Positions 1-64,000 of a stretch of DNA of 64,000 nucleotides are shown one piece after another. Numbering within the stretch: the stretch's first letter is position 1; each line of letters opens with the position of its first letter. A program made the translations under genes and the position numbers. This DNA comes from Pontibacter anaerobius (GTDB taxonomy: Bacteria > Bacteroidota > Bacteroidia > Cytophagales > Hymenobacteraceae): the NCBI RefSeq assembly GCF_026241195.1, contig NZ_JAPFQO010000014.1, positions 1-64,000 on the forward strand. The letters run 5' to 3'. The notes beneath the pieces are model-generated. The model was given only the letters and a program-made list of their open reading frames with translations, did not search any database and was not told the DNA's origin.

Positions 1-117
1 GACTACTACAGGGAAGTAGCTCCACAACTTAACGAACCGCTGTATGCGAGACCCGCTTGTACAGTGGTGTGAGAGGCGCTCCCCGCTACCTAACGGTGGC
101 GGGGCCGTCTACTCGAT
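1..117 (+). mobile_element. 3' end of a group II intron (domains V and VI)
   Basis: The stretch folds like the last two domains of a bacterial group II intron. Domain V is about 34-70: 36-44 pairs with 60-68 (one G-U pair), a two-base bulge lies at 57-58, and 46-48 pairs with 54-56 under a five-base loop. Domain VI follows: 81-90 pairs with 91-104 around a TAAC loop, then CTACTCGAT, the usual branch-point and 3' splice-site end, at 109-117. The reverse-transcriptase ORF would lie to the left, outside the window; no recognisable part of it is visible. The intron ends 8 bp beyond the stop codon of the opposite-strand DUF4286 gene, so it sits in non-coding DNA. The subclass cannot be decided from this fragment, and the exact last base (117 or 118) is uncertain. 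Confidence 0.78.
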
Positions 118-125
118 TGGCGGTT

Positions 126-458
126 CTATTCCGCTGCTTTGCGCTCCACGTTGCTAGCCACAACCTCCAGCATGGAGCGGAACACCACGTATTTGCCCTG
201 GTAGCGCTCGTGGTGGCGCATGTCAATCTCTGATGCGTGCTCACGCTGGTACTCTTCCAGGTCGTTGAGGCTGCGGCAGGTATACTGCACGGCATAGGTG
301 GTGCCGTCGTTGGCCACCTCATGCATCAGGCGGCTGATCTGGTTGCCAAGGAAAAAGCCCGTGCGCATTACCGCCGGAATGTGCTCCTCCTTCATCCACT
401 GCAGCCACTCATCGGCCACGGTGTTGTCTACACTTATGGTCTCGTTGTATAATATCAT
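126..458 (-). CDS. DUF4286 family protein
   Basis: A 110-residue protein of the DUF4286 family, small ferredoxin-like-fold proteins resembling antibiotic-biosynthesis monooxygenases; their function is unknown. The family opening MILYNETISVD is seen here, so I start at 458 rather than at an in-frame ATG at 494, which would add 12 unrelated residues. Further family features are the central W-x-x-W-M-K-E-E-H-I-P segment and the Q-Y-x-C-x-S-x-x-D-L-E-E-Y part. A TACTTTTG box ends 3 bases before the ATG, which also favours the shorter start and suggests a leaderless or nearly leaderless mRNA. The gene's 3' end is 8 bp from the group II intron. Confidence 0.85.
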   Translation of the reverse strand: MILYNETISVDNTVADEWLQWMKEEHIPAVMRTGFFLGNQISRLMHEVANDGTTYAVQYTCRSLNDLEEYQREHASEIDMRHHERYQGKYVVFRSMLEVVASNVERKAAE

Positions 459-461
459 ACC

Positions 462-469
462 CAAAAGTA
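462..469 (-). promoter_or_regulatory. Bacteroidota -7 box for the DUF4286 gene
   Basis: Minus-strand TACTTTTG matches the Bacteroidota -7 consensus TAnnTTTG and ends 3 bases before the chosen ATG. Transcription would then start at or very near the start codon. Confidence 0.5.
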
Positions 470-493
470 CGAAAAAGCAGGTTAACATGGCCA

Positions 494-536
494 AAACTAA
501 AAAGAACAGCCCATGCGGCTATGGCACGGGCTGCTC
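494..536 (-). terminator. rho-independent terminator
   Basis: On the minus strand a GC-rich stem (AGCAGCCC paired with GGGCTGTT, with further pairing inward) is followed by CTTTTTAGTTTT. It lies 33 bp beyond the stop of the lipoprotein gene at 569-1141 and upstream of the DUF4286 gene, so it separates these two minus-strand units. Confidence 0.7.
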
Positions 537-568
537 CTCACAGTTTAGGAATTTTAAACTTGTCGATC

Positions 569-1141
569 TTATTTGCAGCTCCAGCGCCCCACCGAGCCGT
601 CGTAGTAACCAGAGGTAGGGTTAGGCTGGTAGGCCAGCACCAGTGGGTCAGCATTGGCCTGTGGCACCAGTTGTAGCTGCCCCTGGCTTAACTGCAGAAA
701 AATTACGCCATCCTTATCAACCACCGCGCGCAGCGTGTGGGATTTATTATCAACCTTGTAGCTGTTGTTGCTGTTAAGGCCGGTGGCAGTTAGTTCGGTA
801 ACTATGTACACTTTCTGCTGAGAGAAGGCTCCTGAGTTTGCCAGCATCGCCTTGTTCTGGCTTTCAAGCTTTCCCCCGAACCACAAGTCTTCGCCCAGGC
901 AGTTGGAGGTGTTGGCAATCAGGTCGAAATAAACCTCATCGGATTGGTTCTCATAAGAAGCCACCGTTACAGACGGCACCTTTTTAGATGTTACTACAGC
1001 CACAGTAGCGTCTTGCTGCTTTTTATCTGCCTCACGCTCCACATGGGCAGAGCAGGCAGCTACAAAAAACAGGAACAGTAACAAGAAAGCGATTCGGTTT
1101 AAAACGGAAATAACAGAAGTAGAAGTTCTACGCATAGGCAT
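569..1141 (-). CDS. hypothetical lipoprotein
   Basis: A 190-residue predicted lipoprotein. The N-terminus has positive residues, a hydrophobic core (IAFLLLFLFFV) and a lipobox ending A-A-C near residue 30, so the mature protein would be anchored by lipid, probably in the outer membrane. The rest is soluble, with one further cysteine pair candidate (SNCLGEDLWF and the C-terminal SCK). I do not recognise a domain. A second ATG two codons in is an equally possible start. It is followed by its own terminator and has no obvious operon partner. Confidence 0.7.
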   Translation of the reverse strand: MPMRRTSTSVISVLNRIAFLLLFLFFVAACSAHVEREADKKQQDATVAVVTSKKVPSVTVASYENQSDEVYFDLIANTSNCLGEDLWFGGKLESQNKAMLANSGAFSQQKVYIVTELTATGLNSNNSYKVDNKSHTLRAVVDKDGVIFLQLSQGQLQLVPQANADPLVLAYQPNPTSGYYDGSVGRWSCK

Positions 1142-1403
1142 ATATATTATTAAATATGTTTTTAACTATATTTATTTATACTATGCGGCTTGAATTAATG
1201 TTGCTCCTGTGTTAGGAAATATTTAAAATATGCTCTTTGCAGGCGCTGGGGAGGGGTAGAGCAGGTAGCTGTTGTGCGTAGTGCTGCTTTATTCCTGATA
1301 GAGGTACGGGGGGAGGCGGCGGCTTTAAAAATGCCCTGCTTCAGGTGCAGGAGTGCAATTTTTGTGTTAGCTTAGCCTGCACTACACTTACAAACCATTT
1401 GCT
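1142..1403. other. intergenic, divergent; nothing identified
   Basis: A 262-bp divergent gap between the lipoprotein (minus) and the YdeI-like gene (plus). The left third is very A/T-rich, as expected for promoters, but no clean TAnnTTTG box stands out on either strand. No RNA gene or short ORF is convincing. Confidence 0.4.
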
Positions 1404-2042
1404 ATGGCAGACCTCGGAAAGAAACTACAGCTTAAAACGGAGCAGCCCCTGTTACTGTTGCAAGCCCCTGAAAAAGTAGCGCAGACGCTGCAGCAGGAGG
1501 GCTATACTTTTACAAAATCGGATGAGGCCCCAAGTATGGGCGCTTATGCAGCCGTGCTGTTGTTTGTGCAGCGTGCCGCCGAACTGGAGGCACTGGGGCC
1601 ACAGGCCTTGGCGCTGCTGCAGCCGGAAGGTATACTTTGGGTTGCTTACCCCAAAAAAACATCCGGCGTAAAAACCGACCTTACCCGCGACAAGGGCTGG
1701 CAGGTGATGGCGCAGATGCAGTACGAGGCGGTGCGCCAGGTGGCAGTGGATGATGTGTGGTCGGCGCTGCGGTTCAGGCATAAAACGGAGCGCAGGCAGG
1801 AGTCTATGTTCGGTGTAGACAGGCCTGGCATAGACCGCTCAACCAAAACCGTAGTGGTGCCGGAGGATATGAAGACGGCGCTGCAGGAGGCCGGGCTGCT
1901 GGAGGCTTTTGAAAGTATGGCTTTTACGCACCGCAAAGAGTACGTGGTGGCTGTGCTGGATGCCAAAAGGCCAGAAACCCGTGCCAGCCGTATTGCCAAA
2001 GCCGTGGAGGGTGCGGGCAGGGCGGCAGCGAAGAAAAGATAA
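1404..2042 (+). CDS. DUF3052-like / YdeI-OmpD-associated two-domain protein
   Basis: A 212-residue cytoplasmic protein in two parts. Residues ~1-125 look like DUF3052: a Rossmann-like half with LLLFVQRAAELEAL, then LWVAYPKKTSG and a DLTRDKGW segment. Residues ~140-212 look like the C-terminal part of YdeI/OmpD-associated proteins: VPEDMKTAL, GLLEAFESMAFTHRKEYV, AKRPETRASRIAKAVE. YdeI-like proteins have been linked to resistance to cationic peptides and bacteriocins, but no activity is established. The ATG at 1404 begins MADLGKKLQLK, usual for the family. It is a single-gene unit that ends at a bidirectional terminator. Confidence 0.78.
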   Translation: MADLGKKLQLKTEQPLLLLQAPEKVAQTLQQEGYTFTKSDEAPSMGAYAAVLLFVQRAAELEALGPQALALLQPEGILWVAYPKKTSGVKTDLTRDKGWQVMAQMQYEAVRQVAVDDVWSALRFRHKTERRQESMFGVDRPGIDRSTKTVVVPEDMKTALQEAGLLEAFESMAFTHRKEYVVAVLDAKRPETRASRIAKAVEGAGRAAAKKR

Positions 2043-2054
2043 CGTGCAGCAAGT

Positions 2055-2100
2055 ACAAAAAAAGGAGGCGCAGCTCTATGGCTGCGCCTCCTTTTTTTGT
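2055..2100. terminator. bidirectional terminator
   Basis: Perfect stem AGGAGGCGCAGC / GCTGCGCCTCCT with a 6-base loop, flanked by seven A on the left and seven T on the right, so it can act on both strands. It lies between the convergent genes at 1404-2042 and 2120-2650. Confidence 0.9.
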
Positions 2101-2119
2101 ACGCGTGTAGCTGTGGGGG

Positions 2120-2650
2120 CTACTGCAGCGAAACGGTGAAGTTCGCCTCAATGTCTGTATCACCAACAGAAACATCGCTGTTGTCATCCTTCAGGCCTTC
2201 CTGGTGCTTCAGGGTAACTCTCAGGGTACCAGACTCACCGGCGTTGCCCGTAATCATCCTTGTTCTCAGGCCAAGCGGGCGGCCATTGCTATCCAGGTCT
2301 TCCGGAATATTTTTCTGCACCACTAGCAGGTTTTCAGGGGCGTTAAAGAAGATCTCATGGTCTTCTGCCTCATTTCTTACCTCGGTGTGGAGGTTATCGT
2401 TAAGCGTGATAGTGGCGTTATACTGTGTGTTTGGTACTAGCTGCAACGTTGGCGTTGTGCCGGCCTCAAAAGTGGCTGTTGCTGTGTTAACGCCTTTGGC
2501 TGTAGATACTGGTTCCAGTGTCAGCGTTAACGAAGTAATGTTTTCACCTTCTTCAACTGGCTCCGGATCGTCATCGCCGCAGGAGGTAGAAGAGATAAGA
2601 AGAGCGCCTAGTAAGAATGCAGTAAGATAAGGTTTAAATAGTTTTTTCAT
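2120..2650 (-). CDS. lipoprotein encoded with a TonB-dependent receptor
   Basis: A 176-residue predicted lipoprotein: MKKLFKPYLTAFLLGALL, then lipobox I-S-S-T-S-C at about residue 24, then an acidic linker (GDDDPEPVEEGE). The mature part has repeated Thr-rich beta strands (TSLTLTLEP, TATITLND) and an acidic stretch EVRNEAEDHEIFF. Proteins of this type commonly lie next to TonB-dependent receptors in Bacteroidota and are probably surface or periplasmic partners; no biochemical role is known to me. It is the last gene of a three-gene minus-strand set (5604 to 2120), 59 bp after the receptor. Confidence 0.72.
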   Translation of the reverse strand: MKKLFKPYLTAFLLGALLISSTSCGDDDPEPVEEGENITSLTLTLEPVSTAKGVNTATATFEAGTTPTLQLVPNTQYNATITLNDNLHTEVRNEAEDHEIFFNAPENLLVVQKNIPEDLDSNGRPLGLRTRMITGNAGESGTLRVTLKHQEGLKDDNSDVSVGDTDIEANFTVSLQ

Positions 2651-2709
2651 GATATAGCTGTTAAGGAATGTACAACAATACGAGTTTTTAAAATAAATGA
2701 TACTTAAAA

Positions 2710-5109
2710 TTACGATTTGCTAAAATTGAGCGGCACCCGGATGCGCAACATCAACAACCGGCCCGGCTCGTCGGCAAAGTAGCGCAGCTTGTTCAGGTAT
2801 TCGCGGTAGGTGGTGTTTAGCAGGTTATTACCAGTAATGCCAACCTCCACGGGTTGCCTGCCAAAGCGAATCGTAGTGCCCGCCTCTGCCTGCAAAAGAA
2901 AATATCCGGCCGGCGCCGGTGCAAAGTCCTGCTCTGTGTTCTCCGGTACCCGCTTCTGCTCCGTCACATACACCCCTCCCACCGATAAGTAGGCATCCGA
3001 TAATTTACTGCTGCCCTTGTGCCCGAACTCATAGCGCAGGCTATTATCGAAACGGTTGGATGGCATGTAGATCAGGTAGTCATCTGTGTCAAGGTTGCGG
3101 GCGTAGAGCAGCGAGGTCTTCGACTCCAGCATCAGGCCTTCAGCAATTTTGTAATCCAGATTCAGGTCTGCGCCAGTCAGGGTAGCATTGGCCTGGGTGT
3201 ACTTAAAAGCCGGAAAAGCTCCGCGCACCGTCAGGATCGGCTCGGGTTGCGGCGCCAGGTAGATAAAATTGCGGATGTAGTTGTGGTACACGCTCAGGGC
3301 ACCATTCAGGCGCGGATTGCTGAAGTAATCCACCGATAGCTCCAGGTTGTACGCCTGCTCCGACTTCAGTGTAGGGTCGCCCTCCTCGTAAGTGGCTGCG
3401 CTGTGGTGCACACCTTCACTGAAGAGCTCGTTAGCACCGGGGGCACGCCAGGCCGAGGTGGCACTCAGACCAAAGGTAAAATGATAGCCCACATCGTACA
3501 TGGCCCCTAAGATACCGGATATATTGTTGAAATCATATGTTGGCTGTATCAGGCTCCGGTCACTCTCGAATTTCTTTACCTGCAGGTGCTTGTAGTCATA
3601 GCGCAGGCCTGCCTCCAGCTGCAGCCGGTCTTTCTTCCATTTCTCAGTGGCAAAAGCGCCTGCCGTTACGCTCGTAAAGTATGGCAGAAAGTCGCTGTAC
3701 TGGTAATTGTTTTTCTGGTAGATGGTGCTCATGCCCACAGCCCCTGAAAAGTTACCAAGTGGCTTGTGCTCAAAAACGGCCTCGGTGGTATGCGTGTTTA
3801 GTGTGAGCTGCAAGGATGGCGAAGTGTTGCTGCCGCGGCGCAACTCATACTCCTCGCGCAGGTTGCGCTGCCAGCCATACACAAACTCCAGCTTGCCGGC
3901 CTCGCCCAGGTGCCAGTAACCCTTTGCCTTCAGCAGGTCGTGCTGCACAGCCTGGTAAGGGCTGCTGATGTCGTAGGTAAACTCTGCCTTATCAGCCCGG
4001 CTGGGCTTGCCGCGCTCAATAGCGTAGAGCAAATCCTGCACACTGCCAATGTGTGACTCGCGCAAAATACCAAGCTTGGTGTCGAAGTGGCTGAAGTAAA
4101 GCTCTGCGCCATACTTTTCTTTGCTATAACCAACCGCTGCCGAGAAGTTCTGCTCCTCCAGGCCGGTGTTCTCCAGGTAATAATCCGGGGTTTTGGCGTT
4201 GCCGGCTTTGCGTAGCGTGCCCTGCACGCGCCAGCTTAGCGGCGGAAGCTTCTCAAAATTACCCTCTATGGTGGCAGAAGTGGCCAGTTGGCGGTTGTTG
4301 GTGCTGCCCAGCAGGTGCAGGTCGCCGGTAATGCCGGGTGTTGTAGGCAGCTCCTTTGGCTCCACCAGCACTACACCGCCAATGGCATCGGCCCCGTAGC
4401 GCACGCCGGCTGCGCCTTTTATCACCTTCATCTCAGCAGCCACAAACGGGTCGATCTCCGGTGCGTGCTCTGCGCCCCACTGCTGCCCCTCCTGCCGCAC
4501 GCCGTTGTTAAGCAGCAACACGCGGTTACTGTGCAGGCCGTGAATAACAGGTTTGGAAATAGTGGGGCCGGTTTGCAGTACCGTGACCCCGGCAATGCCT
4601 TGCAGGGTCTCAGCCAGTGCCAGGCCGCGCGTCCTTTCCAGTTCCTGCCCGGACAGCGTGTGCTGCGTCTGTGCTTGCGCCTTCAGGTGCTCGCCTGTTA
4701 CCTCCACGGTCCGCAGCATGCGGGCATCGGAGTGCAGTTGCAGGTCGCGGGTAGAGGAGCTGCTTAATTTCACATTGAAACGTTCGGTTTCGTATCCAAC
4801 ATAGGTTACCTGAAACATGTAGGTGCCACGGCAGAGCTGGTGGAAATGGTAGTTTCCGTACTCATCCGTGATGGCAGATCTGTCCAGCTCGGGCAGGTAA
4901 ATAGTAGCACCAGGCAGTGCCTCGCGCGTGTCGTGGTCCAGCACCTTGCCCGATAGGGTAAGGCCGCAGTCCTGCGCCGCCTCCTCCAGCAGCGGCGCCG
5001 GCAACGACTGCGCCAGCAACCGGGGCGTTTGCAGCGCCAGCAGCGCCAAGGCAAAAAGTATACTTCTCCGGATTGATTTCGTCTTCAACACTTCTTCGGT
5101 TTTCAGCAA
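2710..5109 (-). CDS. TonB-dependent receptor, probably for a metal
   Basis: A 799-residue outer-membrane receptor. Order: signal peptide (~1-34), carboxypeptidase-like regulatory beta-sandwich (~48-130, LSGKVLDHDTREALPGATIYLPEL), plug (~140-255, with SKPVIHGLHSNRVLLLNNG and GVRYGADAIGGVV) and a 22-strand-type barrel ending in NFSKS. The plug has an H-G-L-H motif and GQQWGAEHAPEIDPF, features shared with ZnuD-like and related metal receptors, and the gene upstream encodes a His-rich secreted protein. Zinc or copper uptake is therefore a reasonable inference, but the substrate is not shown by the sequence. The ATG at 5109 gives a normal signal peptide. Confidence 0.88.
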   Translation of the reverse strand: MLKTEEVLKTKSIRRSILFALALLALQTPRLLAQSLPAPLLEEAAQDCGLTLSGKVLDHDTREALPGATIYLPELDRSAITDEYGNYHFHQLCRGTYMFQVTYVGYETERFNVKLSSSSTRDLQLHSDARMLRTVEVTGEHLKAQAQTQHTLSGQELERTRGLALAETLQGIAGVTVLQTGPTISKPVIHGLHSNRVLLLNNGVRQEGQQWGAEHAPEIDPFVAAEMKVIKGAAGVRYGADAIGGVVLVEPKELPTTPGITGDLHLLGSTNNRQLATSATIEGNFEKLPPLSWRVQGTLRKAGNAKTPDYYLENTGLEEQNFSAAVGYSKEKYGAELYFSHFDTKLGILRESHIGSVQDLLYAIERGKPSRADKAEFTYDISSPYQAVQHDLLKAKGYWHLGEAGKLEFVYGWQRNLREEYELRRGSNTSPSLQLTLNTHTTEAVFEHKPLGNFSGAVGMSTIYQKNNYQYSDFLPYFTSVTAGAFATEKWKKDRLQLEAGLRYDYKHLQVKKFESDRSLIQPTYDFNNISGILGAMYDVGYHFTFGLSATSAWRAPGANELFSEGVHHSAATYEEGDPTLKSEQAYNLELSVDYFSNPRLNGALSVYHNYIRNFIYLAPQPEPILTVRGAFPAFKYTQANATLTGADLNLDYKIAEGLMLESKTSLLYARNLDTDDYLIYMPSNRFDNSLRYEFGHKGSSKLSDAYLSVGGVYVTEQKRVPENTEQDFAPAPAGYFLLQAEAGTTIRFGRQPVEVGITGNNLLNTTYREYLNKLRYFADEPGRLLMLRIRVPLNFSKS

Positions 5110-5280
5110 TAAGAATAAAGGAGGCTATAACAAGTATAGCCAGATGCCCGGTGTTGGCTGCTACTGTGCCAAAAGCAAAGGCAGGCCCGCAGGACTGTTT
5201 GAAAGTATAAAAAAGGATGTGTGCACCTGCCTTAGTCATACTTTGCAAAGTATAATTAAGCCGTGCAGGGTAGCTGAAGA

Positions 5281-5604
5281 TCAGGCCACAGGCGGGCCGC
5301 GAAGAAAGTATAAACCGGGTTTACTGCCTTGCCAGCTGCGTGTATAGGCAGTGGCGTAAACAGCGGTATGGATAGTAGTTGTAAAACTTAGTGAAAGCGC
5401 CTCGCCCTGGTACGGCGTGTTAAACACATCCTCTACCTGGCAGTGCTTGTGCTTTAGGCCGATCTGTGGCTTGTGCGGGTCGGCCTGCTCGGTGTGTACC
5501 GTGTGCGTGTGCGGGTGCAGCTCCTGGATAAGTTCATCCGGAACCATGGCCCTGCTAAACAGCAGCAGCAGTATGAGCGCGATATGTTGGATGTAACGGT
5601 GCAC
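5281..5604 (-). CDS. small His-rich secreted protein upstream of the receptor
   Basis: A 107-residue protein starting at a GTG. It has a signal peptide (IALILLLLFSRA) and then many histidines: ELHPHTHTVHTE, DPHKP and KHKHCQVEDVF. The HxHC motif plus the C-terminal Y-F-L-R-G-P-P signature recalls small metal-binding proteins found before TonB receptors in Bacteroidota. I infer periplasmic metal binding or handover to the receptor at 2710-5109; no enzyme domain is visible. A TATCTTTG promoter box stands 20 bp upstream, so this is the first gene of the operon. The 171-bp gap before the receptor holds nothing else that I recognise. Confidence 0.68.
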   Translation of the reverse strand: MHRYIQHIALILLLLFSRAMVPDELIQELHPHTHTVHTEQADPHKPQIGLKHKHCQVEDVFNTPYQGEALSLSFTTTIHTAVYATAYTRSWQGSKPGLYFLRGPPVA

Positions 5605-5623
5605 CTGAGCTTTAGAACAAAAA

Positions 5624-5631
5624 CAAAGATA
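5624..5631 (-). promoter_or_regulatory. -7 box of the metal-receptor operon
   Basis: Minus-strand TATCTTTG fits TAnnTTTG and lies 20 bp before the GTG at 5604. Upstream on the same strand is TGCAACA, resembling half of a zinc-regulator (Zur) site, but no second half is clear. Confidence 0.55.
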
Positions 5632-5800
5632 GATTAAATTCCACAGTGTTGCATTTATAACCTGCTTCTGTTCATACTTTTATTGTACGTGCAAGTATAA
5701 AATGGATGTTTCGTGTAGAGGTTTAGATGGCTTTTTGTGCCTATGGTTTAATCTGGAAGTATAAAACCCTGCCGAAGCGGTTGTTTTTTTCGGCGCATTC

Positions 5801-5813
5801 TGACAACCTGTCA
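5801..5813. promoter_or_regulatory. inverted repeat upstream of htpG
   Basis: TGACA-ACC-TGTCA is a perfect 5-3-5 inverted repeat 87 bp before htpG in a 296-bp divergent gap. It could be an operator for heat-shock control. The same gap holds five AAGTATA/AAGTATG motifs (for example 5693, 5854, 5891). Confidence 0.35.
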
Positions 5814-5900
5814 CAAATGCAGCCTCTGGAACAGGATTTGAAAGTATGGCTCAAGTATAAAATCAGCAAAAGATCAAACTTAACCTATAAAGTATAGACA

Positions 5901-7718
5901 ATGGAAGAAAGAGGTAATATCTCCATCCACACCGAGAATATTTTCCCGATCATCAAGAAGTTCCTGTACTCCGACCACGAGATTTTCCTGCGCGAGCTGG
6001 TGAGCAACGCCGTGGACGCTACGCAGAAAATCAAGCGCCTCTCGTCTATCGGCGAGTATACCGGCGACCTGGGCGAGCTGAAGGTGACAGTGGCCGTTGA
6101 CAAGGACGCCAAAACCATCACCATCTCCGATAACGGCATCGGCATGACGGCCGAGGAGATCAAGAAGTACATCAACCAGATCGCATTTTCGGGTGCCACC
6201 GAGTTTGTGGAGCGCTACAAGGAGTCTGGCGACAAGGATCAGATCATCGGCCAGTTTGGTTTGGGCTTCTACTCTGCCTTTATGGTGGCCGAGCGCGTTG
6301 AGATCGTTACCAAATCTTACAGAGACGAAACCGAGCCAGCGCACTGGACCTGCGACGGCAGCACCGAGTTTGCCATTGCCCCTGCCCACAAGGAAACGCG
6401 CGGCACCAACGTTATCCTGAACGTAGCCTCTGACTCAGAAGAGTTTTTGGAGCCGGTGCGCATCCGCACCATACTTGATAAGTACTGCAAGTTTTTGCCG
6501 GTGCCGGTGGAGTTTGAGGGCGAGATCATTAACAACCCGAACCCGATCTGGACCAAGCAGCCATCCGAGCTTAAGGACGAGGATTACAAGGAGTTCTACA
6601 CAGAGCTGTACCCGATGTCGGAGCCGCCGCTGTTCTGGATCCACCTGAACGTGGACTATCCGTTCAACCTGACCGGTATTTTATACTTCCCTAAGATCAA
6701 GAACGAGTTTGAGCTGCAGCGCAACAAGATACAGCTGTACTCGCGCCAGGTGTTTATTACCGATGAGGTGAAGGACGTGGTGCCGGAGTTCCTGATGCTG
6801 CTGCACGGTATCATTGACTCGCCGGACATTCCGCTGAACGTGAGCCGCTCTTTCCTGCAGGCTGACTCCAGCGTGAAGAAGATCAATACCTACATCACCA
6901 AGAAAGTAGCTGATAAACTGGCCGAGATCTTCAAAAAAGACCGCACCGCCTTCGAAACGAACTGGGACGACATCAGCGTGTTTGTGAAGTATGGCATGCT
7001 CTCAGACGATAAGTTCTATGAGAAAGCCAAGGACTTTGTGCTGCTGCAGAACACCTCGGGCAAATATTATACTTTAGAGGAGTATAAAACCCAGGTGGAG
7101 GCCAACCAGAAAGACAAGAACGAGCAGTTGGTGCTGCTCTACACCACCGATGCCGACAAGCAGCACGCTTACGTGGAGGCGGCCGAGAACCGCGGCTACG
7201 ACGTGCTGAAGCTGGATACGGTGATCGATAGCCACTTTATCGGCATGCTGGAGCAGAAGCTGGAGAAAACAACCCTTAAGCGCGTAGACTCCGAAACGAT
7301 TGACAAGCTGATAGAGAAGGATGAGGCGAAGGAGAGCGTGCTGAGCGATACCGAGAAAGAGGACCTGAAGAAGGTGTACGAAGAGGCTATCGACAACAAG
7401 AACATGATGGTAGAGGTGGCGCCGATGTCGCCGGACGATGCGCCGCTGGTGATCACACTGCCGGAGTTTATGCGCCGCATGAAGGACATGAGTCGTGCTG
7501 GCGGTGGCGGCATGATGTTTATGGGCGATATGCCGGACACTTACAACGTGACCATCAATGCCAACCATCCGCTTAACCAGCGCGTACTCAAGGCAGAGGA
7601 AAAAGGCAAACTGGCCCGTCAGGCCTTCGATCTGGCGCTGCTGTCGCAGAACATGCTGTCGGGTGCCGCCCTCACCAGCTTCGTAAAGCGCAGCTTCGAC
7701 CTCATGACAAAAGAATAG
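5901..7718 (+). CDS. htpG: molecular chaperone HtpG (Hsp90)
   Basis: A 605-residue Hsp90-family ATP-driven chaperone, close to the usual bacterial length (~620). The N-terminal ATPase shows ELVSNAVDA (32-40), DNGIGM (77-82) and GQFGLGFYSAF (117-127). The middle domain follows, with NVSRSFLQ, and the C-terminal dimerisation part ends in SFVKRSFDLM. It acts in the cytoplasm on a subset of client proteins under stress. It is a single-gene unit with its own terminator and a possible operator at 5801-5813. Codon use is strongly biased, as expected for a well-expressed gene, and the gene has few AAGTATA motifs compared with its flanks. Confidence 0.98.
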   Translation: MEERGNISIHTENIFPIIKKFLYSDHEIFLRELVSNAVDATQKIKRLSSIGEYTGDLGELKVTVAVDKDAKTITISDNGIGMTAEEIKKYINQIAFSGATEFVERYKESGDKDQIIGQFGLGFYSAFMVAERVEIVTKSYRDETEPAHWTCDGSTEFAIAPAHKETRGTNVILNVASDSEEFLEPVRIRTILDKYCKFLPVPVEFEGEIINNPNPIWTKQPSELKDEDYKEFYTELYPMSEPPLFWIHLNVDYPFNLTGILYFPKIKNEFELQRNKIQLYSRQVFITDEVKDVVPEFLMLLHGIIDSPDIPLNVSRSFLQADSSVKKINTYITKKVADKLAEIFKKDRTAFETNWDDISVFVKYGMLSDDKFYEKAKDFVLLQNTSGKYYTLEEYKTQVEANQKDKNEQLVLLYTTDADKQHAYVEAAENRGYDVLKLDTVIDSHFIGMLEQKLEKTTLKRVDSETIDKLIEKDEAKESVLSDTEKEDLKKVYEEAIDNKNMMVEVAPMSPDDAPLVITLPEFMRRMKDMSRAGGGGMMFMGDMPDTYNVTINANHPLNQRVLKAEEKGKLARQAFDLALLSQNMLSGAALTSFVKRSFDLMTKE

Positions 7719-7745
7719 TACGTTTATTATAATACCTAACAGTGA

Positions 7746-7775
7746 AGGCAGTACCCTCTGGGTGCTGCCTTTTTT
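7746..7775 (+). terminator. terminator of htpG
   Basis: Stem GGCAGTACCC / GGGTGCTGCC with a TCT loop followed by TTTTTT, 28 bp after the htpG stop. Confidence 0.88.
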
Positions 7776-7877
7776 GCTGCCGGGCCAGCCGGCAAGTATA
7801 AATGAAACTTACCAGCGCCGCCCGGAGTTATAGGCACTTAGCCGCGTGTTGGTGCGTATACTTATAATGTGCATCTT

Positions 7878-7885
7878 TACGTTTG
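7878..7885 (+). promoter_or_regulatory. -7 box for the MORN-like lipoprotein gene
   Basis: TACGTTTG matches TAnnTTTG and would give a leader of about 100 nt before the TTG at 7990. Between the two are an AAGTATA copy (7930) and short repeats of CATTCA. Confidence 0.45.
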
Positions 7886-7989
7886 GGATAAAGGTTAAAT
7901 TGCTTAATTGAGGGTTGCTACTGTTGTAGGTGAGCAAGTATAGCCAGGTTTATTAAGCATTCACTCAGTCAAAAATCATTCATTCAAAA

Positions 7990-8907
7990 TTGAAGAACTC
8001 GGTTTATACTTTGTTGATAAGTGTTATGTTGCTAAGCCTGGGCAGCTGCGGCCAGCCTCAGTGGAACAGCGACTATAACCTTGACATGGCGCGCCTGAAG
8101 GAGAGCAGCAAAGTAAAGACCGATGCCCTAGCCTCAGCCGATACCACATTGCCCACCGTGGAAAAAAGAAACCCGCTGGAGGAGGAGATAGCCGAGAAAA
8201 AGAAAAAACGAAAGGTAAAACGCAGCAAGCGCGAGTTTCTGGGCTATAAGATAAAACGCGGCTACACCAAGACCGGCGGCCGTTACAAGGAAACCATAGA
8301 GACCTTCGGGTACTTGCCCGAGCACCAGGAACCGAACGAGTACGCCCCCTACAAGTATTATTACGACACCAAAAAAAGTAAACTGGCCCGCTCAGGCTCT
8401 AATGTAGAGGACACCGACCGCTACAAAGTGTTACATGGCCCTTACAAGAAAACTCTGAACGACGAGGTAGTGGAGGAAGGCTACTTTTACGTGGGCACCA
8501 AGCACCTGCGCTGGGAGAAATACCGCAATAACGACGACCATACCTTGGTGGACAAGGAGCACTACGACAAGGGCTTCCTGCGCGATGCGGTGGTAACCTA
8601 CTACGGCGACACCAAAAAGATTAAGGAAGTGATACCGTATGAGTATGGCGAGGTGCAGGGCACTTATTACCGTTTCTATGAAAACGGACAGCTGGAGTGG
8701 AGCGGGCAGTACCAGAAAGGCCGTAAGATAGGTGTCTGGATCAACTACTACGACTTCCGGAACCGCCGCCACTACGAGTTTCAGTACCCCGAAACCGCCT
8801 ACGACGCACCCCACGAGCCATACCTGATAAAGGAGTATGACCGCCACGCCACCCCCATCTACGAGCGCGGCAAATTCGACAAACGCGAGCAGGCAAGCAG
8901 TAAATAA
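7990..8907 (+). CDS. lipoprotein with MORN-like repeats
   Basis: A 305-residue predicted lipoprotein. I keep the TTG start because it gives a complete signal peptide, MKNSVYTLLISVMLLSLGSC, with lipidation at Cys20. After a Lys-rich stretch (EKKKKRKVKRSKRE, ~66-80) the second half carries YwqK/MORN-type repeats: HGPYKKTL, GEVQGTYYRFYENGQLEWSG and KGRKIGVWINYY. Such repeats are beta-hairpin scaffolds and do not predict a function by themselves. It is a single gene; repeat block A begins directly after its stop. Confidence 0.75.
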   Translation: MKNSVYTLLISVMLLSLGSCGQPQWNSDYNLDMARLKESSKVKTDALASADTTLPTVEKRNPLEEEIAEKKKKRKVKRSKREFLGYKIKRGYTKTGGRYKETIETFGYLPEHQEPNEYAPYKYYYDTKKSKLARSGSNVEDTDRYKVLHGPYKKTLNDEVVEEGYFYVGTKHLRWEKYRNNDDHTLVDKEHYDKGFLRDAVVTYYGDTKKIKEVIPYEYGEVQGTYYRFYENGQLEWSGQYQKGRKIGVWINYYDFRNRRHYEFQYPETAYDAPHEPYLIKEYDRHATPIYERGKFDKREQASSK

Positions 8908-8916
8908 AACTGCCGT

Positions 8917-9558
8917 ACCGGGTCCAACCACCCCTGCCCCTCCTGGGGGTGCAGGGGCCCCTTTAGAGGCTAAGGCGGGGAGTTTTTAGCAGATGTAAAC
9001 CCACCCCTATTCCTCCGAAGAGGGGGATTTTCAGCAGGCGATTACATCCCCCTCCTGCCCCCTTCGAAGGGGGACTTAGACCTCTTTTCATAGCAAAGGC
9101 AGCAGCTATTGAAACTGATCCCAGTCTTTCCGTTGAGCGCCTTGTGAGATCCGGTGCCGCGCATGCGGCAGCGCCCTGGCGCAGGAGGGAACACCGCGCG
9201 ATGCGGGAAGACGAGCCCTCCCGGGCTGGAGGGAGCCAAGGCCAGAGATGAAACGCTAGGGTTTGTAGGACTGAGGATGAACCAATGCTAGAACAGATAG
9301 CTTGGTTCCAGTTGCAGGAAGCAGCGGCTAAGAAAGCATAAAGTATGGCTCACGCGGATTAGGAAGTCCGCGGCAGAGAGGTTCCGGACAAGGATGTCCG
9401 GAACAGCGGGTAGCTTAGCTCAAGTTAAAGGAAGCAGCGGTCAAAGTATAAATCGACAGGTATAAATCATCGTCAAAGTATAAAGTATGGCTACAGTTGA
9501 GTTACAAACTCAACACCATAAAAGGACACAAGTCTGAAGACTTGCGCCAGAGGGGGAA
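8917..9558. repeat. intergenic repeat block A (modular palindromes)
   Basis: A 714-bp gap (8908-9621) made of repeat modules shared with block B at 62614-63164, which lies in the opposite orientation. In order: C-rich unit 1 (8917-8962, GTACCGGGTCCAACC then CCCCTGCCCCTCC); unit 2 (8994-9031, GTAAACCCACCCCTA); unit 3 (9043-9078, CCCCCTTCGAAGGGGG); a core of about 170 bp (9100-9275) with CCAGTCTTT, GTTGAGCGCC, GAAGACGAG and GGAGCCAA shared with B; two strong palindromes at 9352-9404; and a final scaffold (9474-9558) containing GTTGAGTTACAAACTCAAC and a stem-loop CAAGTCTGAAGACTTG. Several AAGTATA copies lie between modules. No ORF or transposase is present. Confidence 0.8.
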
Positions 9559-9621
9559 TAAGAGCAAGTATAAAGTACAGCAGCTAACAAGTATGACTTA
9601 CCACAAAAGCAATAACCAGCA

Positions 9622-9984
9622 TCAATAAAACGCATCCTCAATATGGTGTATAGCCGGCGGCGATGTAAGCGTAACCGAGATAATATCAAACCGCACCTCA
9701 TGCTGCCACTCCTCCTGAAGTATAAACTCCTCGGCAGCGCCTAGCAGCATAGCCTCCTTCCTGTAATTAACCGCCTCCTCCGGATACCCGTACCTATTAG
9801 TAGACCTTGTTTTCACCTCAACAAACACCAGTAGGTTGCCTTTTTGCGCAATGATGTCTACCTCGGCGCGTTTATACCTGTAGTTTTGCCGCAGGATAAT
9901 ATAGCCCTGCTCCCGCAGGTAAGAAGCGGCGTGGTTTTCGCCCAACTGGCCGGTATAGAGGTGCTTGCTTATTTGAGAAGCCAT
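9622..9984 (-). CDS. YraN family (UPF0102) putative endonuclease
   Basis: A 120-residue member of the YraN/UPF0102 family, which has a restriction-endonuclease-like (PD-(D/E)xK) fold. The expected motifs are present: G-E-N-H-A-A near residue 15, N-Y-R-Y-K-R-A-E-V-D-I-I (~39-50) and L-V-F-V-E-V-K-T-R (~56-64), which supply the acidic and lysine residues of the catalytic core. Its role is unknown; a part in recombination or repair is often suggested. It is divergent from the isomerase gene at 10038, with which it shares a 53-bp promoter region. Confidence 0.92.
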   Translation of the reverse strand: MASQISKHLYTGQLGENHAASYLREQGYIILRQNYRYKRAEVDIIAQKGNLLVFVEVKTRSTNRYGYPEEAVNYRKEAMLLGAAEEFILQEEWQHEVRFDIISVTLTSPPAIHHIEDAFY

Positions 9985-9994
9985 ATAAAACTTG

Positions 9995-10002
9995 TACTTT
10001 GC
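9995..10002 (+). promoter_or_regulatory. -7 box for the isomerase-lipB set
   Basis: TACTTTGC, one base short of the TAnnTTTG spacing, 36 bp before the ATG at 10038 in the short divergent gap with yraN. Confidence 0.5.
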
Positions 10003-10037
10003 AGGCAGCTAAGGCTGCTGCGCCAACTTAGCATACT

Positions 10038-11033
10038 ATGAAACAACTTATTGAAGGCTTTAGCCAACAGCTGCGCAATGCCCTGGAAATTGGGGAGCGA
10101 GCAACCGTAACGTTTGCGGGCCCCAGGTATAACAATGTAGTGATGGCGGGCATGGGCGGCTCTGGTATCTGCAGCAGCATTTTACAGGCTTACGTAGCCG
10201 ATAAGCTTAAGGTGCCTGTGGTAGTGCAGAAGAGTTACAGCTTGCCAGCCTTTGTAGGGCCAGCTACCCTGGTTATTGCCTCTTCCTTTTCGGGCAACAC
10301 AGAGGAGGCTGTTTCGATGGTAAGGCAGGCAATGGAGGCGGAGGCAGTCATAGGCTTTGTTACCTCCGGCGGAGAGTTGCTCCGTATTGCGAGGGCTAAC
10401 AACATGCCGCACATCGTTACCCCGGCAGATGCGGGCCCGCCACGTGCCTGCCTTGGCTTTACGCTGGTGCAGCAGCTTTACCTGTTGCATTATGCCGGTT
10501 TGCTGGATGACACCTTTAAAACAGAGCTCAACCAAAGTATAAACCTGCTGGAAGAGCAGTCCGGAAGTATAAAAGTGCAGGCTAGTGCGCTGGCGAGCAC
10601 CTTTCATAACAAGTTGCCGTTTATCTACGCCAGCAATACCTTTGAGGCAGTGGCTTTGCGTTTTCAGCAGCAGCTTAACACAAATGCCAAGCAACTGGCA
10701 CATGTGGGCAGTTTCCCGGAGATGACCCACAACGAGATAGAGGGCTGGCACCAACCGGAGAAACTAATTAGCCAGATGGTTGTTATGTGCATTAAAACCG
10801 CCTATGACCATCCACGCGCTAAGCTGCGCATGGACCTCGCCAGCACCGTTTGCGCGGGCAAGGGGCTGGAGATGCTAGAGGTAGAAGCCATGGGGGCTAC
10901 CTTTCTGGAGCAGGCCTTTTACCTGATTCACCTGTTCGACTGGGTTGCTTTGTACCTAGCCGATCTGAATGGGGTAGACCCGGACTCCAACGATAATATC
11001 AGTTACCTGAAAAGGGAAATATCTAAACTATAA
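10038..11033 (+). CDS. bifunctional phosphoglucose/phosphomannose isomerase (SIS domain)
   Basis: A 331-residue SIS-domain protein of the bifunctional PGI/PMI family, which interconverts glucose-6-phosphate or mannose-6-phosphate with fructose-6-phosphate in the cytoplasm. Visible motifs: phosphosugar-binding MAGMGGSGICSS (~37-48), the Ser/Thr loop SSFSGNTEEA (~81-90), PPRACLGF, and the C-terminal MTHNEIEGW with the catalytic Glu/His region. The length fits the family (~320-350). It is followed after one base by lipB, so the two are probably co-transcribed although unrelated in pathway. Confidence 0.9.
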   Translation: MKQLIEGFSQQLRNALEIGERATVTFAGPRYNNVVMAGMGGSGICSSILQAYVADKLKVPVVVQKSYSLPAFVGPATLVIASSFSGNTEEAVSMVRQAMEAEAVIGFVTSGGELLRIARANNMPHIVTPADAGPPRACLGFTLVQQLYLLHYAGLLDDTFKTELNQSINLLEEQSGSIKVQASALASTFHNKLPFIYASNTFEAVALRFQQQLNTNAKQLAHVGSFPEMTHNEIEGWHQPEKLISQMVVMCIKTAYDHPRAKLRMDLASTVCAGKGLEMLEVEAMGATFLEQAFYLIHLFDWVALYLADLNGVDPDSNDNISYLKREISKL

Positions 11034-11034
11034 C

Positions 11035-11769
11035 GTGCAAAAGAATACCGATATACAGTTTGAGCACCTGGGGTTGATAGACTACCAAGAGGCGTGGGAT
11101 TACCAGGGCAAGCTCTTTACTGCCACCCTGGATATAAAAGTGCAGAACCGCGCCGCGGCGGCGGATGCCCAGGTGCCTACACCCAATTACCTGCTTTTCT
11201 GCCAGCACCCGCATGTGTACACGCTGGGCAAAAGTGGCCACGAGGAACACCTGCTGCTGAATAAGGAGGGCCTGAAGGCAAAGGGCGCTACATACTACAA
11301 GATCAACCGCGGCGGCGACATCACCTATCACGGCCCCGGCCAGATCGTGGGCTACCCGATCCTGGACCTGGAGAACTACTTCACCGACATCCATAAGTAC
11401 CTGCGATTCCTGGAGGAGGCGATTATACTTACGCTGGCAGACTATGGTATTGAGGCAGGCCGCATAGAGGGTCTCACCGGCGTTTGGCTCGACCACGTGG
11501 AACAGCGCAACCCGCGCAAGATCTGCGCCATGGGCGTGAAGTGCAGCCGCTGGGTAACCATGCACGGCTTCGCCTTCAACATCAACACCGACCTCGACTA
11601 CTTTAATAACATTGTGCCGTGCGGTATTTCTGATAAAGCCGTAACTTCGCTGGCTAAAGAGCTGGGGCATGAGGTGCCGCTGGCTGAGGTAGAAGAAAAA
11701 CTGATAAAGCACCTGGCCGCCTTGTTTGGGGCCAACATTACAACTGCTGCGCATGAAGAAGGACATTGA
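11035..11769 (+). CDS. lipB: octanoyltransferase LipB
   Basis: A 244-residue lipoyl(octanoyl) transferase, which moves octanoate from acyl carrier protein to the lipoyl domains of 2-oxoacid dehydrogenases. Family motifs: TLGKSG near 62, the signature RGGDITYHGPGQ (~93-104), and KICAMGVKCSRWVTMHG, where the Lys and the downstream CGI Cys-containing segment form the active site. The GTG start at 11035 follows the previous stop by one base. The protein is slightly longer than E. coli LipB (213) through an N-terminal loop (NRAAAADAQVPTP). Its 3' end overlaps the next gene by 17 bp. Confidence 0.96.
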   Translation: MQKNTDIQFEHLGLIDYQEAWDYQGKLFTATLDIKVQNRAAAADAQVPTPNYLLFCQHPHVYTLGKSGHEEHLLLNKEGLKAKGATYYKINRGGDITYHGPGQIVGYPILDLENYFTDIHKYLRFLEEAIILTLADYGIEAGRIEGLTGVWLDHVEQRNPRKICAMGVKCSRWVTMHGFAFNINTDLDYFNNIVPCGISDKAVTSLAKELGHEVPLAEVEEKLIKHLAALFGANITTAAHEEGH

Positions 11770-12160
11770 TTTCGGGACGGTAGAGGGAATTGCGGTGGCT
11801 GTTGCCAGAACCACGGATGCCACCACCGACCAGCCCGCCTGGAATGTATACCTACTCAACTATAATAACTTCCCGGTAGAGAACGTGCTGGTGGCCTCCA
11901 AAGGCTACGGTGAGGTAGGCGGCGAAGAGGTGAAGACATCGGTGCTGCGGCACATGTTTGAGCGCGTGGAGGCCAAAAGCTTTGTGCAGGTAGAGCCTAT
12001 CGACCCCGCCATCTTCCACATCAACAACGAGTACTGGGTAAGCTACTACATCGACCGCCAGATATACGACAAGCGCTTCGTGTTTGTGCCGGACTCTATT
12101 GTGGAGGAGAACCTGATAGAGATAAGCATGCTGCAGATGCAGGGAGTGCTGCACTCTTAA
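11753..12160 (+). CDS. conserved hypothetical protein overlapping lipB
   Basis: A 135-residue soluble protein. I start at MKKDIDFGTVEGIAVAV, which overlaps the lipB end by 17 bp in another frame; a longer start at 11726 adds nine residues that only mirror lipB. The chain is rich in aromatic and acidic residues (NVYLLNYNNFPVENV, YWVSYYIDRQIYDKRFVFV). I recognise no catalytic motif. Proteins like this often follow lipB in Bacteroidota; tRNA-synthetase-like names sometimes attached to them are not supported by any motif here. The overlap implies translational coupling with lipB. Confidence 0.7.
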   Translation: MKKDIDFGTVEGIAVAVARTTDATTDQPAWNVYLLNYNNFPVENVLVASKGYGEVGGEEVKTSVLRHMFERVEAKSFVQVEPIDPAIFHINNEYWVSYYIDRQIYDKRFVFVPDSIVEENLIEISMLQMQGVLHS

Positions 12161-12230
12161 AAACTAAGCCAGAAGTATAAGTATAAAGTATTGCCGGCGC
12201 TGCCGCTTTGCTCCGTTAACCCTTTACGCC

Positions 12231-13409
12231 GTGCACAGAGCGTTTCCTAAGTATAAATTCACCTTTCTGATACTATTTATAGTATGGCTGGGCGCGTGGC
12301 AGGTGCCTGTGCAGGGGCAGGTATTGCCGCTGGAGCAGAAAAACACCATTACAGGTAACTGGCTGGTGCAGCATGGCGAGGGGGGACAACTGGTGCCGTA
12401 CGTGACAAATCAGCATGCCAATTACAATGCCTTGCACCAGTGGCTGCCCATTGCGCAGGCGCAGCCCTTTAACATTGCCTTTGCCGCACCGCAGGACCTG
12501 TGCCTGTTCCTCAATAACCGGCTCGTCTTTAAAGCCGACTCCGCCGCCAACTATACGTTAGACCTAACTAAGTTTACCCAGGGCACAGAACCCGTGGAGG
12601 GCAAGTACCTGCTTACCGTGTGGCACCCGGCGCAGCAACCGACCGTGAGCACCTTCCGCAACGTGGCGCTCATGGCCGACTCGAGGCAGGAGGCAGACCA
12701 GCGCCCGCTTTCGGTACAGGTGCGGGAGTATGTAAACCAAAACGCCTTCATTATTTTTATGCTGCTGATCGGGCTGATCTACGGCTTGCTGCGCGTCAGC
12801 TATCCTGCGGACTTTAAGAGCCAGTTCGACCCGAACCGCTTTCTGCACTCTAACCCGCAGGAGGACATGTATTCGGTGGGGAAGCCGGTAGGTGCGGTGT
12901 CCAACATGCTGTTTGTGCTGGCTTTTTCGCTGTCGCTGGCACTGCTCATTGCCGCCATCCATACCAACGTGCAGCACGTGCGGCTGTTTAACCGCCTGTT
13001 CCCTGTGTCGGAGGCAGACATAACCACTAAAATTCTTTTCTATACTTTGGTGATATTCAGCATTGTGCTGCTGAAGTATGTTTTCCTGAAAGTGATGTCT
13101 TTTGTGTTTGGGCTGGAGCAGCTGGTGCAGCTGCAGTACCGCGAGTTTCTGCGCTCGCTGCTGTTTATGGGCCTTTTCTTGCCGCTGGTCATGCTGCTGT
13201 ACCTGTCCCTGAACGCGATGATGCCCGAGGCCATCCTGCTAATTTCGAGCCTGGCAGTATCCTTGGTGCTGGTTATCACGATACTGCGCGTGTTTTACAC
13301 GGTAAATAAGAAAGCGTCAGTGATTAATTTGCATTTATTTTCGTACCTTTGCGCCACAGAAGTGATTCCGCTGGCAATTATGCTGGAGCTGATAGTTTTT
13401 AATTTCTAA
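12231..13409 (+). CDS. DUF4271 family integral membrane protein
   Basis: A 392-residue membrane protein from a GTG start. It has a signal-like N-terminus (FTFLILFIVWLGAWQVPVQGQ), a periplasmic beta-rich part (~30-165) and then about six membrane segments (NAFIIFMLLIGLIYGLL, NMLFVLAFSLSLALLIAAI, ILFYTLVIFSIVLLKYVF and three more). DUF4271 genes are regularly found before hemD and the T9SS genes in Bacteroidota, as here. The function is not known. A promoter-like TACCTTTGC lies inside its last codons, so hemD can be transcribed separately. Confidence 0.85.
   Translation: MHRAFPKYKFTFLILFIVWLGAWQVPVQGQVLPLEQKNTITGNWLVQHGEGGQLVPYVTNQHANYNALHQWLPIAQAQPFNIAFAAPQDLCLFLNNRLVFKADSAANYTLDLTKFTQGTEPVEGKYLLTVWHPAQQPTVSTFRNVALMADSRQEADQRPLSVQVREYVNQNAFIIFMLLIGLIYGLLRVSYPADFKSQFDPNRFLHSNPQEDMYSVGKPVGAVSNMLFVLAFSLSLALLIAAIHTNVQHVRLFNRLFPVSEADITTKILFYTLVIFSIVLLKYVFLKVMSFVFGLEQLVQLQYREFLRSLLFMGLFLPLVMLLYLSLNAMMPEAILLISSLAVSLVLVITILRVFYTVNKKASVINLHLFSYLCATEVIPLAIMLELIVFNF
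13344..13352 (+). promoter_or_regulatory. internal promoter for hemD
   Basis: TACCTTTGC fits the extended Bacteroidota -7 box and lies in the 3' end of the DUF4271 gene, 112 bp before hemD. Confidence 0.5.
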
Positions 13410-13464
13410 GCAGCGGGCAGCGGGTATCGCAGCAGGCGAACGTTATAAGCATCATTATTCTAAT

Positions 13465-14268
13465 ATGGCTGAAAGCAAAGCAAAGGGCTCTGCGAACCCT
13501 GAAAGACACAAGTTTCCGATCAAGAGTATACTGGTTACACAACCGCAGCCTACTACCGATAACTCTCCGTACCTTTCCATTGCGGAGAAGTATGGCATCA
13601 AGGTAGATTTCAGGGCGTTTATCGAGGTGGAGCCGGTTCCTTTTAAAGAGTTCCGCAAAGATAAAGTGGATATTCTGTCGCATACTGCCGTGATCTTCAC
13701 GAGCCGCAACGCTGTGGATCATTTCTTTCGCATTTGCCAGGAGAGCAAGATCGAGATGCCAGCCGACATGAAGTACTTCTGTATCTCTGACCAGACGGCT
13801 TATTACCTGCAGAAGTACATCACACTGCGCAAGCGGAAGTTATTTGTAGGTGAGAAAACAGCAAAAGACCTTTTCGAGGTGATTAAGAAGCACAAGAACG
13901 AGAAGTTCCTGTTCCCGTGCTCCAACATCCGTAAAGACGATATCCCGGAGTTCCTGACCACTAACAAGATCAAGCATACAGAAGCCATCATTTATAAGAC
14001 CGTGGCCGCTGACCTGTCTGACCTTGATGATGTAACCTACGACTGCCTGGCTTTCTTCAGCCCGTCCGGTATTCACTCGCTGTTCATCAACTTCCCGGAT
14101 TTCAAGCAGAACAATACCCGCATCGCCGCTTTTGGCCCAACTACAGCCAAAGCCGTACGCGACGCAGGCCTGGAGCTGGACATTGAGGCGCCGATGCCAA
14201 ATGCGCCATCCATGACCGGGGCCATCGAGGTATACATACAGAACCAGATGCAGGAGGCAAAAAAATAA
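13465..14268 (+). CDS. hemD: uroporphyrinogen-III synthase family protein
   Basis: A 267-residue HemD-family protein, which closes hydroxymethylbilane to uroporphyrinogen III in haem synthesis. The two-lobed family pattern is present: KSILVTQPQP, VIFTSRNAVDHFF, FCISDQTAYYLQ, FLFPCSNIRKDDIPEFL, EAIIYKTVAADLSDL, CLAFFSPSGIHSLF and AAFGPTTAKAVRDAGL. Sequence identity to enterobacterial HemD is always low, so the call rests on this pattern and on the conserved neighbourhood. A basic N-terminal extension (~20 residues) is unusual but harmless. It lies between the DUF4271 gene and porP. Confidence 0.88.
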   Translation: MAESKAKGSANPERHKFPIKSILVTQPQPTTDNSPYLSIAEKYGIKVDFRAFIEVEPVPFKEFRKDKVDILSHTAVIFTSRNAVDHFFRICQESKIEMPADMKYFCISDQTAYYLQKYITLRKRKLFVGEKTAKDLFEVIKKHKNEKFLFPCSNIRKDDIPEFLTTNKIKHTEAIIYKTVAADLSDLDDVTYDCLAFFSPSGIHSLFINFPDFKQNNTRIAAFGPTTAKAVRDAGLELDIEAPMPNAPSMTGAIEVYIQNQMQEAKK

Positions 14269-14305
14269 GTTGTAACGCAACTTTTAAGCCTTTTTTGCAT
14301 ACGTA

Positions 14306-14357
14306 CTAAAACGCAAACGCCGGCGCAGCACAATGCAGCGAGGCATTTGCGTTTTAG
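14306..14357. terminator. hairpin between hemD and porP
   Basis: CTAAAACGCAAA (14306-14317) pairs perfectly with TTTGCGTTTTAG (14346-14357), with GGC/GCC pairing inside. It lacks a long T run but can insulate hemD from porP. Confidence 0.5.
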
Positions 14358-14369
14358 TGTTTAATAGCT

Positions 14370-14377
14370 ATATTTGA
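14370..14377 (+). promoter_or_regulatory. -7 box for porP
   Basis: TATATTTG, exact TAnnTTTG, 54 bp before the ATG at 14431. An in-frame TTG at 14374 lies inside this box and so is not a likely start. Confidence 0.6.
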
Positions 14378-14430
14378 AAAGCGTTCTGTGCAAAATAGCT
14401 CATCTTAACCTTGCCTTCGTGTCGCAGCCT

Positions 14431-15393
14431 ATGAAAAAGCTTCTACCTGTCTTGTTGCTGGTGCTCCTGCTGGCACCTCTTGCCAAAGCGCAGCAGCAAC
14501 CTCAGTTTACCCACTATGGGTTTAATGGCATGCAGATAAGCCCTGCCTACGCTGGCATAACCAACCGACCGGAGTTCATGTCTATTTACCGCTACCAGTG
14601 GCTTGGCTACGATGCCTCCTTTGATGATGGCGGCTCTCCGCAGACGCTCTTCCTCTCGGCGCACACGCCTGTCAGGCTGCTGCACGGTGGCGTAGGCCTG
14701 AACCTGATGCGCGATAAAATTGCTAATACTACCATTCTGACGGCGGCTCTCTCCTACTCCTTCCATATGAAGATAGGCGAAACCGGTAAGCTGGGGCTGG
14801 GCATACAGGCCAACGTAAACAACTATAAAAAAGGCCGCTACCGCCCTATAGATGAAGGCGACCCGAGTGTGCCTTTCAACAGCGAGGATACCAAGTATGA
14901 TTTAGGTGCCGGGGTGTGGTATGAGTCGGAGACTTTTTATGCCGGTGGTGGTGTTACGAACCTGCTCAAAGCCGAGTACGAGTTTGCGGACTCCTCTAAT
15001 ACCGGAAATGGTACATTACTGGGGGAGAACCACATCTACGCCACGGGCGGCTACCACATGCCGCTAACCACAGACCTGACCCTTACGCCCACCGTTTTGC
15101 TGAAGCACGACACCGAGACTTTCTCTTTTGATGCAGGTGGCCGTGTAACTTATCAGGAAAAATATTGGGCCGGAGTGAATTATCGTCATGAAGAAGCTGT
15201 TAGTGCCCTTGTGGGAGTGTCTCTGTTTCAGGACAATGCACTACGAGTAGGGTACGCGCTGGATCTGACCACTTTTAATAAGTCTGCTAAGGCCGCCACC
15301 TCGCATGAGGTAATGGTCAACTATCGTTTGGCAGAGCCGGTTATACGGTTTAAGCCACCTGTAAGAACCCCCCGCTACTTTTTTACCCGGTAG
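14431..15393 (+). CDS. porP: PorP/SprF family type IX secretion outer-membrane protein
   Basis: A 320-residue PorP/SprF-like protein, an outer-membrane beta-barrel-like component that works with the PorK/GldK ring of the T9SS. It has a signal peptide (MKKLLPVLLLVLLLAPLAKA, cut before QQ), then the family opening QPQFTHYGFNGMQISPAYAGI, PVRLLHGGVGLNLM, and repeated strands ending in YRLAEPVIRFKPP and RTPRYFFTR. The start at 14431 is chosen because an upstream TTG would break the signal peptide and overlaps the promoter. It precedes gldK by 228 bp of A/T-rich DNA with a separate promoter. Confidence 0.93.
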   Translation: MKKLLPVLLLVLLLAPLAKAQQQPQFTHYGFNGMQISPAYAGITNRPEFMSIYRYQWLGYDASFDDGGSPQTLFLSAHTPVRLLHGGVGLNLMRDKIANTTILTAALSYSFHMKIGETGKLGLGIQANVNNYKKGRYRPIDEGDPSVPFNSEDTKYDLGAGVWYESETFYAGGGVTNLLKAEYEFADSSNTGNGTLLGENHIYATGGYHMPLTTDLTLTPTVLLKHDTETFSFDAGGRVTYQEKYWAGVNYRHEEAVSALVGVSLFQDNALRVGYALDLTTFNKSAKAATSHEVMVNYRLAEPVIRFKPPVRTPRYFFTR

Positions 15394-15527
15394 ATAGTTG
15401 ATAATTGTAATCGCTTTTTTACATTTATGACCGATTCTTAAAAAAGTGCATAAAAAAAATCTGATACATCATAATAATAATCAGCTCCTTACCACGTTAA
15501 AAAAATTAAAAAAGGTGTTGTAGTGAA

Positions 15528-15562
15528 TTGTTTTTTATTTATTCCTAATTCTCATATATTTG
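15528..15562 (+). promoter_or_regulatory. promoter of the gldKLMN operon
   Basis: TTG at 15528-15530 and TATATTTG at 15555-15562, 24 bases apart, near the Bacteroidota -33/-7 arrangement. The leader would be about 55 nt. The DNA from 15394 to here is A/T-rich with A and T tracts and holds no gene. Confidence 0.6.
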
Positions 15563-15621
15563 CTACACTCGTAAAAGTGTGCTAAAATCTATTACAGAAA
15601 ATTTACTTTTTAACAGTCATC

Positions 15622-16638
15622 ATGAATAAACTACTTAAGCTGTCTTCCTTCGCATTGGCGGTGGTACTGCTTGCAAGCTGTGGGATGAGACGCGGGCCGC
15701 AAGGAGATCTTGTAGGTGCCGAGGACAGACCAGAGTACAATCCGCAGGAAGTGCCTTACGGCATGGTGGCCTGCCCGGGCGGTACGTTCCACATGGGTCA
15801 AGCTGATCAGGATATAGCGGCATCTATGGCGAACTTAAACAAGCAAGTGACGATCGGTGGATTCTACATGGACGAAACCGAGATCACGAACAACGAATAC
15901 CGTCAGTTCATCAACGTGATGACGGAAGATTCGCTGGATGTTTTGGGCGAGGAGTACGTGATGACACAGTTATACCCTGATACAACTGTTTGGGTAAAAG
16001 ACTATACATACCACATGGGCGACCCGCTGATGGAGTATTATTTCTCTCATCCGGCGTTCGATGACTATCCGGTGGTGGGTGTGGATTGGTTCGCGGCCAA
16101 GTATTTTAGCGAGTGGCGCACCAAGCACAAGAACCAGGCAAATGCCGATAACGGCATGGCGCCAATGCCGCAGTTCCGTCTGCCTTCAGAGGCTGAGTGG
16201 GAGTATGCTGCCCGTGGCGGCCGTGATATGGCAGTCTACCCTTGGGGTGGGCCATACCTGCGCAATGCCAAAGGTTGCTTGCTGGCTAACTTTAAGCCAG
16301 GCCGTGGCGACTACTACAGCGATGGCTTTACTTATACAGCCCCTGTAGCACAGTTCTTCCCGAACGACTTTGGTCTTTATGATATGGCCGGAAACGTATC
16401 CGAGTGGTGCGAGGATGCCTACTCAGACGCTACTGTTCCGATTACATGGGACTTGAACCCGGTTTACAACGATGACGCAGAGCCGCGTAAGGTTGTAAGA
16501 GGTGGCTCATGGAAAGATATCGCTTACTTCCTGGAGACAGGTACGCGTAATTTCGAATTCCAGGACTCTGCCAGATCATACATCGGTTTCCGTAATGCGA
16601 TGATTTACCTGGGACGTTCATCAGGACGCGAGTTTTAA
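15622..16638 (+). CDS. gldK: gliding motility / T9SS lipoprotein GldK
   Basis: A 338-residue outer-membrane lipoprotein, which with GldN forms the periplasmic ring of the T9SS. The lipobox ends at Cys20 (VVLLASC). The body is a formylglycine-generating-enzyme (sulfatase-modifying) fold: GGTFHMGQ, MDETEITNNEYRQFI, RLPSEAEWEYAARGG, YDMAGNVSEWCEDAY and VVRGGSWKD. In GldK this fold is structural, and the cysteine pair of the true enzyme is not expected. First gene of gldK-L-M-N, in the standard order and close spacing. Confidence 0.97.
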   Translation: MNKLLKLSSFALAVVLLASCGMRRGPQGDLVGAEDRPEYNPQEVPYGMVACPGGTFHMGQADQDIAASMANLNKQVTIGGFYMDETEITNNEYRQFINVMTEDSLDVLGEEYVMTQLYPDTTVWVKDYTYHMGDPLMEYYFSHPAFDDYPVVGVDWFAAKYFSEWRTKHKNQANADNGMAPMPQFRLPSEAEWEYAARGGRDMAVYPWGGPYLRNAKGCLLANFKPGRGDYYSDGFTYTAPVAQFFPNDFGLYDMAGNVSEWCEDAYSDATVPITWDLNPVYNDDAEPRKVVRGGSWKDIAYFLETGTRNFEFQDSARSYIGFRNAMIYLGRSSGREF

Positions 16639-16721
16639 TATTTAATAATTACAAATACTAATAATTTACCAATCCCCCATTTATCCTTAATTAATCGTTC
16701 ACTACTTAATTAGAAAACAAA

Positions 16722-17522
16722 ATGAGCAAAGCTAAAGGTCGCAGTTTCTTGTTCGACGTTTTGATGCCAAAGATCTATGGTATCGGTGCTGCCGTCGTAA
16801 TTGTGGGTGCGTTGTTCAAGATCCAGCACTGGCCACTGGCCGACTTGATGCTGATCCTTGGTCTGAGCACAGAGGCAATTATCTTCTTCCTGAGTGCATT
16901 CCAACCACAGCATGCTGAGCCGGATTGGGCCAGAGTATACCCACAACTTGCTGATGATTATACCGGACAGGGTATCGTTCCTGCAGGTGCAGTAGCTGGT
17001 GGGCCGTCTGTAACAGGTAAACTGGACGAGATGATGCGTAATGCTGATATTACGCCTGAAACTATAAACCAACTTGGCCTGGGCCTTAACCGCCTTAGCG
17101 AAACAGCTGCCAGCATGGCTGACATGAGCAATGCAACAGCTGCTACTGAGGAGTACACTACCCGAGTAAGAGCTGCCGCAGGCCAACTGGATAAAATCAA
17201 CAGCGCGTACGCTACTACAGCAGATGCTATCGCTCAGATGGCTGTTTCTGCTACTGACGCACAGGAGTACCACAACCAGATCCAGGGCATGACCCGCAAC
17301 CTGGGTGCTCTGAACGCAGTGTACGAAATGGAGCTTCAGGATGCTAACAACCACCTGAAAGCCATGAATAAATTCTATGGCAACCTGAGCATGGCCATGG
17401 AAAACCTCACTGATGCCAGCAAAGATACAGAACAGTTTAAGCAGGAAGTTTCTCGCCTGACGCAAAACCTACACTCTCTGAACACGGTGTATGGCAACAT
17501 GCTGTCAGCCATGAAAGGCTAA
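16722..17522 (+). CDS. gldL: gliding motility / T9SS inner-membrane protein GldL
   Basis: A 266-residue inner-membrane protein. Two membrane helices lie near the start (FDVLMPKIYGIGAAVVIVGA and ADLMLILGLSTEAIIFFLSA), with the charged FKIQHWP loop between; the rest is a long cytoplasmic helical region (NQLGLGLNRLSETAA, repeated ANNHLKAMNKFYG-like heptads). GldL with GldM forms the proton-driven rotary motor that powers T9SS export and gliding. The membrane Glu (STEAII, about residue 50) is the residue implicated in proton coupling. It lies between gldK (83 bp) and gldM (51 bp). Confidence 0.97.
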   Translation: MSKAKGRSFLFDVLMPKIYGIGAAVVIVGALFKIQHWPLADLMLILGLSTEAIIFFLSAFQPQHAEPDWARVYPQLADDYTGQGIVPAGAVAGGPSVTGKLDEMMRNADITPETINQLGLGLNRLSETAASMADMSNATAATEEYTTRVRAAAGQLDKINSAYATTADAIAQMAVSATDAQEYHNQIQGMTRNLGALNAVYEMELQDANNHLKAMNKFYGNLSMAMENLTDASKDTEQFKQEVSRLTQNLHSLNTVYGNMLSAMKG

Positions 17523-17573
17523 TTCCTGGTTAAATAAGTTCTATCTAAACAAACACAGTTAATATAGTATAAA

Positions 17574-19172
17574 ATGGCTGGAGGAAAAGAGACACCAAGG
17601 CAGAAGATGATCGGTATGATGTACTTAGTACTGACCGCACTTCTGGCCCTAAACGTGAGCTCGGCGATCCTGTTAAAGTTTCAGTTCCTGGATGCATCAT
17701 TGCAGGAAGTGAACAAAAAAACATTGGATGATAACGCCGGAGTCGTAACAAACATACAGGCTGCGATTGCAGAAAACAAAAACCCTTCTGCTAATGACCA
17801 GCGCGTGCTAAAATCAGCACAACAAGTACGTCAAGAAACTTCAGAAATGGTTTCCTATATTCAAGGTCTGCGCAAAATGTTGATCGATGAAACAGGAGGA
17901 CCAAATGAAGAAGGTACGGGATATAAGCAGCCGGAAGGCAATGATATCGTGGCCATGAACATGATTGGCGCGGCTAGCAAGAACAATGGCAAAGGCTATG
18001 AACTGGAGCAAAAGCTAAACGAGTATGCCAAGTTCCTGCGCCAGTACAGTGATCAGGTTCCTCAGAAGCTTGCCCTAAGCGGTAAAGAAGACCCGGTAGC
18101 ACAGAAAGACCCGGCTCAGAAACGTAAAGACTTCGCACAGCTGAACTTTGAGGAAACACCAATGGTGGCTGCCCTGGCAGTACTTTCTCAGAAAGAGGCT
18201 GAAGTTTTGAAGTATGAGGCTGATGTGTTGCAGAAGCTTGCACAGCAGGTAGGTGCAGATATTATCAAATTTGAGAAAATTTTTGCCATGGCACGTGCTG
18301 AATCTAAAACAGTAGCCGCAGGTACAAAATACAAAGCTGATATGTTCATCGCTGCGTCTTCTGACAATATCACACCTAAAATGACTTTTAATGGTAAGCC
18401 TGTTAAAGTAGAAAATGGTGTAGGTCAGGTAGAGTTCGTGGCAGCTGCCTCAAACTATGATGCCGATGGCAACTCAAAGCAAACCTGGAAAGGAACAATT
18501 ACAATCAACCAAAACGGAGAAGAGAAACAATTCCCTGTCGAAGAAGAGTACATTGTAGCAAAGCCGGTAATCCAAGTGCAGTCTGCCTCTGTGCAGGCGC
18601 TGTATTTCCAGTGTGCTAACGAATTGAACATTCAGGTGCCGGCTCTAGGTGCGGTCTATGACCCTAGCTTCAGCGCGAACGGTGGAACTGCTATTAAAGG
18701 TGCTAAGAAAGGTGAAGTAACCATTATCCCGAGCGGTACTGAGGTAACAATCAACGTAAGCAGCGGCGGAAATCCAATCGGTTCTGAGAAGTTTAAAGTG
18801 CGCCCTATACCTAAGCCAGAAATTGTGGCACTGGTTAATGGCAAACCAATAGATGTGAAGCGTGGTGTTCCTGCACAGGCTTTCAGAGCTGTTGAGATAC
18901 AGGCTGTGGCAGACGAAGGGTTTAAGCAATTATTACCTAACGAAGCACGTTATAGAGTAACGAAATGGAGAGCGTACCTGGTACGTGGTAACCAACCGGT
19001 AGATCAGGGCGAATTTAACGGCCCGTCAGCTAACTTAACCAGCTTTGCCGCTAAAGCCAGCAAAGGCGACCGTGTTGTGATTGAAATCCTGGACGTGAAG
19101 CGCCTGAACTATAAAGGCAATGCAGTTGACGTGAATGTAGGTACGCCGAACTTCAACGTTCCTTTAAATTAA
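17574..19172 (+). CDS. gldM: gliding motility / T9SS motor protein GldM
   Basis: A 532-residue protein with one N-terminal membrane helix (MYLVLTALLALNVSSAILLKF, ~15-35) and a large periplasmic part of four domains: a helical D1 (~40-225), then three beta domains, with repeated K-P-V-I/K-P-E-I strands (AKPVIQVQS, IPKPEIVALVNG). It dimerises and spans the periplasm to carry motor rotation from GldL to the GldK/GldN ring. The start MAGGKETPRQKMIGMMYL is typical. A single AGTATA sits 4 bp before the ATG. Confidence 0.97.
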   Translation: MAGGKETPRQKMIGMMYLVLTALLALNVSSAILLKFQFLDASLQEVNKKTLDDNAGVVTNIQAAIAENKNPSANDQRVLKSAQQVRQETSEMVSYIQGLRKMLIDETGGPNEEGTGYKQPEGNDIVAMNMIGAASKNNGKGYELEQKLNEYAKFLRQYSDQVPQKLALSGKEDPVAQKDPAQKRKDFAQLNFEETPMVAALAVLSQKEAEVLKYEADVLQKLAQQVGADIIKFEKIFAMARAESKTVAAGTKYKADMFIAASSDNITPKMTFNGKPVKVENGVGQVEFVAAASNYDADGNSKQTWKGTITINQNGEEKQFPVEEEYIVAKPVIQVQSASVQALYFQCANELNIQVPALGAVYDPSFSANGGTAIKGAKKGEVTIIPSGTEVTINVSSGGNPIGSEKFKVRPIPKPEIVALVNGKPIDVKRGVPAQAFRAVEIQAVADEGFKQLLPNEARYRVTKWRAYLVRGNQPVDQGEFNGPSANLTSFAAKASKGDRVVIEILDVKRLNYKGNAVDVNVGTPNFNVPLN

Positions 19173-19194
19173 AATTTAGAAGCTTACAAGGAGT

Positions 19195-20055
19195 ATGAAA
19201 TTAGTTAAAGCAATAGGTGTAGCAGCCGGTCTGATGTTATCTGTAGGCGCTATGGCGCAGCAGGTATCAAACACTACGGCAAGCAATCCTTCGGCAAGGC
19301 CTATTCCGGAGTCTGATATTCTGTTCAAGAAGACAGTATGGCGTAAAATTGACCTGCGCGAAAAGCAGAACAAGCCACTGTTCTCGGAAAACAGAGAGAT
19401 AACCAAGGTAATCATCGAAGCTGTGAAAAGCGGAGAGCTTACCGCCTACAGAAGCGACTCTGTAAGCACACCTATTACGCGAGAGGAGTTTATACAGAAC
19501 ATGACTCCGAAGCAAGAGCAAGGTGGCTTGAGCGAAGAGGAACTTGCTGCTGGTTTCGGCGAAGTGGAAGAGGAGGATGATGCCTGGGGCGAAGCGCTTG
19601 GTGCTGGTGCCGGCACTACTGAGGCTGCTCCTGTAAGCAATGAGTTCTTTCCCAAGCAATTGTACCTGCTGGAACTGAAGGAAAACGTGATATTCGACAA
19701 GAAGCGTTCACGTATGTACCACGATATCCAGACGATCAGCATTAAGGTGCCGGCAACGCTTAACCCACTGGGTTTCGAGCAAAATGTGGCGAGCTTTAAA
19801 ATGAGCGACCTGGTACGCTTGTTCCGTGAGAATCCGGAAACAGCAATCTGGTACAATGCGCAGAATGATGCCCAGCACAAGAACCTGGCTGACGCATTTG
19901 ACCTGTGGTTGTTCAGTTCTTACATCACGAAGATTTCAAACCCTGGCGACCAAAGCCTGGCTTCGATCTACGGTGGTGGTAAGAAAGGCCTGCTGGCTTC
20001 TCAGGATGCCTTGGAAGCACTTATAGAATATGAATACAGCCTGTGGAGCTACTAA
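19195..20055 (+). CDS. gldN: gliding motility / T9SS ring protein GldN
   Basis: A 286-residue periplasmic protein with a cleavable signal peptide (MKLVKAIGVAAGLMLSVGAMA). GldN-family segments: ESDILFKKTVWRKIDLREKQN, FDKKRSRMYHDIQTISIKVP, FKMSDLVRLFRENPE and LYLLELKENVIF. It binds GldK to form the outer-membrane-facing ring. A notable acidic, low-complexity insert (EVEEEDDAWGEALGAG, ~120-140) lies between the two halves. Last gene of the operon; a bidirectional terminator follows. Confidence 0.96.
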   Translation: MKLVKAIGVAAGLMLSVGAMAQQVSNTTASNPSARPIPESDILFKKTVWRKIDLREKQNKPLFSENREITKVIIEAVKSGELTAYRSDSVSTPITREEFIQNMTPKQEQGGLSEEELAAGFGEVEEEDDAWGEALGAGAGTTEAAPVSNEFFPKQLYLLELKENVIFDKKRSRMYHDIQTISIKVPATLNPLGFEQNVASFKMSDLVRLFRENPETAIWYNAQNDAQHKNLADAFDLWLFSSYITKISNPGDQSLASIYGGGKKGLLASQDALEALIEYEYSLWSY

Positions 20056-20066
20056 GCACTGCAGCT

Positions 20067-20117
20067 TACAAAAACAAAAAAGGAGACTTTAACGGGTCTC
20101 CTTTTTTGTTTTTGTAC
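20067..20117. terminator. bidirectional terminator
   Basis: AAAAAAGGAGAC / GGTCTCCTTTTTT with A and T runs on both sides. It serves gldN (plus) and the uvrC operon (minus). Confidence 0.88.
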
Positions 20118-20148
20118 TTTTCTGAATAAAAAGCTACAGCAGTATTAG

Positions 20149-21972
20149 TTATACTTCCTTGCCCTCATCAGCGGGGTGCAGGTGTGCATAAAGTATAGCA
20201 GCCTTCGCTTTCCCTATCTCGGTGGATATTTCATTAAGTGATAATTCCCGAAGCTTTTTCACAGATCTGTACTTTTGCAGTAAAGCATCTGCCGTAGATG
20301 GCCCTATACCTTTAATATCGGTTAATTCTGTTTTGAGCGTGCCAGCATCGCGTTTGCTGCGGTGGAAGGTGATAGCAAAACGGTGTGCCTCGTTACGGAG
20401 CCGTTGGATCAGCTTCAGCGATTCAGATTTTTTATCGATGTACAGCGGTAAAGAGTCGCCAGGATAAAAGATCTCTTCTAAGCGCTTAGCGATGCCCACC
20501 ACAGCAATCTGACCATAAATGCCCAAATCGCGGAGAGCCTTTACAGCCATACTTAACTGGCCCTTGCCCCCGTCAATAATAATAAGCTGTGGCAGTGGTT
20601 GGTTCTCATCAAGCAAGCGGCGATAACGACGTGTCACGATCTCATACATCGACTCAAAGTCGTTAGGCCCAACTACTGTTTTGATATTAAAGTGGCGGTA
20701 GTCTTTTTTGCTTGGCTTGCCATTTTTAAAGCAAACCATAGAGGCCACTGGGTTATCGCCTTGGAAGTTGGAATTGTCAAAACACTCGATCTGGCGGGGC
20801 AGTTCTGTAAGGCGGAGGTCTTTCTTGAGCGTCTCCAGCACACGCAACTCCCGTTGCTCACTCAGTTCTTTGTTCTTCTCCTGGCGGCCTTCCCGTTCCT
20901 TGCGCAAGTATAAAGCATTCTTCAGGGAGAGGCTCAACAGCTTTTTCTTATCACCTATCTGCGGATACGTGACCAAAACATTATCCAGCGGAAGCTTTAG
21001 CTCAATATTCGTGATGACTTCACGGGAGGTGCTTTCAAACTCCTGGCGCAGCTGCACCACAACGGAGGCAAGTATGTCAGCATCCTCTTCATCCAACTTC
21101 TTTTCAAGCTCCAGCGACTGTGTAAGTATAATGGAGCCGTTCATCACTTTTAGATAGTTAACAAAAGCGCACTGCTCATTGCTGGTGATGGTAAAGACAT
21201 CGATGTTGGTCAGGGTGTTGCTCACAACCGTAGACTTGGCCTGGAAGTCCTCCAGCAAGTCCAGCTTTTGCTTATACTTATGGGCCAGCTCATACTGGTA
21301 ATCCGCAGCGGCGGCGGCCATGTGCTCCTTAAAGTATGTTTTGGCTACTGAGAGGTTGCCGGAAAGTATGTTTTTGATTTGCGCGATATTGGCGTTATAC
21401 TCTGTCTCGTCCACCAAAGCCTCGCAGGGGCCTTTGCAGTTACCGATGTGATACTCCAGGCATACTTTAAACTTGCCGGCAGCTATGTTCTCCGGGGAGA
21501 GGTTATAGGTGCAGGTGCGCAGCGGGTACAGCGTCCGGATCAGGTCGAGCACCACATACATGGCCGTACCGCTTGGGTAAGGGCCAAAATAGCGCGAGCC
21601 GTCGTTCTTCTTGTTGCGGGTAGTGATAACGCGCGGAAAACGCTCGTTTATGATGCAGATGTAGGGATATGTTTTACCGTCCTTCAGCAGGATGTTATAC
21701 TTGGGCTGATATTGCTTGATAAGGTTGTTCTCAAGCAGAAACGCATCAGCCTCTGTGTCTACAATGGTAAACTCAATGTCTTTGATCTGGGAGACGAGTT
21801 TCAGTGTTTTCTTGTTATGCTGGGCAGAGCGGTTGAAATAGGAGCTTACGCGCTTCCTGATATCAACCGCTTTGCCTACATAGATAATGCCACCGTCGTC
21901 GAAGAACTTATAGATGCCGGGCTTATGCGGCAGGTGCGATATTTTCTCCTTCAGCTTCTCGTTTGCTGGCAT
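20149..21972 (-). CDS. uvrC: excinuclease ABC subunit UvrC
   Basis: A 607-residue nucleotide-excision-repair nuclease. Domains in order: GIY-YIG nuclease for the 3' cut (~12-100, KPGIYKFFDDGGIIYVGKA), a Cys-containing segment (CLEYHIGNCKGPC, ~170-182), a UVR UvrB-binding helix (~205-240), an RNase H-like nuclease for the 5' cut (~375-530, IECFDNSNFQGDNPVAS and LIIIDGGKGQL), and C-terminal helix-hairpin-helix repeats (LTDIKGIGPSTADALL). It starts 11 bp after the PBP gene and is last in a minus-strand operon with porW and the PBP. Confidence 0.98.
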   Translation of the reverse strand: MPANEKLKEKISHLPHKPGIYKFFDDGGIIYVGKAVDIRKRVSSYFNRSAQHNKKTLKLVSQIKDIEFTIVDTEADAFLLENNLIKQYQPKYNILLKDGKTYPYICIINERFPRVITTRNKKNDGSRYFGPYPSGTAMYVVLDLIRTLYPLRTCTYNLSPENIAAGKFKVCLEYHIGNCKGPCEALVDETEYNANIAQIKNILSGNLSVAKTYFKEHMAAAAADYQYELAHKYKQKLDLLEDFQAKSTVVSNTLTNIDVFTITSNEQCAFVNYLKVMNGSIILTQSLELEKKLDEEDADILASVVVQLRQEFESTSREVITNIELKLPLDNVLVTYPQIGDKKKLLSLSLKNALYLRKEREGRQEKNKELSEQRELRVLETLKKDLRLTELPRQIECFDNSNFQGDNPVASMVCFKNGKPSKKDYRHFNIKTVVGPNDFESMYEIVTRRYRRLLDENQPLPQLIIIDGGKGQLSMAVKALRDLGIYGQIAVVGIAKRLEEIFYPGDSLPLYIDKKSESLKLIQRLRNEAHRFAITFHRSKRDAGTLKTELTDIKGIGPSTADALLQKYRSVKKLRELSLNEISTEIGKAKAAILYAHLHPADEGKEV

Positions 21973-21983
21973 AGGTATTAGAA

Positions 21984-24299
21984 TTAGATCTCAGCGTCTA
22001 AGTCAATCTCGGTTGGCAGGTTCAGGAACTCATCTTGCTGAGCGGAGTCGATCTGAATGCCCCGGTTATACTTTTCACAGTCTAATTCTACAGATAAAGG
22101 CACAGAAGGTTTAGGGAAAGGATCTTTTGACACATCCAAAGACTTATCTTTATACACCTTCTGCATAAATGCACCATAAATAGGCATGGCAAGTTTACCA
22201 CCCTGGCCCAAGGCAATGGTGCGGAAGTGTATAGAACGGTCTTCACCGCCTACCCAGGTTCCGGTTACCAGGTCAGGGGTAACGCCCATGAACCAGGCAT
22301 CAGAGTAGTTTTGGGTAGTACCGGTTTTAGCGCCTATCTCATTTTTAAGCCCGTTACGGAAACGAAGGCCATAATAAGCTGTGCCGCCTGGCTCTGCAGC
22401 TGCCTTCAGCATATGCACCATCATGTAAGCAGTTTCTTCGCTCAGTGCCTCCATCGTTTTAGGCACAAACTCAGCTATCACATTGCCGTGCTTGTCCTCG
22501 ATGCGGGTGATATAGGTTGGCTGCACCCAAGTGCCTCCGTTTACAAAGGTGCCATAAGCGCCTACCATGTCATACAGCGTTACGTCGCTAGTGCCAAGTA
22601 CTAGAGATGGGGTTTCATCCAGTTTTGTCGTAATACCCATGCGGCGGGCGGTTTGGGCTACAGATGGGGCACCTAATTTATTTACCAGGAAGGCAGAGAT
22701 CGAGTTCACAGACTCGGCCAGGGCCTTGCGCAACGTATACTTCTCACCACTGAACTTGTTGTCAGCGTTTTGAGGGCACCACATCTTGCCATCCGGAAGC
22801 GGAATGCAGGTCTCCGTATCCAGCACCTCGTAGCATGGGTAGTAGCCATTTTCGATAGCCGTGGTGTACAGGAACGGCTTAAACGTAGATCCAGGCTGGC
22901 GTGAACCCTGCTTTACGTGGTCATACTTGAAGTGCTTGTAGTTTATGCCGCCCACCCAGGCCTTGATGTGCCCAGTCTGTGGCTCCATAGCCATAAAGCC
23001 CGTCTGCAGGAAGTGTTTGTAATATTTAAGTGAGTCCATCGGGCTCATCACAACCTCTTTCTCGCCATCCCAGCTAAAGATGGTCATTGGTATTTTTTTG
23101 TTGAGGTAGTAGTTGATCGAGTCCGTGTCGTCGCCGAAGCGAGCCTTCAGCCTGCGGTAGCGATCTGTACGCTTGATGGCCTGCTCCGGGAAGCTCTTGA
23201 TCTCGCGCATGTTCTCATCCACCCACGGGTTACGTCCTTTCCAGTGTTCAAAGAAAGCTTTCTGGCGGTCTTTCATGTGCTCTGCCACAGCCTCCTCCGC
23301 ATATTTCTGCATGCGCGAATCAATGGTGGTGAAAACACGGAGGCCATCCGCATACAGGTCATACCCATTTTCGCGGCACCACTGCAGCAGAAACTTGCTG
23401 GTTTCGGTACGGAAGTATGGGGCCATGCCGATGTTATGGCTCTCCACACGGTAATCCAAAGCAATTTCCTGCTCCTTTAATTGGTTAAACTCCGCCTCGG
23501 GCAGGAAATTATACTTCACCATTTGGGCCAGCACGGTATTACGGCGGCGCTTCGAATTCTCCGGGTTATACTTAGGGCTGTAGTAGGTAGGTGCTTTCAG
23601 CAGGCCCACCAGCACGGCCGACTCCTGTACTTGCAGCTCCTCAGGCTTCTTGTTGAAGAACGTTTTAGCAGCTACCTTGATACCGAAAGCGTTGGAGCCG
23701 AAATCCACAGTGTTCAGGTACATCGTCAGTATTTCGCGCTTGGTGTAGGAGCGCTCCAGCTTCACGGCCATGATCCACTCCTTTGTCTTCAGGATGAGCA
23801 TGCGCAGCCCTGGCACATCATTGAGCACGCCATTGTTAAGTTCATCGCTACGTGTATCGAATAGGTTTTTGGCCACCTGCTGTGTAAGCGTACTGCCGCC
23901 CCCCTTTTGCTCGCCGGTAAGTATACCTGCGGCCACGCGCATCATAGACTGTGGATCAATGCCGGCATGTTCCTCAAAGCGAATATCCTCCGTAGCGACA
24001 AGTGCGTTCACCAGGTTGTCCGGAAGCTCCTCATACTCCACTGGTGTGCGGTTCTCCCGGAAGTATTTCCCCAGGAGTTGGTTATCGGCAGAGTATAGCT
24101 CAGAGGCTACCTCGCTTTTAGGGTTCTCCAGGGTGCGCAGGTCGGGCATTTCCCCGAACAGGTTCAGGAAATTGATGCTTACCGCATAGATGTAAAGTAC
24201 AAAAGCAGCGAAGCCGCCGACAAACAGCAGCCACAACACGGATACAACTTTTGGATAAAAGGATCTTTTCGGCGTAAGGGTCTTTTGACGCGTAGTCAT
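21984..24299 (-). CDS. class A penicillin-binding protein (PBP1A-type)
   Basis: A 771-residue bifunctional peptidoglycan synthase. It has an N-terminal membrane anchor (VVSVLWLLFVGGFAAFVLYIY), a GT51 glycosyltransferase (~70-245: ATEDIRFEEHAGID, GGGSTLTQQVAKNLF, RSYTKREILTMYLNTVDFG) and a penicillin-binding transpeptidase (~400-690: SRQPGSTFKPFLY with the SxxK serine, SVNSISAFL as SxN, KTGTTQNYSDAWF as KTG). It polymerises and cross-links lipid II at the outer face of the inner membrane. Only 4 bp separate it from porW upstream, so the two are translated from one mRNA. Confidence 0.96.
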   Translation of the reverse strand: MTTRQKTLTPKRSFYPKVVSVLWLLFVGGFAAFVLYIYAVSINFLNLFGEMPDLRTLENPKSEVASELYSADNQLLGKYFRENRTPVEYEELPDNLVNALVATEDIRFEEHAGIDPQSMMRVAAGILTGEQKGGGSTLTQQVAKNLFDTRSDELNNGVLNDVPGLRMLILKTKEWIMAVKLERSYTKREILTMYLNTVDFGSNAFGIKVAAKTFFNKKPEELQVQESAVLVGLLKAPTYYSPKYNPENSKRRRNTVLAQMVKYNFLPEAEFNQLKEQEIALDYRVESHNIGMAPYFRTETSKFLLQWCRENGYDLYADGLRVFTTIDSRMQKYAEEAVAEHMKDRQKAFFEHWKGRNPWVDENMREIKSFPEQAIKRTDRYRRLKARFGDDTDSINYYLNKKIPMTIFSWDGEKEVVMSPMDSLKYYKHFLQTGFMAMEPQTGHIKAWVGGINYKHFKYDHVKQGSRQPGSTFKPFLYTTAIENGYYPCYEVLDTETCIPLPDGKMWCPQNADNKFSGEKYTLRKALAESVNSISAFLVNKLGAPSVAQTARRMGITTKLDETPSLVLGTSDVTLYDMVGAYGTFVNGGTWVQPTYITRIEDKHGNVIAEFVPKTMEALSEETAYMMVHMLKAAAEPGGTAYYGLRFRNGLKNEIGAKTGTTQNYSDAWFMGVTPDLVTGTWVGGEDRSIHFRTIALGQGGKLAMPIYGAFMQKVYKDKSLDVSKDPFPKPSVPLSVELDCEKYNRGIQIDSAQQDEFLNLPTEIDLDAEI

Positions 24300-24303
24300 G
24301 GAA

Positions 24304-27138
24304 TTAATAATTGTCTTTGAAGAAGTTCAGGTATACTTCAGGGTCTTTCTTCTGTAAAAATTTCTCGAAGTTGGCAGAAGAGATAACAAAGGTAATGAAA
24401 TCTATGCCTCTAATTCTACCTATTGGCGCCTGCGGAGCCTTTTGTTTGATGTTATATGAAAGTGCCAGCTGCGGGTCCTGGAAAGAACGGGCAACCAACA
24501 TGGTTTTGCCTTCTCCAAAATCCAGAGAATCCAGAGCTATTTGTTCCTTCTTATAATACATGCTGTTATACTTTTCATACTTCTGCTGTATGTCGGCGAA
24601 GGCTTTGGCATCATTTGGGTAAATCAGTACAAAATAATAGGCAGAGTCTGCCGCTGCTGTGTACTCCAGCGGGTTGGCCGCTGGCTCGGTAAGCGTATCT
24701 GTATTGGCCGTTACGCGTTCCTGCTGTTCCACTGAGTCTGCCGCTGTTACCACTGGTTGTGCCTGCTGCGTGGTGTTGGCGGGTTGCGGAGGATTGGCAG
24801 GAGGTAACGCAGGCATTGCCTTTGCCGCTGATGCTGTAGCCTGAGCAATTTCTGTGCTAACTTTCTGCTCCGGGGTCAGCTGCTCCTTCTGCTGCTTAGG
24901 AGCCGGCGGGGCAGGGGCCTCTGCCCGAAGCTGTTTTTTTTGCTCCAGTTCCTGGTAGGTGGCGAGCAATTTGTCGGCCTGCTTCACCAGGGGGCTATTT
25001 CTATGTTCCTTCTTAAACCTGTTTAACTTGTCGCGCAGCACTTCCGGCTTTTCGGTGCGGGCGGCAACCATGGCATCCAGAAACATCACCTTGTCCTGAA
25101 TGTCGTTGAAAGGGTACTGCGCCGTGATGAGCTGAAGTTGCTCCAAGGCCATTTTATACTCCTGCTCCTCGTAATGCGCATAGGCTGAGTCGTAAAGCGC
25201 ATGCACCTTTAGGTTATCGGCAGCGTTCTTGGCCGTAAAGCCCTCATCGTCGAGCAGGCGGGCATAGGTGGTGCTCGGGAACTGCTGCTTTATCTTATTA
25301 TAATATACCTGTTGCTGCTCCTGGTTGCCGGTGCGGCCGTAGAGCAAGTATAAACTATAGTATGTTTCGGCAGCATGCGATGTTAGCGGGAAGCGTTGTA
25401 GCAGCTGCTCGTAGGTGGCAATGGCTTCTTCAGGGGCCTGTAGATTCTGGGAGTAGATGACCGCTAAACGGAAAAGCGCCTCCTCCACCATTCTCTCGGA
25501 CTGCTGCAGAGCAATGGTAGTAAGCGGCAGGTTTTGCTGGTAGGTAGCCATTTGGGCCTGCATACGCTCTTCAGGGCTTTCTTCCTCGGCCGTCGCGGCT
25601 AGGCTGTCTGGCGCCTGTGCCACCACTGCAGGCATATTCTCAGTTTCGCCACGGGTACGGATGCGCCAGAAATCCTGATTCGGGCGATCGCCCCAGCGGC
25701 GGGTAAACTCTGCGCGTGCTGTGGCCATGGCCGAGGGGTTATCGAAATACCATACACCTCCCGCCTCATTACTGGTGCCAATGCTCGCATTTTTATTGTT
25801 TCGCACCGGGTTGCGGCGGTTTTCCTGCTCCTGGCGCTGTGCCTGCTCCTGTTGTTGAGCCAGTGCGGCAAGGCGTTCTTCCTCTTCGCGCTGCACCAAA
25901 GCCTGCAGAAACTCCAGGCGCTCCGCCTCCGGCATCTTTGCTATCCGCTGCAGGCTGTCCTGGGTCTGGATGGTGGTGTACTGCTGGGCGAAATCAGCCA
26001 GAATATCGCGGCGCTCTGCCACGGCCTCATACATGGCAGCCTGTGGCGGGTACACCTGCACGGCACTGTCATAGTAAGCGGCGGCAAGCTCATACTTTTT
26101 CAGGTTCTCAAAGTAGATCTCACCCGCCGATACATAGCTGTAGGCTTTCTGGTTAGGCAAGGCACCCGGTGTGCGCAGCGACTGGTTCAAATACTCCAGC
26201 GCCTTGTCATAGTTCTGCTGGCGGAGCTCGAACTGGGCCATCTCGTAATAGATCTTATCGCGGTACTCTTTATTCTTCTCGTCTTTCAGGAGTTTCTGGT
26301 AATAACCTTCTATACGCTCTTTGTCGTCGTTATCGGCCAGCTCGCTTACCTGCCCCAGGTTCAGGCGGCTGAAGAAGCCCAGGTCATAAGGCGGGTTGTT
26401 GCGCAGCACCTTGCTGTATTGCTTGCTGGCCTCCTTGTTCTGACCTGTAAGCTGATAAAGCTGTCCCAAAGTATAACGTACCCGCGATTCATCATCCTTT
26501 TCCTCAAAGTTGGGCAGCGAGAGCGCCAGGTTCTCAATGACCTGTGCCGTGTCATTCTGCAGGCGGTAGTATTGGGCGCGGGTTAAGTATAGCTCACGGG
26601 CATTCTCCTTGTTCAGGCGCTCTTTGCGCAGGAACTCCGATACTTGTTGGGCGTTTTCCATCTCCCCCAGCTTTATAAAAGAGCGCATCAGCCACACCAG
26701 GGCCTCGTGCCGCTCGTCTTTGCCCTTCCCGTTCGCATTTACATACTTAAAGGTGCGCACGGCCTCCTCAAAGTTCAGCTCATAAAAACTTGCCTGGCCT
26801 ATCAGCACATAACTATTATCTACCCACTTGCTGTTCTGGTGGTACTGTATAGGGAATGATGCCTTCTTCTTGATGTCCTCCAGGTCGGCGGCCAGGGCGG
26901 TAGCGGTGGCTGTGTCGAGGGGCGGAAAGATAGGAAGCACCTGGCTGTAGTCGTACACCGTCTGCTCTTGCAGCTTCTCCTCCAATAGGCGCATCTTCTC
27001 CTTGGCCAGAAAATAACCATTGTAGCGGGCAGTGGTGTTGTGGTATGTCTTGCTGAGCGGGTTGTTGCGCTCGGCAGAACATGCCGCCAGCAGCAGCCCG
27101 GCAAGTAGAAAGAATATGTGCAGCGGTTTCTTGTTCAA
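24304..27138 (-). CDS. porW: T9SS periplasmic lipoprotein PorW/SprE (TPR)
   Basis: A 944-residue lipoprotein (TTG start; lipobox L-L-L-A-A-C at Cys20) full of tetratricopeptide repeats. The N-terminal NTTARYNGYFLAKEKMR and YDYSQVLPIFPP are hallmarks of PorW (Porphyromonas) / SprE (Flavobacterium), needed for type IX secretion and gliding and proposed to link the outer-membrane translocon with the PorKN ring. TPR-like units run from ~95 to ~730 (for example ALEYLNQSLRTPGALPNQKAY). A Gln-rich stretch lies at ~410-450 and a Pro/Ala/Gln-rich linker at ~760-830. It is first in an operon with a PBP and uvrC, away from the gldKLMN cluster. Confidence 0.87.
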   Translation of the reverse strand: MNKKPLHIFFLLAGLLLAACSAERNNPLSKTYHNTTARYNGYFLAKEKMRLLEEKLQEQTVYDYSQVLPIFPPLDTATATALAADLEDIKKKASFPIQYHQNSKWVDNSYVLIGQASFYELNFEEAVRTFKYVNANGKGKDERHEALVWLMRSFIKLGEMENAQQVSEFLRKERLNKENARELYLTRAQYYRLQNDTAQVIENLALSLPNFEEKDDESRVRYTLGQLYQLTGQNKEASKQYSKVLRNNPPYDLGFFSRLNLGQVSELADNDDKERIEGYYQKLLKDEKNKEYRDKIYYEMAQFELRQQNYDKALEYLNQSLRTPGALPNQKAYSYVSAGEIYFENLKKYELAAAYYDSAVQVYPPQAAMYEAVAERRDILADFAQQYTTIQTQDSLQRIAKMPEAERLEFLQALVQREEEERLAALAQQQEQAQRQEQENRRNPVRNNKNASIGTSNEAGGVWYFDNPSAMATARAEFTRRWGDRPNQDFWRIRTRGETENMPAVVAQAPDSLAATAEEESPEERMQAQMATYQQNLPLTTIALQQSERMVEEALFRLAVIYSQNLQAPEEAIATYEQLLQRFPLTSHAAETYYSLYLLYGRTGNQEQQQVYYNKIKQQFPSTTYARLLDDEGFTAKNAADNLKVHALYDSAYAHYEEQEYKMALEQLQLITAQYPFNDIQDKVMFLDAMVAARTEKPEVLRDKLNRFKKEHRNSPLVKQADKLLATYQELEQKKQLRAEAPAPPAPKQQKEQLTPEQKVSTEIAQATASAAKAMPALPPANPPQPANTTQQAQPVVTAADSVEQQERVTANTDTLTEPAANPLEYTAAADSAYYFVLIYPNDAKAFADIQQKYEKYNSMYYKKEQIALDSLDFGEGKTMLVARSFQDPQLALSYNIKQKAPQAPIGRIRGIDFITFVISSANFEKFLQKKDPEVYLNFFKDNY

Positions 27139-27397
27139 GGCGATGGTGTGTGCAGCGGGTTTTGAGTGCTTCTTTATATATAATATGTAAACGTTGGGGG
27201 CAGGATCAAAAGTATAGGTTTTCGGCCTGTAACAGTTGGTGCAGTAATAGTTATAAAGAGTGCCACGCCCCGGCTTATCTACAAAAATACAATAATCATC
27301 GGATAGTTAAGCAAATAGCTTATTTGCGGACTGCTATTGAACTATACAAAAATCTAAATGGTTTCAGGCGTGGCATACTTTACTGCTGAGGCGCTGC
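27139..27397. other. divergent intergenic region porW / atp operon
   Basis: The upstream part of the 309-bp gap between porW and the atp operon. It holds a perfect 7-3-7 inverted repeat, GCAAATA-GCT-TATTTGC (27311-27327), one AAGTATA (27211) and distant GCCACGCC / GGCGTGGC half-repeats about 100 bp apart. No ORF or RNA gene is evident. Confidence 0.4.
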
Positions 27398-27432
27398 TTT
27401 GGCTGTAAGCTCGTAAAAAGGAGTATCTTTGC
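27398..27432 (+). promoter_or_regulatory. promoter of the ATP synthase operon
   Basis: TTTG (27398-27401) and TATCTTTGC (27424-27432) with 22 bases between, a near-ideal Bacteroidota -33/-7 promoter 15 bp before the first ATG. Confidence 0.8.
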
Positions 27433-27447
27433 AAACTTCTGAAGCAC

Positions 27448-27690
27448 ATGGAAAATCAGCCAGAAAAAGAGCAGAAGCCTGAGCAGCGCAGGCAAGAGGG
27501 TATAAAGCCCTATGTAAAGTACTCGGGCATGGCGTTCCAGATGATCGGGGCGCTGGTGCTGGCTGCCTTTGCCGGCCGCTGGCTGGACGGGTACATGGGC
27601 AACGATAAGCCCTGGTTTACCATTGCCTTGCTTTTGGTGGCTGTTGTCGCTACCATGGTCCTGACCATACTATCTATAAATAAAAAATAA
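27448..27690 (+). CDS. AtpZ/AtpI family protein
   Basis: An 80-residue membrane protein with two helices (YSGMAFQMIGALVLAAFAGRWLDGYM and WFTIALLLVAVVATMVLTIL) behind a charged, Gln/Glu-rich N-terminus. The G-R-W-L-D-G motif is typical of AtpZ/AtpI proteins, which precede F-type ATP synthase genes and are thought to help assemble the c-ring or move Mg/Ca ions. First gene of the atp operon. Confidence 0.88.
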   Translation: MENQPEKEQKPEQRRQEGIKPYVKYSGMAFQMIGALVLAAFAGRWLDGYMGNDKPWFTIALLLVAVVATMVLTILSINKK

Positions 27691-27695
27691 CCCGC

Positions 27696-28079
27696 GTGAA
27701 GTTTGTTCGAAACCTGGTCATACTTACAGCCATACTTTGTGTAACCATAGGAGCCCTGTTGCAATTTACCGCTTACTCCCTGTTGCACAGCTACATCTGG
27801 CACATGCTGCTTTTCTTTGTGTTTATCACCGGCTTTACCTACTACCTAACCCAGATGGGCTACAAAAACGACCCTGAGAACTTTCAGGTGTACTATTTTG
27901 CCTCCATGGGTTTCCGGGTGGTGCTAAGTATCGGGGTGGTGGCACTGTACGTGTGGTTCTTTAAAGAAGGCAGGTTGCAGTTCGTTTTCAACTTCTTCGC
28001 GTTATATTTCCTGTTTACCGGGTTTGAAATTTACAGTTTGTTGGCTAACTTGCGCCCGCATTTGAGAGGGCAGGATTAA
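27696..28079 (+). CDS. small integral membrane protein of the atp operon (AtpI-like)
   Basis: A 127-residue protein with four predicted membrane helices (LVILTAILCVTIGALLQFTA, HMLLFFVFITGFTYYLT, FRVVLSIGVVALYVWFF, FVFNFFALYFLFTGFEIYSL). It begins at a GTG 5 bp after the AtpZ gene. The position between atpZ and atpB and the four-helix layout match the second 'subunit I-like' gene seen in many Bacteroidota atp operons. Its function has not been shown to my knowledge; I infer assembly of the Fo part. Confidence 0.8.
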   Translation: MKFVRNLVILTAILCVTIGALLQFTAYSLLHSYIWHMLLFFVFITGFTYYLTQMGYKNDPENFQVYYFASMGFRVVLSIGVVALYVWFFKEGRLQFVFNFFALYFLFTGFEIYSLLANLRPHLRGQD

Positions 28080-28122
28080 CGGTAGGTTCTGTCTGTAAAA
28101 TATTGCTCCTAAATCATTCTTA

Positions 28123-29139
28123 ATGAAGAGGTTATTCGTTCTATTGTTTTCCTTCCTTACGCTGACTGCTTTTGCTGAAGCACCTGTGGAAGGCGGAGAG
28201 TTTCAGCCAGGGGATATGATCACGCACCACATCGCTGATGATTATACCTGGCATTTCGCAGACGGTGCAGTTCTTTATCTGCCTGTTATACTGGTAGACA
28301 ATGGTGAGTTTAAAGTGTTCTCTTCTCACAATTTCTACGATGAGAACCATGAGACAGTGCCCTACAATGGGTATGCGCTGGCGCATGGCCACATAGCACG
28401 CGTGGATGAGGCTGGCGAATCGCTGGAAGCGCATGGCGGGTTGTACGACTTCTCTATTACAAAGAACGTGGCCTCGATGTTTATTAGTGTGGCACTGCTG
28501 TTTGTGGTTTTCTTCCTTATTGCAGGCCGCTATAAAAACAACCCGAAAGCTGCCCCTCGCGGAATCCAGTCTTTCTTTGAGCCGATCATTATCTTTATTC
28601 GCGACGAGATTGCCAAGGCGAACATCGGTCCGAAGTATGAGCGTTATATGCCATACCTGCTCACCGTGTTCTTCTTTATCTGGTTCAACAACCTGCTGGG
28701 TTTAATGCCAGGTGGAGCCAACCTGACGGGTAACATTGCTGTAACGCTGGTGCTGGCGCTGATTACACTCCTTATAACTGTGTTTAGCGGTAACAAGAGC
28801 TATTGGAAGCACATTTTCGCGACACCTGGTGTGCCAACCTGGTTGGCCCCGATTATGATTCCGGTGGAGTTGATCGGCATCCTGACAAAGCCATTCTCCC
28901 TGATGGTTCGACTTTTTGCCAACATCACGGCAGGTCACATTATCATCCTGTCGCTGTTTAGCTTGATCTTTATCTTCAGAAGTATAGCTGTAGGCCCGCT
29001 AAGTGTTGCCTTCGCTACTTTCATGAACTTCCTGGAGTTGTTCGTGGCCCTGCTGCAGGCTTATATCTTTACGCTGCTTTCTGCCATGTATTTCGGCGGT
29101 GCTGTGGAAGAGCATGATCACGCTGATGAGCATCATTAA
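28123..29139 (+). CDS. atpB: ATP synthase Fo subunit a
   Basis: A 338-residue subunit a, the stator half of the proton channel. It has a cleavable-looking N-terminal signal (MKRLFVLLFSFLTLTAFAEA) and an extra ~100-residue periplasmic part before the first main helix, both usual in Bacteroidota and absent from E. coli. The essential channel arginine is in PFSLMVRLFANITAGH; the C-terminal helix reads FVALLQAYIFTLLSAMYF. The His-rich tail (HDHADEHH) is a local feature. Confidence 0.97.
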   Translation: MKRLFVLLFSFLTLTAFAEAPVEGGEFQPGDMITHHIADDYTWHFADGAVLYLPVILVDNGEFKVFSSHNFYDENHETVPYNGYALAHGHIARVDEAGESLEAHGGLYDFSITKNVASMFISVALLFVVFFLIAGRYKNNPKAAPRGIQSFFEPIIIFIRDEIAKANIGPKYERYMPYLLTVFFFIWFNNLLGLMPGGANLTGNIAVTLVLALITLLITVFSGNKSYWKHIFATPGVPTWLAPIMIPVELIGILTKPFSLMVRLFANITAGHIIILSLFSLIFIFRSIAVGPLSVAFATFMNFLELFVALLQAYIFTLLSAMYFGGAVEEHDHADEHH

Positions 29140-29158
29140 TCTGAATTTTATTTTTTAA

Positions 29159-29434
<276 letters not shown>

Positions 29435-29475
29435 TTACTTTATTTTAAAGTAACAAGCTAACATGCTTTAATGAT

Positions 29476-29556
29476 CTCACGTCTGGGCGCATGGCCCAGA
29501 CGATGAGGTCAAAAGACATAGTACAGATATAGTTAAAGGCGGCCACGAAGGCCGCT
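29476..29556 (+). promoter_or_regulatory. two hairpins in the atpE-atpF gap
   Basis: In the 155-bp gap, CGTCTGGGC (29480-29488) pairs with GCCCAGACG (29494-29502), with CTCA/TGAG extending the stem, and GCGGCC (29539-29544) pairs with GGCCGC (29550-29555). There is no T run after either, so they look like mRNA-stabilising or processing elements at the 3' end of atpE rather than full terminators. Confidence 0.6.
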
Positions 29557-29589
29557 CAAAAAGAACTTAATACTCAACCTTCATAAAAA

Positions 29590-30084
29590 ATGGAATTAGT
29601 AACCCCTGGTATTGGTCTACTTTTCTGGCAGACGGTAACGTTCCTGATCGTTCTGTTCCTGCTTGGTAAGTTTGCGTGGAAGCCGATCATGAGCGCCCTG
29701 AATGAGCGCGAGACTTCTATCGAAAATGCCCTGAGCGCAGCTGAGAAAGCGAAGCTGGAGATGCAGGCGCTGAAAGCTGACAACGAGAAACTGTTGGCAG
29801 AGGCTCGCATGGAGCGCGACAAGATTTTGAAAGAAGCTTCAGAGGCTGCTAACAGCATTGTGGAAACCTCTAAGCAGAAAGCGAACGAAGAAGGTGCCCG
29901 TATGATTGCCCAGGCTCGCGAGGCTATCGAAAACGAGAAGCGCGCTGCTATCACCGAGGTGAAGAACATGGCGGCCTCTCTGTCGCTGGAGATCGCGGAG
30001 CAGATCCTGAAAAGAGAGCTGAGCGATAAAACGGCACAGCAGACGTTGGCTCAGGATTATATCCGTGAAGTAACGCTTAACTAA
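29590..30084 (+). CDS. atpF: ATP synthase Fo subunit b
   Basis: A 164-residue subunit b, the peripheral stalk. One membrane helix (IGLLFWQTVTFLIVLFLLGKF, ~9-29) is followed by FAWKPIMSALNERE and a long charged coiled coil rich in Lys, Glu and Ala to the end. Length and pattern match the family. Confidence 0.97.
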   Translation: MELVTPGIGLLFWQTVTFLIVLFLLGKFAWKPIMSALNERETSIENALSAAEKAKLEMQALKADNEKLLAEARMERDKILKEASEAANSIVETSKQKANEEGARMIAQAREAIENEKRAAITEVKNMAASLSLEIAEQILKRELSDKTAQQTLAQDYIREVTLN

Positions 30085-30138
30085 CAAAGTATAAACGCGG
30101 CCTGCCCCGGTAGTGCCGCTGCCATATAAACAAGCACT

Positions 30139-30696
30139 ATGTCAGATATTAGAGTTGCTTCCAGGTATGCGAAGTCGCTGATTGAGCTGGCTGAGGAGAA
30201 AAGTGTGCTGGAACAGGTAAATGCAGATATGCAGCTGTTTACGCAGGTAGTATCCCAGAGCCGTGATTTTAAGCTGCTGCTGGAGAATCCGATTGTGAAG
30301 TCAGATAAGAAGCTGGCGGTGATCAATGCGGTATTCAAAGGAAAGGTAAATGAACTGACGCTGGCCTTCTTCAACCTGATAGCCCGCAAGAACCGCGAAG
30401 CTATCCTGGAGAGTGTTGCTACTTCTTACCAGGACCAGTACAGGGAACTACAGGGCATCCAAACTGCCGAGGTGGTTTCTGCTTACCCGCTTACCCCTGC
30501 CCTGCGCGATGAGCTGGGCCAGAAGCTGGTAGCCCAGACGGGCAAACGCATTGAGCTTATTGAGCGCGTAGATCCATCACTGATAGGAGGATTTGTGCTG
30601 CGCGTAGGAGATAAACAAATCGACAGCTCTGTGAAGAACACGCTTCGCAAGCTGAGAAATCAATTTAAAGACAACCCATACATTAATAAACTATAA
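30139..30696 (+). CDS. atpH: ATP synthase F1 subunit delta
   Basis: A 185-residue delta (OSCP) subunit, which ties the peripheral stalk to the top of F1. The family opening [16 protein letters not shown], the middle [15 protein letters not shown] and the C-terminal [21 protein letters not shown] are all present. Two bases separate its stop from atpA. Confidence 0.97.
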
Positions 30697-30698
30697 TC

Positions 30699-32279
30699 AT
30701 GGCAGAAGTAAGACCTGACGAAGTATCAGCCATATTAAGAGAACAGCTATCTAACTTCCGTACCGAGACGGAACTGGAAGAAGTAGGTACTGTGCTGCAA
30801 GTGGGTGACGGTGTCGCTCGTATCTATGGCCTTTCCAAGGCCCAGTCTGGTGAGCTTTTAGAGTTTGAGAACGGACTGCAGGCACTCGTTCTGAACCTGG
30901 AAGAGGACAACGTAGGTGCCGTATTGCTCGGCGACTACAGCGAGATCAAAGAGGGCGCCACTGTAAAAAGAACAAACCGTATTGCCTCTATCAAAGTAGG
31001 CGACGGCATCATTGGCCGTGTGGTAAACACACTGGGTAACCCGATTGACGGTAAAGGCCCAATTGCAGGCGAAATGTATGAGATGCCACTGGAGCGTAAA
31101 GCACCAGGCGTTATCTTCCGCCAGCCGGTAAACGAGCCAATGCAAACTGGTATTAAGGCGATCGACTCTATGATTCCGATCGGCCGTGGCCAGCGTGAAT
31201 TGATCATCGGTGACCGCCAGACAGGTAAGACTGCGGTTGCTATCGATACTATCCTGAACCAGCGCGAGTTCTTCGAAAGAGGAGAGCCTGTTTTCTGTAT
31301 CTACGTTGCTATTGGCCAGAAAGCCTCTACAGTAGCGCAGGTAGTGAAAGCCCTGACAGAGGGTGGCGCTATGGATTACACTGTAGTTGTAGCTGCTTCT
31401 GCCGCTGACCCTGCTCCAATGCAGTTCTTCGCGCCGTTTACAGGTGCTGCCATCGGTGAGTTCTTCCGTGATACAGGCCGCCCTGCACTGGTAGTTTATG
31501 ACGACCTTTCTAAGCAGGCCGTTGCTTACCGTGAGGTATCCCTGCTACTGCGTCGTCCACCAGGACGTGAGGCTTACCCAGGTGACGTGTTCTACCTGCA
31601 CTCCCGCCTTTTGGAGCGTGCTGCGAAGATCAACGCATCGGATGAGATCGCCCGTAACATGAACGACTTGCCTGACTCTATCAAGCATTTGGTGAAAGGT
31701 GGTGGCTCTTTAACAGCCCTTCCGATCATCGAGACGCAGGCTGGTGACGTTTCTGCCTATATCCCGACGAACGTGATCTCTATTACGGATGGTCAGATCT
31801 TCCTGGAGACTAACCTGTTCAACGCAGGTATCCGCCCGGCTATCAACGTAGGTATCTCGGTATCTCGTGTGGGTGGTTCTGCCCAGATCAAGTCAATGAA
31901 GAAAGTAGCTGGTACCCTGAAGCTGGACCAGGCGCAGTTCCGCGAACTGGAGGCTTTTGCTAAGTTCGGTTCTGACCTGGATGCCGCTACCAAGCTTACA
32001 ATTGAGCGTGGTCGCCGTAACCTGGAGATACTGAAGCAGGCACAGTACTCACCGGTACCGGTAGAGGAGCAGGTAGCAACGATCTACGCTGCCACTAACG
32101 GTCTGCTGGATACAGTTCCGGTAACGGAGGTAAGAAACTTCGAGAAAGACTTCCTGCGTACACTGCGTGCACAGCATGCAAATGCCCTTAGCGCGCTGAG
32201 AGCTGGTAAGCTGGATGACGAAACAACTGCCGTTATCAAACAGGTAGCGAAGGAAACTTCTGCCAAGTACAACAAATAG
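30699..32279 (+). CDS. atpA: ATP synthase F1 subunit alpha
   Basis: A 526-residue alpha subunit, which binds nucleotide without hydrolysis and supplies the arginine finger to beta. N-terminal beta-barrel (~25-95), Walker [14 protein letters not shown] (~170-182), the [14 protein letters not shown] and [17 protein letters not shown] signature, and [14 protein letters not shown] with the arginine finger. It carries no AAGTATA copy that I saw, unlike most lower-expressed genes nearby. Confidence 0.99.
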
Positions 32280-32291
32280 ACTTTAAGTAAG

Positions 32292-32334
32292 AAGGCTGAA
32301 GGTTAAGAGGTAACAGCTTTTAACCTTCGGCTTT
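32292..32334 (+). promoter_or_regulatory. attenuator-like hairpin between atpA and atpG
   Basis: AAGGCTGAAGGTTAA pairs with TTAACCTTCGGCTTTT (32319-32334), ending in a short TTTT. It resembles a weak terminator inside the operon and may lower atpG mRNA relative to atpA. Confidence 0.55.
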
Positions 32335-32352
32335 TGCACATAGCAACAACAT

Positions 32353-33243
32353 ATGGCAAGTTTAAAAGAGGTTAGAGGCCGCATTACATCGATCTCATCG
32401 ACGCAGCAAATCACCAAAGCCATGAAAATGGTGTCGGCTGCCAAGCTTCGTCGCGCACAGGACAGCATCTTAAGAATGCGCCCTTATGCACAGCGCCTGA
32501 GCGGCATCCTGACAAACCTGTCATCAATGGCCGAGGGTTCTGTGTCAAACGCGTACGCTGAGAAGCGTGAGGTGAACAGCGTGTTGATTATCGCGATAAC
32601 CTCTGACCGCGGTCTGGCCGGTGCCTTTAACTCAAATATTGTAAAGGGTGTAATGGCGTTAGTAAATGGCAAGTATAAAAGCCAGTACGAAGCCGGAAAC
32701 GTTACAATTCTGACGATCGGCCGCAAAGGCTTTGATGCTTTCCGCAAGAGAGGCTTCAATGTGATCGGCGACTACAGCAACACCTTCGCTAACCTGTCTT
32801 TTGAAACAGTTCGTGCCGCTGCAGAGCGGGCCATGGCCGATTTTGTGGCAGGTGAGTATGACCAGGTGGATATCGTTTACAACGAGTTCAAAAACGTTGC
32901 TACGCAGATCGTGCGCCAGGAGCAGTTCCTCCCGATTGAAGAGAAACCAGCAGAAGAGGTAGACGCTGAGGTAATGCTGATCGATTATACTTTTGAGCCA
33001 TCGAAAGAGCAGATCATTGAGGAGCTTATCCCGAAATCGCTGAAAATTCAGGTGTACAAGGCAGTGCTGGAGTCAAACGCTTCTGAGCACGGTGCCCGAA
33101 TGACCGCCATGGATAAAGCGACGGAGAACGCTGGTGAGCTTCTGAAACAACTGAAGCTTACTTATAACAGGACAAGGCAGGCAGCCATCACGAAGGAAAT
33201 CCTTGAAATTGTTGGTGGTGCAGAGGCCTTAGCTTCAGAATAA
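32353..33243 (+). CDS. atpG: ATP synthase F1 subunit gamma
   Basis: A 296-residue gamma subunit, the rotating central shaft. N-terminal helix SLKEVRGRITSISSTQQITKAMKMVSAAKLRRAQ, Rossmann-like middle (LIIAITSDRGLAGAFNSNI) and the conserved C-terminal ARMTAMDKATENAGELLKQL with NRTRQAAITKEILEIVGGA. It is last in the operon; atpD (beta) and atpC (epsilon) do not follow. Confidence 0.98.
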   Translation: MASLKEVRGRITSISSTQQITKAMKMVSAAKLRRAQDSILRMRPYAQRLSGILTNLSSMAEGSVSNAYAEKREVNSVLIIAITSDRGLAGAFNSNIVKGVMALVNGKYKSQYEAGNVTILTIGRKGFDAFRKRGFNVIGDYSNTFANLSFETVRAAAERAMADFVAGEYDQVDIVYNEFKNVATQIVRQEQFLPIEEKPAEEVDAEVMLIDYTFEPSKEQIIEELIPKSLKIQVYKAVLESNASEHGARMTAMDKATENAGELLKQLKLTYNRTRQAAITKEILEIVGGAEALASE

Positions 33244-33264
33244 ACAAGAACAAAAGAGTTCAGG

Positions 33265-33303
33265 AGCAGCGCCCACCGATAAAAGTGGGCGCTGCTTATT
33301 TTT
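33265..33303 (+). terminator. terminator of the atp operon
   Basis: Perfect 12-bp stem AGCAGCGCCCAC / GTGGGCGCTGCT, then TATTTTTG, 22 bp after the atpG stop. Confidence 0.92.
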
Positions 33304-33389
33304 GTAGGCACCAGTGTCGCGCTATTGTTATCAAACTGTAAAATAAGAGTTGTGACGCAGATCGGGGCGCTTAAGTGGGTAGTACTTAT

Positions 33390-33397
33390 TATATTTG
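33390..33397 (+). promoter_or_regulatory. -7 box for the pafA-like gene
   Basis: TATATTTG, exact consensus, 21 bp before the ATG at 33419. Confidence 0.65.
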
Positions 33398-33418
33398 TAG
33401 GAATTGATCTATAGTAGA

Positions 33419-35134
33419 ATGAGATACAAAGAGTTATTCAGGCAACTTAACCGGGCAACAGCCACGGCAGCCTGTGCGCTGCTCCTGGGCGCTTGCGCCG
33501 GAACCACACCCACTACCCCAGCGGCATCCAAAGTAAAGGAGGCAAAGCAAGAGGCATTCAGCCCAATTTTGCAGCGCCCAAAACTGGTGGTAGGAATTGT
33601 GGTAGACCAGATGCGCTATGACTACTTGTATCGCTACTGGAGCAAGTATGGCAACGATGGCTTTAAGAAAGTGCTGTCAGAAGGCTTTAACTTCAAGAAC
33701 ACGCAGTACAGCTACGTGCCTACGTATACAGGCCCTGGCCATGCATCGATTTATACAGGAAGCGTACCTTCCCTGAATGGAATAGTTGGCAACAGCTGGT
33801 ATGACCGTAAGCAGAAGGAGGTTGTGTACTGTGTGGAGGATAAATCCGTGCAGACAGTAGGCAGCAGTTCTGATGCAGGATTGATGTCGCCGGCAAACCT
33901 GAAAACAACAACTATTACAGATGAGCTCAGGCTTGCCACTAACAAACAAGCCAAGGTAGTAGGTGTGGCCCTGAAAGACAGGGGATCTATACTTCCGGCA
34001 GGCCACCTGGCAAATGGGGCCTACTGGTTTGATTCTCAGAGCGGAAACTGGATTACAAGTACTTTTTACCACCAGCAGCTGCCGCAGTGGGTGCAGGAGT
34101 TCAATAATCAGAAGTTGGCAGACAAGTACTTGAGCAAACCCTGGGAAACACTGCTTCCGATAGAAGAGTATACCGAGAGCACCGCAGACGATATGCCTTG
34201 GGAGAGAGCCTTTTCCGGTGAGCAGAGCCCGGTTTTTCCGCATAATGTGCCTGCCATTCGGGGAGAAGATTATGAGCTGATTCGCTCTGTGCCTGCGGGT
34301 AACACCATAACCAAAGATTTTGCATTGGCAGCCTTGAGGGGCGAAAGCCTGGGCAAAGACGATGTAACCGATTTTCTGACTGTAAGCTTCTCTACGCCGG
34401 ATTACGTGGGCCACTCTTTTGGCCCGAACTCTATCGAGGCCCAGGATGTGTTTCTGCGCCTGGACCAGGAGTTGGCCGAACTGATCAGTACTATTGAGCA
34501 GGAAGTAGGAAAAGGGGAGGTGCTGTTCTTCCTTACCGCGGACCATGGCGCCGCACATGTGCCTGCCTTTATGCAGGAGATGAAGGTTCCGGCCGGCTTG
34601 GGTTCATCCGGTGTGGTGCGAGACTCCGTGGATGCTTATTTAGATAAAACATATGGCAAGGCCGACTGGGTAGAGCATTACATAAATCAGCAGCTGTACT
34701 TGAACCGAGCCATCATTGATAGTAAGAAGTTAAACATAGCCGACGTGCAGCAGAGCGTGGCCAATTACGTGCTGCGCCTGGATGGCGTGATGCGCGCTGT
34801 GCCTGCCACTACGCTGCAAAGCAACAATTGGGGCACCGGCATGATGGCCCGCGTTGAGAGTGGCTATAACCCAAAGCGCTCCGGCGATGTGGTGGTGCTG
34901 CTGGAGCCGGGCTGGTTCGAGGGCTACGGAAAAGAGCCGAAGGGCACAACGCATGGCTCCTACTCAAACTACGATACCCACGTGCCGCTGCTGTGGTACG
35001 GCTGGAAGGTGCCAGCAGGAGAGAGCGCTGCCGAGGCAGAAGTATCGGATATAGCTGCTACGATTGCGGCCTGGTTATACATACAAGAGCCAAACGGAAG
35101 CGTGGGCAAACCTTTACAAGTATACATGAAATAA
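33419..35134 (+). CDS. PafA-type alkaline phosphatase, lipoprotein
   Basis: A 571-residue alkaline-phosphatase-superfamily protein of the phosphate-insensitive PafA type, which frees phosphate from monoesters in the periplasm. A lipobox at Cys26 (ALLLGAC) suggests membrane anchoring. Metal and catalytic motifs: VVDQMRYDY (first Asp), PTYTGPGHAS with nucleophile Thr near residue 104, STPDYVGHSFGP, FLTADHGAAHVP, and the C-terminal SNYDTHVPLLWYG with the last His. I start at ATG 33419; an in-frame TTG at 33404 falls at the likely transcription start and is rejected. ppa follows in the same direction, so both genes release phosphate. Confidence 0.9.
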   Translation: MRYKELFRQLNRATATAACALLLGACAGTTPTTPAASKVKEAKQEAFSPILQRPKLVVGIVVDQMRYDYLYRYWSKYGNDGFKKVLSEGFNFKNTQYSYVPTYTGPGHASIYTGSVPSLNGIVGNSWYDRKQKEVVYCVEDKSVQTVGSSSDAGLMSPANLKTTTITDELRLATNKQAKVVGVALKDRGSILPAGHLANGAYWFDSQSGNWITSTFYHQQLPQWVQEFNNQKLADKYLSKPWETLLPIEEYTESTADDMPWERAFSGEQSPVFPHNVPAIRGEDYELIRSVPAGNTITKDFALAALRGESLGKDDVTDFLTVSFSTPDYVGHSFGPNSIEAQDVFLRLDQELAELISTIEQEVGKGEVLFFLTADHGAAHVPAFMQEMKVPAGLGSSGVVRDSVDAYLDKTYGKADWVEHYINQQLYLNRAIIDSKKLNIADVQQSVANYVLRLDGVMRAVPATTLQSNNWGTGMMARVESGYNPKRSGDVVVLLEPGWFEGYGKEPKGTTHGSYSNYDTHVPLLWYGWKVPAGESAAEAEVSDIAATIAAWLYIQEPNGSVGKPLQVYMK

Positions 35135-35182
35135 ACCATAGCGCCTGAAGAAGAGCAATGATTGACGGCGCATTTTAATTTA

Positions 35183-35767
35183 ATGATGAATATGGAGAAT
35201 ACAGAGGACAAGAACAATCCATGGCATAGTGTGAGCTACGGCGACATGTCGCCGGAAGTAGTTACAGCTATCATTGAGATTCCGAAGGGATCGAAGGCAA
35301 AGTATGAGCTGGACAAAGATAGCGGCATGCTGAAGCTGGACCGAGTACTTTTCTCATCGGTGAACTACCCTGCCAACTATGGCTTTATACCACAGACTTA
35401 CTGCGACGATAAAGACCCGCTTGATATACTGGTAATCTGCTCGATCGATGTACAGCCGATGTGCCTGATCGATGCGAAGGTGATCGGTGTGATGCAGATG
35501 ATCGACAACAACGAGGAAGACGACAAAATCATCGCTGTGGCTTATAACGACATGTCGGTGCGCCACATCAATGATATTTCAGAGCTGCCGCCGCACACGC
35601 TGCTGGAGATGCGCCGCTTCTTCGAAGACTATAAGAAACTAGAGAACAAAGAGGTAATCGTGGAGCAGTTCCTGGGCCGTGAGCACGCCTACAAAATCAT
35701 CCAGGACAGCATTGAGCTTTACAATACTACTTTTGGTGAGCCCACCAGGAGAGAGCAAACGCTTTAA
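35183..35767 (+). CDS. ppa: inorganic pyrophosphatase (family I)
   Basis: A 194-residue soluble pyrophosphatase, which hydrolyses PPi to drive biosynthesis. The metal-binding core is complete: [39 protein letters not shown] (the DxxDPxD signature) and the later D-D-K-I-I-A-V. The ATG at 35183 is chosen over an upstream TTG at 35162; ATG codons at 35186 and 35192 are also possible. It lies 48 bp after the phosphatase gene. Confidence 0.97.
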
Positions 35768-35786
35768 CCCTATTACTTTTCCTGTT

Positions 35787-35827
35787 AAGCCTGGCGTGGG
35801 GTACCCTGTGCCGGGCTTTTCTATTTT
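35787..35827 (+). terminator. terminator of ppa
   Basis: AAGCCTGGC...GCCGGGCTT stem with inner GGGTACCC pairing, then TTTTCTATTTTT. Confidence 0.78.
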
Positions 35828-35911
35828 TAAAGTATAAGCCTGTTACTGCTTGCTGTAGCAGCGGCGCCAGTGTTTGATTAGTGGAGGAATTGTTGCGTAC
35901 TTGCATATAAG

Positions 35912-36811
35912 ATGGAGGTAAACAAGCGGATCGGGGAAGGGAAAATGCAAGGCCAGCTGCACCAGCTGCTGGAGGGGCTGCTGTATAGCAGCGTTTTTAT
36001 ATCTTTCTGTGGCTTCGCCCTTACCGTGGAGACCTACCTGCTGGCGAGGCTGCCGGTGTCGCTGCCTATGGCGGTGTTCGTGTTTCTGGCTACCTTGTTT
36101 ACCTATAACCTCAGCAGCGTGCAAAGTATACTACGGCATCCCAGCCAACGTGTAAACAGCCAGGATCCGGTTTGGGGCCAGCGGCACAAAAAAGGGCTGG
36201 CTGTGCTGGGCGTGCTAAGTATAAGCGCGGCAGTGGTTTTATACTTCTGGTTTGATCTGCGGGTAAACCCATGGTTCCTACTGCACTTGGCGTTGATCTC
36301 GATTGGTTACACGGTGCCGGTGCTGTACAAGCGGCGGCGGGTGAAGCCCTTGCGTAGCGTGCCATTACTCAAGGTTTTTCTTATTGCCTATGTTTGGGCG
36401 GTGGTTACGGCTGTGTTGCCCTTGCTGGATGCGGGTATGGAAGTATGGCAACCAGAAACCGTGAAATTTTTCCTACGCCGCTTCTTGTTTATACTTGCCC
36501 TGGCGCTCCTGTTCGATATTCGTGACTACACTTACGACAAAGGCATGAACACGCTCACCTTCCCTGGCTGGATTGGCGTGCGTAACACGAAGCTGTTTTC
36601 GCTGGGTTTGCTGCTGCTGTACGTGTTGGTGCTGCTGAGCAGCGAGAGCGGGCTTATACTTTGGGCGCTGGTGGCCAGTGCTGTGGGCGCAGCGGTCATT
36701 GTGTGGCGGTCTGCAGTAAACCGGCCACGGGCCTATTTTGCCATACTTGCCGACGGGGCCATGCTGCTGCACGCTGGGCTAGTGTTTCTGGCTACGGCAG
36801 TGGTTGGGTAA
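35912..36811 (+). CDS. UbiA-like membrane protein lacking the first Asp motif
   Basis: A 299-residue protein with about eight membrane helices in the UbiA prenyltransferase arrangement (SVFISFCGFALTVETYLL, VFVFLATLFTYNLSSV, LLHLALISIGYTVPVLY, LLKVFLIAYVWAVVTAVLPLL and others). The second acidic loop is kept, DIRDYTYDKGMNTL, but where the first NDxxDxxxD motif should be it reads YNLSSVQSILRHPSQ. True UbiA enzymes need both Mg-pyrophosphate sites, so catalysis is doubtful or altered. The gene is dense in AAGTATA/TATACTT (seven or so). It converges on and overlaps nnrDE by 20 bp. Confidence 0.7.
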   Translation: MEVNKRIGEGKMQGQLHQLLEGLLYSSVFISFCGFALTVETYLLARLPVSLPMAVFVFLATLFTYNLSSVQSILRHPSQRVNSQDPVWGQRHKKGLAVLGVLSISAAVVLYFWFDLRVNPWFLLHLALISIGYTVPVLYKRRRVKPLRSVPLLKVFLIAYVWAVVTAVLPLLDAGMEVWQPETVKFFLRRFLFILALALLFDIRDYTYDKGMNTLTFPGWIGVRNTKLFSLGLLLLYVLVLLSSESGLILWALVASAVGAAVIVWRSAVNRPRAYFAILADGAMLLHAGLVFLATAVVG

Positions 36812-38309
36812 GATGCAGAAAAGCCCTCGGTAGGTGATCAATTACGTCTGAGGCTGTCATGGCGATATCCCCAACGGTTTGCAGTGCCAGATCTGCGGCC
36901 AGGCCATGCACAAACACACCCAGCCGGCAGGCCTCCTCTAACGTATACTTTTGCCCCACCAGCGCTGTAATGACACCCGTAAGCGCATCGCCGGTGCCGC
37001 CGGTGGCGAGCCCTGCGTTGCCGGTGGTGTTAAAGTGTACTTTGCCTTCTGGTGTACCAATGGCGGTGTGGCTGCCCTTTAAGGCAACATAGCAGCCATA
37101 CTCCTGGCAAAACTCACGCAGGTGCTGCATGCGGTCATAGTCGTTCTTTACCTTGCCCACCAGCCGCTCAAACTCCTTGGGGTGCGGCGTAAAGATGAGC
37201 TTCTTCTTAAACAGCTGCGCTTTCAGTTTCTCGCTGGCGCCAACAATATTGATGGCATCTGCATCCAGCACGATGGGGTGAGAAGTGGTGGCCAACAGTT
37301 GCCCAATAGCCGTTTTCGTGACACGCTCCGTTCCAATGCCCGGTCCAATCCCGATTACATCAAACTTATCTATCTCCAGGGGCAGCTCCGAAAGGTGCTT
37401 CCGGTTCTTGTCCGTTAGCGTCATGGCTTCGGGCACAGCGGTCTGAAGTATAGGATAGCCGGCCTGCGGCACCTGAACCGTTAAAAGGCCGATGCCGCTG
37501 CGAAGGCAGGCGCGGGCGGCCAGCACGGCGGCTCCCATTTTACCATAGCCGCCGCAGAGCAGCAACGCATGGCCATACAGCCCCTTGTGCGAGAACTTCT
37601 TGCGGGGCTTCAGAAACTGTTGCACATCCTCCTGTTTGGTGCAATAGAGGTCAGACTTTGCCTCAGCGATAAACTTCTGGCTCAGCCCGATTGGCACCAC
37701 ATGCCACTCCCCCACAAAGTTCTCGTGCTGCGGCAGCAGGAACGCAAGCTTGGGTAGCTCAAAGCTGATGGTATAGTTGGCCCGGGTAATAGCTCCTTCT
37801 TCGGGTGTCTGGCTGTCGGAGTAGAGGCCGGAGGGGATATCGATGGAGGTGATGGTGGCGCCGCTGCTGTTCAACTTCCGGATCACTTCTCCATACAAAC
37901 CGGTTACGGGACGGTTCAGGCCGGTGCCGAAGAGGGCATCTACCACACAGGCCGTATCGGTCAGTTCAGGAACGGCAGATGGCTGTTCCACGTGGATAGG
38001 CTGCAGCTCTTGCGGCAGGCGCTTCAGGTTCACATTAAAATCATCCGAAGCCTTCGAGACATCTCCTACTATGTATGGCTGCACCTTATACTTGCGCTCG
38101 TGCAGCAGCCGCGCCGCCGCCAGCCCGTCGCCACCGTTGTTGCCCGGGCCGCAGAACACATGCACTTCCTCGCTAGGCTGAAACTTATTCTCGAACCAGC
38201 CGGTAAAGGCCTTTGCAGCCCGCTCCATGAGGTCGGTGGAGGAGATGCCTTCTTCCCGGATGGTATATGCGTCGGCTTCGCGTGTTTGTGCAGCGGTGAG
38301 GATTTTCAT
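36792..38309 (-). CDS. nnr: bifunctional NAD(P)H-hydrate epimerase / dehydratase
   Basis: A 505-residue fusion that repairs hydrated NADH and NADPH. Residues ~1-215 are the YjeF N-terminal epimerase (FCGPGNNGGDGLAAARLL, VDALFGTGLNRPVTG, SIDIPSGLYSD); ~225-505 are the ribokinase-like ADP/ATP-dependent dehydratase (GHALLLCGGYGKMGAAVLAA, DVIGIGPGIGTE, FTPHPKEFERL, GNAGLATGGTGDALTGVI). The fused order equals that of E. coli YjeF/Nnr. It overlaps the convergent UbiA-like gene by 20 bp. Confidence 0.97.
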   Translation of the reverse strand: MKILTAAQTREADAYTIREEGISSTDLMERAAKAFTGWFENKFQPSEEVHVFCGPGNNGGDGLAAARLLHERKYKVQPYIVGDVSKASDDFNVNLKRLPQELQPIHVEQPSAVPELTDTACVVDALFGTGLNRPVTGLYGEVIRKLNSSGATITSIDIPSGLYSDSQTPEEGAITRANYTISFELPKLAFLLPQHENFVGEWHVVPIGLSQKFIAEAKSDLYCTKQEDVQQFLKPRKKFSHKGLYGHALLLCGGYGKMGAAVLAARACLRSGIGLLTVQVPQAGYPILQTAVPEAMTLTDKNRKHLSELPLEIDKFDVIGIGPGIGTERVTKTAIGQLLATTSHPIVLDADAINIVGASEKLKAQLFKKKLIFTPHPKEFERLVGKVKNDYDRMQHLREFCQEYGCYVALKGSHTAIGTPEGKVHFNTTGNAGLATGGTGDALTGVITALVGQKYTLEEACRLGVFVHGLAADLALQTVGDIAMTASDVIDHLPRAFLHLTQPLP

Positions 38310-38508
38310 GTGGAACAGGTGCGTTACGTTTGCCTAAATATACTGCATTGCGAAGGTTCGGTTGCAGGTATGGGAGCAGCTGGTTTTGCCGAAGCCATAC
38401 TTTGCATATCCGGGAAAGGGGCATCAGCAAAAAAAGCAGCAGCTGTGGCACAAAATGTGCAGAAATGCAGTTTATTAGCTACAGCTCAACCTAAACCTAC
38501 TTTTTAAT

Positions 38509-39396
38509 TTGAAACTAAAGAATAAACTGACAGCCTTTCTGCTGGGGCTGGTGGTGCTGGCAAACCCTGTGCTGGCGCAGACACAGCAGCAGCCGGATGC
38601 CATAACGGAGGTTACGGCGCGTCCTGCCGCAACTGACAGCCTTCTGCTTACCACACCAGACTCATTAGCGGAAGCTATTGTTTCTGCTCAGGGCGATACA
38701 GTTTACCCGGGCCAGAAGAAACCGTTTACCGAGGCGCAGCTGCGGGAGGGCGAGAACAAGCGCTACCTGAAGCGAGCCGTGCTGCCGGCCGCCGCCCTGA
38801 TCGGAATGGGCGTGTACACGATACAGGGTAATGGGTTTTTCAGCAGCCACGATGCCCGTGATGCCCGCAACAGGCATGCGCCTGATTTCAGCACAAAGGT
38901 AGACGACTACCTGTTCTTTCTGCCAGTGGCTTATTTGTATGGGTTTAACGCGTTCTCATCCCAGAACCGCCACGATATCCGCCGCCAGACGGGGCTGCTG
39001 TTAGCCTCCGGTGCGCTGACCTCGGCCATTGTGTGGCCCGCCAAAAAACTCACTGATATCGACAGGCCTAATGGCGATCCCACTGCTTTTCCCTCAGGCC
39101 ACACGGCTTACGCCTTTACCATCGCCACGCTGGTGGATAAGGAGTTCCGGCATAAGAGCCCTTGGGTAAGTGTGGGCAGTTACGCCATTGCCAGCGCCAC
39201 CGGCGTCATGCGTGTGATGAACAATGAGCACTGGATGGCGGATGTGCTGGCCGGGGCTGGCGTAGGCATCATTTCTGTGAACACCGTGTACTGGCTGCAC
39301 GATAAATTTGCGAAGGACAAAGGATTAAACACAGCTGTGGTTCCTACCGTGCTACCAAACGGAAGCCCTGGCGTAGGGCTGCATGTAACCTTTTAG
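38509..39396 (+). CDS. PAP2-family phosphatase, exported
   Basis: A 295-residue phosphatidic-acid-phosphatase-type-2 protein starting at TTG, with a signal peptide (KLTAFLLGLVVLANPVLAQ). The three catalytic motifs are present: KKLTDIDRPNGD (K-x6-RP), FPSGHTAYAF (PSGH), and RVMNNEHWMADVLAGA (R-x5-H-x3-D). Membrane segments are weak (AAALIGMGVY, VGIISVNTVYWL), so it may be periplasmic or peripherally anchored. Likely substrates are lipid phosphates such as undecaprenyl or phosphatidylglycerol phosphates; the choice is not determined. Confidence 0.88.
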   Translation: MKLKNKLTAFLLGLVVLANPVLAQTQQQPDAITEVTARPAATDSLLLTTPDSLAEAIVSAQGDTVYPGQKKPFTEAQLREGENKRYLKRAVLPAAALIGMGVYTIQGNGFFSSHDARDARNRHAPDFSTKVDDYLFFLPVAYLYGFNAFSSQNRHDIRRQTGLLLASGALTSAIVWPAKKLTDIDRPNGDPTAFPSGHTAYAFTIATLVDKEFRHKSPWVSVGSYAIASATGVMRVMNNEHWMADVLAGAGVGIISVNTVYWLHDKFAKDKGLNTAVVPTVLPNGSPGVGLHVTF

Positions 39397-39417
39397 GCCA
39401 TACCTTACGAAGAATGG

Positions 39418-39449
39418 AAGGCGCTGCAGGAGTAGCGCCTTTTCTTTTT
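39418..39449 (+). terminator. terminator of the PAP2 gene
   Basis: AAGGCGCT / AGCGCCTT stem followed by TTTTCTTTTT, 22 bp after the stop. Confidence 0.72.
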
Positions 39450-39456
39450 ATCTTTA
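39449..39456 (+). promoter_or_regulatory. possible -7 box directly before the DUF5686 gene
   Basis: TATCTTTA differs from TAnnTTTG only in the last base and ends 4 bp before the ATG at 39461; it overlaps the preceding terminator's T run. It would yield a leaderless mRNA. Confidence 0.4.
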
Positions 39457-39460
39457 CCGG

Positions 39461-41881
39461 ATGCCACACCTCCGCTACCTTATACTTTTATACTTGTGCC
39501 TGCTGTCTGGGGCTACGCTGGCGCAGTTGCGGCAGGTGCAGGGCGTGGTGCGCGATGCCGCCACAGGGGAGCGGTTGCCCTTTGTCAGCATCGTGGCCAA
39601 CGAGGGGGAGACCGGCACCACCACTAACCTGGAGGGGGAGTATCGTCTGCGCTACCACCAGCCCATCCGCAGCCTGCGCTTCAGTTATGTGGGCTATAAG
39701 CCAAGTATAATCTATCCTGATTCTGTGGAAGAAATAAACGTGCAGCTGCAGCCCACGGCGGCGCGGCTGCAGGAGGTGGTGGTGTTGGGCACTGGCGAAA
39801 ACCCGGCGCACCGCATCATACAGCTGGCTACACAAAACCGCGAGCGCCACCGCCTGCAGAACCTGCAGGGCTATACTTACCGAACCTACAACAAATTCAT
39901 ACTTACCGCCACCGATGTGGGGGCGCAGGAGCTACGCGATACCCTGCAGCTTTCCAAACGCGACTCGGCCTACCTGAAAATGCGCAAGCTGCTAGGCCAG
40001 CAGCACCTGTTTCTGCTGGAGAGTGTGACCGACTACGCCTTTCTGCAGCCGAATCTCACCAAAGAAACCATATTGGCTACACGCGTTTCGGGCCTACAGC
40101 AGCCGAGCTTTGGCGTGGTGGCCGCCGAGGCCCGCGATTTCTCGGTGTATGACGACCTGCCGGTGTTCTTCGGCAAGCGCTACCTGAGCCCCATCAGCCC
40201 GGGGAGCACCCGCAAGTATGATTTTGTGCTGCAGGAGACGGTGGTGCAGGGACAGGACAGCATTTTCATCATCTCCTTTAAACCCGGGCAGGGCAAGAAT
40301 TTTGAGGGCCTTGAGGGCCTGCTCTACATCAACAGCAGCGGCTGGGCGGTGCAGAACGTGCTGGCCGGCTCGGCAGGTGACGACGACAAGCGCAACATAC
40401 GGCTGCAGCAGCAGTACGAGCGGACAGGGCCGCAGCAGCAGTGGTTCCCGACGGAGCTGGACGTGGAGCTAAGCATCCCACAGCTCAACCTGAACGGGCA
40501 CGAGCCCTACGCGCACATGCGCACCTACATCACCAACATCAACCTGAAGCCTAACCTGCGCCGCTCCGATTTTGGCGTAGTGGCCCTGAAGCAGCAGCCC
40601 AACGCCAACCGCCAGCCCGACAGCTTTTTCCAGCCCTACCGCCCCGACTCGCTCACGCAGCTGGAGCAGCGCACCTACGAGCGCCTCGACAGCGTGGGCC
40701 GCGCCCAAAAGCTGGACCGCACCATCCGCACCCTGGAGTACCTGATGAGCAAGCAGATTCCGATTGGCCCCGTTAGCCTGGACCTGAAGCGCCTGTTCCG
40801 CGTGAGTGCTTTTGAAGGTGTGCGGCTGGGGATGGGCGCACATACGAATGACCGCTTCTCGGAGCGGTTTAAAGTGGGCGGCTACTGGGGCTATGGTTTC
40901 AAGGATGAGGAGGCCAAGTATGGTGCCGATGCCTCGGTATTACTTTACCAGCCGCTGGAGCTGCAGCTAAAGGCGGTATACTTTGAGGATGTGCTGGAAA
41001 CCGGCGGACGCAGGCAGGCTTTTGAGGAGAGCCACGGTTTGCTGGGCAGTCTGCGGCGCGCGCTGCTGACGGACATGGATTATACCACGCACCAAAGTAT
41101 AGCCTTGCAGGGCCGCGTGCTGCGCTACCTGCAGGCCAATGCCCAACTGCGGCAGGAGGAGCGGCGACCAACGCTGCTGCAGCCGGAGGGGCAGCCGCTG
41201 CCCACCTTTAACCTGGCGGAGGCGGTGCTGAGCCTGCGCTATGCCCCCGGCGAGCAATACATGCAGCAGTTCAACCGCCTGGTGCCGATGACGGATGAGG
41301 ACCGGCCGGTGCTGTGGCTGCAGTATACCCGTGGCTTGGATGGCTTTTTAGATGGCGATTACAGTTACAACAAGTATGATCTGCGGCTGAAGGCCCTGCT
41401 GCGGCACCGCACCTTCGGCGAGAGCAGCTTTATACTTGCAGGCGGATTAGTGGATGGCAACGCCCCGCTGGTGACGCGCTACAACGGCTACGGCAGCAAC
41501 AACCCCGACTATAAACTGTACACCGGCGAGGGCTTCGAGACGATGTACCCCTACGAGTTCTTCTCCGACAGGTATGCCGCTTTGTTCTTCTCCCAGAACT
41601 TTGGGAAGCGCCTGCTCAACACCCGCTTCTTCGCTCCCGACCTGGTGGCGGTCACCAACATCGGCATCGGAAGTATGGCGGAGCCGTTGCCGGAGCTGCC
41701 AGAGGTAACCTTCAGAAGTATGCGCAAAGGCTTTTTCGAGTCCGGGGTGATGCTCCATAACATCATCAGTTCCCCGTTTAGTGGGGTGGGCGTAGGTGCT
41801 TTTTACCGCTATGGCCCCTATGCCCTGGATAAAAAAGACGATAACCTGCGCATTAAGCTCACGGCCACTATACTGTTCTAA
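39461..41881 (+). CDS. DUF5686 family outer-membrane protein
   Basis: An 806-residue protein with a signal peptide (LRYLILLYLCLLSGATLA), a carboxypeptidase-like regulatory domain (~25-105, VQGVVRDAATGERLPFVSIV and FSYVGYKPS), a short TonB-box-like link (LQEVVVLGTGENPAHRII) and the DUF5686 region that ends as a beta-barrel (KDDNLRIKLTATILF). The -A-H-R-I-I-x-x-A- motif is characteristic. Members sit in the outer membrane of Bacteroidota; no substrate is known. It is not a standard TonB receptor since the plug is absent. Confidence 0.87.
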   Translation: MPHLRYLILLYLCLLSGATLAQLRQVQGVVRDAATGERLPFVSIVANEGETGTTTNLEGEYRLRYHQPIRSLRFSYVGYKPSIIYPDSVEEINVQLQPTAARLQEVVVLGTGENPAHRIIQLATQNRERHRLQNLQGYTYRTYNKFILTATDVGAQELRDTLQLSKRDSAYLKMRKLLGQQHLFLLESVTDYAFLQPNLTKETILATRVSGLQQPSFGVVAAEARDFSVYDDLPVFFGKRYLSPISPGSTRKYDFVLQETVVQGQDSIFIISFKPGQGKNFEGLEGLLYINSSGWAVQNVLAGSAGDDDKRNIRLQQQYERTGPQQQWFPTELDVELSIPQLNLNGHEPYAHMRTYITNINLKPNLRRSDFGVVALKQQPNANRQPDSFFQPYRPDSLTQLEQRTYERLDSVGRAQKLDRTIRTLEYLMSKQIPIGPVSLDLKRLFRVSAFEGVRLGMGAHTNDRFSERFKVGGYWGYGFKDEEAKYGADASVLLYQPLELQLKAVYFEDVLETGGRRQAFEESHGLLGSLRRALLTDMDYTTHQSIALQGRVLRYLQANAQLRQEERRPTLLQPEGQPLPTFNLAEAVLSLRYAPGEQYMQQFNRLVPMTDEDRPVLWLQYTRGLDGFLDGDYSYNKYDLRLKALLRHRTFGESSFILAGGLVDGNAPLVTRYNGYGSNNPDYKLYTGEGFETMYPYEFFSDRYAALFFSQNFGKRLLNTRFFAPDLVAVTNIGIGSMAEPLPELPEVTFRSMRKGFFESGVMLHNIISSPFSGVGVGAFYRYGPYALDKKDDNLRIKLTATILF

Positions 41882-42012
41882 AGTATAAAACTGGCCTTGG
41901 GGCATAGGGGGGATTGCATCACCCGGAAACATTTAACCGCAAAGGCGTTACAGTTAGTTGGCCGAAAATCGATAACTTTACAGAACCTTCTTATATTCAG
42001 TAATTCAACACC

Positions 42013-43269
42013 ATGACAGTATCTAAAATGGCGCAGAACCTGATCGGCTCCGAAATTATTCGGGTGGCCGGCGAGGTGAACGCAATGATTGCCAAGGGGG
42101 AGCCTATCTGCAACCTCACCATCGGCGACTTTAACCCAAGCATTTACCCGATTCCGGAGGAGTTGCGCAAAGGCATTACCAAAGCCTATGAGCAGGGGCA
42201 CACGAACTACCCGCCTGCCAACGGCGTGGCGGTGCTGCGCAAGGCGGTGGTGGCCTTTACCAAAGAGCGCCTTGGCCTTACTTACCCGGAGAACGATATA
42301 CTGGTGGCTGGCGGCTCTCGTCCGCTAATCTACGCCACTTACCTGGCCCTGGTAGATCCGGGCGATAAGGTAGTGTACCCCACACCATCCTGGAACAACA
42401 ACCACTACTGCCACCTTTCCGGCGCTACGCCGGTGGAGGTGAAAACGCGGCCAGAGAACAATTTTATGCCGACTGCCGAAGATGTGAAGCCACATCTGAA
42501 AGGCGCTACCATGCTGGCCCTGTGCTCTCCGCTGAACCCGACGGGCACGATGTTCTCTAAGAAAGACCTGGAAGAAATTTGCGACCTGGTGCTGGAGGAG
42601 AACCGCAGCCGCGGTGAAGGCGAAAAGCCCCTGTACGTGCTCTACGACCAGATTTACTGGATGCTGACCTTTGGCAACGCCGAGCACTATGACCCGGTGA
42701 GCCTGCGCCCCGATATGCGCGACTACACGGTATACATCGACGGCACCTCCAAGTGCTTTGCCGCCACAGGCGTGCGCGTGGGCTATGCCTTTGGCCCGAC
42801 GGTGGTGATGGATAAGATGAAATCCATACTTGGCCATGTGGGTGCCTGGGCTCCTAAGGCCGAGCAGATGGCTATGGCCGAGTTCTTGGGCCAGCCCGAG
42901 GAGGTGGACGGTTTTATGGGTGAGTTTAAGCCGAAAGTACAGGAGAGCCTGAACGTGCTGTACAACGGTTTCCAGGAGCTGAAGTCGGAGGGTTATGCCG
43001 TGGATGCCATTGAGCCGATGGGCGCGATCTACCTGTCTGCGAAGATGGACCTGGCGGGCAAAACCGCACCGGATGGCAAAGTGCTGGAGACGAGCCAGGA
43101 CATAACGTTTTACATACTACACGAGGCAAAGCTGGCCGTGGTGCCGTTCTCTGCCTTCGGCTCCGGCAAAGACCTCAACTGGTTCAGGCTGTCGGTGGGA
43201 GGTGCCTCTTTAGAGGAGATTAAGGCATCGCTGGGCAGGCTGCGCGAGGCGCTTCAGAAGCTGAAGTAA
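42013..43269 (+). CDS. PLP-dependent aminotransferase, class I/II
   Basis: A 418-residue fold-type I aminotransferase. The PLP lysine is in DGTSKCFAATGVRVGYAFGP (~residue 245); also seen are the phosphate-cup GGSRPLIYATY, LCSPLNPTGTMF (the N-P-T-G motif), VLYDQIYWML (Asp-x-x-Tyr) and FRLSVGGAS with the carboxylate-binding Arg. The family is close to aspartate/aromatic aminotransferases; the amino donor is not clear. It is a single gene, followed at once by a C-rich repeat unit. Confidence 0.88.
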   Translation: MTVSKMAQNLIGSEIIRVAGEVNAMIAKGEPICNLTIGDFNPSIYPIPEELRKGITKAYEQGHTNYPPANGVAVLRKAVVAFTKERLGLTYPENDILVAGGSRPLIYATYLALVDPGDKVVYPTPSWNNNHYCHLSGATPVEVKTRPENNFMPTAEDVKPHLKGATMLALCSPLNPTGTMFSKKDLEEICDLVLEENRSRGEGEKPLYVLYDQIYWMLTFGNAEHYDPVSLRPDMRDYTVYIDGTSKCFAATGVRVGYAFGPTVVMDKMKSILGHVGAWAPKAEQMAMAEFLGQPEEVDGFMGEFKPKVQESLNVLYNGFQELKSEGYAVDAIEPMGAIYLSAKMDLAGKTAPDGKVLETSQDITFYILHEAKLAVVPFSAFGSGKDLNWFRLSVGGASLEEIKASLGRLREALQKLK

Positions 43270-43272
43270 TAT

Positions 43273-43404
43273 TATTCCCCTCCTTGGAGGGGCAGGGGTG
43301 GGTTTATGCCTGCCGCAAGATTTCATCTTGTGGCTTTTGAATGGGGCAAGCTTTCAGCTTGCGTTGATTGCTCGGTCTATACTTCCGCAAGCTGAAAGCT
43401 TGCC
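43273..43404. repeat. C-rich unit plus palindromes after the aminotransferase gene
   Basis: Within a 290-bp gap, 43273-43308 is a C-rich unit (on the minus strand AAACCCACCCCTGCCCCTCC followed by AAGGAGGGGAA) starting 4 bp after the stop codon. It is followed by a palindrome with arms GCCGCAAGAT and ATCTTGTGGC (43312-43334) and by a perfect 19-bp inverted repeat, GGCAAGCTTTCAGCTTGCG at 43345-43363 and its complement at 43386-43404. The units resemble those in blocks A and B. Confidence 0.75.
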
Positions 43405-43522
43405 TCATGGGAAACCACGAGTTGAAAACCCGCGGGAAGTTAGCTTGCTATTGAACCTGTGCCCTAATTTTAGCCTTGGCCAAGGGAATGGCAAACCATC
43501 CCGAAAATGAATCTATCCTTTG

Positions 43523-43554
43523 CAGAGACGCTCTAACCGGCGTCTCTGTTTTTT
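43523..43554 (+). terminator. plus-strand terminator-like hairpin
   Basis: CAGAGACGC / GCGTCTCTG stem with a strong T run. It is about 250 bp after the aminotransferase stop; a box TATCCTTTGC lies just before it. Confidence 0.75.
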
Positions 43555-43559
43555 GACCG

Positions 43560-44018
43560 TTAATCAATCCGGATCTGCCGGTTTATACTTTCCTCCAGGG
43601 AAATCAGCGTTTCGGTGCGCTGCACACCCTCTATAGACTGCAGTTTCTCGTTAAGCACCTCGCGCAGGTGCTGGGTATCGCGGCAGATGATCTTGGCAAA
43701 CATGCTGTAGGCACCGGTGGTATAGTGCAGCTCCACAATCTCAGGTATGTCCTGCATCTTCTTCACGGTCTCCTTATACTCCGAGCCCTTCTCCAGAAAC
43801 ACACCGATAAACGCGCAGATGTCGAAGCCTACCGCCGAAGGGTTAATCAGCAGCTGGGCCCCTTTTACCACGCCCATTTCCGTCAGTTTCTTCATCCGCA
43901 CGTGTATCGTGCCACCCGATACGTTCAGTTCTTTGGCAACATCGGTGTAGGCGCGGGTCACATCCTGCATCAACAGGCTCAGAATCTGCTTATCCAGTTT
44001 ATCAATTTCGTAATTCAT
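43560..44018 (-). CDS. AsnC/Lrp family transcriptional regulator
   Basis: A 152-residue regulator: N-terminal winged helix (KLDKQILSLLMQDVTRAYTDVAKELNVSGGTIHVRMKKLTEMG, ~7-50) and C-terminal RAM ligand-binding domain (~65-145, FDICAFIGVFLEKGS, VELHYTTGAYSMFAKI and SIEGVQRTETLISLEES). These form octameric DNA-wrapping regulators that respond to amino acids. It is divergent from the asparagine synthetase gene, as E. coli asnC is to asnA, and TTATCAAA repeats fill the gap between them, so it probably controls both. Confidence 0.93.
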   Translation of the reverse strand: MNYEIDKLDKQILSLLMQDVTRAYTDVAKELNVSGGTIHVRMKKLTEMGVVKGAQLLINPSAVGFDICAFIGVFLEKGSEYKETVKKMQDIPEIVELHYTTGAYSMFAKIICRDTQHLREVLNEKLQSIEGVQRTETLISLEESINRQIRID

Positions 44019-44078
44019 ATGCTCCTGTACTTGCTGCTGTTAACAAAGTTTCAAAGATAAAGCATTATTATTAAAATA

Positions 44079-44180
44079 TTATCAAATTTAAAAAATATTA
44101 TTTGATAAATTTATAAAATAGAGCAACGGTTTTTACATTTGTGATGTATAACGACTCAATTCTTTAACAATTTATCAAAA
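44079..44180. promoter_or_regulatory. candidate AsnC/Lrp operator region
   Basis: TTATCAAAT (44079-44087) and ATTTGATAA (44100-44108) form a perfect inverted repeat with 12 bases between; a third half-site TTATCAAAA (44172-44180) abuts the synthetase ATG. The asnA -7 box lies between them. Spacing and multiple half-sites suit an AsnC/Lrp octamer. Confidence 0.6.
44134..44141 (+). promoter_or_regulatory. -7 box for the asparagine synthetase gene
   Basis: TACATTTG, exact TAnnTTTG, 40 bp before the ATG at 44182. Confidence 0.6.
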
Positions 44181-44181
44181 A

Positions 44182-45138
44182 ATGATGGAGCAAGAAACAC
44201 TAACTGAACCGACGGTACTTGAGGCCACGGTTAGCCACCTGAGCCGCGCATCGCTACCCAAGATCCTGAAAGTGCAGCAGGGTATTGTGCGCGCCACCCA
44301 CGATTTTATGTACCGCAAAGGCCTGACGCAGCTGATGCCGCTCATGCTGTCGCCGATCACGGACCCGCTGAACCATGGCGTGGTGGATGCCACCATTGGC
44401 TATGCCGACCAGCGCTGGAGCCTTACCAAGTCCATGATCTTCCATAAGCAGCTGGCCCTGATGAACCCGGAACTGGACAGCCTCTACATTGTGTCGCCGA
44501 ACGTGCGCCTGGAGTTTTCTGACCGTGCCGAAACCGGCCGCCACCTGTTCGAGTTCACGCAGATCGACTTTGAGTTTAAGGGCAAGGATCGCTTTTACGT
44601 GATGGAGTTTATGGAGGAGCTGGTGAATTTCGTGTTCCGCCGCCTGAACGAGGAACTAACGGAAACTGTACTTGAGCTGCGCGGGGAATTGCTGCCGCAG
44701 TACGAGAAGTGGGAAGTATGCCGTACCGAAAAACTGGAGGCTGCCCTCGGCCCGGATTACGAGCACATCAAATCGAAGGAAGCCACCGCGCCGTTCTGGC
44801 TGCTGAACCACAAGCGCGAGTTCTACGACAAAGAGGATCCGAAGAAGCCGGGCACATACCTGAACTATGACGTAATCTGGCCTGAAGGCTTCGGCGAGGG
44901 CTTGTCCGGGGCAGAGCGTGAGCACGAGTACCACCAGATTCGCAAACGCATGGACGAGGTAGGCACCAGCCAGGAGGCCTTCGCGCATTACCTGGAAGTG
45001 GCCAAAGAAGGCGGTATCCCGAAAACAGCCGGCGGAGGTTTTGGAGTGGAGCGCATGACCCGTTTTATCTGTCGCCTGAAGGATGTGGACGAGGTGACTG
45101 TGTTCTCGCGCAAGCCTTTTACCAAAGCTGTTTTTTAG
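44182..45138 (+). CDS. asparagine synthetase related to AsnRS (archaeal type, AS-AR)
   Basis: A 318-residue class II aminoacyl-tRNA-synthetase-like catalytic core with no anticodon-binding domain. It shows motif 2 (VRLEFSDRAETGRHLFEFTQIDFEF, read as R-x-E...F-E-F-T-Q) and motif 3 (GGGFGVERMTRFICRL). It resembles asparaginyl-tRNA synthetase and the Pyrococcus AS-AR enzyme, which makes asparagine from aspartate, ammonia and ATP, more than it resembles E. coli AsnA. The divergent AsnC/Lrp gene and shared operator support asparagine synthesis rather than tRNA charging. ATG codons at 44182 and 44185 are both possible. Confidence 0.85.
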   Translation: MMEQETLTEPTVLEATVSHLSRASLPKILKVQQGIVRATHDFMYRKGLTQLMPLMLSPITDPLNHGVVDATIGYADQRWSLTKSMIFHKQLALMNPELDSLYIVSPNVRLEFSDRAETGRHLFEFTQIDFEFKGKDRFYVMEFMEELVNFVFRRLNEELTETVLELRGELLPQYEKWEVCRTEKLEAALGPDYEHIKSKEATAPFWLLNHKREFYDKEDPKKPGTYLNYDVIWPEGFGEGLSGAEREHEYHQIRKRMDEVGTSQEAFAHYLEVAKEGGIPKTAGGGFGVERMTRFICRLKDVDEVTVFSRKPFTKAVF

Positions 45139-45478
45139 CGTAAATAAGGATGTGATTAACCTATGTTAGATGACTAAAAAGATATGGATGACAATAGCGA
45201 TAATGCGGATAATCCTGCGAATTATAAGTTAATTGAATGGTTTAAGATGATGTGAAGGCCTGCAACTGAGATGCTGCAGGCCTTTTTCTTGCCCAATTAT
45301 CAACAGGATTTAAGAAATTCATACTTGCCTGTACGGCTTTGGCAGGTGTAATGTCAATTTTCAGATTCCCGTGAGCCATACTTTATACTTTCAGTAGCGC
45401 CCAAAGTATAAAATAACAGTTAGCAGCTTTGGGCCTGCTTTTTCATACTTATAAAGGGCTTAACACTTACGTTTTGGT
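45139..45478. other. intergenic; terminator and motif cluster
   Basis: A 340-bp gap. 45255-45287 is a terminator for the synthetase gene (AAGGCCTGCA / TGCAGGCC then CTTTTTC). Further right, 45320-45460 has several TATACTT/AAGTATA and CATACTT copies (for example CATACTTTATACTTTC near 45378). No ORF is convincing. Confidence 0.6.
45255..45287 (+). terminator. terminator of the asparagine synthetase gene
   Basis: GGCCTGCA / TGCAGGCC stem followed by a CTTTTTCTT tract, about 120 bp after the stop codon. Confidence 0.75.
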
Positions 45479-46213
45479 TTAAGGCTGCTCAAGCGAGGTG
45501 TTAGTGTCGTGCAGCTTCTCGTAGAGCAGCAGCGAGGCTATGGTGCTGGCCAGTACCATGCGCGTGTCTTCGGTGAGGTTGGGCTGCAGCCATACTTTAC
45601 CGTTGTTCAGCACCTGCACCGCCCCCAGCACCTCAGTCCCGTTTTTAAATTCATACCCCACAATGTCGGGTAGCGGCAACGTTTTGCCCTCAAACTTATA
45701 CACAGGCGCTACTGTATACACGGTGCTGCCGTTGGATAATTCCCCCTCGAAGCGTCGGCGGTCCTGGTAGTGGCCCGGGTCAGCGGTGAGCAGGTGCCAC
45801 TGTCCGCTCTCGGGAGAGGTGAAGTAGCTGGCATAGTACTCCAGGTTAGGCGAGAGCCGTATGCTGATGCCGTTGTTGGATTTCAAGTTCTTCTCGTGCA
45901 AACGGCTCGCACCAAACACATACCACGTTGTGCCCTGCGCACTCATCAGGCTAAATTCATGCCGCTGCCTGGATTTGACGTACTCGTAACCGAACAGGTT
46001 AAAGCCGCCACTGTTTTTCCAGCCGCGGTGCACGTTGGCCACAGTATAGCCGCCGATCAGGAAGTTTCCGTTCGGTTTTAATACTTTGCGGCCTTCCACA
46101 GGGAGCTCCTGTGCCTGTTGCCTAAAGCTTGATTCCATGGCCATATGCGGAACAGAACAGCCCTGCAGCGCCAGCACTCCCGCCAGCACAGCAGCCAATA
46201 GTCCTTTTTTCAT
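45479..46213 (-). CDS. hypothetical lipoprotein
   Basis: A 244-residue predicted lipoprotein (MKKGLLAAVLAGVLALQGC, Cys19). The mature part is rich in aromatic and beta-strand residues (FLIGGYTVANVHRGWKNSGGF, YEYVKSRQRHEFSLMSAQG, LEYYASYFTSPESGQWHLL) and ends in a helix, LASTIASLLLYEKLHD. I do not recognise the family. It stands alone between two non-coding gaps of about 300 bp. Confidence 0.7.
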   Translation of the reverse strand: MKKGLLAAVLAGVLALQGCSVPHMAMESSFRQQAQELPVEGRKVLKPNGNFLIGGYTVANVHRGWKNSGGFNLFGYEYVKSRQRHEFSLMSAQGTTWYVFGASRLHEKNLKSNNGISIRLSPNLEYYASYFTSPESGQWHLLTADPGHYQDRRRFEGELSNGSTVYTVAPVYKFEGKTLPLPDIVGYEFKNGTEVLGAVQVLNNGKVWLQPNLTEDTRMVLASTIASLLLYEKLHDTNTSLEQP

Positions 46214-46453
46214 AGTTTTGTAGATTGAGGTATAGGTACTTCTGTAATCCAGAGATTACAAGTATAGCCTTAGCATATATAGTGCCAGCTGCTGCAGAAG
46301 AAGCTGTTTCTGGGGCAAAAAATGGCTGGCTTATGTACAGAGAAAGTGGAAGTATAAATCAGGCGGGTATAAAGCTATTCACCTTAAGTTCGGGCACGAG
46401 TGGACGCTTGCGCCATAAGGTGCCTAATGTATAAATCAACATGAACTATTAAC

Positions 46454-46484
46454 AAAAAAGGCAGAAGCCGAAGCCCCTGCCTTT
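46454..46484 (-). terminator. terminator of rocD
   Basis: Minus-strand GGCAG...CTGCC stem with GGGGCTTCGGCTTC inside, followed by TTTTTTG. The rest of 46214-46506 holds AGTATAAA copies and no gene. Confidence 0.75.
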
Positions 46485-46506
46485 CATACCTGCTGTGGTT
46501 TATACT

Positions 46507-47757
46507 TTAGAAGCTCAGAATCACCTCTTCGATGATGTCGCAGCACTCATGCAGCTGTTCCTCTGTCATCACCAGCGGTGGTGCAAAGCGGATGATGTCG
46601 CCGTGGGTAGGCTTGGCCAGCAGGCCTTTATCTTTCAGCTCCACGCACACATCCCATGCGGTGCGGCCATCGGCGGTAGGGTTAACGATAATGGCGTTGA
46701 GCAGGCCACTGCCGCGCACCAGCGTCACCAGCTCGGGGCGCTTCTCAATCAGGCGCTGCATGCGCTCCCGGAACAGCTCACCCAGTCTGTTGGCATTCTC
46801 CGTCAGGTTCTCGTCCTTTATCACCTCTAGCGCGGCAATGGCTACCATGGCAGCCAATGGGTTACCGCCAAAAGTAGAGCCATGCTCACCCGGCTGGATG
46901 CACAGCATGATATCGTCGTTGGCCAGCACGCAGGAAACCGGCAGCACGCCCCCGGAAAGCGCCTTACCAAGTATAAGTATGTCGGCTTTTACATCGTCGT
47001 AGTAGCTGGCCAGCAGTTTGCCGGTGCGCCCGATGCCGGTCTGTATCTCGTCTGCCATCAGCAGCACATCGTACTCCTTGCAAAGCGCGTGTGCCTTGGC
47101 CAGGTAACCTTCGTCAGGCACCACCACACCAGCCTCGCCTTGGATCGGCTCCACCAGGAAGCCGCACACGTTCGGATTCTCCTTCAGGGCACGCTCCAGC
47201 GCCTCCACATCGTTGTAAGGAATTACCTTATAGCCAGGCATGTAGGGGCCGAAGCCCTTGGTGGAATCCGGGTCGGTGGAGAAGGAGATGATGCCGGTGG
47301 TGCGCCCGTGGAAGTTATGCTCCACCACAATGATCTCGGCGTTGTGCGGCGCGATGCCTTTTTTAAGGTAGCCCCACTTGCGCGCCAGTTTGATGGCGGT
47401 CTCCACGGCCTCGGCGCCGGAGTTCATGTACAGCGACTTATCGTAGCCAAACAGCTCACAGATATATTTCTCGGCCAGGCCCAGCTTATCGTTGTAAAAG
47501 GCGCGCGAGGTAAGTGTGAGTTGTTGCGCCTGCTCTGTTAGGGCGCCTACAATTTTCGGGTGGCAGTGGCCCTGGTTCACGGCGCTGTAGGCCGACAGGA
47601 AATCGAAGTAGCGCTTGCCTTCCACATCCCATAGGTGCACCCCTTCGCCGCGGCTCAGCACCACGGGCAGCGGGTGGTAGTTGTGGGCACCATACTTGTG
47701 CTCGGTGTCGATAGCCTGCTGGCTGGAGGTGATGGTTTGAGTGTTCATAGTTTTCAA
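46507..47757 (-). CDS. rocD: ornithine--oxo-acid transaminase
   Basis: A 416-residue class III aminotransferase, which turns ornithine and 2-oxoglutarate into glutamate semialdehyde and glutamate. The signature is [19 protein letters not shown], with the PLP lysine in [18 protein letters not shown] (~residue 265); also [22 protein letters not shown] and [15 protein letters not shown]. The N-terminal [23 protein letters not shown] is typical of ornithine aminotransferases. ATG 47748 is an alternative start three codons in. Confidence 0.95.
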
Positions 47758-47956
47758 TTATCAGATTCTTTGGAGAAAGGCAGCGTTACTGCCAATCATT
47801 ATTACAGAATATAGGCTTTATTGTTGTCAAAATTACACATTTCAGGCCCACTTCAAAACCACGGGCAGACATATGCCCGTGAGCCGGGACACTGTTACAA
47901 CGCCTGGGCAGCAGGCACAGTACGCACAGGTTTTGGCACGAACTGTATAAATGCCG

Positions 47957-47964
47957 TACTTTGC
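47957..47964 (+). promoter_or_regulatory. promoter box for the DUF5522 gene
   Basis: TACTTTGC, 19 bp before the GTG at 47984. The gap from 47758 to here has nothing else that I recognise. Confidence 0.5.
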
Positions 47965-47983
47965 GTAACAAATAAGTATAACG

Positions 47984-48151
47984 GTGGCGCAGAAGTTAAC
48001 AGAAGGAGAGGATTTTTACTTTAACCAGCAGGGGCTGATGGTGCTAACGGCAAAATACCTGCTAAAGCGCGGGTATTGCTGCAAAAACGCCTGCAAGCAC
48101 TGTCCCTACGGCTTTCATAAAGAGGTGGCCGAGAAGCGGGGGAAAGTATAA
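47984..48151 (+). CDS. DUF5522 family small Cys-rich protein
   Basis: A 55-residue protein beginning at GTG, easily missed because of its size. Translation gives FYFNQQGLMVLTAKYLLKRG and then YCCKNACKHCPYGF: the C-C-x3-C-x2-C-P-Y-G pattern of DUF5522, which suggests a small metal (zinc or Fe-S) site. No function is known to me. The stop codon is part of an AAGTATAA motif. In-frame stops lie just upstream (47966), so the start cannot be much earlier; a promoter box precedes it. Next downstream is rpmB. Confidence 0.82.
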   Translation: MAQKLTEGEDFYFNQQGLMVLTAKYLLKRGYCCKNACKHCPYGFHKEVAEKRGKV

Positions 48152-48285
48152 TACATGTTACCGGGGTTGGTGTTGCGAAGCAGATTCTATACACCGGAAG
48201 TAAAATTTTAGCTACAGGTTTGATATTCTGTATCTTTTTATAGATATTTGCACCCCTATTGAAATAAACCAGAAAAGAATACAAG

Positions 48286-48525
48286 ATGGCACGAGTTTGC
48301 GACTTAACAGGTAAAAGACCACAGGTAGGTAATAACGTTTCGCACGCTAACAACAAGACGAAGCGTAAGTTTTATCCAAACCTACAGAAGAAGCGCTTCT
48401 ACATCCCGGAAGAGGATGCTTGGGTAACGCTGAAAGTTTCTACTTCTGCACTGAGAACCATCAACAAGAATGGTATCTCTGCGGTGTTGAAGAAGGCTGT
48501 AGAGCAAGGTTACATCATGTACTAG
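48286..48525 (+). CDS. rpmB: 50S ribosomal protein L28
   Basis: A 79-residue bL28: [34 protein letters not shown] and [22 protein letters not shown] are classic. It begins a translation-related group (rpmB, rpmG, DUF4295, ftsY), although a terminator at 48626 separates it from rpmG. Strongly biased codons. Confidence 0.98.
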
Positions 48526-48625
48526 TAGTGCTATACTTCCGGCTGCGCCGCCAGCGGTAGCTTTACAGCGCCACGGCAACAGGCACATCCGGAGAAAGCC
48601 ATCTGGTACTTTAGATAAAACATCG

Positions 48626-48671
48626 GCAACGGAGAGAAGCTGTAGATGCTTTCCTCCGTTGCTCTTTTTTT
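48626..48671 (+). terminator. terminator of rpmB
   Basis: GCAACGGAG (48626-48634) pairs with CTCCGTTGC (48654-48662), followed by CTTTTTTT. The remainder of the 308-bp gap 48526-48833 shows one TATACTT and the rpmG promoter. Confidence 0.85.
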
Positions 48672-48773
48672 GACCTTTGCCGTTTCTTCTGTGGCAGAAG
48701 GAGCAGCGCACAACGGCAAGTGTAAATTTTGTGAAGCACCAAAAGGTGATTCTACAAGAAAGTTTATACATTG

Positions 48774-48805
48774 TTTGTAATTAGAGATTTAAGCTTTTAT
48801 ATTTG
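48774..48805 (+). promoter_or_regulatory. promoter of rpmG
   Basis: TTTG (48774-48777), 20 bases, TATATTTG (48798-48805): a full Bacteroidota -33/-7 pair, 28 bp before the ATG. Confidence 0.78.
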
Positions 48806-48833
48806 CAGTCCTAAATAAAAAATTACTGTCGAG

Positions 48834-49022
48834 ATGGCTAAAAAAGCAAAAGGTAATAGAATCCAGGTTATTATGGAGTGCACAGAGCATAAAGCTACTG
48901 GCATGCCTGGAACTTCAAGGTACATCACTACCAAAAACAGAAAGAATACTCCAGAGCGTCTTGAGCTGAAGAAGTATAACCCTGTGTTGAAAAAAGTAAC
49001 TGTACATAAAGAAATTAAATAA
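48834..49022 (+). CDS. rpmG: 50S ribosomal protein L33
   Basis: A 62-residue bL33: [46 protein letters not shown]. It has a single Cys where the zinc-binding form would have four, so it is the zinc-free (C-) type. Two bases separate it from the DUF4295 gene. Confidence 0.98.
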
Positions 49023-49024
49023 CC

Positions 49025-49180
49025 ATGGCTAAGAAGGTAGTTGCAACCCTAAAGACCGCTACAGGTAAAGACTGGGCAAAAGTGATCAAGGCTGTGAAGT
49101 CTCCAAAAACTGGTGCTTACAGCTTTAAAGAGGAGATGGTGCCTGTTGACAAAGTTCAGGAGTACCTTTCTAAGAAATAA
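49025..49180 (+). CDS. DUF4295 family protein (probable ribosomal protein bL38)
   Basis: A 51-residue basic protein: MAKKVVATLKTATGKDWAKV, then KSPKTGAYSFKEEMVPVDKV and a Y-L-S-K-K end. This is DUF4295, found in Bacteroidota between rpmG and ftsY exactly as here. The Flavobacterium johnsoniae ribosome structure revealed a new large-subunit protein, bL38; from memory I think it is this family, but I cannot check that here. High lysine content, codon bias and co-transcription with rpmG all fit a ribosomal protein. Confidence 0.88.
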   Translation: MAKKVVATLKTATGKDWAKVIKAVKSPKTGAYSFKEEMVPVDKVQEYLSKK

Positions 49181-49218
49181 TACAGCCTACTCTACATCGA
49201 TAGATAGATAACATGAAG

Positions 49219-49242
49219 AAGTCCCTTTACTGGGACTTTTTT
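49219..49242 (+). terminator. terminator after rpmG-DUF4295
   Basis: AAGTCCC / GGGACTT short stem followed by TTTTT. Confidence 0.75.
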
Positions 49243-49293
49243 AGTATATTACCGTATCACTGATATAGCATTCACCCTACATCATAAACCGGC

Positions 49294-50253
49294 ATGGGAA
49301 TTTTTGACTTTTTCAGCAAAGAGAAGAAAAAAGAATCGCTGGACAAAGGCCTCGAGAAAACCAAGGACAGCTTTTTTGGTCAGCTAAGTAAAGCTGTAAT
49401 TGGTAAATCTACAGTAGATGTGGAGGTGCTGGATGAACTGGAAGAAATTCTGGTGCATGCTGATGTGGGAGTAGAAACTACGGTAAAGATTATAAACCGC
49501 ATCGAGAAGCGCGTGGCCCGCGACAAGTACGTGAGCACCGACGAGCTGGACAAGATCCTGCGCGAGGAGATTGCGGCCTTGCTGGAGGAGAACCGTGCCG
49601 GTGACGGTGCCAACTTCGACCTGCCGAAAGACATCAAACCCTATGTAATCATGGTAGTGGGTGTGAATGGCGTGGGTAAAACCACGACCATCGGTAAGCT
49701 GGCTGCCCAGTTCCATAAAGCGGGCAAGCAGGTAGTGCTTGGTGCCGCCGATACTTTCCGTGCCGCCGCCGTAGATCAGTTGATCGTGTGGGGCGAGCGT
49801 GTGGGTGTTCCGGTTATCTCGCACGGCATGAACACGGACCCTGCCTCCGTGGCGTATGATGCTGTGAAAAAAGGCGTGGAGATGAATGCCGATGTGGTGA
49901 TCATAGACACAGCCGGGCGACTGCACAACAAGGTGGGCCTGATGAACGAGCTGTCCAAGATCAAGCGCGTGATGCAGAAAATAACACCAGACACGCCGCA
50001 TGAGGTGCTGCTGGTGCTGGACGGAAGCACTGGCCAGAACGCCCTGCTGCAGGCCCGCGAGTTTACGAAAGCCACCGATGTTACAGCCCTGGCCATTACC
50101 AAACTGGACGGCACGGCAAAAGGTGGCGTGGTAATCGGTATCTCGGATGAGTTTAAGATTCCGGTGAAGTATATCGGAGTTGGCGAGAAAATTGAAGACC
50201 TGCAGCTATTCGACAAGCACGAATTTGTAGAGTCTTTCTTCTCACGCAAATAA
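49294..50253 (+). CDS. ftsY: signal recognition particle receptor FtsY
   Basis: A 319-residue SRP GTPase that docks ribosome-SRP complexes at the inner membrane. It has only a short charged N-terminus (FFSKEKKKESLDKGLEKTK) in place of the long acidic A domain of E. coli, then the N helices and G domain: GVNGVGKTTTIGKLAA (P-loop), DTFRAAAVDQL, DTAGRLHNK and TKLDGTAKGG. GVGEKIEDLQLFD closes the domain. Confidence 0.98.
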   Translation: MGIFDFFSKEKKKESLDKGLEKTKDSFFGQLSKAVIGKSTVDVEVLDELEEILVHADVGVETTVKIINRIEKRVARDKYVSTDELDKILREEIAALLEENRAGDGANFDLPKDIKPYVIMVVGVNGVGKTTTIGKLAAQFHKAGKQVVLGAADTFRAAAVDQLIVWGERVGVPVISHGMNTDPASVAYDAVKKGVEMNADVVIIDTAGRLHNKVGLMNELSKIKRVMQKITPDTPHEVLLVLDGSTGQNALLQAREFTKATDVTALAITKLDGTAKGGVVIGISDEFKIPVKYIGVGEKIEDLQLFDKHEFVESFFSRK

Positions 50254-50262
50254 AGTATAGCC

Positions 50263-50787
50263 ATGGCCAAGTTCCTGCTGCTGCCGCTGGCGCTGCTACT
50301 CTCGCAGTGCAACGGCGCGAATCAAACCCATCACGATACACAAAACGACCAGATGGAGAACCAGGAGCTGCCGCAACAGGCACAGGAAAACAAGGCACAG
50401 CAAGCGCCCATTGAGCAAGGTATAGCCGGAAAAGTGCTGTGGCAGGCGGGCAACCAGATGCCCTCGCCAGATGCGCCGCCAAGTAAAGGCAGGGGCGTGG
50501 AGCGCACACTTTACGTCTACGAGCTTACCAACGCCAACCAGGCCAAAACCACAGACGGCGTTTTCCACACCAACATTCAAACCCAGTTAGTAACTCAAGT
50601 TAAATCGGATGCTGACGGCAACTTTGCAGTTAGCCTAAAGCCCGGCAAGTATAGCCTTTTCTCGAAAGAGGAGAAGGGCCTGTTTGCCAGCCTTTACGAT
50701 GGGGAGATGAACATCAATCCCGTGGAGGTGCAGGAGGGGCAGGTGACAAAGGTGGAATTCCTGATCAATTACCAGGCGAGTTATTAA
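50263..50787 (+). CDS. hypothetical lipoprotein with a carboxypeptidase-like regulatory domain
   Basis: A 174-residue predicted lipoprotein (MAKFLLLPLALLLSQC, Cys16), followed by a polar Gln/Glu-rich linker (~20-58). The C-terminal two thirds read as a carboxypeptidase-regulatory-like beta-sandwich: GIAGKVLWQAGNQMPSP, KSDADGNFAVSLKPGKYSLF and PVEVQEGQVTKVEFLI. Such domains are scaffold modules; no enzyme is predicted. It lies 9 bp after ftsY and may be co-transcribed. Confidence 0.72.
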   Translation: MAKFLLLPLALLLSQCNGANQTHHDTQNDQMENQELPQQAQENKAQQAPIEQGIAGKVLWQAGNQMPSPDAPPSKGRGVERTLYVYELTNANQAKTTDGVFHTNIQTQLVTQVKSDADGNFAVSLKPGKYSLFSKEEKGLFASLYDGEMNINPVEVQEGQVTKVEFLINYQASY

Positions 50788-51052
50788 CCAAGCTGAAAAG
50801 GTATACTTGCTGTAGTCTCAACCCTTTGTGTTCTCAAGCACTTTTCTCTAAGTACGCTACATTTTGGGCTTTCCAGCATTCACATTTGGCACAATACAAG
50901 TTGTGTGCTAATTTATGCCCCAATAACAGGAGTTCTACTCCGTGTCATTAACAATCTTCTTATTTTTTTATTCGCTCCTGAGGCAAAGCACATGCTTGTT
51001 TAAAGTATAACTGTATGTTTTGCTGCTTCGAGTATACCCTTAAAACAAACTT

Positions 51053-52825
51053 ATGGCCAAACATCTACTCGTTTTACTTCTATTTCTTTTATCCACTTCT
51101 GCTAAAAGTATAGCGGTTACACCTGCAGGAGATAATAACAAAGCGGACACATTCCAGAACGGGGCAGACTCGGGTGAAAGCTTGGCCTTGGCATACGGCG
51201 ATGAATGGGGAAATAATCTTTTTACCGCCAAGTCGCGTTTTGCTGCCAGGTATGCAACGCCTACCATAACGATGGGGGCGCTTCCGGCTAGCTATAGCAC
51301 ATGCTCTGGCGCTACGTTGGATATTCCCTTCACCACCACAGGCACTTTCCAGGCAGGAAACACTTTCCGGGTACTGCTTTCCGATAAAAACAGCTCTTTT
51401 TTAGCGTCTACTACTATCGGGGAGGGTATGGCGAGCCCTATCAGGGTTACTATTCCCGGCGGCATCGAAGCGGGTGCCGGCTACAAACTACAAGTTATCG
51501 CCACCTCTCCTTACACGGCGGATGAGGCAAATGCTAAAAGCATCCAAATCATTACAGTACCCGATCAGCCTGCTCCGATTGCAGGCCCAACAGAAGTGTG
51601 CCTCCACAGCGAAGCCGCGTTCAGCGTGGCGCAAGTGGCAGGCGCGGAAGGGTACACCTGGACAGTGCCGGATAGTTGGAGCATAATAACAGGCCAGGGA
51701 ACACACAGGATTACTGTACGGGCAGGAACAAAGCCCGGAACTGTATCAGTGGTAGCCTATAACCAGTGCGGCGTAAGTGCGGCACAAACTGTAAGCATCA
51801 AAAGTATAACCGTACCCGATCAGCCTGCAGTTATTAATGCCACTAAAACAGAAGTATGCTCCGGCAGCGAAGTTGGGTACAGTGTGGCGCAGGTAACAGG
51901 TGCAACAGGGTATACCTGGACGGTGCCAAACGGCTGGATGATAACATCAGGCCAAGGGACAAGCAGTATTACAGTTATTGTAGGATCTCAGTCCGGAAAT
52001 ATATCAGTATCTGCTCATAACCAGTGCGGTGTAAGCGCGGCACAAATGATGAATGTGGAGATAGACACGCCTGTTGCCCCTGCAGTGGTTGCTGTTCGCA
52101 ACTGTGAGGACGGAAGCGTAACCTTGCAGGCCTCCGGAGCCTGGGCAGAAAGCGCTTACTACTGGTACACCTCCGCCACTGGCAAGGAGTATGTTGCTAC
52201 AGGATCATCCTATAAAACGGACCCGCTAACAGCCACTACTACATATTACGCTTCCCTGGAGACGAGAGGCGGCTGTGAGGGGCCAAGGACTGCAATCACC
52301 GTGCAGGCTTACCCAGTACCAACTGTAACTGCCGGACCAGATGAGACTGTTTGTGCTGATGCGGCAGCTTTGCAGCTTACAGGTTTTAGCCCTGAAGACT
52401 ACGGATCATGGTCAGGCGCGGGAGTATCAACAGAAGGCATTTTTAACCCTCAGCTTGTAGGGCCTGGCGTTTATGAGTTAACCTATACTTACAGTTATCC
52501 TTCGGAGTGTGCCTATACCGCCACAAAAAACATAACCGTTACCACCTGCACCGGGCTCCCGGAGAGCAGGCTGGCAGCCGAACTTATACTTTACCCCAAC
52601 CCGACCCGGGCAGAGACACAAGTGGTGCTGCCGCTGCTAAAAGCGACGGGTTTAACACTGCGCCTCCTGGATGCCAAGGGACAGCAGTTGCATGAGCAAG
52701 TTTACCCAAATGTGCACGGCGAGTTTAAGCAGGTGATGGATCTAAGAAATAAGCCCAAGGGCATTTACCTGCTTCAGCTAATTCTGGATGATGGTGTAAT
52801 CACAAAGCGGTTGATGAAGGAGTAA
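51053..52825 (+). CDS. secreted protein with PKD/Ig-like repeats and a T9SS type A sorting domain
   Basis: A 590-residue exported protein. Signal peptide MAKHLLVLLLFLLSTSAKS; a first beta domain (~75-165); two nearly identical ~84-residue PKD-like repeats beginning ITVPDQPA and ending YNQCGVSAAQ / HNQCGVSAAQ (~167-335); a further Ig-like domain (~345-425); a gliding-type repeat (PVPTVTAGPDETVCADAA); and a C-terminal T9SS type A sorting signal (LYPNPTRAETQVVLP, LRLLDAKGQQL, KGIYLLQLILDDGVITKRLMK). Being a T9SS substrate it should reach the cell surface. No catalytic domain, so adhesion or a structural role is inferred. Confidence 0.85.
   Translation: MAKHLLVLLLFLLSTSAKSIAVTPAGDNNKADTFQNGADSGESLALAYGDEWGNNLFTAKSRFAARYATPTITMGALPASYSTCSGATLDIPFTTTGTFQAGNTFRVLLSDKNSSFLASTTIGEGMASPIRVTIPGGIEAGAGYKLQVIATSPYTADEANAKSIQIITVPDQPAPIAGPTEVCLHSEAAFSVAQVAGAEGYTWTVPDSWSIITGQGTHRITVRAGTKPGTVSVVAYNQCGVSAAQTVSIKSITVPDQPAVINATKTEVCSGSEVGYSVAQVTGATGYTWTVPNGWMITSGQGTSSITVIVGSQSGNISVSAHNQCGVSAAQMMNVEIDTPVAPAVVAVRNCEDGSVTLQASGAWAESAYYWYTSATGKEYVATGSSYKTDPLTATTTYYASLETRGGCEGPRTAITVQAYPVPTVTAGPDETVCADAAALQLTGFSPEDYGSWSGAGVSTEGIFNPQLVGPGVYELTYTYSYPSECAYTATKNITVTTCTGLPESRLAAELILYPNPTRAETQVVLPLLKATGLTLRLLDAKGQQLHEQVYPNVHGEFKQVMDLRNKPKGIYLLQLILDDGVITKRLMKE
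51551..52055 (+). repeat. tandem in-frame duplication inside the T9SS cargo gene
   Basis: Two copies of about 252 bp (51551-51805 and 51806-52055) share stretches such as ACCCGATCAGCCTGC near their starts and AACCAGTGCGG near their ends, giving the two PKD-like repeats. Intact reading frame throughout. Confidence 0.75.
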
Positions 52826-52848
52826 TACCTGCTTCGTACCGTCTTTAT

Positions 52849-52884
52849 AAAAGAACAGGCTGCTATTCAGCGGGCTGTTCTTTT
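52849..52884. terminator. terminator between the cargo gene and rimO
   Basis: AAAAGAACAG / CTGTTCTTTT arms around GCTGC...GCGGG, with T run. It ends the cargo transcript. Confidence 0.75.
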
Positions 52885-52901
52885 ATTACCCAAACATATC
52901 G

Positions 52902-52910
52902 TACCTTTGC
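52902..52910 (+). promoter_or_regulatory. promoter box for rimO
   Basis: TACCTTTGC, exact TAnnTTTG plus C, about 80 bp before the GTG at 52991. Confidence 0.6.
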
Positions 52911-52990
52911 CAGCTGGTTTCCGAAACGAACTAATACAGACCCGCAATGGTTTTCAGTTACTGAAGATTAACGCGTTAATACATAGCTAA

Positions 52991-54304
52991 GTGAAAGTAA
53001 GATCTCTAAAGAAAGATAAGGTAAACGTAATTACACTGGGTTGCTCTAAAAACCTGGTGGATTCGGAAGTACTGATGGGGCAGCTGCGCGCCAATGAGTT
53101 TGAGGTGGCGCATGAGTCTGAGAACGACGATTCTAACATTATCATCGTGAACACCTGCGGCTTTATCGACAATGCCAAACAGGAGTCTATCGATACCATT
53201 CTGCGCTACGCCGAGGCCAAAGAGTCCGGGCAGATCGACAAGCTGTACGTAACCGGGTGTTTATCGCAGCGCTACAAGGACTCGCTGGAGGAGGAGATTC
53301 CGCAGGTGGACGCCTACTTCGGCACGCTGGAGCTGCCGCAGCTGCTCAAGAAGCTAGAGGCTGACTACAAGCACGAGCTGATCGGGGAGCGCCTGATCAC
53401 CACGCCTTCGCACTTCGCTTACTTTAAGATTGCCGAGGGCTGTAACCGCCCTTGCTCGTTCTGCGCCATCCCGCTGATGCGCGGCAAGCACGTAGACCGC
53501 CCGATTGAGGATTTGGTGAAGGAGGCTAAGCGCCTGGCAAGTATGGGTACGAAGGAACTGGTGCTGATTGCCCAGGACCTAACTTACTATGGCCTGCAGC
53601 ACTACGGTGAGCGTAAGCTGGCAGATCTTTTAAGAAACCTTTCGGATGTGGAAGGCATTGACTGGATCCGAATGCAGTATGCCTACCCGTCGCAGTTTCC
53701 GATGGAGGTTTTTGATGTGATGAACGAGCGTGAGAACATCTGTAAATACCTGGACATGCCGCTGCAGCACATCTCGGACAACATGCTCAAGACCATGCGC
53801 CGTGGCATTAGCAAGCGTCGCACTATCGAGTTGGTAGACCAGATCCGCCAGCGCGTGCCAGACATCGCCCTGAGAACAACCCTGATCGCCGGTCACCCGG
53901 GCGAGACGGAGCAGGATTTCCAGGAGCTGTATGACTGGGTAGAGGAAACACGCTTTGACAGGCTCGGCATCTTTACGTACTCGCATGAGGATAACACGCA
54001 CTCTTATACTTTGGAGGACAACGTGCCGGAAGAAGTGAAGCAGGAGCGCGCCGACGCCATCATGGAGCTGCAGCAGGGCATCTCAGTGGAGCTGAACGAG
54101 GAGAAGATCGGCAAGACCTACAAGGTGCTTTTCGACCGTAAGGAGAGTGGCTACTTCGTGGGCCGCACCCAGTACGACTCTCCGGAGGTAGACAACGAGG
54201 TACTCGTACCAGCCGACAGCAACTACGTACGCCTCGGCGACTTCGCCAACGTGAAGATTACCGACGCGTCTGATTTTGATTTGTATGGTGAGGTGGTCGT
54301 GTAA
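52991..54304 (+). CDS. rimO: ribosomal protein S12 methylthiotransferase RimO
   Basis: A 437-residue radical SAM enzyme that adds a methylthio group to an Asp of ribosomal protein S12. N-terminal UPF0004 domain with three cluster-binding cysteines (ITLGCSKNLVDSE, NTCGFIDNAKQES, VTGCLSQRYKDSL); radical SAM core EGCNRPCSFCAIPLMRG (C-x3-C-x2-C); C-terminal TRAM domain (~370-437). GTG start. An inverted repeat starts at the base right after its stop codon. Confidence 0.98.
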   Translation: MKVRSLKKDKVNVITLGCSKNLVDSEVLMGQLRANEFEVAHESENDDSNIIIVNTCGFIDNAKQESIDTILRYAEAKESGQIDKLYVTGCLSQRYKDSLEEEIPQVDAYFGTLELPQLLKKLEADYKHELIGERLITTPSHFAYFKIAEGCNRPCSFCAIPLMRGKHVDRPIEDLVKEAKRLASMGTKELVLIAQDLTYYGLQHYGERKLADLLRNLSDVEGIDWIRMQYAYPSQFPMEVFDVMNERENICKYLDMPLQHISDNMLKTMRRGISKRRTIELVDQIRQRVPDIALRTTLIAGHPGETEQDFQELYDWVEETRFDRLGIFTYSHEDNTHSYTLEDNVPEEVKQERADAIMELQQGISVELNEEKIGKTYKVLFDRKESGYFVGRTQYDSPEVDNEVLVPADSNYVRLGDFANVKITDASDFDLYGEVVV

Positions 54305-54356
54305 GACCTCCCCCTGCCCCCTCCTAAAAACAGGAGGGGGTGTGAAGATACTTTTA

Positions 54357-54392
54357 AAAAGCCCTTTCCATTTTAAGATGGAAAGGGCTTTT
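54357..54392. terminator. strong hairpin downstream of rimO
   Basis: Perfect 15-bp stem AAAAGCCCTTTCCAT / ATGGAAAGGGCTTTT with a 6-base loop; it can terminate in both directions. Confidence 0.85.
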
Positions 54393-54445
54393 GCTTTTTG
54401 GAACAGTATGAATGGGATTGCTGTTTGCTGGAAAAGTATACGTCT

Positions 54446-54817
54446 ATGCGGAAAGACCAATTGCACAGTATGCCTAATCTGAGGCAAGAGCGATCTTTTT
54501 TAAGGTGTAACATGACTCCTGCAGAGAAAGAGTTGTGGAGGTTGCTGCGGAAACACAAGTTGGCAGGCCGCAAATTCAGAAGACAGCACAGTATCGGCAG
54601 TTATATTGTAGATTTTTACTGTGCCGCCGAGAAATTAGTATTAGAAGTTGATGGTTCTGTGCACGACACACCCGATGCTATTGCAAATGATTTAATGAGA
54701 AATGAAACCTTGCAACATTTGGGCTACAAAGTCATCCGCATCAGAAACAGTGAAGTTTTCGAACACCCAGAACTGGTGCTACAAAGAATCGCCTCGATGT
54801 TTAGCAAAAACTACTAG
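54446..54817 (+). CDS. DUF559 domain endonuclease-like protein
   Basis: A 123-residue protein of the DUF559 family, related to very-short-patch-repair (Vsr) and PD-(D/E)xK nucleases. Motifs: N-M-T-P-A-E-K-E-L-W (~22-31), KFRRQHSIGSYIVDFYC (~43-59, with the catalytic Asp in VDFY), LVLEVDGSVHD (~64-74, E-x-D) and YKVIRIRNSEVF. I start at MRKDQLHSMPNLRQ, typical for the family, rather than at a TTG 16 codons upstream. It is enclosed by inverted repeats, which suggests that the protein cuts or moves these repeats; that is inference. Confidence 0.9.
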   Translation: MRKDQLHSMPNLRQERSFLRCNMTPAEKELWRLLRKHKLAGRKFRRQHSIGSYIVDFYCAAEKLVLEVDGSVHDTPDAIANDLMRNETLQHLGYKVIRIRNSEVFEHPELVLQRIASMFSKNY

Positions 54818-54854
54818 CGTACCCCTCCTGTTTTTAGGAGGGGGCAGGGGGAGG

Positions 54855-55232
54855 TCATAATACATACCTGCTCAGCACCCTATAAGCCTCGTTTATATTA
54901 TCACCCTTCCGGAAGTCCTGCTTGATGGTTGGCTCTGACTCGCCGGTGAGCCAGATCTTGAGCTCTGCGTCCAGGTCTGCAATGCCGGCGCTCTCTTTGG
55001 AGAACATCTTAATGCTGCCGTAAGGTATACTTTGGTAATCCACCTTCGTGCCGGTGAGGCCCTGCTTGTTTACAAGTATAAGCCGTTTGTTGGTGAACAC
55101 GAGCATGTCGCGGATCAGCTTGTAGGCCCGCTCGATGCGCTCGTCGTCAATCAGGATGGGCTGAAACTCCCTGGACAGTTTTTCGATGGACACCTCGGAG
55201 GCGTGGCCCATCATACCGCTTAATAATCCCAT
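54855..55232 (-). CDS. bacterial PH-domain protein
   Basis: A 125-residue protein of a small bacterial pleckstrin-homology family: SEVSIEKLSREFQPILIDDERIERAYKLIRDMLVFTNKRLILV, then VDYQSIPYGSIKMFSKESAG and LDAELKIWL. The start MGLLSGMMGHASEV at 55232 matches the family; an ORF extending to 55334 adds unrelated sequence. Function unknown; likely cytoplasmic. Its TGA stop overlaps the right inverted repeat of the DUF559 element. Confidence 0.85.
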   Translation of the reverse strand: MGLLSGMMGHASEVSIEKLSREFQPILIDDERIERAYKLIRDMLVFTNKRLILVNKQGLTGTKVDYQSIPYGSIKMFSKESAGIADLDAELKIWLTGESEPTIKQDFRKGDNINEAYRVLSRYVL

Positions 55233-55492
55233 GAGTATAGAAGTATAGGTTAGAAAAGTTATCTCCTGCTGTACGATTGATGGCGGAATAGTTTTCGCCA
55301 TTACCCGATTTGAGCAGGTGCAACTACTGCTCATGCCCCTCTTCCTGCTTTCTATCGTATCATCTGCAAAACAAGAAATAAAACCTTTACTTTGTGCCGA
55401 AGCGGCAAAGTATAAATTAGCCGCAACACATTTCGGGCTAAACTGTTAAAAGGGCTACACCTACGGCTACAAAGCAGATGGAAGTACAAACC

Positions 55493-57058
55493 ATGAAAAT
55501 CACGAAGCTAGACTACGCCGCCACGGGCGCGTTTTCCAAGACCATAACCGATTACCTTTGTTGTAGCGAGCAGTTGCAACCATTCTACAACCGCTTCCCG
55601 ACCTTGGAAACCTTCGGGACCCAGCTGAAGGAGAAAAGCTTTAGCGGCGCGCAGCGGAAAACCCTGCACCAGGCACTGCAGGAGCAGTATACTTCCATCT
55701 CTGAGGTAAATCCCAAAGTGCAGGAGAACATTGATCTGCTGCAGCAGCCAAACACCTACACCGTTACCACCGGGCACCAGCTCAACATTTTTACCGGCCC
55801 GCTATACTTTGTGTATAAAATCATCACGGCCATCAACACCTGCCGCCAGCTAAAAGAGCAGTACCCCGACTATAACTTTGTGCCGGTATACTGGATGGCC
55901 ACCGAAGACCACGACTTTGCCGAGATCAACCACTTTAACCTGTTCGGGAAAAAGTATACCTGGCAGAGCGAGCAAACCGGCGCCGTGGGCCGCTTCTCCA
56001 CCAAAGACATGGAGCCGCTGCTGGCAGACCTGCCGGAGGCATACCCGGTGTTTGAGGACGCCTACCGCAATAGCAGGAACCTGGCGGACGCCACCCGTGC
56101 CATCACGCATTCCCTGTTCGGGGACTATGGCCTGGTAAGTATAGACGGCGACGACAAATTGCTGAAAAAGGCCCTGATCCCGGTGGTGGAGCAGGAACTG
56201 ACCGAGCAGCTCTCGAACCGTCTGGTGGAAGAGACGAGCCAGCAGTTGGAGGAACTGGGCTACAAACCGCAGGTATACTCCCGCGAGATCAACATGTTTT
56301 ACCTGACCGACGGCCTGCGCGAACGCATTGTGCAGGAAGGGAGCAAGTATAAAATCCTGAACACCAACCTAAGTTATACGTTGGAGGAACTGCAGCAGGA
56401 GGCGCAGGAGCATCCGGAGCGCTTTAGCCCAAATGTTATACTTCGCCCGCTGTATGAAGAGCTGATACTGCCGAACTTGGCCTACATCGGCGGTGGTGCC
56501 GAGGTGACGTACTGGTTCCAGCTCAAGAAGCTGTTTGCAAAGTATAACCTGGCCTTCCCGCTGCTGATGCTACGCAACTCGGCCCTATACATTAACCGCA
56601 GTAACGCCAGCCGCATGCACAAGCTGGGCCTGCAGCCACAAGACCTGTTCCAGGATTACCAGGAGCTGAAGAAGCAACTCTCCGGCCAGCTGCACGAGGA
56701 GGAGATAAACCTGGAGGCGCAGCGCGAGGCTGTGGCCGCCGCCTTTACCGAGGTAGAGAAGCTGGCCGAAAGTATAGACCCGACCCTGCAGAAAGCCGTG
56801 GGAGCCGAGGCGCAGAAAACCATCAATTCGCTGCAGATGCTCGAGAAGAAGATATCCAAGGCCCGCGACAGCAAACACGAGCAGACCTTTAAGCAACTGG
56901 AGAACCTGAAGGATAAACTTTTCCCGGGCGGAACGCTGCAGGAGCGCAAGGATAACCTGCTTACTTTCCAGACGAACAACCCTGACTTTATACCTGCCCT
57001 GGTAGAGGCTTTCGAGCCGCTGGAGTTTAAATTTACCGTACTGGAGGAAGAGGCGTAA
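55493..57058 (+). CDS. bshC: bacillithiol biosynthesis cysteine-adding enzyme BshC
   Basis: A 521-residue BshC, the last enzyme of bacillithiol synthesis, which adds cysteine to glucosaminyl-malate. Family segments: VTTGHQLNIFTGPLYFVYKIITAIN, FVPVYWMATEDHDFAEINHF, FSPNVILRPLYEELILPNLAYIGGGAEVTYWFQLK, and a C-terminal coiled coil (~380-500). I use the second ATG (MKITKLDYAATGAFS); the first, at 55478, adds five residues. The gene is rich in AAGTATA/TATACTT copies (about ten). Its last base is shared with the next start (TAATG). Confidence 0.94.
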   Translation: MKITKLDYAATGAFSKTITDYLCCSEQLQPFYNRFPTLETFGTQLKEKSFSGAQRKTLHQALQEQYTSISEVNPKVQENIDLLQQPNTYTVTTGHQLNIFTGPLYFVYKIITAINTCRQLKEQYPDYNFVPVYWMATEDHDFAEINHFNLFGKKYTWQSEQTGAVGRFSTKDMEPLLADLPEAYPVFEDAYRNSRNLADATRAITHSLFGDYGLVSIDGDDKLLKKALIPVVEQELTEQLSNRLVEETSQQLEELGYKPQVYSREINMFYLTDGLRERIVQEGSKYKILNTNLSYTLEELQQEAQEHPERFSPNVILRPLYEELILPNLAYIGGGAEVTYWFQLKKLFAKYNLAFPLLMLRNSALYINRSNASRMHKLGLQPQDLFQDYQELKKQLSGQLHEEEINLEAQREAVAAAFTEVEKLAESIDPTLQKAVGAEAQKTINSLQMLEKKISKARDSKHEQTFKQLENLKDKLFPGGTLQERKDNLLTFQTNNPDFIPALVEAFEPLEFKFTVLEEEA

Positions 57059-57636
57059 TGCTGAAGGCGGAGTTACGCAAACACATGCTGCGGCAGCGGC
57101 GCACCCTGCCACAGGAAGAGGTGCAGCAGCGCAGCGAACGTATAGCCGAAGTGTTTTTCCGTCACTTTCCGTTGCAGGTAGGCCAAACGGTGCATGTATT
57201 CCTGCCCATCATCAAGAACAACGAGGTCAACACCTGGAGCATCATCAACCGGCTGCGGCAGGAGCACCCCGAAGTGCGGGTAGCGGTGCCGGTAACCGAT
57301 GTGGAACAGAACGTGCTTACGCACCACCACCTGACCGATGAGGCCGTGCTGATAGAAAACAACTGGGGCATACCCGAGCCGCAGGACGCGCACATTATAC
57401 ACGCCCAGGAGGTGGATGTGGTGCTGGTGCCGCTGCTGGCTTTCGATAAGGCGGGCCACCGTGTGGGCTACGGCAAAGGCTTCTACGACCGGTTTTTGGC
57501 CGACTGCCGCCCGGATGTGCTGAAGATTGGACTCTCGCTGGAGCCGCCCGTGGAAAACATAGCTGACCCTAACCCGTTTGATGTGCCGCTGGATGCCGTG
57601 GTGATGCCGCACGGGGTATGGTGGGCTTCAGAATAA
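57058..57636 (+). CDS. 5-formyltetrahydrofolate cyclo-ligase
   Basis: A 192-residue enzyme of the ATP-dependent 5-formyl-THF cyclo-ligase family, which returns 5-formyl-THF to the folate pool as 5,10-methenyl-THF. N-terminal KAELRKHMLRQRRTLP, then VDVVLVPLLAFDKAGHRVGYGKGFYDRFL, the substrate and ATP signature, ending PLDAVVMPHGV. Translationally coupled to bshC through overlapping stop and start codons. Confidence 0.95.
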   Translation: MLKAELRKHMLRQRRTLPQEEVQQRSERIAEVFFRHFPLQVGQTVHVFLPIIKNNEVNTWSIINRLRQEHPEVRVAVPVTDVEQNVLTHHHLTDEAVLIENNWGIPEPQDAHIIHAQEVDVVLVPLLAFDKAGHRVGYGKGFYDRFLADCRPDVLKIGLSLEPPVENIADPNPFDVPLDAVVMPHGVWWASE

Positions 57637-57720
57637 CAACAGGTAAATTTTTTTTAATAAATATATTTGTAGAAACAAACGTATAGCCCTCTAAGGCTTA
57701 TTTTTTAATAAGCTATGTTG

Positions 57721-57728
57721 TACTTTTG
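57721..57728 (+). promoter_or_regulatory. -7 box for the TetR gene
   Basis: TACTTTTG, exact consensus; transcription would start near 57735, so an ORF start at 57715 is too early and the ATG at 57811 is favoured. Confidence 0.6.
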
Positions 57729-57810
57729 TAATTCGCCTTGGCCGGTGCAGGCGCACAGGCCTGCCATACCTGTTGCTGATGTAAGGAAAATCCGTTATTT
57801 TAGTAAGAAG

Positions 57811-58347
57811 ATGCCCAAAACCAAGAAAGAAATCATTCTAGACACCGCATTAAACCTCTTTGCAGAAAAAGGGTACGATGCCACCCCAACCAGCCAGATA
57901 GCCAAAGCGGCTGGCGTATCAGAAGGCCTTATATTTAAGCACTACATCAGCAAGGAAAACCTGCTGGATGCAGTTGTAAAAGCGGGTTATAGGCGCATTA
58001 CCGAGAAGAGTAAGAAATCGGTGGAGGAGAATGACCCGGCCAAGCTGATCAGCAATGTGCTGGACATGCCGCAGAAGCTGGTGGAGGACGAGCGGGATTT
58101 CTGGCGGATGCAGTTCCGGATGGTGGACGAGGAAGTGGCGCAGCGGCACCACCAGCGTTATTTGAACTCTGTAAAGGCCAAGCTGGTAGAGGCGTTCCGG
58201 AAGCTGGGGCATAAGGAGCCCGAGCTGGAGACGGAGATCCTGATGCTGTTGGTGGAGGGACTCTGGAGAGCCTACCTGACCAACGAGGATAAAACCCATT
58301 TCGCTAAAATGCTGGACCTGACAAAGGCAAAGTTCATCAACCAATAA
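57811..58347 (+). CDS. TetR/AcrR family transcriptional regulator
   Basis: A 178-residue regulator. N-terminal TetR helix-turn-helix: KKEIILDTALNLFAEKGYDATPTSQIAKAAGVSEGLIFKHYISKENLL (~5-52). The C-terminal helical domain (ligand binding, dimerisation) has no recognisable ligand signature. It stands alone between the bshC pair and a convergent small gene, so no target can be named; self-regulation is usual for the family. Confidence 0.93.
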   Translation: MPKTKKEIILDTALNLFAEKGYDATPTSQIAKAAGVSEGLIFKHYISKENLLDAVVKAGYRRITEKSKKSVEENDPAKLISNVLDMPQKLVEDERDFWRMQFRMVDEEVAQRHHQRYLNSVKAKLVEAFRKLGHKEPELETEILMLLVEGLWRAYLTNEDKTHFAKMLDLTKAKFINQ

Positions 58348-58381
58348 GCTGAAGTATAAACCAGCATCATACTAAAACAGA

Positions 58382-58410
58382 AGAGCCTCCCGGCGCAACC
58401 GGGAGGCTCT
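58382..58410. terminator. bidirectional terminator
   Basis: Perfect 12-bp stem AGAGCCTCCCGG / CCGGGAGGCTCT between the convergent TetR gene and the small gene at 58437. Confidence 0.82.
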
Positions 58411-58436
58411 TCTGTTTCTTATCCTGTAAAAACGCC

Positions 58437-58745
58437 TTAGCCTTTGTACACGATGTTGAATTTCTTCAGCTCATCCACCGGTCCGAAGTGCTGCTTCTCG
58501 ATGGTTCTGCCGCGGCGCTTCAGGTGTACCTCCACTGGGGCCATGGTTCTGGTCATGTCGGAGTTAATCACCTTTACGTAAAATTTTCTGGCTTCTTCAG
58601 AGGCACCTTTCTCGAAAGTGTGCTTTTGCTGGTTGCCGTTTACCGGTAGTCCCGGAATTACCTGGTAAGAGGTGCAAACCACTTCATACTTAGGAAGAAA
58701 CGGTTTGATGATGCTGGAAGATACTTTTCTAAGTAAGCTTTTCAT
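58437..58745 (-). CDS. conserved hypothetical protein, 102 aa
   Basis: A 102-residue basic protein: SLLRKVSSSIIKPFLPKYEVVC, YQVIPGLPVNGNQQKHTFEKG, ARKFYVKVINSDMTRTMAPVEVHLKRRGR. No signal peptide or membrane helix; the middle suggests a small beta fold. I do not recognise the family. A TACTTTG box lies ~60 bp upstream on the minus strand. Codon use is like that of its neighbours, and the ORF ends next to a shared terminator, so I treat it as real. Confidence 0.65.
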   Translation of the reverse strand: MKSLLRKVSSSIIKPFLPKYEVVCTSYQVIPGLPVNGNQQKHTFEKGASEEARKFYVKVINSDMTRTMAPVEVHLKRRGRTIEKQHFGPVDELKKFNIVYKG

Positions 58746-58968
58746 ATAGTAAACATTTAGGGGATGCTTCTTCTACACTGCAATGTAGCGTTTTATTTAT
58801 TATTTCAAAGTATGGCGGCTGCAAAAAAGTGCAATTTAGTCCCTAACTATTTCGTTGTGGATTAGGTTCATCTTTGATCAGGACAAAATGCAAAAAAGTG
58901 TCGTGCAGCCTAAGCGGCTTGTTTCCAACACAAGAGGCAGGCAAAGTATAAGCGGTGTTAAAGTATAA
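58746..58968. other. intergenic; short direct repeats
   Basis: 223 bp. GCAAAAAAGTG occurs twice (near 58825 and 58890), and two AAGTATA copies sit close to the end of the next gene. No gene seen. Confidence 0.4.
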
Positions 58969-60081
58969 CTATTTGGTTGTCAGGGTGTCGGGTTGCTTGC
59001 CCTCCTTCTGTGCCTCTTCCACCCCTTCCTGTATCGTTTCTACCGCCTCTTCGTGGGTATCCTCGTCCGGGGCTGGGGCTACCTGCTCATACTTCTCGTC
59101 CGGCTCATAGCTCAGTGTCACAAAAATTGGGAAGTGGTCCGAGTTGATACCCTTCAGCCTTTTCATCTCCACCAGCTTGAAATGGTTGGAGTGGAAAATG
59201 TGGTCGAGGGGCCAGCGGAACATAGGGTAGTGGGCATGGTAGGTGCTAAAGAAGCCGCGGCCCACGCGCGGGTCCAGCAGCTGGCTTACCTCCTGGAAAA
59301 GCCGCGTGGTAGGCGACCAGGCCACATCATTAAAATCGCCGGCCACCACCACAGGGTATTTCGAGTCGGCCACCTCTCTGCCTACTATAATGATCTCTGC
59401 GTCGCGCTTACGCGAGTGCTCTTCCTCGGTAGGCACCGGCGGCTTGGGATGCACCCCCCTAAACTCAATCCAGGCGCCGCTGCGAAGCTGCATATACGTT
59501 TTAATGGATGGGATCTCATCATCCAGGATATAGCTGACCTTCTTCTGGCGGAGGGGCAGCTTGCTGTACAGGTGCATGCCGTAGGTGTTGGGTAGCGGCA
59601 CCTCCACGCGGTAAGGGTAGGCTTTGGTAACCTCCTTCAGGCCTTCCTGCCACGCCGAGTCAGACTCCAGCGCCAGCAGTACATCCGGCTCATAGCTGTT
59701 TACCATTTCTATAAGATGGCTGTACGCTGTGTTAGTCATCAGCACATTAGAAACCAGGATGCTCAGGTGGGTGGTGTCGGAAAGGTCGCGCTCGGTCTGC
59801 TCCGTCTGCACCGGCGAAAGTATGGTGTAGGGGTAAATGTTGATCGATTGGTAAACCACAACGGTAACCAGCGTGAAAAGCAGCAACTTGCCCCTTTTGC
59901 GGTGCTGGTAATCGAAAAAGTAAAACAGCACCAGGCTAATGACGGCCAGGAAGAAAAGCTGCAGCCTCGGGAAATCGAAAACACGCACATACCATTCTTC
60001 TGAGGAGAAAAGCGGGATCACGGTACCGATGACAGCGATAGCTGCCAGGGCGCGGATCAGAATAATAAATGCTTGTTTCAT
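58969..60081 (-). CDS. membrane-anchored endonuclease/exonuclease/phosphatase family protein
   Basis: A 370-residue protein with three N-terminal membrane helices (FIILIRALAAIAVIGTVIPLF, LQLFFLAVISLVLFYFF, KLLLFTLVTVVVYQSI) and then an EEP (DNase I-like) domain (~105-325): LSILVSNVLM, YEPDVLLALES, VVVAGDFNDVAWSP and GINSDHFPIFVTL carry the metal and catalytic residues. The domain lies after the third helix, probably in the periplasm. The tail (~330-370) is acidic and disordered. Substrate unknown: DNA, sugar-phosphate or lipid. Confidence 0.9.
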   Translation of the reverse strand: MKQAFIILIRALAAIAVIGTVIPLFSSEEWYVRVFDFPRLQLFFLAVISLVLFYFFDYQHRKRGKLLLFTLVTVVVYQSINIYPYTILSPVQTEQTERDLSDTTHLSILVSNVLMTNTAYSHLIEMVNSYEPDVLLALESDSAWQEGLKEVTKAYPYRVEVPLPNTYGMHLYSKLPLRQKKVSYILDDEIPSIKTYMQLRSGAWIEFRGVHPKPPVPTEEEHSRKRDAEIIIVGREVADSKYPVVVAGDFNDVAWSPTTRLFQEVSQLLDPRVGRGFFSTYHAHYPMFRWPLDHIFHSNHFKLVEMKRLKGINSDHFPIFVTLSYEPDEKYEQVAPAPDEDTHEEAVETIQEGVEEAQKEGKQPDTLTTK

Positions 60082-60175
60082 AAGGGCTAGATTATTACCG
60101 CCTGCCGTGCAGAGGCTTTGGGTGGTGCCAACCGCTTTTCAAAGTTACTGCAACAGCCCTGCACCATAACCTGCA

Positions 60176-60862
60176 TTACCTGTCGGCTGGCAGGGGCTTC
60201 ACGCCGCGTGTCATCTCGCGTTTGCCCGGAGGGCCAGGTAGTGCCTCCACCTCGAAACCGGCTGCTTTCAGGCTGCGCTTAAAAGAGCCTTTGGCGCAGT
60301 AGGTAACCAATATGCCGCCCGGCCTTATGGCCTTGTATAGCCTCTCGAACATGGCATTGGACCACAGCTCCGGCTGCTTCTCGGGGGCAAAGGCATCAAA
60401 GTACACCACATCGTAGTACGAGTTCGGTGCCACATACTCCTCCAGCGACTCGTGCATTTTTTGCAGCGTAAAGTATGGGATGATTTCTGCAGGCACATTC
60501 CAGGGGGCAGCATGCAGCTTCAGGAAGTACTCGTGCAGCTCTGGGTTCAGGATGATGTTCTCATAGTGCAGCTGCTGTACCACCTCCTCGGAGAGTGGGT
60601 ACTTCTCCAGCGTATCGTACTGGATAAAGGCTTTTTTTGCCAGCGCGAACGGGAAGGTAAGGATGGCGTTCAGGCCGGTGCCGAAACCAACCTCCAGCAC
60701 CTTCAGGTCCTTTTTTTGCTCCAGCACATGCTCCAGGCCATACTTTATAAACACATGCTGCGACTCCTGCAGGGCACCGTGCACCGAGTGGTAGTGCTCG
60801 TTTAGTTCGGGCACGTAAAGGGTGTTGGAACCGTCTTTTGTCTGTCGGATTTCGAGGTGCAT
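60176..60862 (-). CDS. mnmD: tRNA 5-methylaminomethyl-2-thiouridine methyltransferase MnmD
   Basis: A 228-residue SAM-dependent methyltransferase corresponding to the N-terminal domain of MnmC without the oxidase half; it finishes the mnm5s2U modification at tRNA wobble position 34. SAM site VLEVGFGTGLNAILTF, then YFDAFAPEKQPELWS and GILVTYCAKGSFKRSL. I start at MHLEIRQTKDGS; a longer ATG at 60883 lies within the promoter box. Stand-alone MnmD is normal in Bacteroidota. Confidence 0.92.
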   Translation of the reverse strand: MHLEIRQTKDGSNTLYVPELNEHYHSVHGALQESQHVFIKYGLEHVLEQKKDLKVLEVGFGTGLNAILTFPFALAKKAFIQYDTLEKYPLSEEVVQQLHYENIILNPELHEYFLKLHAAPWNVPAEIIPYFTLQKMHESLEEYVAPNSYYDVVYFDAFAPEKQPELWSNAMFERLYKAIRPGGILVTYCAKGSFKRSLKAAGFEVEALPGPPGKREMTRGVKPLPADR

Positions 60863-60879
60863 GTTTTTTGTATTACTTT

Positions 60880-60888
60880 GCAAAGGTA
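60880..60888 (-). promoter_or_regulatory. promoter box for mnmD
   Basis: Minus-strand TACCTTTGC, full consensus, about 18 bp before the ATG at 60862. Confidence 0.6.
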
Positions 60889-61000
60889 CGCATTACTGCC
60901 ATGAGGCCGCAATATATACGAATCAGAATTTAATAAAATAAAATGAGCCGGCAAGCGGATTTAAAGTATAATACTGCCGCTACCGCTGTTTCTGTACCAT

Positions 61001-61429
61001 ATGGCACGAGTTAAAGTAGATATTCCCACCCACACCCACTTTACGGCGCATATTCCGGTGCGCGTTACCGACCTCAACTATGGCAACCACCTCGGCAACG
61101 ACGCCCTGCTTTCCATTATGCACGAGGCGCGCATGCAGCTGCTAAACCACTTCGGCTGGAGCGAGCTAGAATTGGCCGGGGCAAGTATGATTATGGCCGA
61201 TGTCGCGATCGAGTACAAGGGCGAGGGCTTTTACGGCGATGTGCTAAGTATAAGCCTGGCGTTTAACGACCTGAACAAATATGGCTTCGTCATCACCTAC
61301 CACATCACCAACCAAAATGGCAAAGAAGTGGCCCGCGCCAAGACCGGCATGCTGTGCTTTAACTACCAGGAGCGCAAACTAATGAGCCTGCCCACTCAAG
61401 TAAAGGAAAAGATTGAAACTAAAGCCTGA
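61001..61429 (+). CDS. hot-dog-fold acyl-CoA thioesterase
   Basis: A 142-residue hot-dog thioesterase of the 4-hydroxybenzoyl-CoA/YbgC-like group: VRVTDLNYGNHLGNDALLSIMHEAR (Asn and His where the catalytic Asp/Glu usually lies), YKGEGFYGDVLSI and ARAKTGMLCFNY. It hydrolyses acyl-CoA thioesters; the acyl group cannot be read off. In many members the first motif is D-x-D-x-x-G; here it is D-L-N-Y-G-N-H, seen in another subgroup. It lies 21 bp before rlmN, which has its own promoter. Confidence 0.87.
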   Translation: MARVKVDIPTHTHFTAHIPVRVTDLNYGNHLGNDALLSIMHEARMQLLNHFGWSELELAGASMIMADVAIEYKGEGFYGDVLSISLAFNDLNKYGFVITYHITNQNGKEVARAKTGMLCFNYQERKLMSLPTQVKEKIETKA

Positions 61430-61438
61430 GGATTTTTG

Positions 61439-61446
61439 TAATTTTG
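61439..61446 (+). promoter_or_regulatory. -7 box directly before rlmN
   Basis: TAATTTTG, exact TAnnTTTG; only 4 bases separate it from the rlmN ATG, so the mRNA should be leaderless. Confidence 0.6.
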
Positions 61447-61450
61447 CAGT

Positions 61451-62524
61451 ATGAGTTTGATTGCAGATATAAATATCCTGAATAAAAAGGACATCCGGAA
61501 GCTGACGCTGGACGACCTGAAGGCGTGGCTGGTGGAGAACGGGGAGAAGGCTTTCCGGGCCAAGCAAGTATACGAGTGGCTCTGGAAGCACTCGGCACAG
61601 TCGTTTGCGGAGATGAACAACGTGAGCCTGGCCCTGCGCGAGAAGCTGGACCAGCACTTCACCATAAACGCGGTGCAGGTGGCCACCGAGCAGCTGAGCA
61701 ACGACGGCACCATAAAGTCAGCTTTCAAACTGCACGACGCCCACATTGTAGAGGGGGTGCTGATTCCGCACGACGAGCGTAAAACCGCCTGTGTGAGCAG
61801 TCAGGTAGGGTGCTCGCTTACCTGCAAGTTCTGCGCTACCGGCTACATGGACCGTGTCCGCAACCTCGATGCCGCCGAGATCTACGACCAGGTGGTGCGC
61901 ATCAACGAGCAGAGTCTGAAGCAGTATAACCAGCCGCTCACCAACATCGTGTACATGGGCATGGGCGAGCCGATGCTGAACTACGCCAACGTGATGAAGA
62001 GCATCGAGCGCATCACGGCACATGATGGCCTGGGGATGGCTGCCCGCCGCATCACGGTTAGTACCGCCGGTATCGCCAAGATGATCAAGAAGATGGCTGA
62101 TGATGGCGTGAAGGCAAATCTGGCCCTGTCGCTGCACGCGGCCAACGATGAGAAGCGCAACCAGATCATGCCGATAAACGAGACCAACTCTTTGGAGGCT
62201 CTGAAGGATGCGCTGAAGCACTACCACCAGGTAACCGGCCGCAAGGTAACGTATGAGTACATCGTGTTCGATAACTTCAACGATACCCTGCAGGATGCCG
62301 AGGAACTGCTTCGCTTCTCCAAAATCATCCCGTGCAAGATCAACCTGATTGAATATAACCCGATCGAGAACGCCGATTTCGTGAATACGGATGATGACCG
62401 CCTGCAAGCGTTTATCTACTACCTGGCCGACCGTGGCCTGCAGGTAAACGTGCGCCGCAGCCGTGGAAAGGACATCGACGCTGCCTGTGGCCAGCTGGCC
62501 GTGAAGGAGAAGCTGCCTGCGTAA
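61451..62524 (+). CDS. rlmN: 23S rRNA/tRNA adenine-C2 methyltransferase RlmN
   Basis: A 357-residue radical SAM enzyme that methylates A2503 of 23S rRNA and A37 of some tRNAs. N-terminal helical domain (DDLKAWLVENGEKAFRAKQVYEWLWK), radical SAM core CSLTCKFCATGYM (C-x3-C-x2-C), VYMGMGEPMLNY, and the C-terminal cysteine in DAACGQLA that forms the covalent RNA intermediate; the other active-site Cys is in KTACVSSQVGC. Full length and typical. Confidence 0.98.
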   Translation: MSLIADINILNKKDIRKLTLDDLKAWLVENGEKAFRAKQVYEWLWKHSAQSFAEMNNVSLALREKLDQHFTINAVQVATEQLSNDGTIKSAFKLHDAHIVEGVLIPHDERKTACVSSQVGCSLTCKFCATGYMDRVRNLDAAEIYDQVVRINEQSLKQYNQPLTNIVYMGMGEPMLNYANVMKSIERITAHDGLGMAARRITVSTAGIAKMIKKMADDGVKANLALSLHAANDEKRNQIMPINETNSLEALKDALKHYHQVTGRKVTYEYIVFDNFNDTLQDAEELLRFSKIIPCKINLIEYNPIENADFVNTDDDRLQAFIYYLADRGLQVNVRRSRGKDIDAACGQLAVKEKLPA

Positions 62525-62538
62525 AGTATAAATCTCAG

Positions 62539-62599
62539 TTTAGAGTATAAGAGAACGGCCCCTGCTACACTAGCAGGGGCCGTTCTCTTATACTCTAAA
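62539..62599. terminator. 61-nt perfect palindrome after rlmN
   Basis: A perfect 29-bp stem (62539-62567 with 62571-62599) around a 3-base loop, CAC. The stem contains AGAGTATAAGAGAACGG and the GC-rich GGCCCCTGCT. There is no T run right after it; it may terminate or process the rlmN mRNA on either strand. Confidence 0.8.
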
Positions 62600-62613
62600 T
62601 TTGATAGAAAAAA

Positions 62614-63164
62614 ATTCCCCTCTGGCGCCCCGAAAGGTTTCGGGGTGTCTTTTTATGATGTTGAGTTTGTAACTCAACTGGCTCGCAGAGCCATACTTTA
62701 TACTTTGGTTGTACTTCGTACCTGTCTATTTATACTTGTCTAGCCTTCCTATAACATGAGTCAAGCTATACTTTATAGCTGCTGCTGATCCTAAGTCTTA
62801 CAATCCTATCGTTTCATCTCTGACTTTGGCTCCCTCAAGGCCGGGAGGCCTCGTCTTCGGGCATCGCGCTGGGAGCTTTTCTTTGCTCGCTGTCGTTTTG
62901 CAATCCCTTCGGGACCGAAAAACTCGCATAGGCGCTCAACCCAAAGACTGGAATCAGTTCGATAGCCGCCGCTGACGGAGCTTGTACCAAGTCCCCCTTC
63001 GAAGGGGGCAGGGGGATGACCCGAAATGGCTGAGGATACGAAGCTTATACCTCTGATGTGACAGCTACCGAATTCCCCTCCTTAAGCAAGGAGGGGTAGG
63101 GGTGGTTGGAACCGGTACTGCGAAACTCCCTCTCCTGTTTTGGGGGTAGGGGTGGGTTTACACT
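62614..63164. repeat. intergenic repeat block B (modular palindromes)
   Basis: Most of the 805-bp gap 62525-63329. Read on the minus strand it repeats block A: unit 2 (63164-63124, GTAAACCCACCCCTACCCCC), unit 1 (63117-63070, GGTTCCAACCACCCCTACCC), unit 3 (63023-62986, CCCCCTTCGAAGGGGG), the core (about 62970-62785, with CCAGTCTTT, GTTGAGCGCC, GAAGACGAG, GGAGCCAA) and the end scaffold (62707-62614) with GTTGAGTTACAAACTCAAC. In that scaffold, between GACAC and GCGCCAGAGG, block B has stem-loop CCCCGAAACCTTTCGGGG where block A has another. No ORF. Confidence 0.8.
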
Positions 63165-63329
63165 TCTGATGATACCAGCAGTTAAGCAACCTATACTTTA
63201 GCTAAAGCAATCACGACTTCCCATCCTTAGACAAGAAGGTTGTTACCAACAACGCTGTCAACCACTTGAGGCAGAGGCATCCGCTTGCGCCAGACTGTTT
63301 ATCGAATAACCAACAACGATCAGCCAAAG

Positions 63330-64000
63330 TTACCCCTCATACCTCCCCTCTGCCCGTGGCCGGCCGGTGCCCTCGCGGTCTTTTGGTTTGTCGGTAATCT
63401 CCCGCTCCTCCACAAACACGGCGTGCGCCTTAGGTGATATTTTCTGGCCAAATTTACGGGCATACTGCTGGGTAACCTCGGCACCGTAAAACACGATCAT
63501 GGAGGAGTAATAGATCCAGACAAGTATAAGTATGATGGAGCCGGCGGCGCCGTAGGCCGAGCCGGGGTCGGAGGTGCCGATGTACCAACTGATAAGGAAC
63601 TTGCCGATAGTGAAAAGTATAGCCGTGATCAGGGCCCCGATCAGGGTGTCTTTCCAGCGGATGTGCGCATCTGGCAGGTACTTATAAATAAGGGCAAACA
63701 GCAGTGTGATCAGGCCGATGGAGATAGCGAAATCAAGGAGCTTGATCACCCACACGCCAATGCCCGGCAGCAGTTCCGACAGGTAATCGCTCAGCACCGA
63801 CACAGCCGCGCTTATGATGAAGGAGATAAGCATGAGCAACGCAATACTCAGGATGAGGCCGAAAGAGAACAAACGCTCTTTAGCCATGCGCATGATGCTG
63901 CTCGTTGGTTTCACCTTAATATCCCAGACGCTGTTGAGCGACTGCTGCAGTGTAACGAAGAAAGTGGTGGAGGCAAAGATCAGCGTACCGATACCGACCC
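63330..64000 (-). CDS. YihY/virulence factor BrkB family membrane protein (partial)
   Basis: The C-terminal 223 or so residues of a YihY/BrkB-family integral membrane protein, running off the right edge. In-frame codons continue to 64000 (GTLIFASTTFFVTLQQSL, SVWDIKVKPTSS), so a GTG at 63914 is not the start. Membrane segments: LILSIALLMLISFIISAAVSV, VWVIKLLDFAISIGLITLLFAL, LIGALITAILFTIGKFLISWY and AGSIILILVWIYYSSMIVFYGAEVTQ, the last carrying the family motif. The tail is charged and Pro/Arg-rich. It may be a transporter; the old 'RNase BN' name is wrong for this family. Confidence 0.9.
   Translation of the reverse strand, partial: VGIGTLIFASTTFFVTLQQSLNSVWDIKVKPTSSIMRMAKERLFSFGLILSIALLMLISFIISAAVSVLSDYLSELLPGIGVWVIKLLDFAISIGLITLLFALIYKYLPDAHIRWKDTLIGALITAILFTIGKFLISWYIGTSDPGSAYGAAGSIILILVWIYYSSMIVFYGAEVTQQYARKFGQKISPKAHAVFVEEREITDKPKDREGTGRPRAEGRYEG

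Follow-up and report, generated by a model that had tools for sequence, protein, structure and literature searches.

The DUF559 gene located downstream of rimO in a 64,000-nucleotide stretch of Pontibacter anaerobius DNA (the window, that is, the whole stretch that we analysed) lies between two inverted palindromic units of the REP kind. The same pairing of gene and repeat occurs across genomes and phyla, and the two partners co-evolve type by type. On the strength of these sequence comparisons, we conclude that DUF559 is the cognate partner of a REP superfamily, a position that for GTAG-REPs belongs to RAYT.

The rimO locus and the enclosed nuclease

The unit sits between rimO (52991-54304) and bPH_1 (54855-55334, minus strand), two convergent genes, and comprises the following features:

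54305..54339, plus strand: left REP unit, with a C-rich lead GACCTCCCCCTGCC and a hairpin CCCCTCCTAAAAACAGGAGGGG, immediately 3' of the rimO stop codon
54360..54399, plus strand: terminator-like hairpin and T run between the left REP and the DUF559 gene, read in the sequence and compared with relatives
54446..54817 (stop included), plus strand: DUF559 gene, 123 aa, with a Vsr/EDxHD-like PD-(D/E)xK fold (Pfam, AlphaFold2 model, fold matches)
54822..54856, minus strand: right REP unit, exact reverse complement of the left one, overlapping the bPH_1 stop codon

The left REP, GACCTCCCCCTGCCCCCTCCTAAAAACAGGAGGGG, and its right counterpart are complementary at 35 of 35 positions. The perfect match ends there on both sides, the extended inverted pair reaching 38 nt at 97% identity, and the computed fold gives each arm a hairpin of -15 kcal/mol. 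The sole ORF between the two REPs matches PF04480/DUF559 in a Pfam profile search (E=2e-33); its start codon is likely to be the ATG at 54446, for a product of 123 aa. The initial annotation, which had described a single Vsr-like DUF559 nuclease gene enclosed by perfect 35-bp inverted repeats, each with its own hairpin, was thus accurate on these points. The hairpin at 54360-54399 is probably rimO's own terminator, now within the unit. No Rfam family matched anywhere in the window.

As a control for chance, a 320-nt dummy gene was placed every 250 nt along the window (251 positions) and its inverted flanks were scored. A score of at least 20 was reached at the DUF559 position alone (35.5, against a median of 10 and a 95th percentile of 12.5), which puts the inverted flanks of this gene far above chance.

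An AlphaFold2 model of the window protein (pLDDT 90) matches the N. gonorrhoeae DUF559 protein NGO0050 (3hrl, Z 14.7), the catalytic domain of the homing endonuclease I-Bth0305I (3r3p, Z 12.1) and Vsr (Z 11.2), and shares its core fold with TnsA (Z 7.6). Among 51 sequences, positions E27, D56, D69, H73 and D82 are invariant and E67 is nearly so; the conserved acidic and histidine positions E27, D56, E67, D69 and H73 are likely to be catalytic. The E. coli member of the family, YcjD, was predicted in 2005 to be a PD-(D/E)XK nuclease related to Vsr, with no function given (PMC1189080). Where synonymous change is not saturated, dN/dS ranges from 0.03 to 0.19 (0.19, from one pair, for the DUF559 sequence inside metH described below), values which indicate that the gene is kept under strong purifying selection.

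Flanking repeats and their covariation with the protein

DUF559 is present in 107 of 120 genomes searched from the window's family, Hymenobacteraceae, with one to eight copies per genome at differing sites. For 93 of these loci we compared the 500 nt upstream of the gene with the reverse complement of the 500 nt downstream, using a threshold score of 20. The expectation that DUF559 genes of relatives would also carry flanking repeats was borne out: an inverted match scoring at least 20 was found at 86 of the 93 loci (median score 38), the other seven having no flanking REPs. Pairs taken across genomes scored 11.5 and the same flanks in direct orientation 12.5; together with the dummy-gene scan, these cross-locus and direct-orientation controls rule out chance or generic inverted flanks. 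Nearly all of the matched pieces correspond to one C-rich unit, a lead followed by a hairpin, in about two dozen variants. Of 53 loci in genomes with several DUF559 genes, 48 match their own flank partner better than that of any other DUF559 locus in the genome.

It had also been proposed that the repeat sequence follows DUF559 phylogeny, and we found a close association between the two. REP distance correlates with DUF559 protein distance (Mantel r 0.68, the maximum of 2000 permutations being 0.10), and at 43 of 48 loci the nearest protein, from another genome, carries a closer REP than the other DUF559 loci of the same genome. REP types form blocks on the protein tree, among them a ACCTCCCCC..TAAAAACA type, a CCAACCACCCC type and a AACCACCCC type, the last in opposite orientation.

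Repeat number with and without the gene

In the window's genome (4.65 Mb, 29 contigs), the lead-plus-stem pattern has 175 matches, against 10 for a reversed control. There are three DUF559 genes, each between inverted units of its own flavour. Related genomes carry tens to hundreds of REP copies.

The repeats would lose their connection to the gene if they were equally common in genomes that lack it, and they are not. In the window's family, the median number of pattern matches is 3 in the 13 genomes without DUF559 and 36 in the 106 genomes with it (p=2e-5), and the dependence holds within the window's own genus alone (p=0.003). In Xanthomonadaceae, where the proteobacterial form of the unit was counted, at least 10 copies are present in 55 of 84 genomes with DUF559 and in 1 of 65 without (odds ratio 121, p about 2.6e-19 to 4e-18, ancestry ignored). 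Most of these presence/absence statistics ignore shared ancestry. On the rimO tree, the DUF559-less species form three separate lineages, each REP-poor (5, 2 and 18 matches), with REP-rich species nearby (99, 40, 51 and others); with three pairs, a sign test is not significant. We considered a RAYT (PF01797) as hidden driver and rejected it, its presence being unrelated to REP number: in a control, presence of Y1_Tnp, the RAYT superfamily, did not predict REP number (p=0.23). In the window's family as in a distant one, the palindromes abound almost exclusively alongside a DUF559 gene, so that DUF559 is probably responsible for their spread or maintenance.

Occupied, empty and gene-less sites

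The 3' end of rimO exists in several states among relatives. A cassette of the same type and orientation is present in genomes G081, G064, G122, G049 and G075, and one of the same type but inverted in G013, while G113 and G055 hold cassettes of other types. G107, G120, G077 and G033 have gene-less inverted REP pairs and G109 a fused single palindrome. Empty sites, which the initial annotation had suggested looking for in relatives, were found in G061 and G091. Beside its cassette, the G055 site retains a short remnant, GGCAGGGGAGGTCACAACACATAC, corresponding to the outer portion of the older type-1 unit. Separately from the rimO site, a short-spacer REP pair present in G081 is missing at the equivalent position in G107.

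At a second site, within the metH gene for cobalamin-dependent methionine synthase, a REP-DUF559-REP unit is present in 4 of 119 genomes, the remaining 115 being empty. It occupies the linker before the B12-binding domain. The four copies are found on G063:C78, G037:C58, G022:C1 and G003:C1 (loci L004, L005, L009 and L006, respectively); in three of the genomes the unit is in frame and a reading frame of 1385-1440 aa stays open, whereas in G003 the frame breaks after DUF559. Absence of the gene from the same site in close relatives, a criterion for homing endonucleases, is therefore observed at both metH and rimO. In several species (L008, L010, L011 and L013), a unit makes up an in-frame C-terminal tail of an apparent purQ, directly before a purC-like gene.

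We asked whether the gene-less pairs could be internal deletions of a DUF559 unit and rejected this, as the four spacers contain no remnant of the gene and are unrelated to each other. No target-site duplication or sharp element end was seen at metH or rimO, where the linker and the flanks, respectively, are too diverged to define ends. The presence of a host terminator inside the rimO unit argues against a single clean insertion.

Distribution beyond the family

Outside the family, 53 of 74 usable DUF559 loci have inverted flanks scoring at least 20, compared with 12% of cross pairs. These loci come mostly from Proteobacteria, with some Desulfobacterota-type and Spirochaetes records (L188, which contains N runs, was left out of the positives), and their unit has the form CCCCTCTCCC..GGGAGAGGGGTTGGGGTGAGGG. 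The same layout is seen at plasmid DUF559 loci of Deinococcus, Sphingomonas and Pseudanabaena. Overall, inverted REPs surround the gene at most of the sampled Proteobacteria loci and at some of those from Deinococcus and Cyanobacteria. Flanking REPs are missing at some DUF559 genes, several of which are plasmid copies adjoining defence genes. For instance, in L154-L156, from Synechocystis and Picosynechococcus plasmids, DUF559 has no clear inverted REPs and lies near BREX pglX and DUF499/DUF1156; these neighbours hint at a second context for the family. In viral contigs, the window protein had no relatives; another search for DUF559 gave two phage matches only.

In E. coli K-12, the DUF559 gene is ycjD, and hairpins of the C-rich design are located at and downstream of its 3' end; in the ycjD-fabI region (L246), two such hairpins of REP design follow the gene. 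A 49-nt query taken from the ycjD end is found in 5376 of 5426 E. coli genomes, at a median of 19 places per genome. In number and length the repeat resembles BoxC (PMC2267715), and from copy number and length alone we would guess that it belongs to the BoxC family. In N. gonorrhoeae (NZ_CP119142.1), clustered C-rich units, regularly spaced at about 281 nt, occur near 48726-49310, 57024-59000 and 1410625-1411765, and one C-rich cluster adjoins a DUF559 gene at 49599-49910.

How the pair may spread

We consider it fairly probable that DUF559 is a dedicated selfish nuclease of the REPs that flank it, which would serve as its own recognition unit, and that it spreads REPs and cassettes by homing-like break repair. 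The Vsr/EDxHD-fold nuclease would recognise its cognate REP, either as a hairpin or as a duplex, and nick or break it. Repair of the break, or recombination, via other REP copies could then copy REPs, REP pairs or complete REP-DUF559-REP cassettes into other sites, and the same recombination route could swap cassettes between REP pairs. The non-autonomous members would comprise the solo REPs and the inverted pairs without a gene. Insertions would survive where they do the least harm: close behind stop codons, at the ends of convergent genes and in tolerant protein linkers. Within their palindromic hairpin core, the two REPs can equally be read as direct repeats, so that a deletion between them would leave a fused palindrome like that of G109; recombination between the inverted arms, as we read the anatomy of the site, would flip the gene as in G013. 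For a broader proposal the chances seem to us about even: stand-alone DUF559 proteins (COG2852) may be non-HUH enzymes that drive a superfamily of C-rich palindromes across phyla (the E. coli ycjD repeat with its ~19 copies among them), acting by homing-like break and copy on hairpins and planting themselves in frame even in essential proteins such as MetH.

Could DUF559 rather be the transposase of an IS-like element, with the REPs as its terminal inverted repeats? Solo REPs and pairs would then be MITE-like derivatives that the transposase excises and inserts in trans, and homing into existing REPs would not be needed. This would account for a lone gene being bounded by inverted terminal units, for gene-less inverted pairs that are polymorphic between species and for one to eight copies per genome at different sites, and the core fold shared with TnsA (Z 7.6) is in its favour. 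We nevertheless think it unlikely, given that no target-site duplication was seen, that gene-less pairs have no internal gene remnants, that a host terminator lies within the rimO unit and that the protein, a lone 123-aa Vsr-like nuclease, has no strand-transfer domain. The simplest view of the rimO site, where each unit adjoins or overlaps the stop codon of one of the convergent genes, would be that the repeats are only bidirectional terminators and their link to DUF559 a matter of chance or convenience. This is highly improbable: 86 of 93 loci have matching flanks, and they do so in many different surroundings, among them the inside of metH and the end of purQ; of the 251 dummy positions in the window, a single one is flanked in this way; and the covariation with phylogeny contradicts it.

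Two further explanations leave the spread of the REPs to something else. Vsr repairs T:G mismatches, and DUF559 could similarly have been domesticated by the host to trim or repair hairpins or mismatches formed at REPs, the REPs spreading otherwise and being tolerated only where the enzyme is present. The Vsr fold, the strong purifying selection (also inside metH) and the REP-poor genomes without DUF559 are all consistent with such a role. However, several DUF559/REP pairs co-evolve by type within one genome and the gene has a patchy, site-hopping distribution, both of which a selfish pair fits better, and no other driver was found, Y1_Tnp not being predictive; we therefore hold this explanation to be improbable. 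Less credible again, in our opinion, is the possibility that another enzyme drives the REPs and that DUF559 genes are secondary parasites homing into REP pairs. The ratio of REPs to DUF559 genes in the window's genome, some 60 to 1 (175 to 3), would fit, as would the rimO site of G055, where a remnant of an earlier REP type adjoins a cassette of another type, but genomes without DUF559 have almost no REPs, each DUF559 clade has a flanking type of its own, and RAYT-family presence does not predict REP number.

Comparison with known systems

In the REP/RAYT system (TnpA_REP, with its GTAG-REPs, REPINs and REPtrons) (PMC2817692, PMC3116915, PMC3733652), RAYTs were tied to GTAG-REPs by the same signature of gene-repeat co-evolution (PMC2817692, PMC3116915). 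The DUF559 system shares with it dispersed, mostly extragenic palindromes that number from tens to hundreds, occur alone or as inverted pairs and are sometimes in frame within genes, as well as a single gene per REP type, located between inverted REPs, and a cognate repeat for each clade. In contrast, DUF559 units start with a C-rich lead (for example, GACCTCCCCCTGCC or CCAACCACCCCTG) and have no GTAG head, and the flanked gene encodes a Vsr/EDxHD-fold DUF559 protein instead of a Y1 HUH tyrosine transposase and is independent of Y1_Tnp. The layout predicted from the window, REP/RAYT-like with a nuclease replacing the tyrosine transposase, is supported: none of the three outcomes that the initial annotation named as refuting it was observed. 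As both the GTAG head and the HUH transposase were looked for and neither was found, the DUF559 system appears to work like REP/RAYT without being a member of it.

The closest characterised fold is that of I-Bth0305I, an EDxHD/Vsr-type homing endonuclease (3r3p), which likewise is a selfish nuclease gene with variable sites and empty alleles. Unlike I-Bth0305I, DUF559 is not in an intron, and the inverted palindromes on either side of it also occur as many dispersed solo copies. YcjD and NGO0050 (3hrl) belong to the same DUF559 family, and C-rich hairpins lie beside ycjD in K-12; a link to repeats was not previously known for either protein. In the literature on DUF559, COG2852, ycjD, Vsr and REP, as covered outside subscription journals, we found no DUF559-REP link, and the link is probably new, short of proof.

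For many palindromic repeats of bacteria, no driver is known. Among them are the CGTC-tagged REPs, widespread palindromes reported without a dedicated transposase (PMC3733652), which differ from the C-rich units by their CGTC head. A common unexplained protein family here gains a testable function and a common repeat class a candidate enzyme. Since a DUF559/repeat pair is present in E. coli (ycjD), the driver of non-RAYT palindromes is open to direct test. If our reading holds, a Vsr-fold nuclease would have to be counted among the selfish elements by which gene ends, and at times protein sequences, are shaped.

Solo units in the window

Isolated units are also scattered over the window:

8917..8981, plus strand: solo REP of CCAACCACCCC type, carrying at 8937-8959 a rare loop variant, CCCCTCCTGGGGGTGCAGGGGCC, found beside DUF559 gene no. 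3 as well
8994..9030, plus strand: solo REP of AACCCACCCC type, eroded, type assigned by comparison
9043..9078, plus strand: solo unit with CCCCCTTCGAAGGGGG core
43274..43313, minus strand: solo REP of AACCCACCCC type, 5 nt past the stop of ORF 42013-43269
62989..63015, minus strand: solo unit with CCCCCTTCGAAGGGGG core
63072..63115, minus strand: solo REP of CCAACCACCCC type
63124..63160, minus strand: solo REP of AACCCACCCC type, stem eroded

The initial annotation had taken all of these for single units of the same design. This holds for those at 8917, 43273 and 63070, but is a little generous for those at 8994, 9043, 62986 and 63124, which are other or eroded subtypes (the CCCCCTTCGAAGGGGG core at 9043 and 62986). 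Placement after stop codons, also proposed there, applies to several units and is not a rule, some being in frame within genes. The REP at 43274-43313 is missing or replaced in most relatives. The rare loop variant has four copies in the window's genome, including the one at 8937 and that beside DUF559 gene no. 3, and is missing in 45 of 50 congeners.

Two intergenic regions 54 kb apart, 8900-9530 and 62640-63121, are mutually inverted over several hundred nucleotides and contain several REP types; they may be parts of a larger repeated mosaic element. A perfect 29-nt inverted repeat with a 3-nt loop is located at 62539-62599, just 3' of ORF 61451-62524. Finally, another short palindrome, GGACAGGTCGCGACCTGTCC, recurs near REPs in the window's family, at L027 and L123 and in intergenic regions of G107 and G113.
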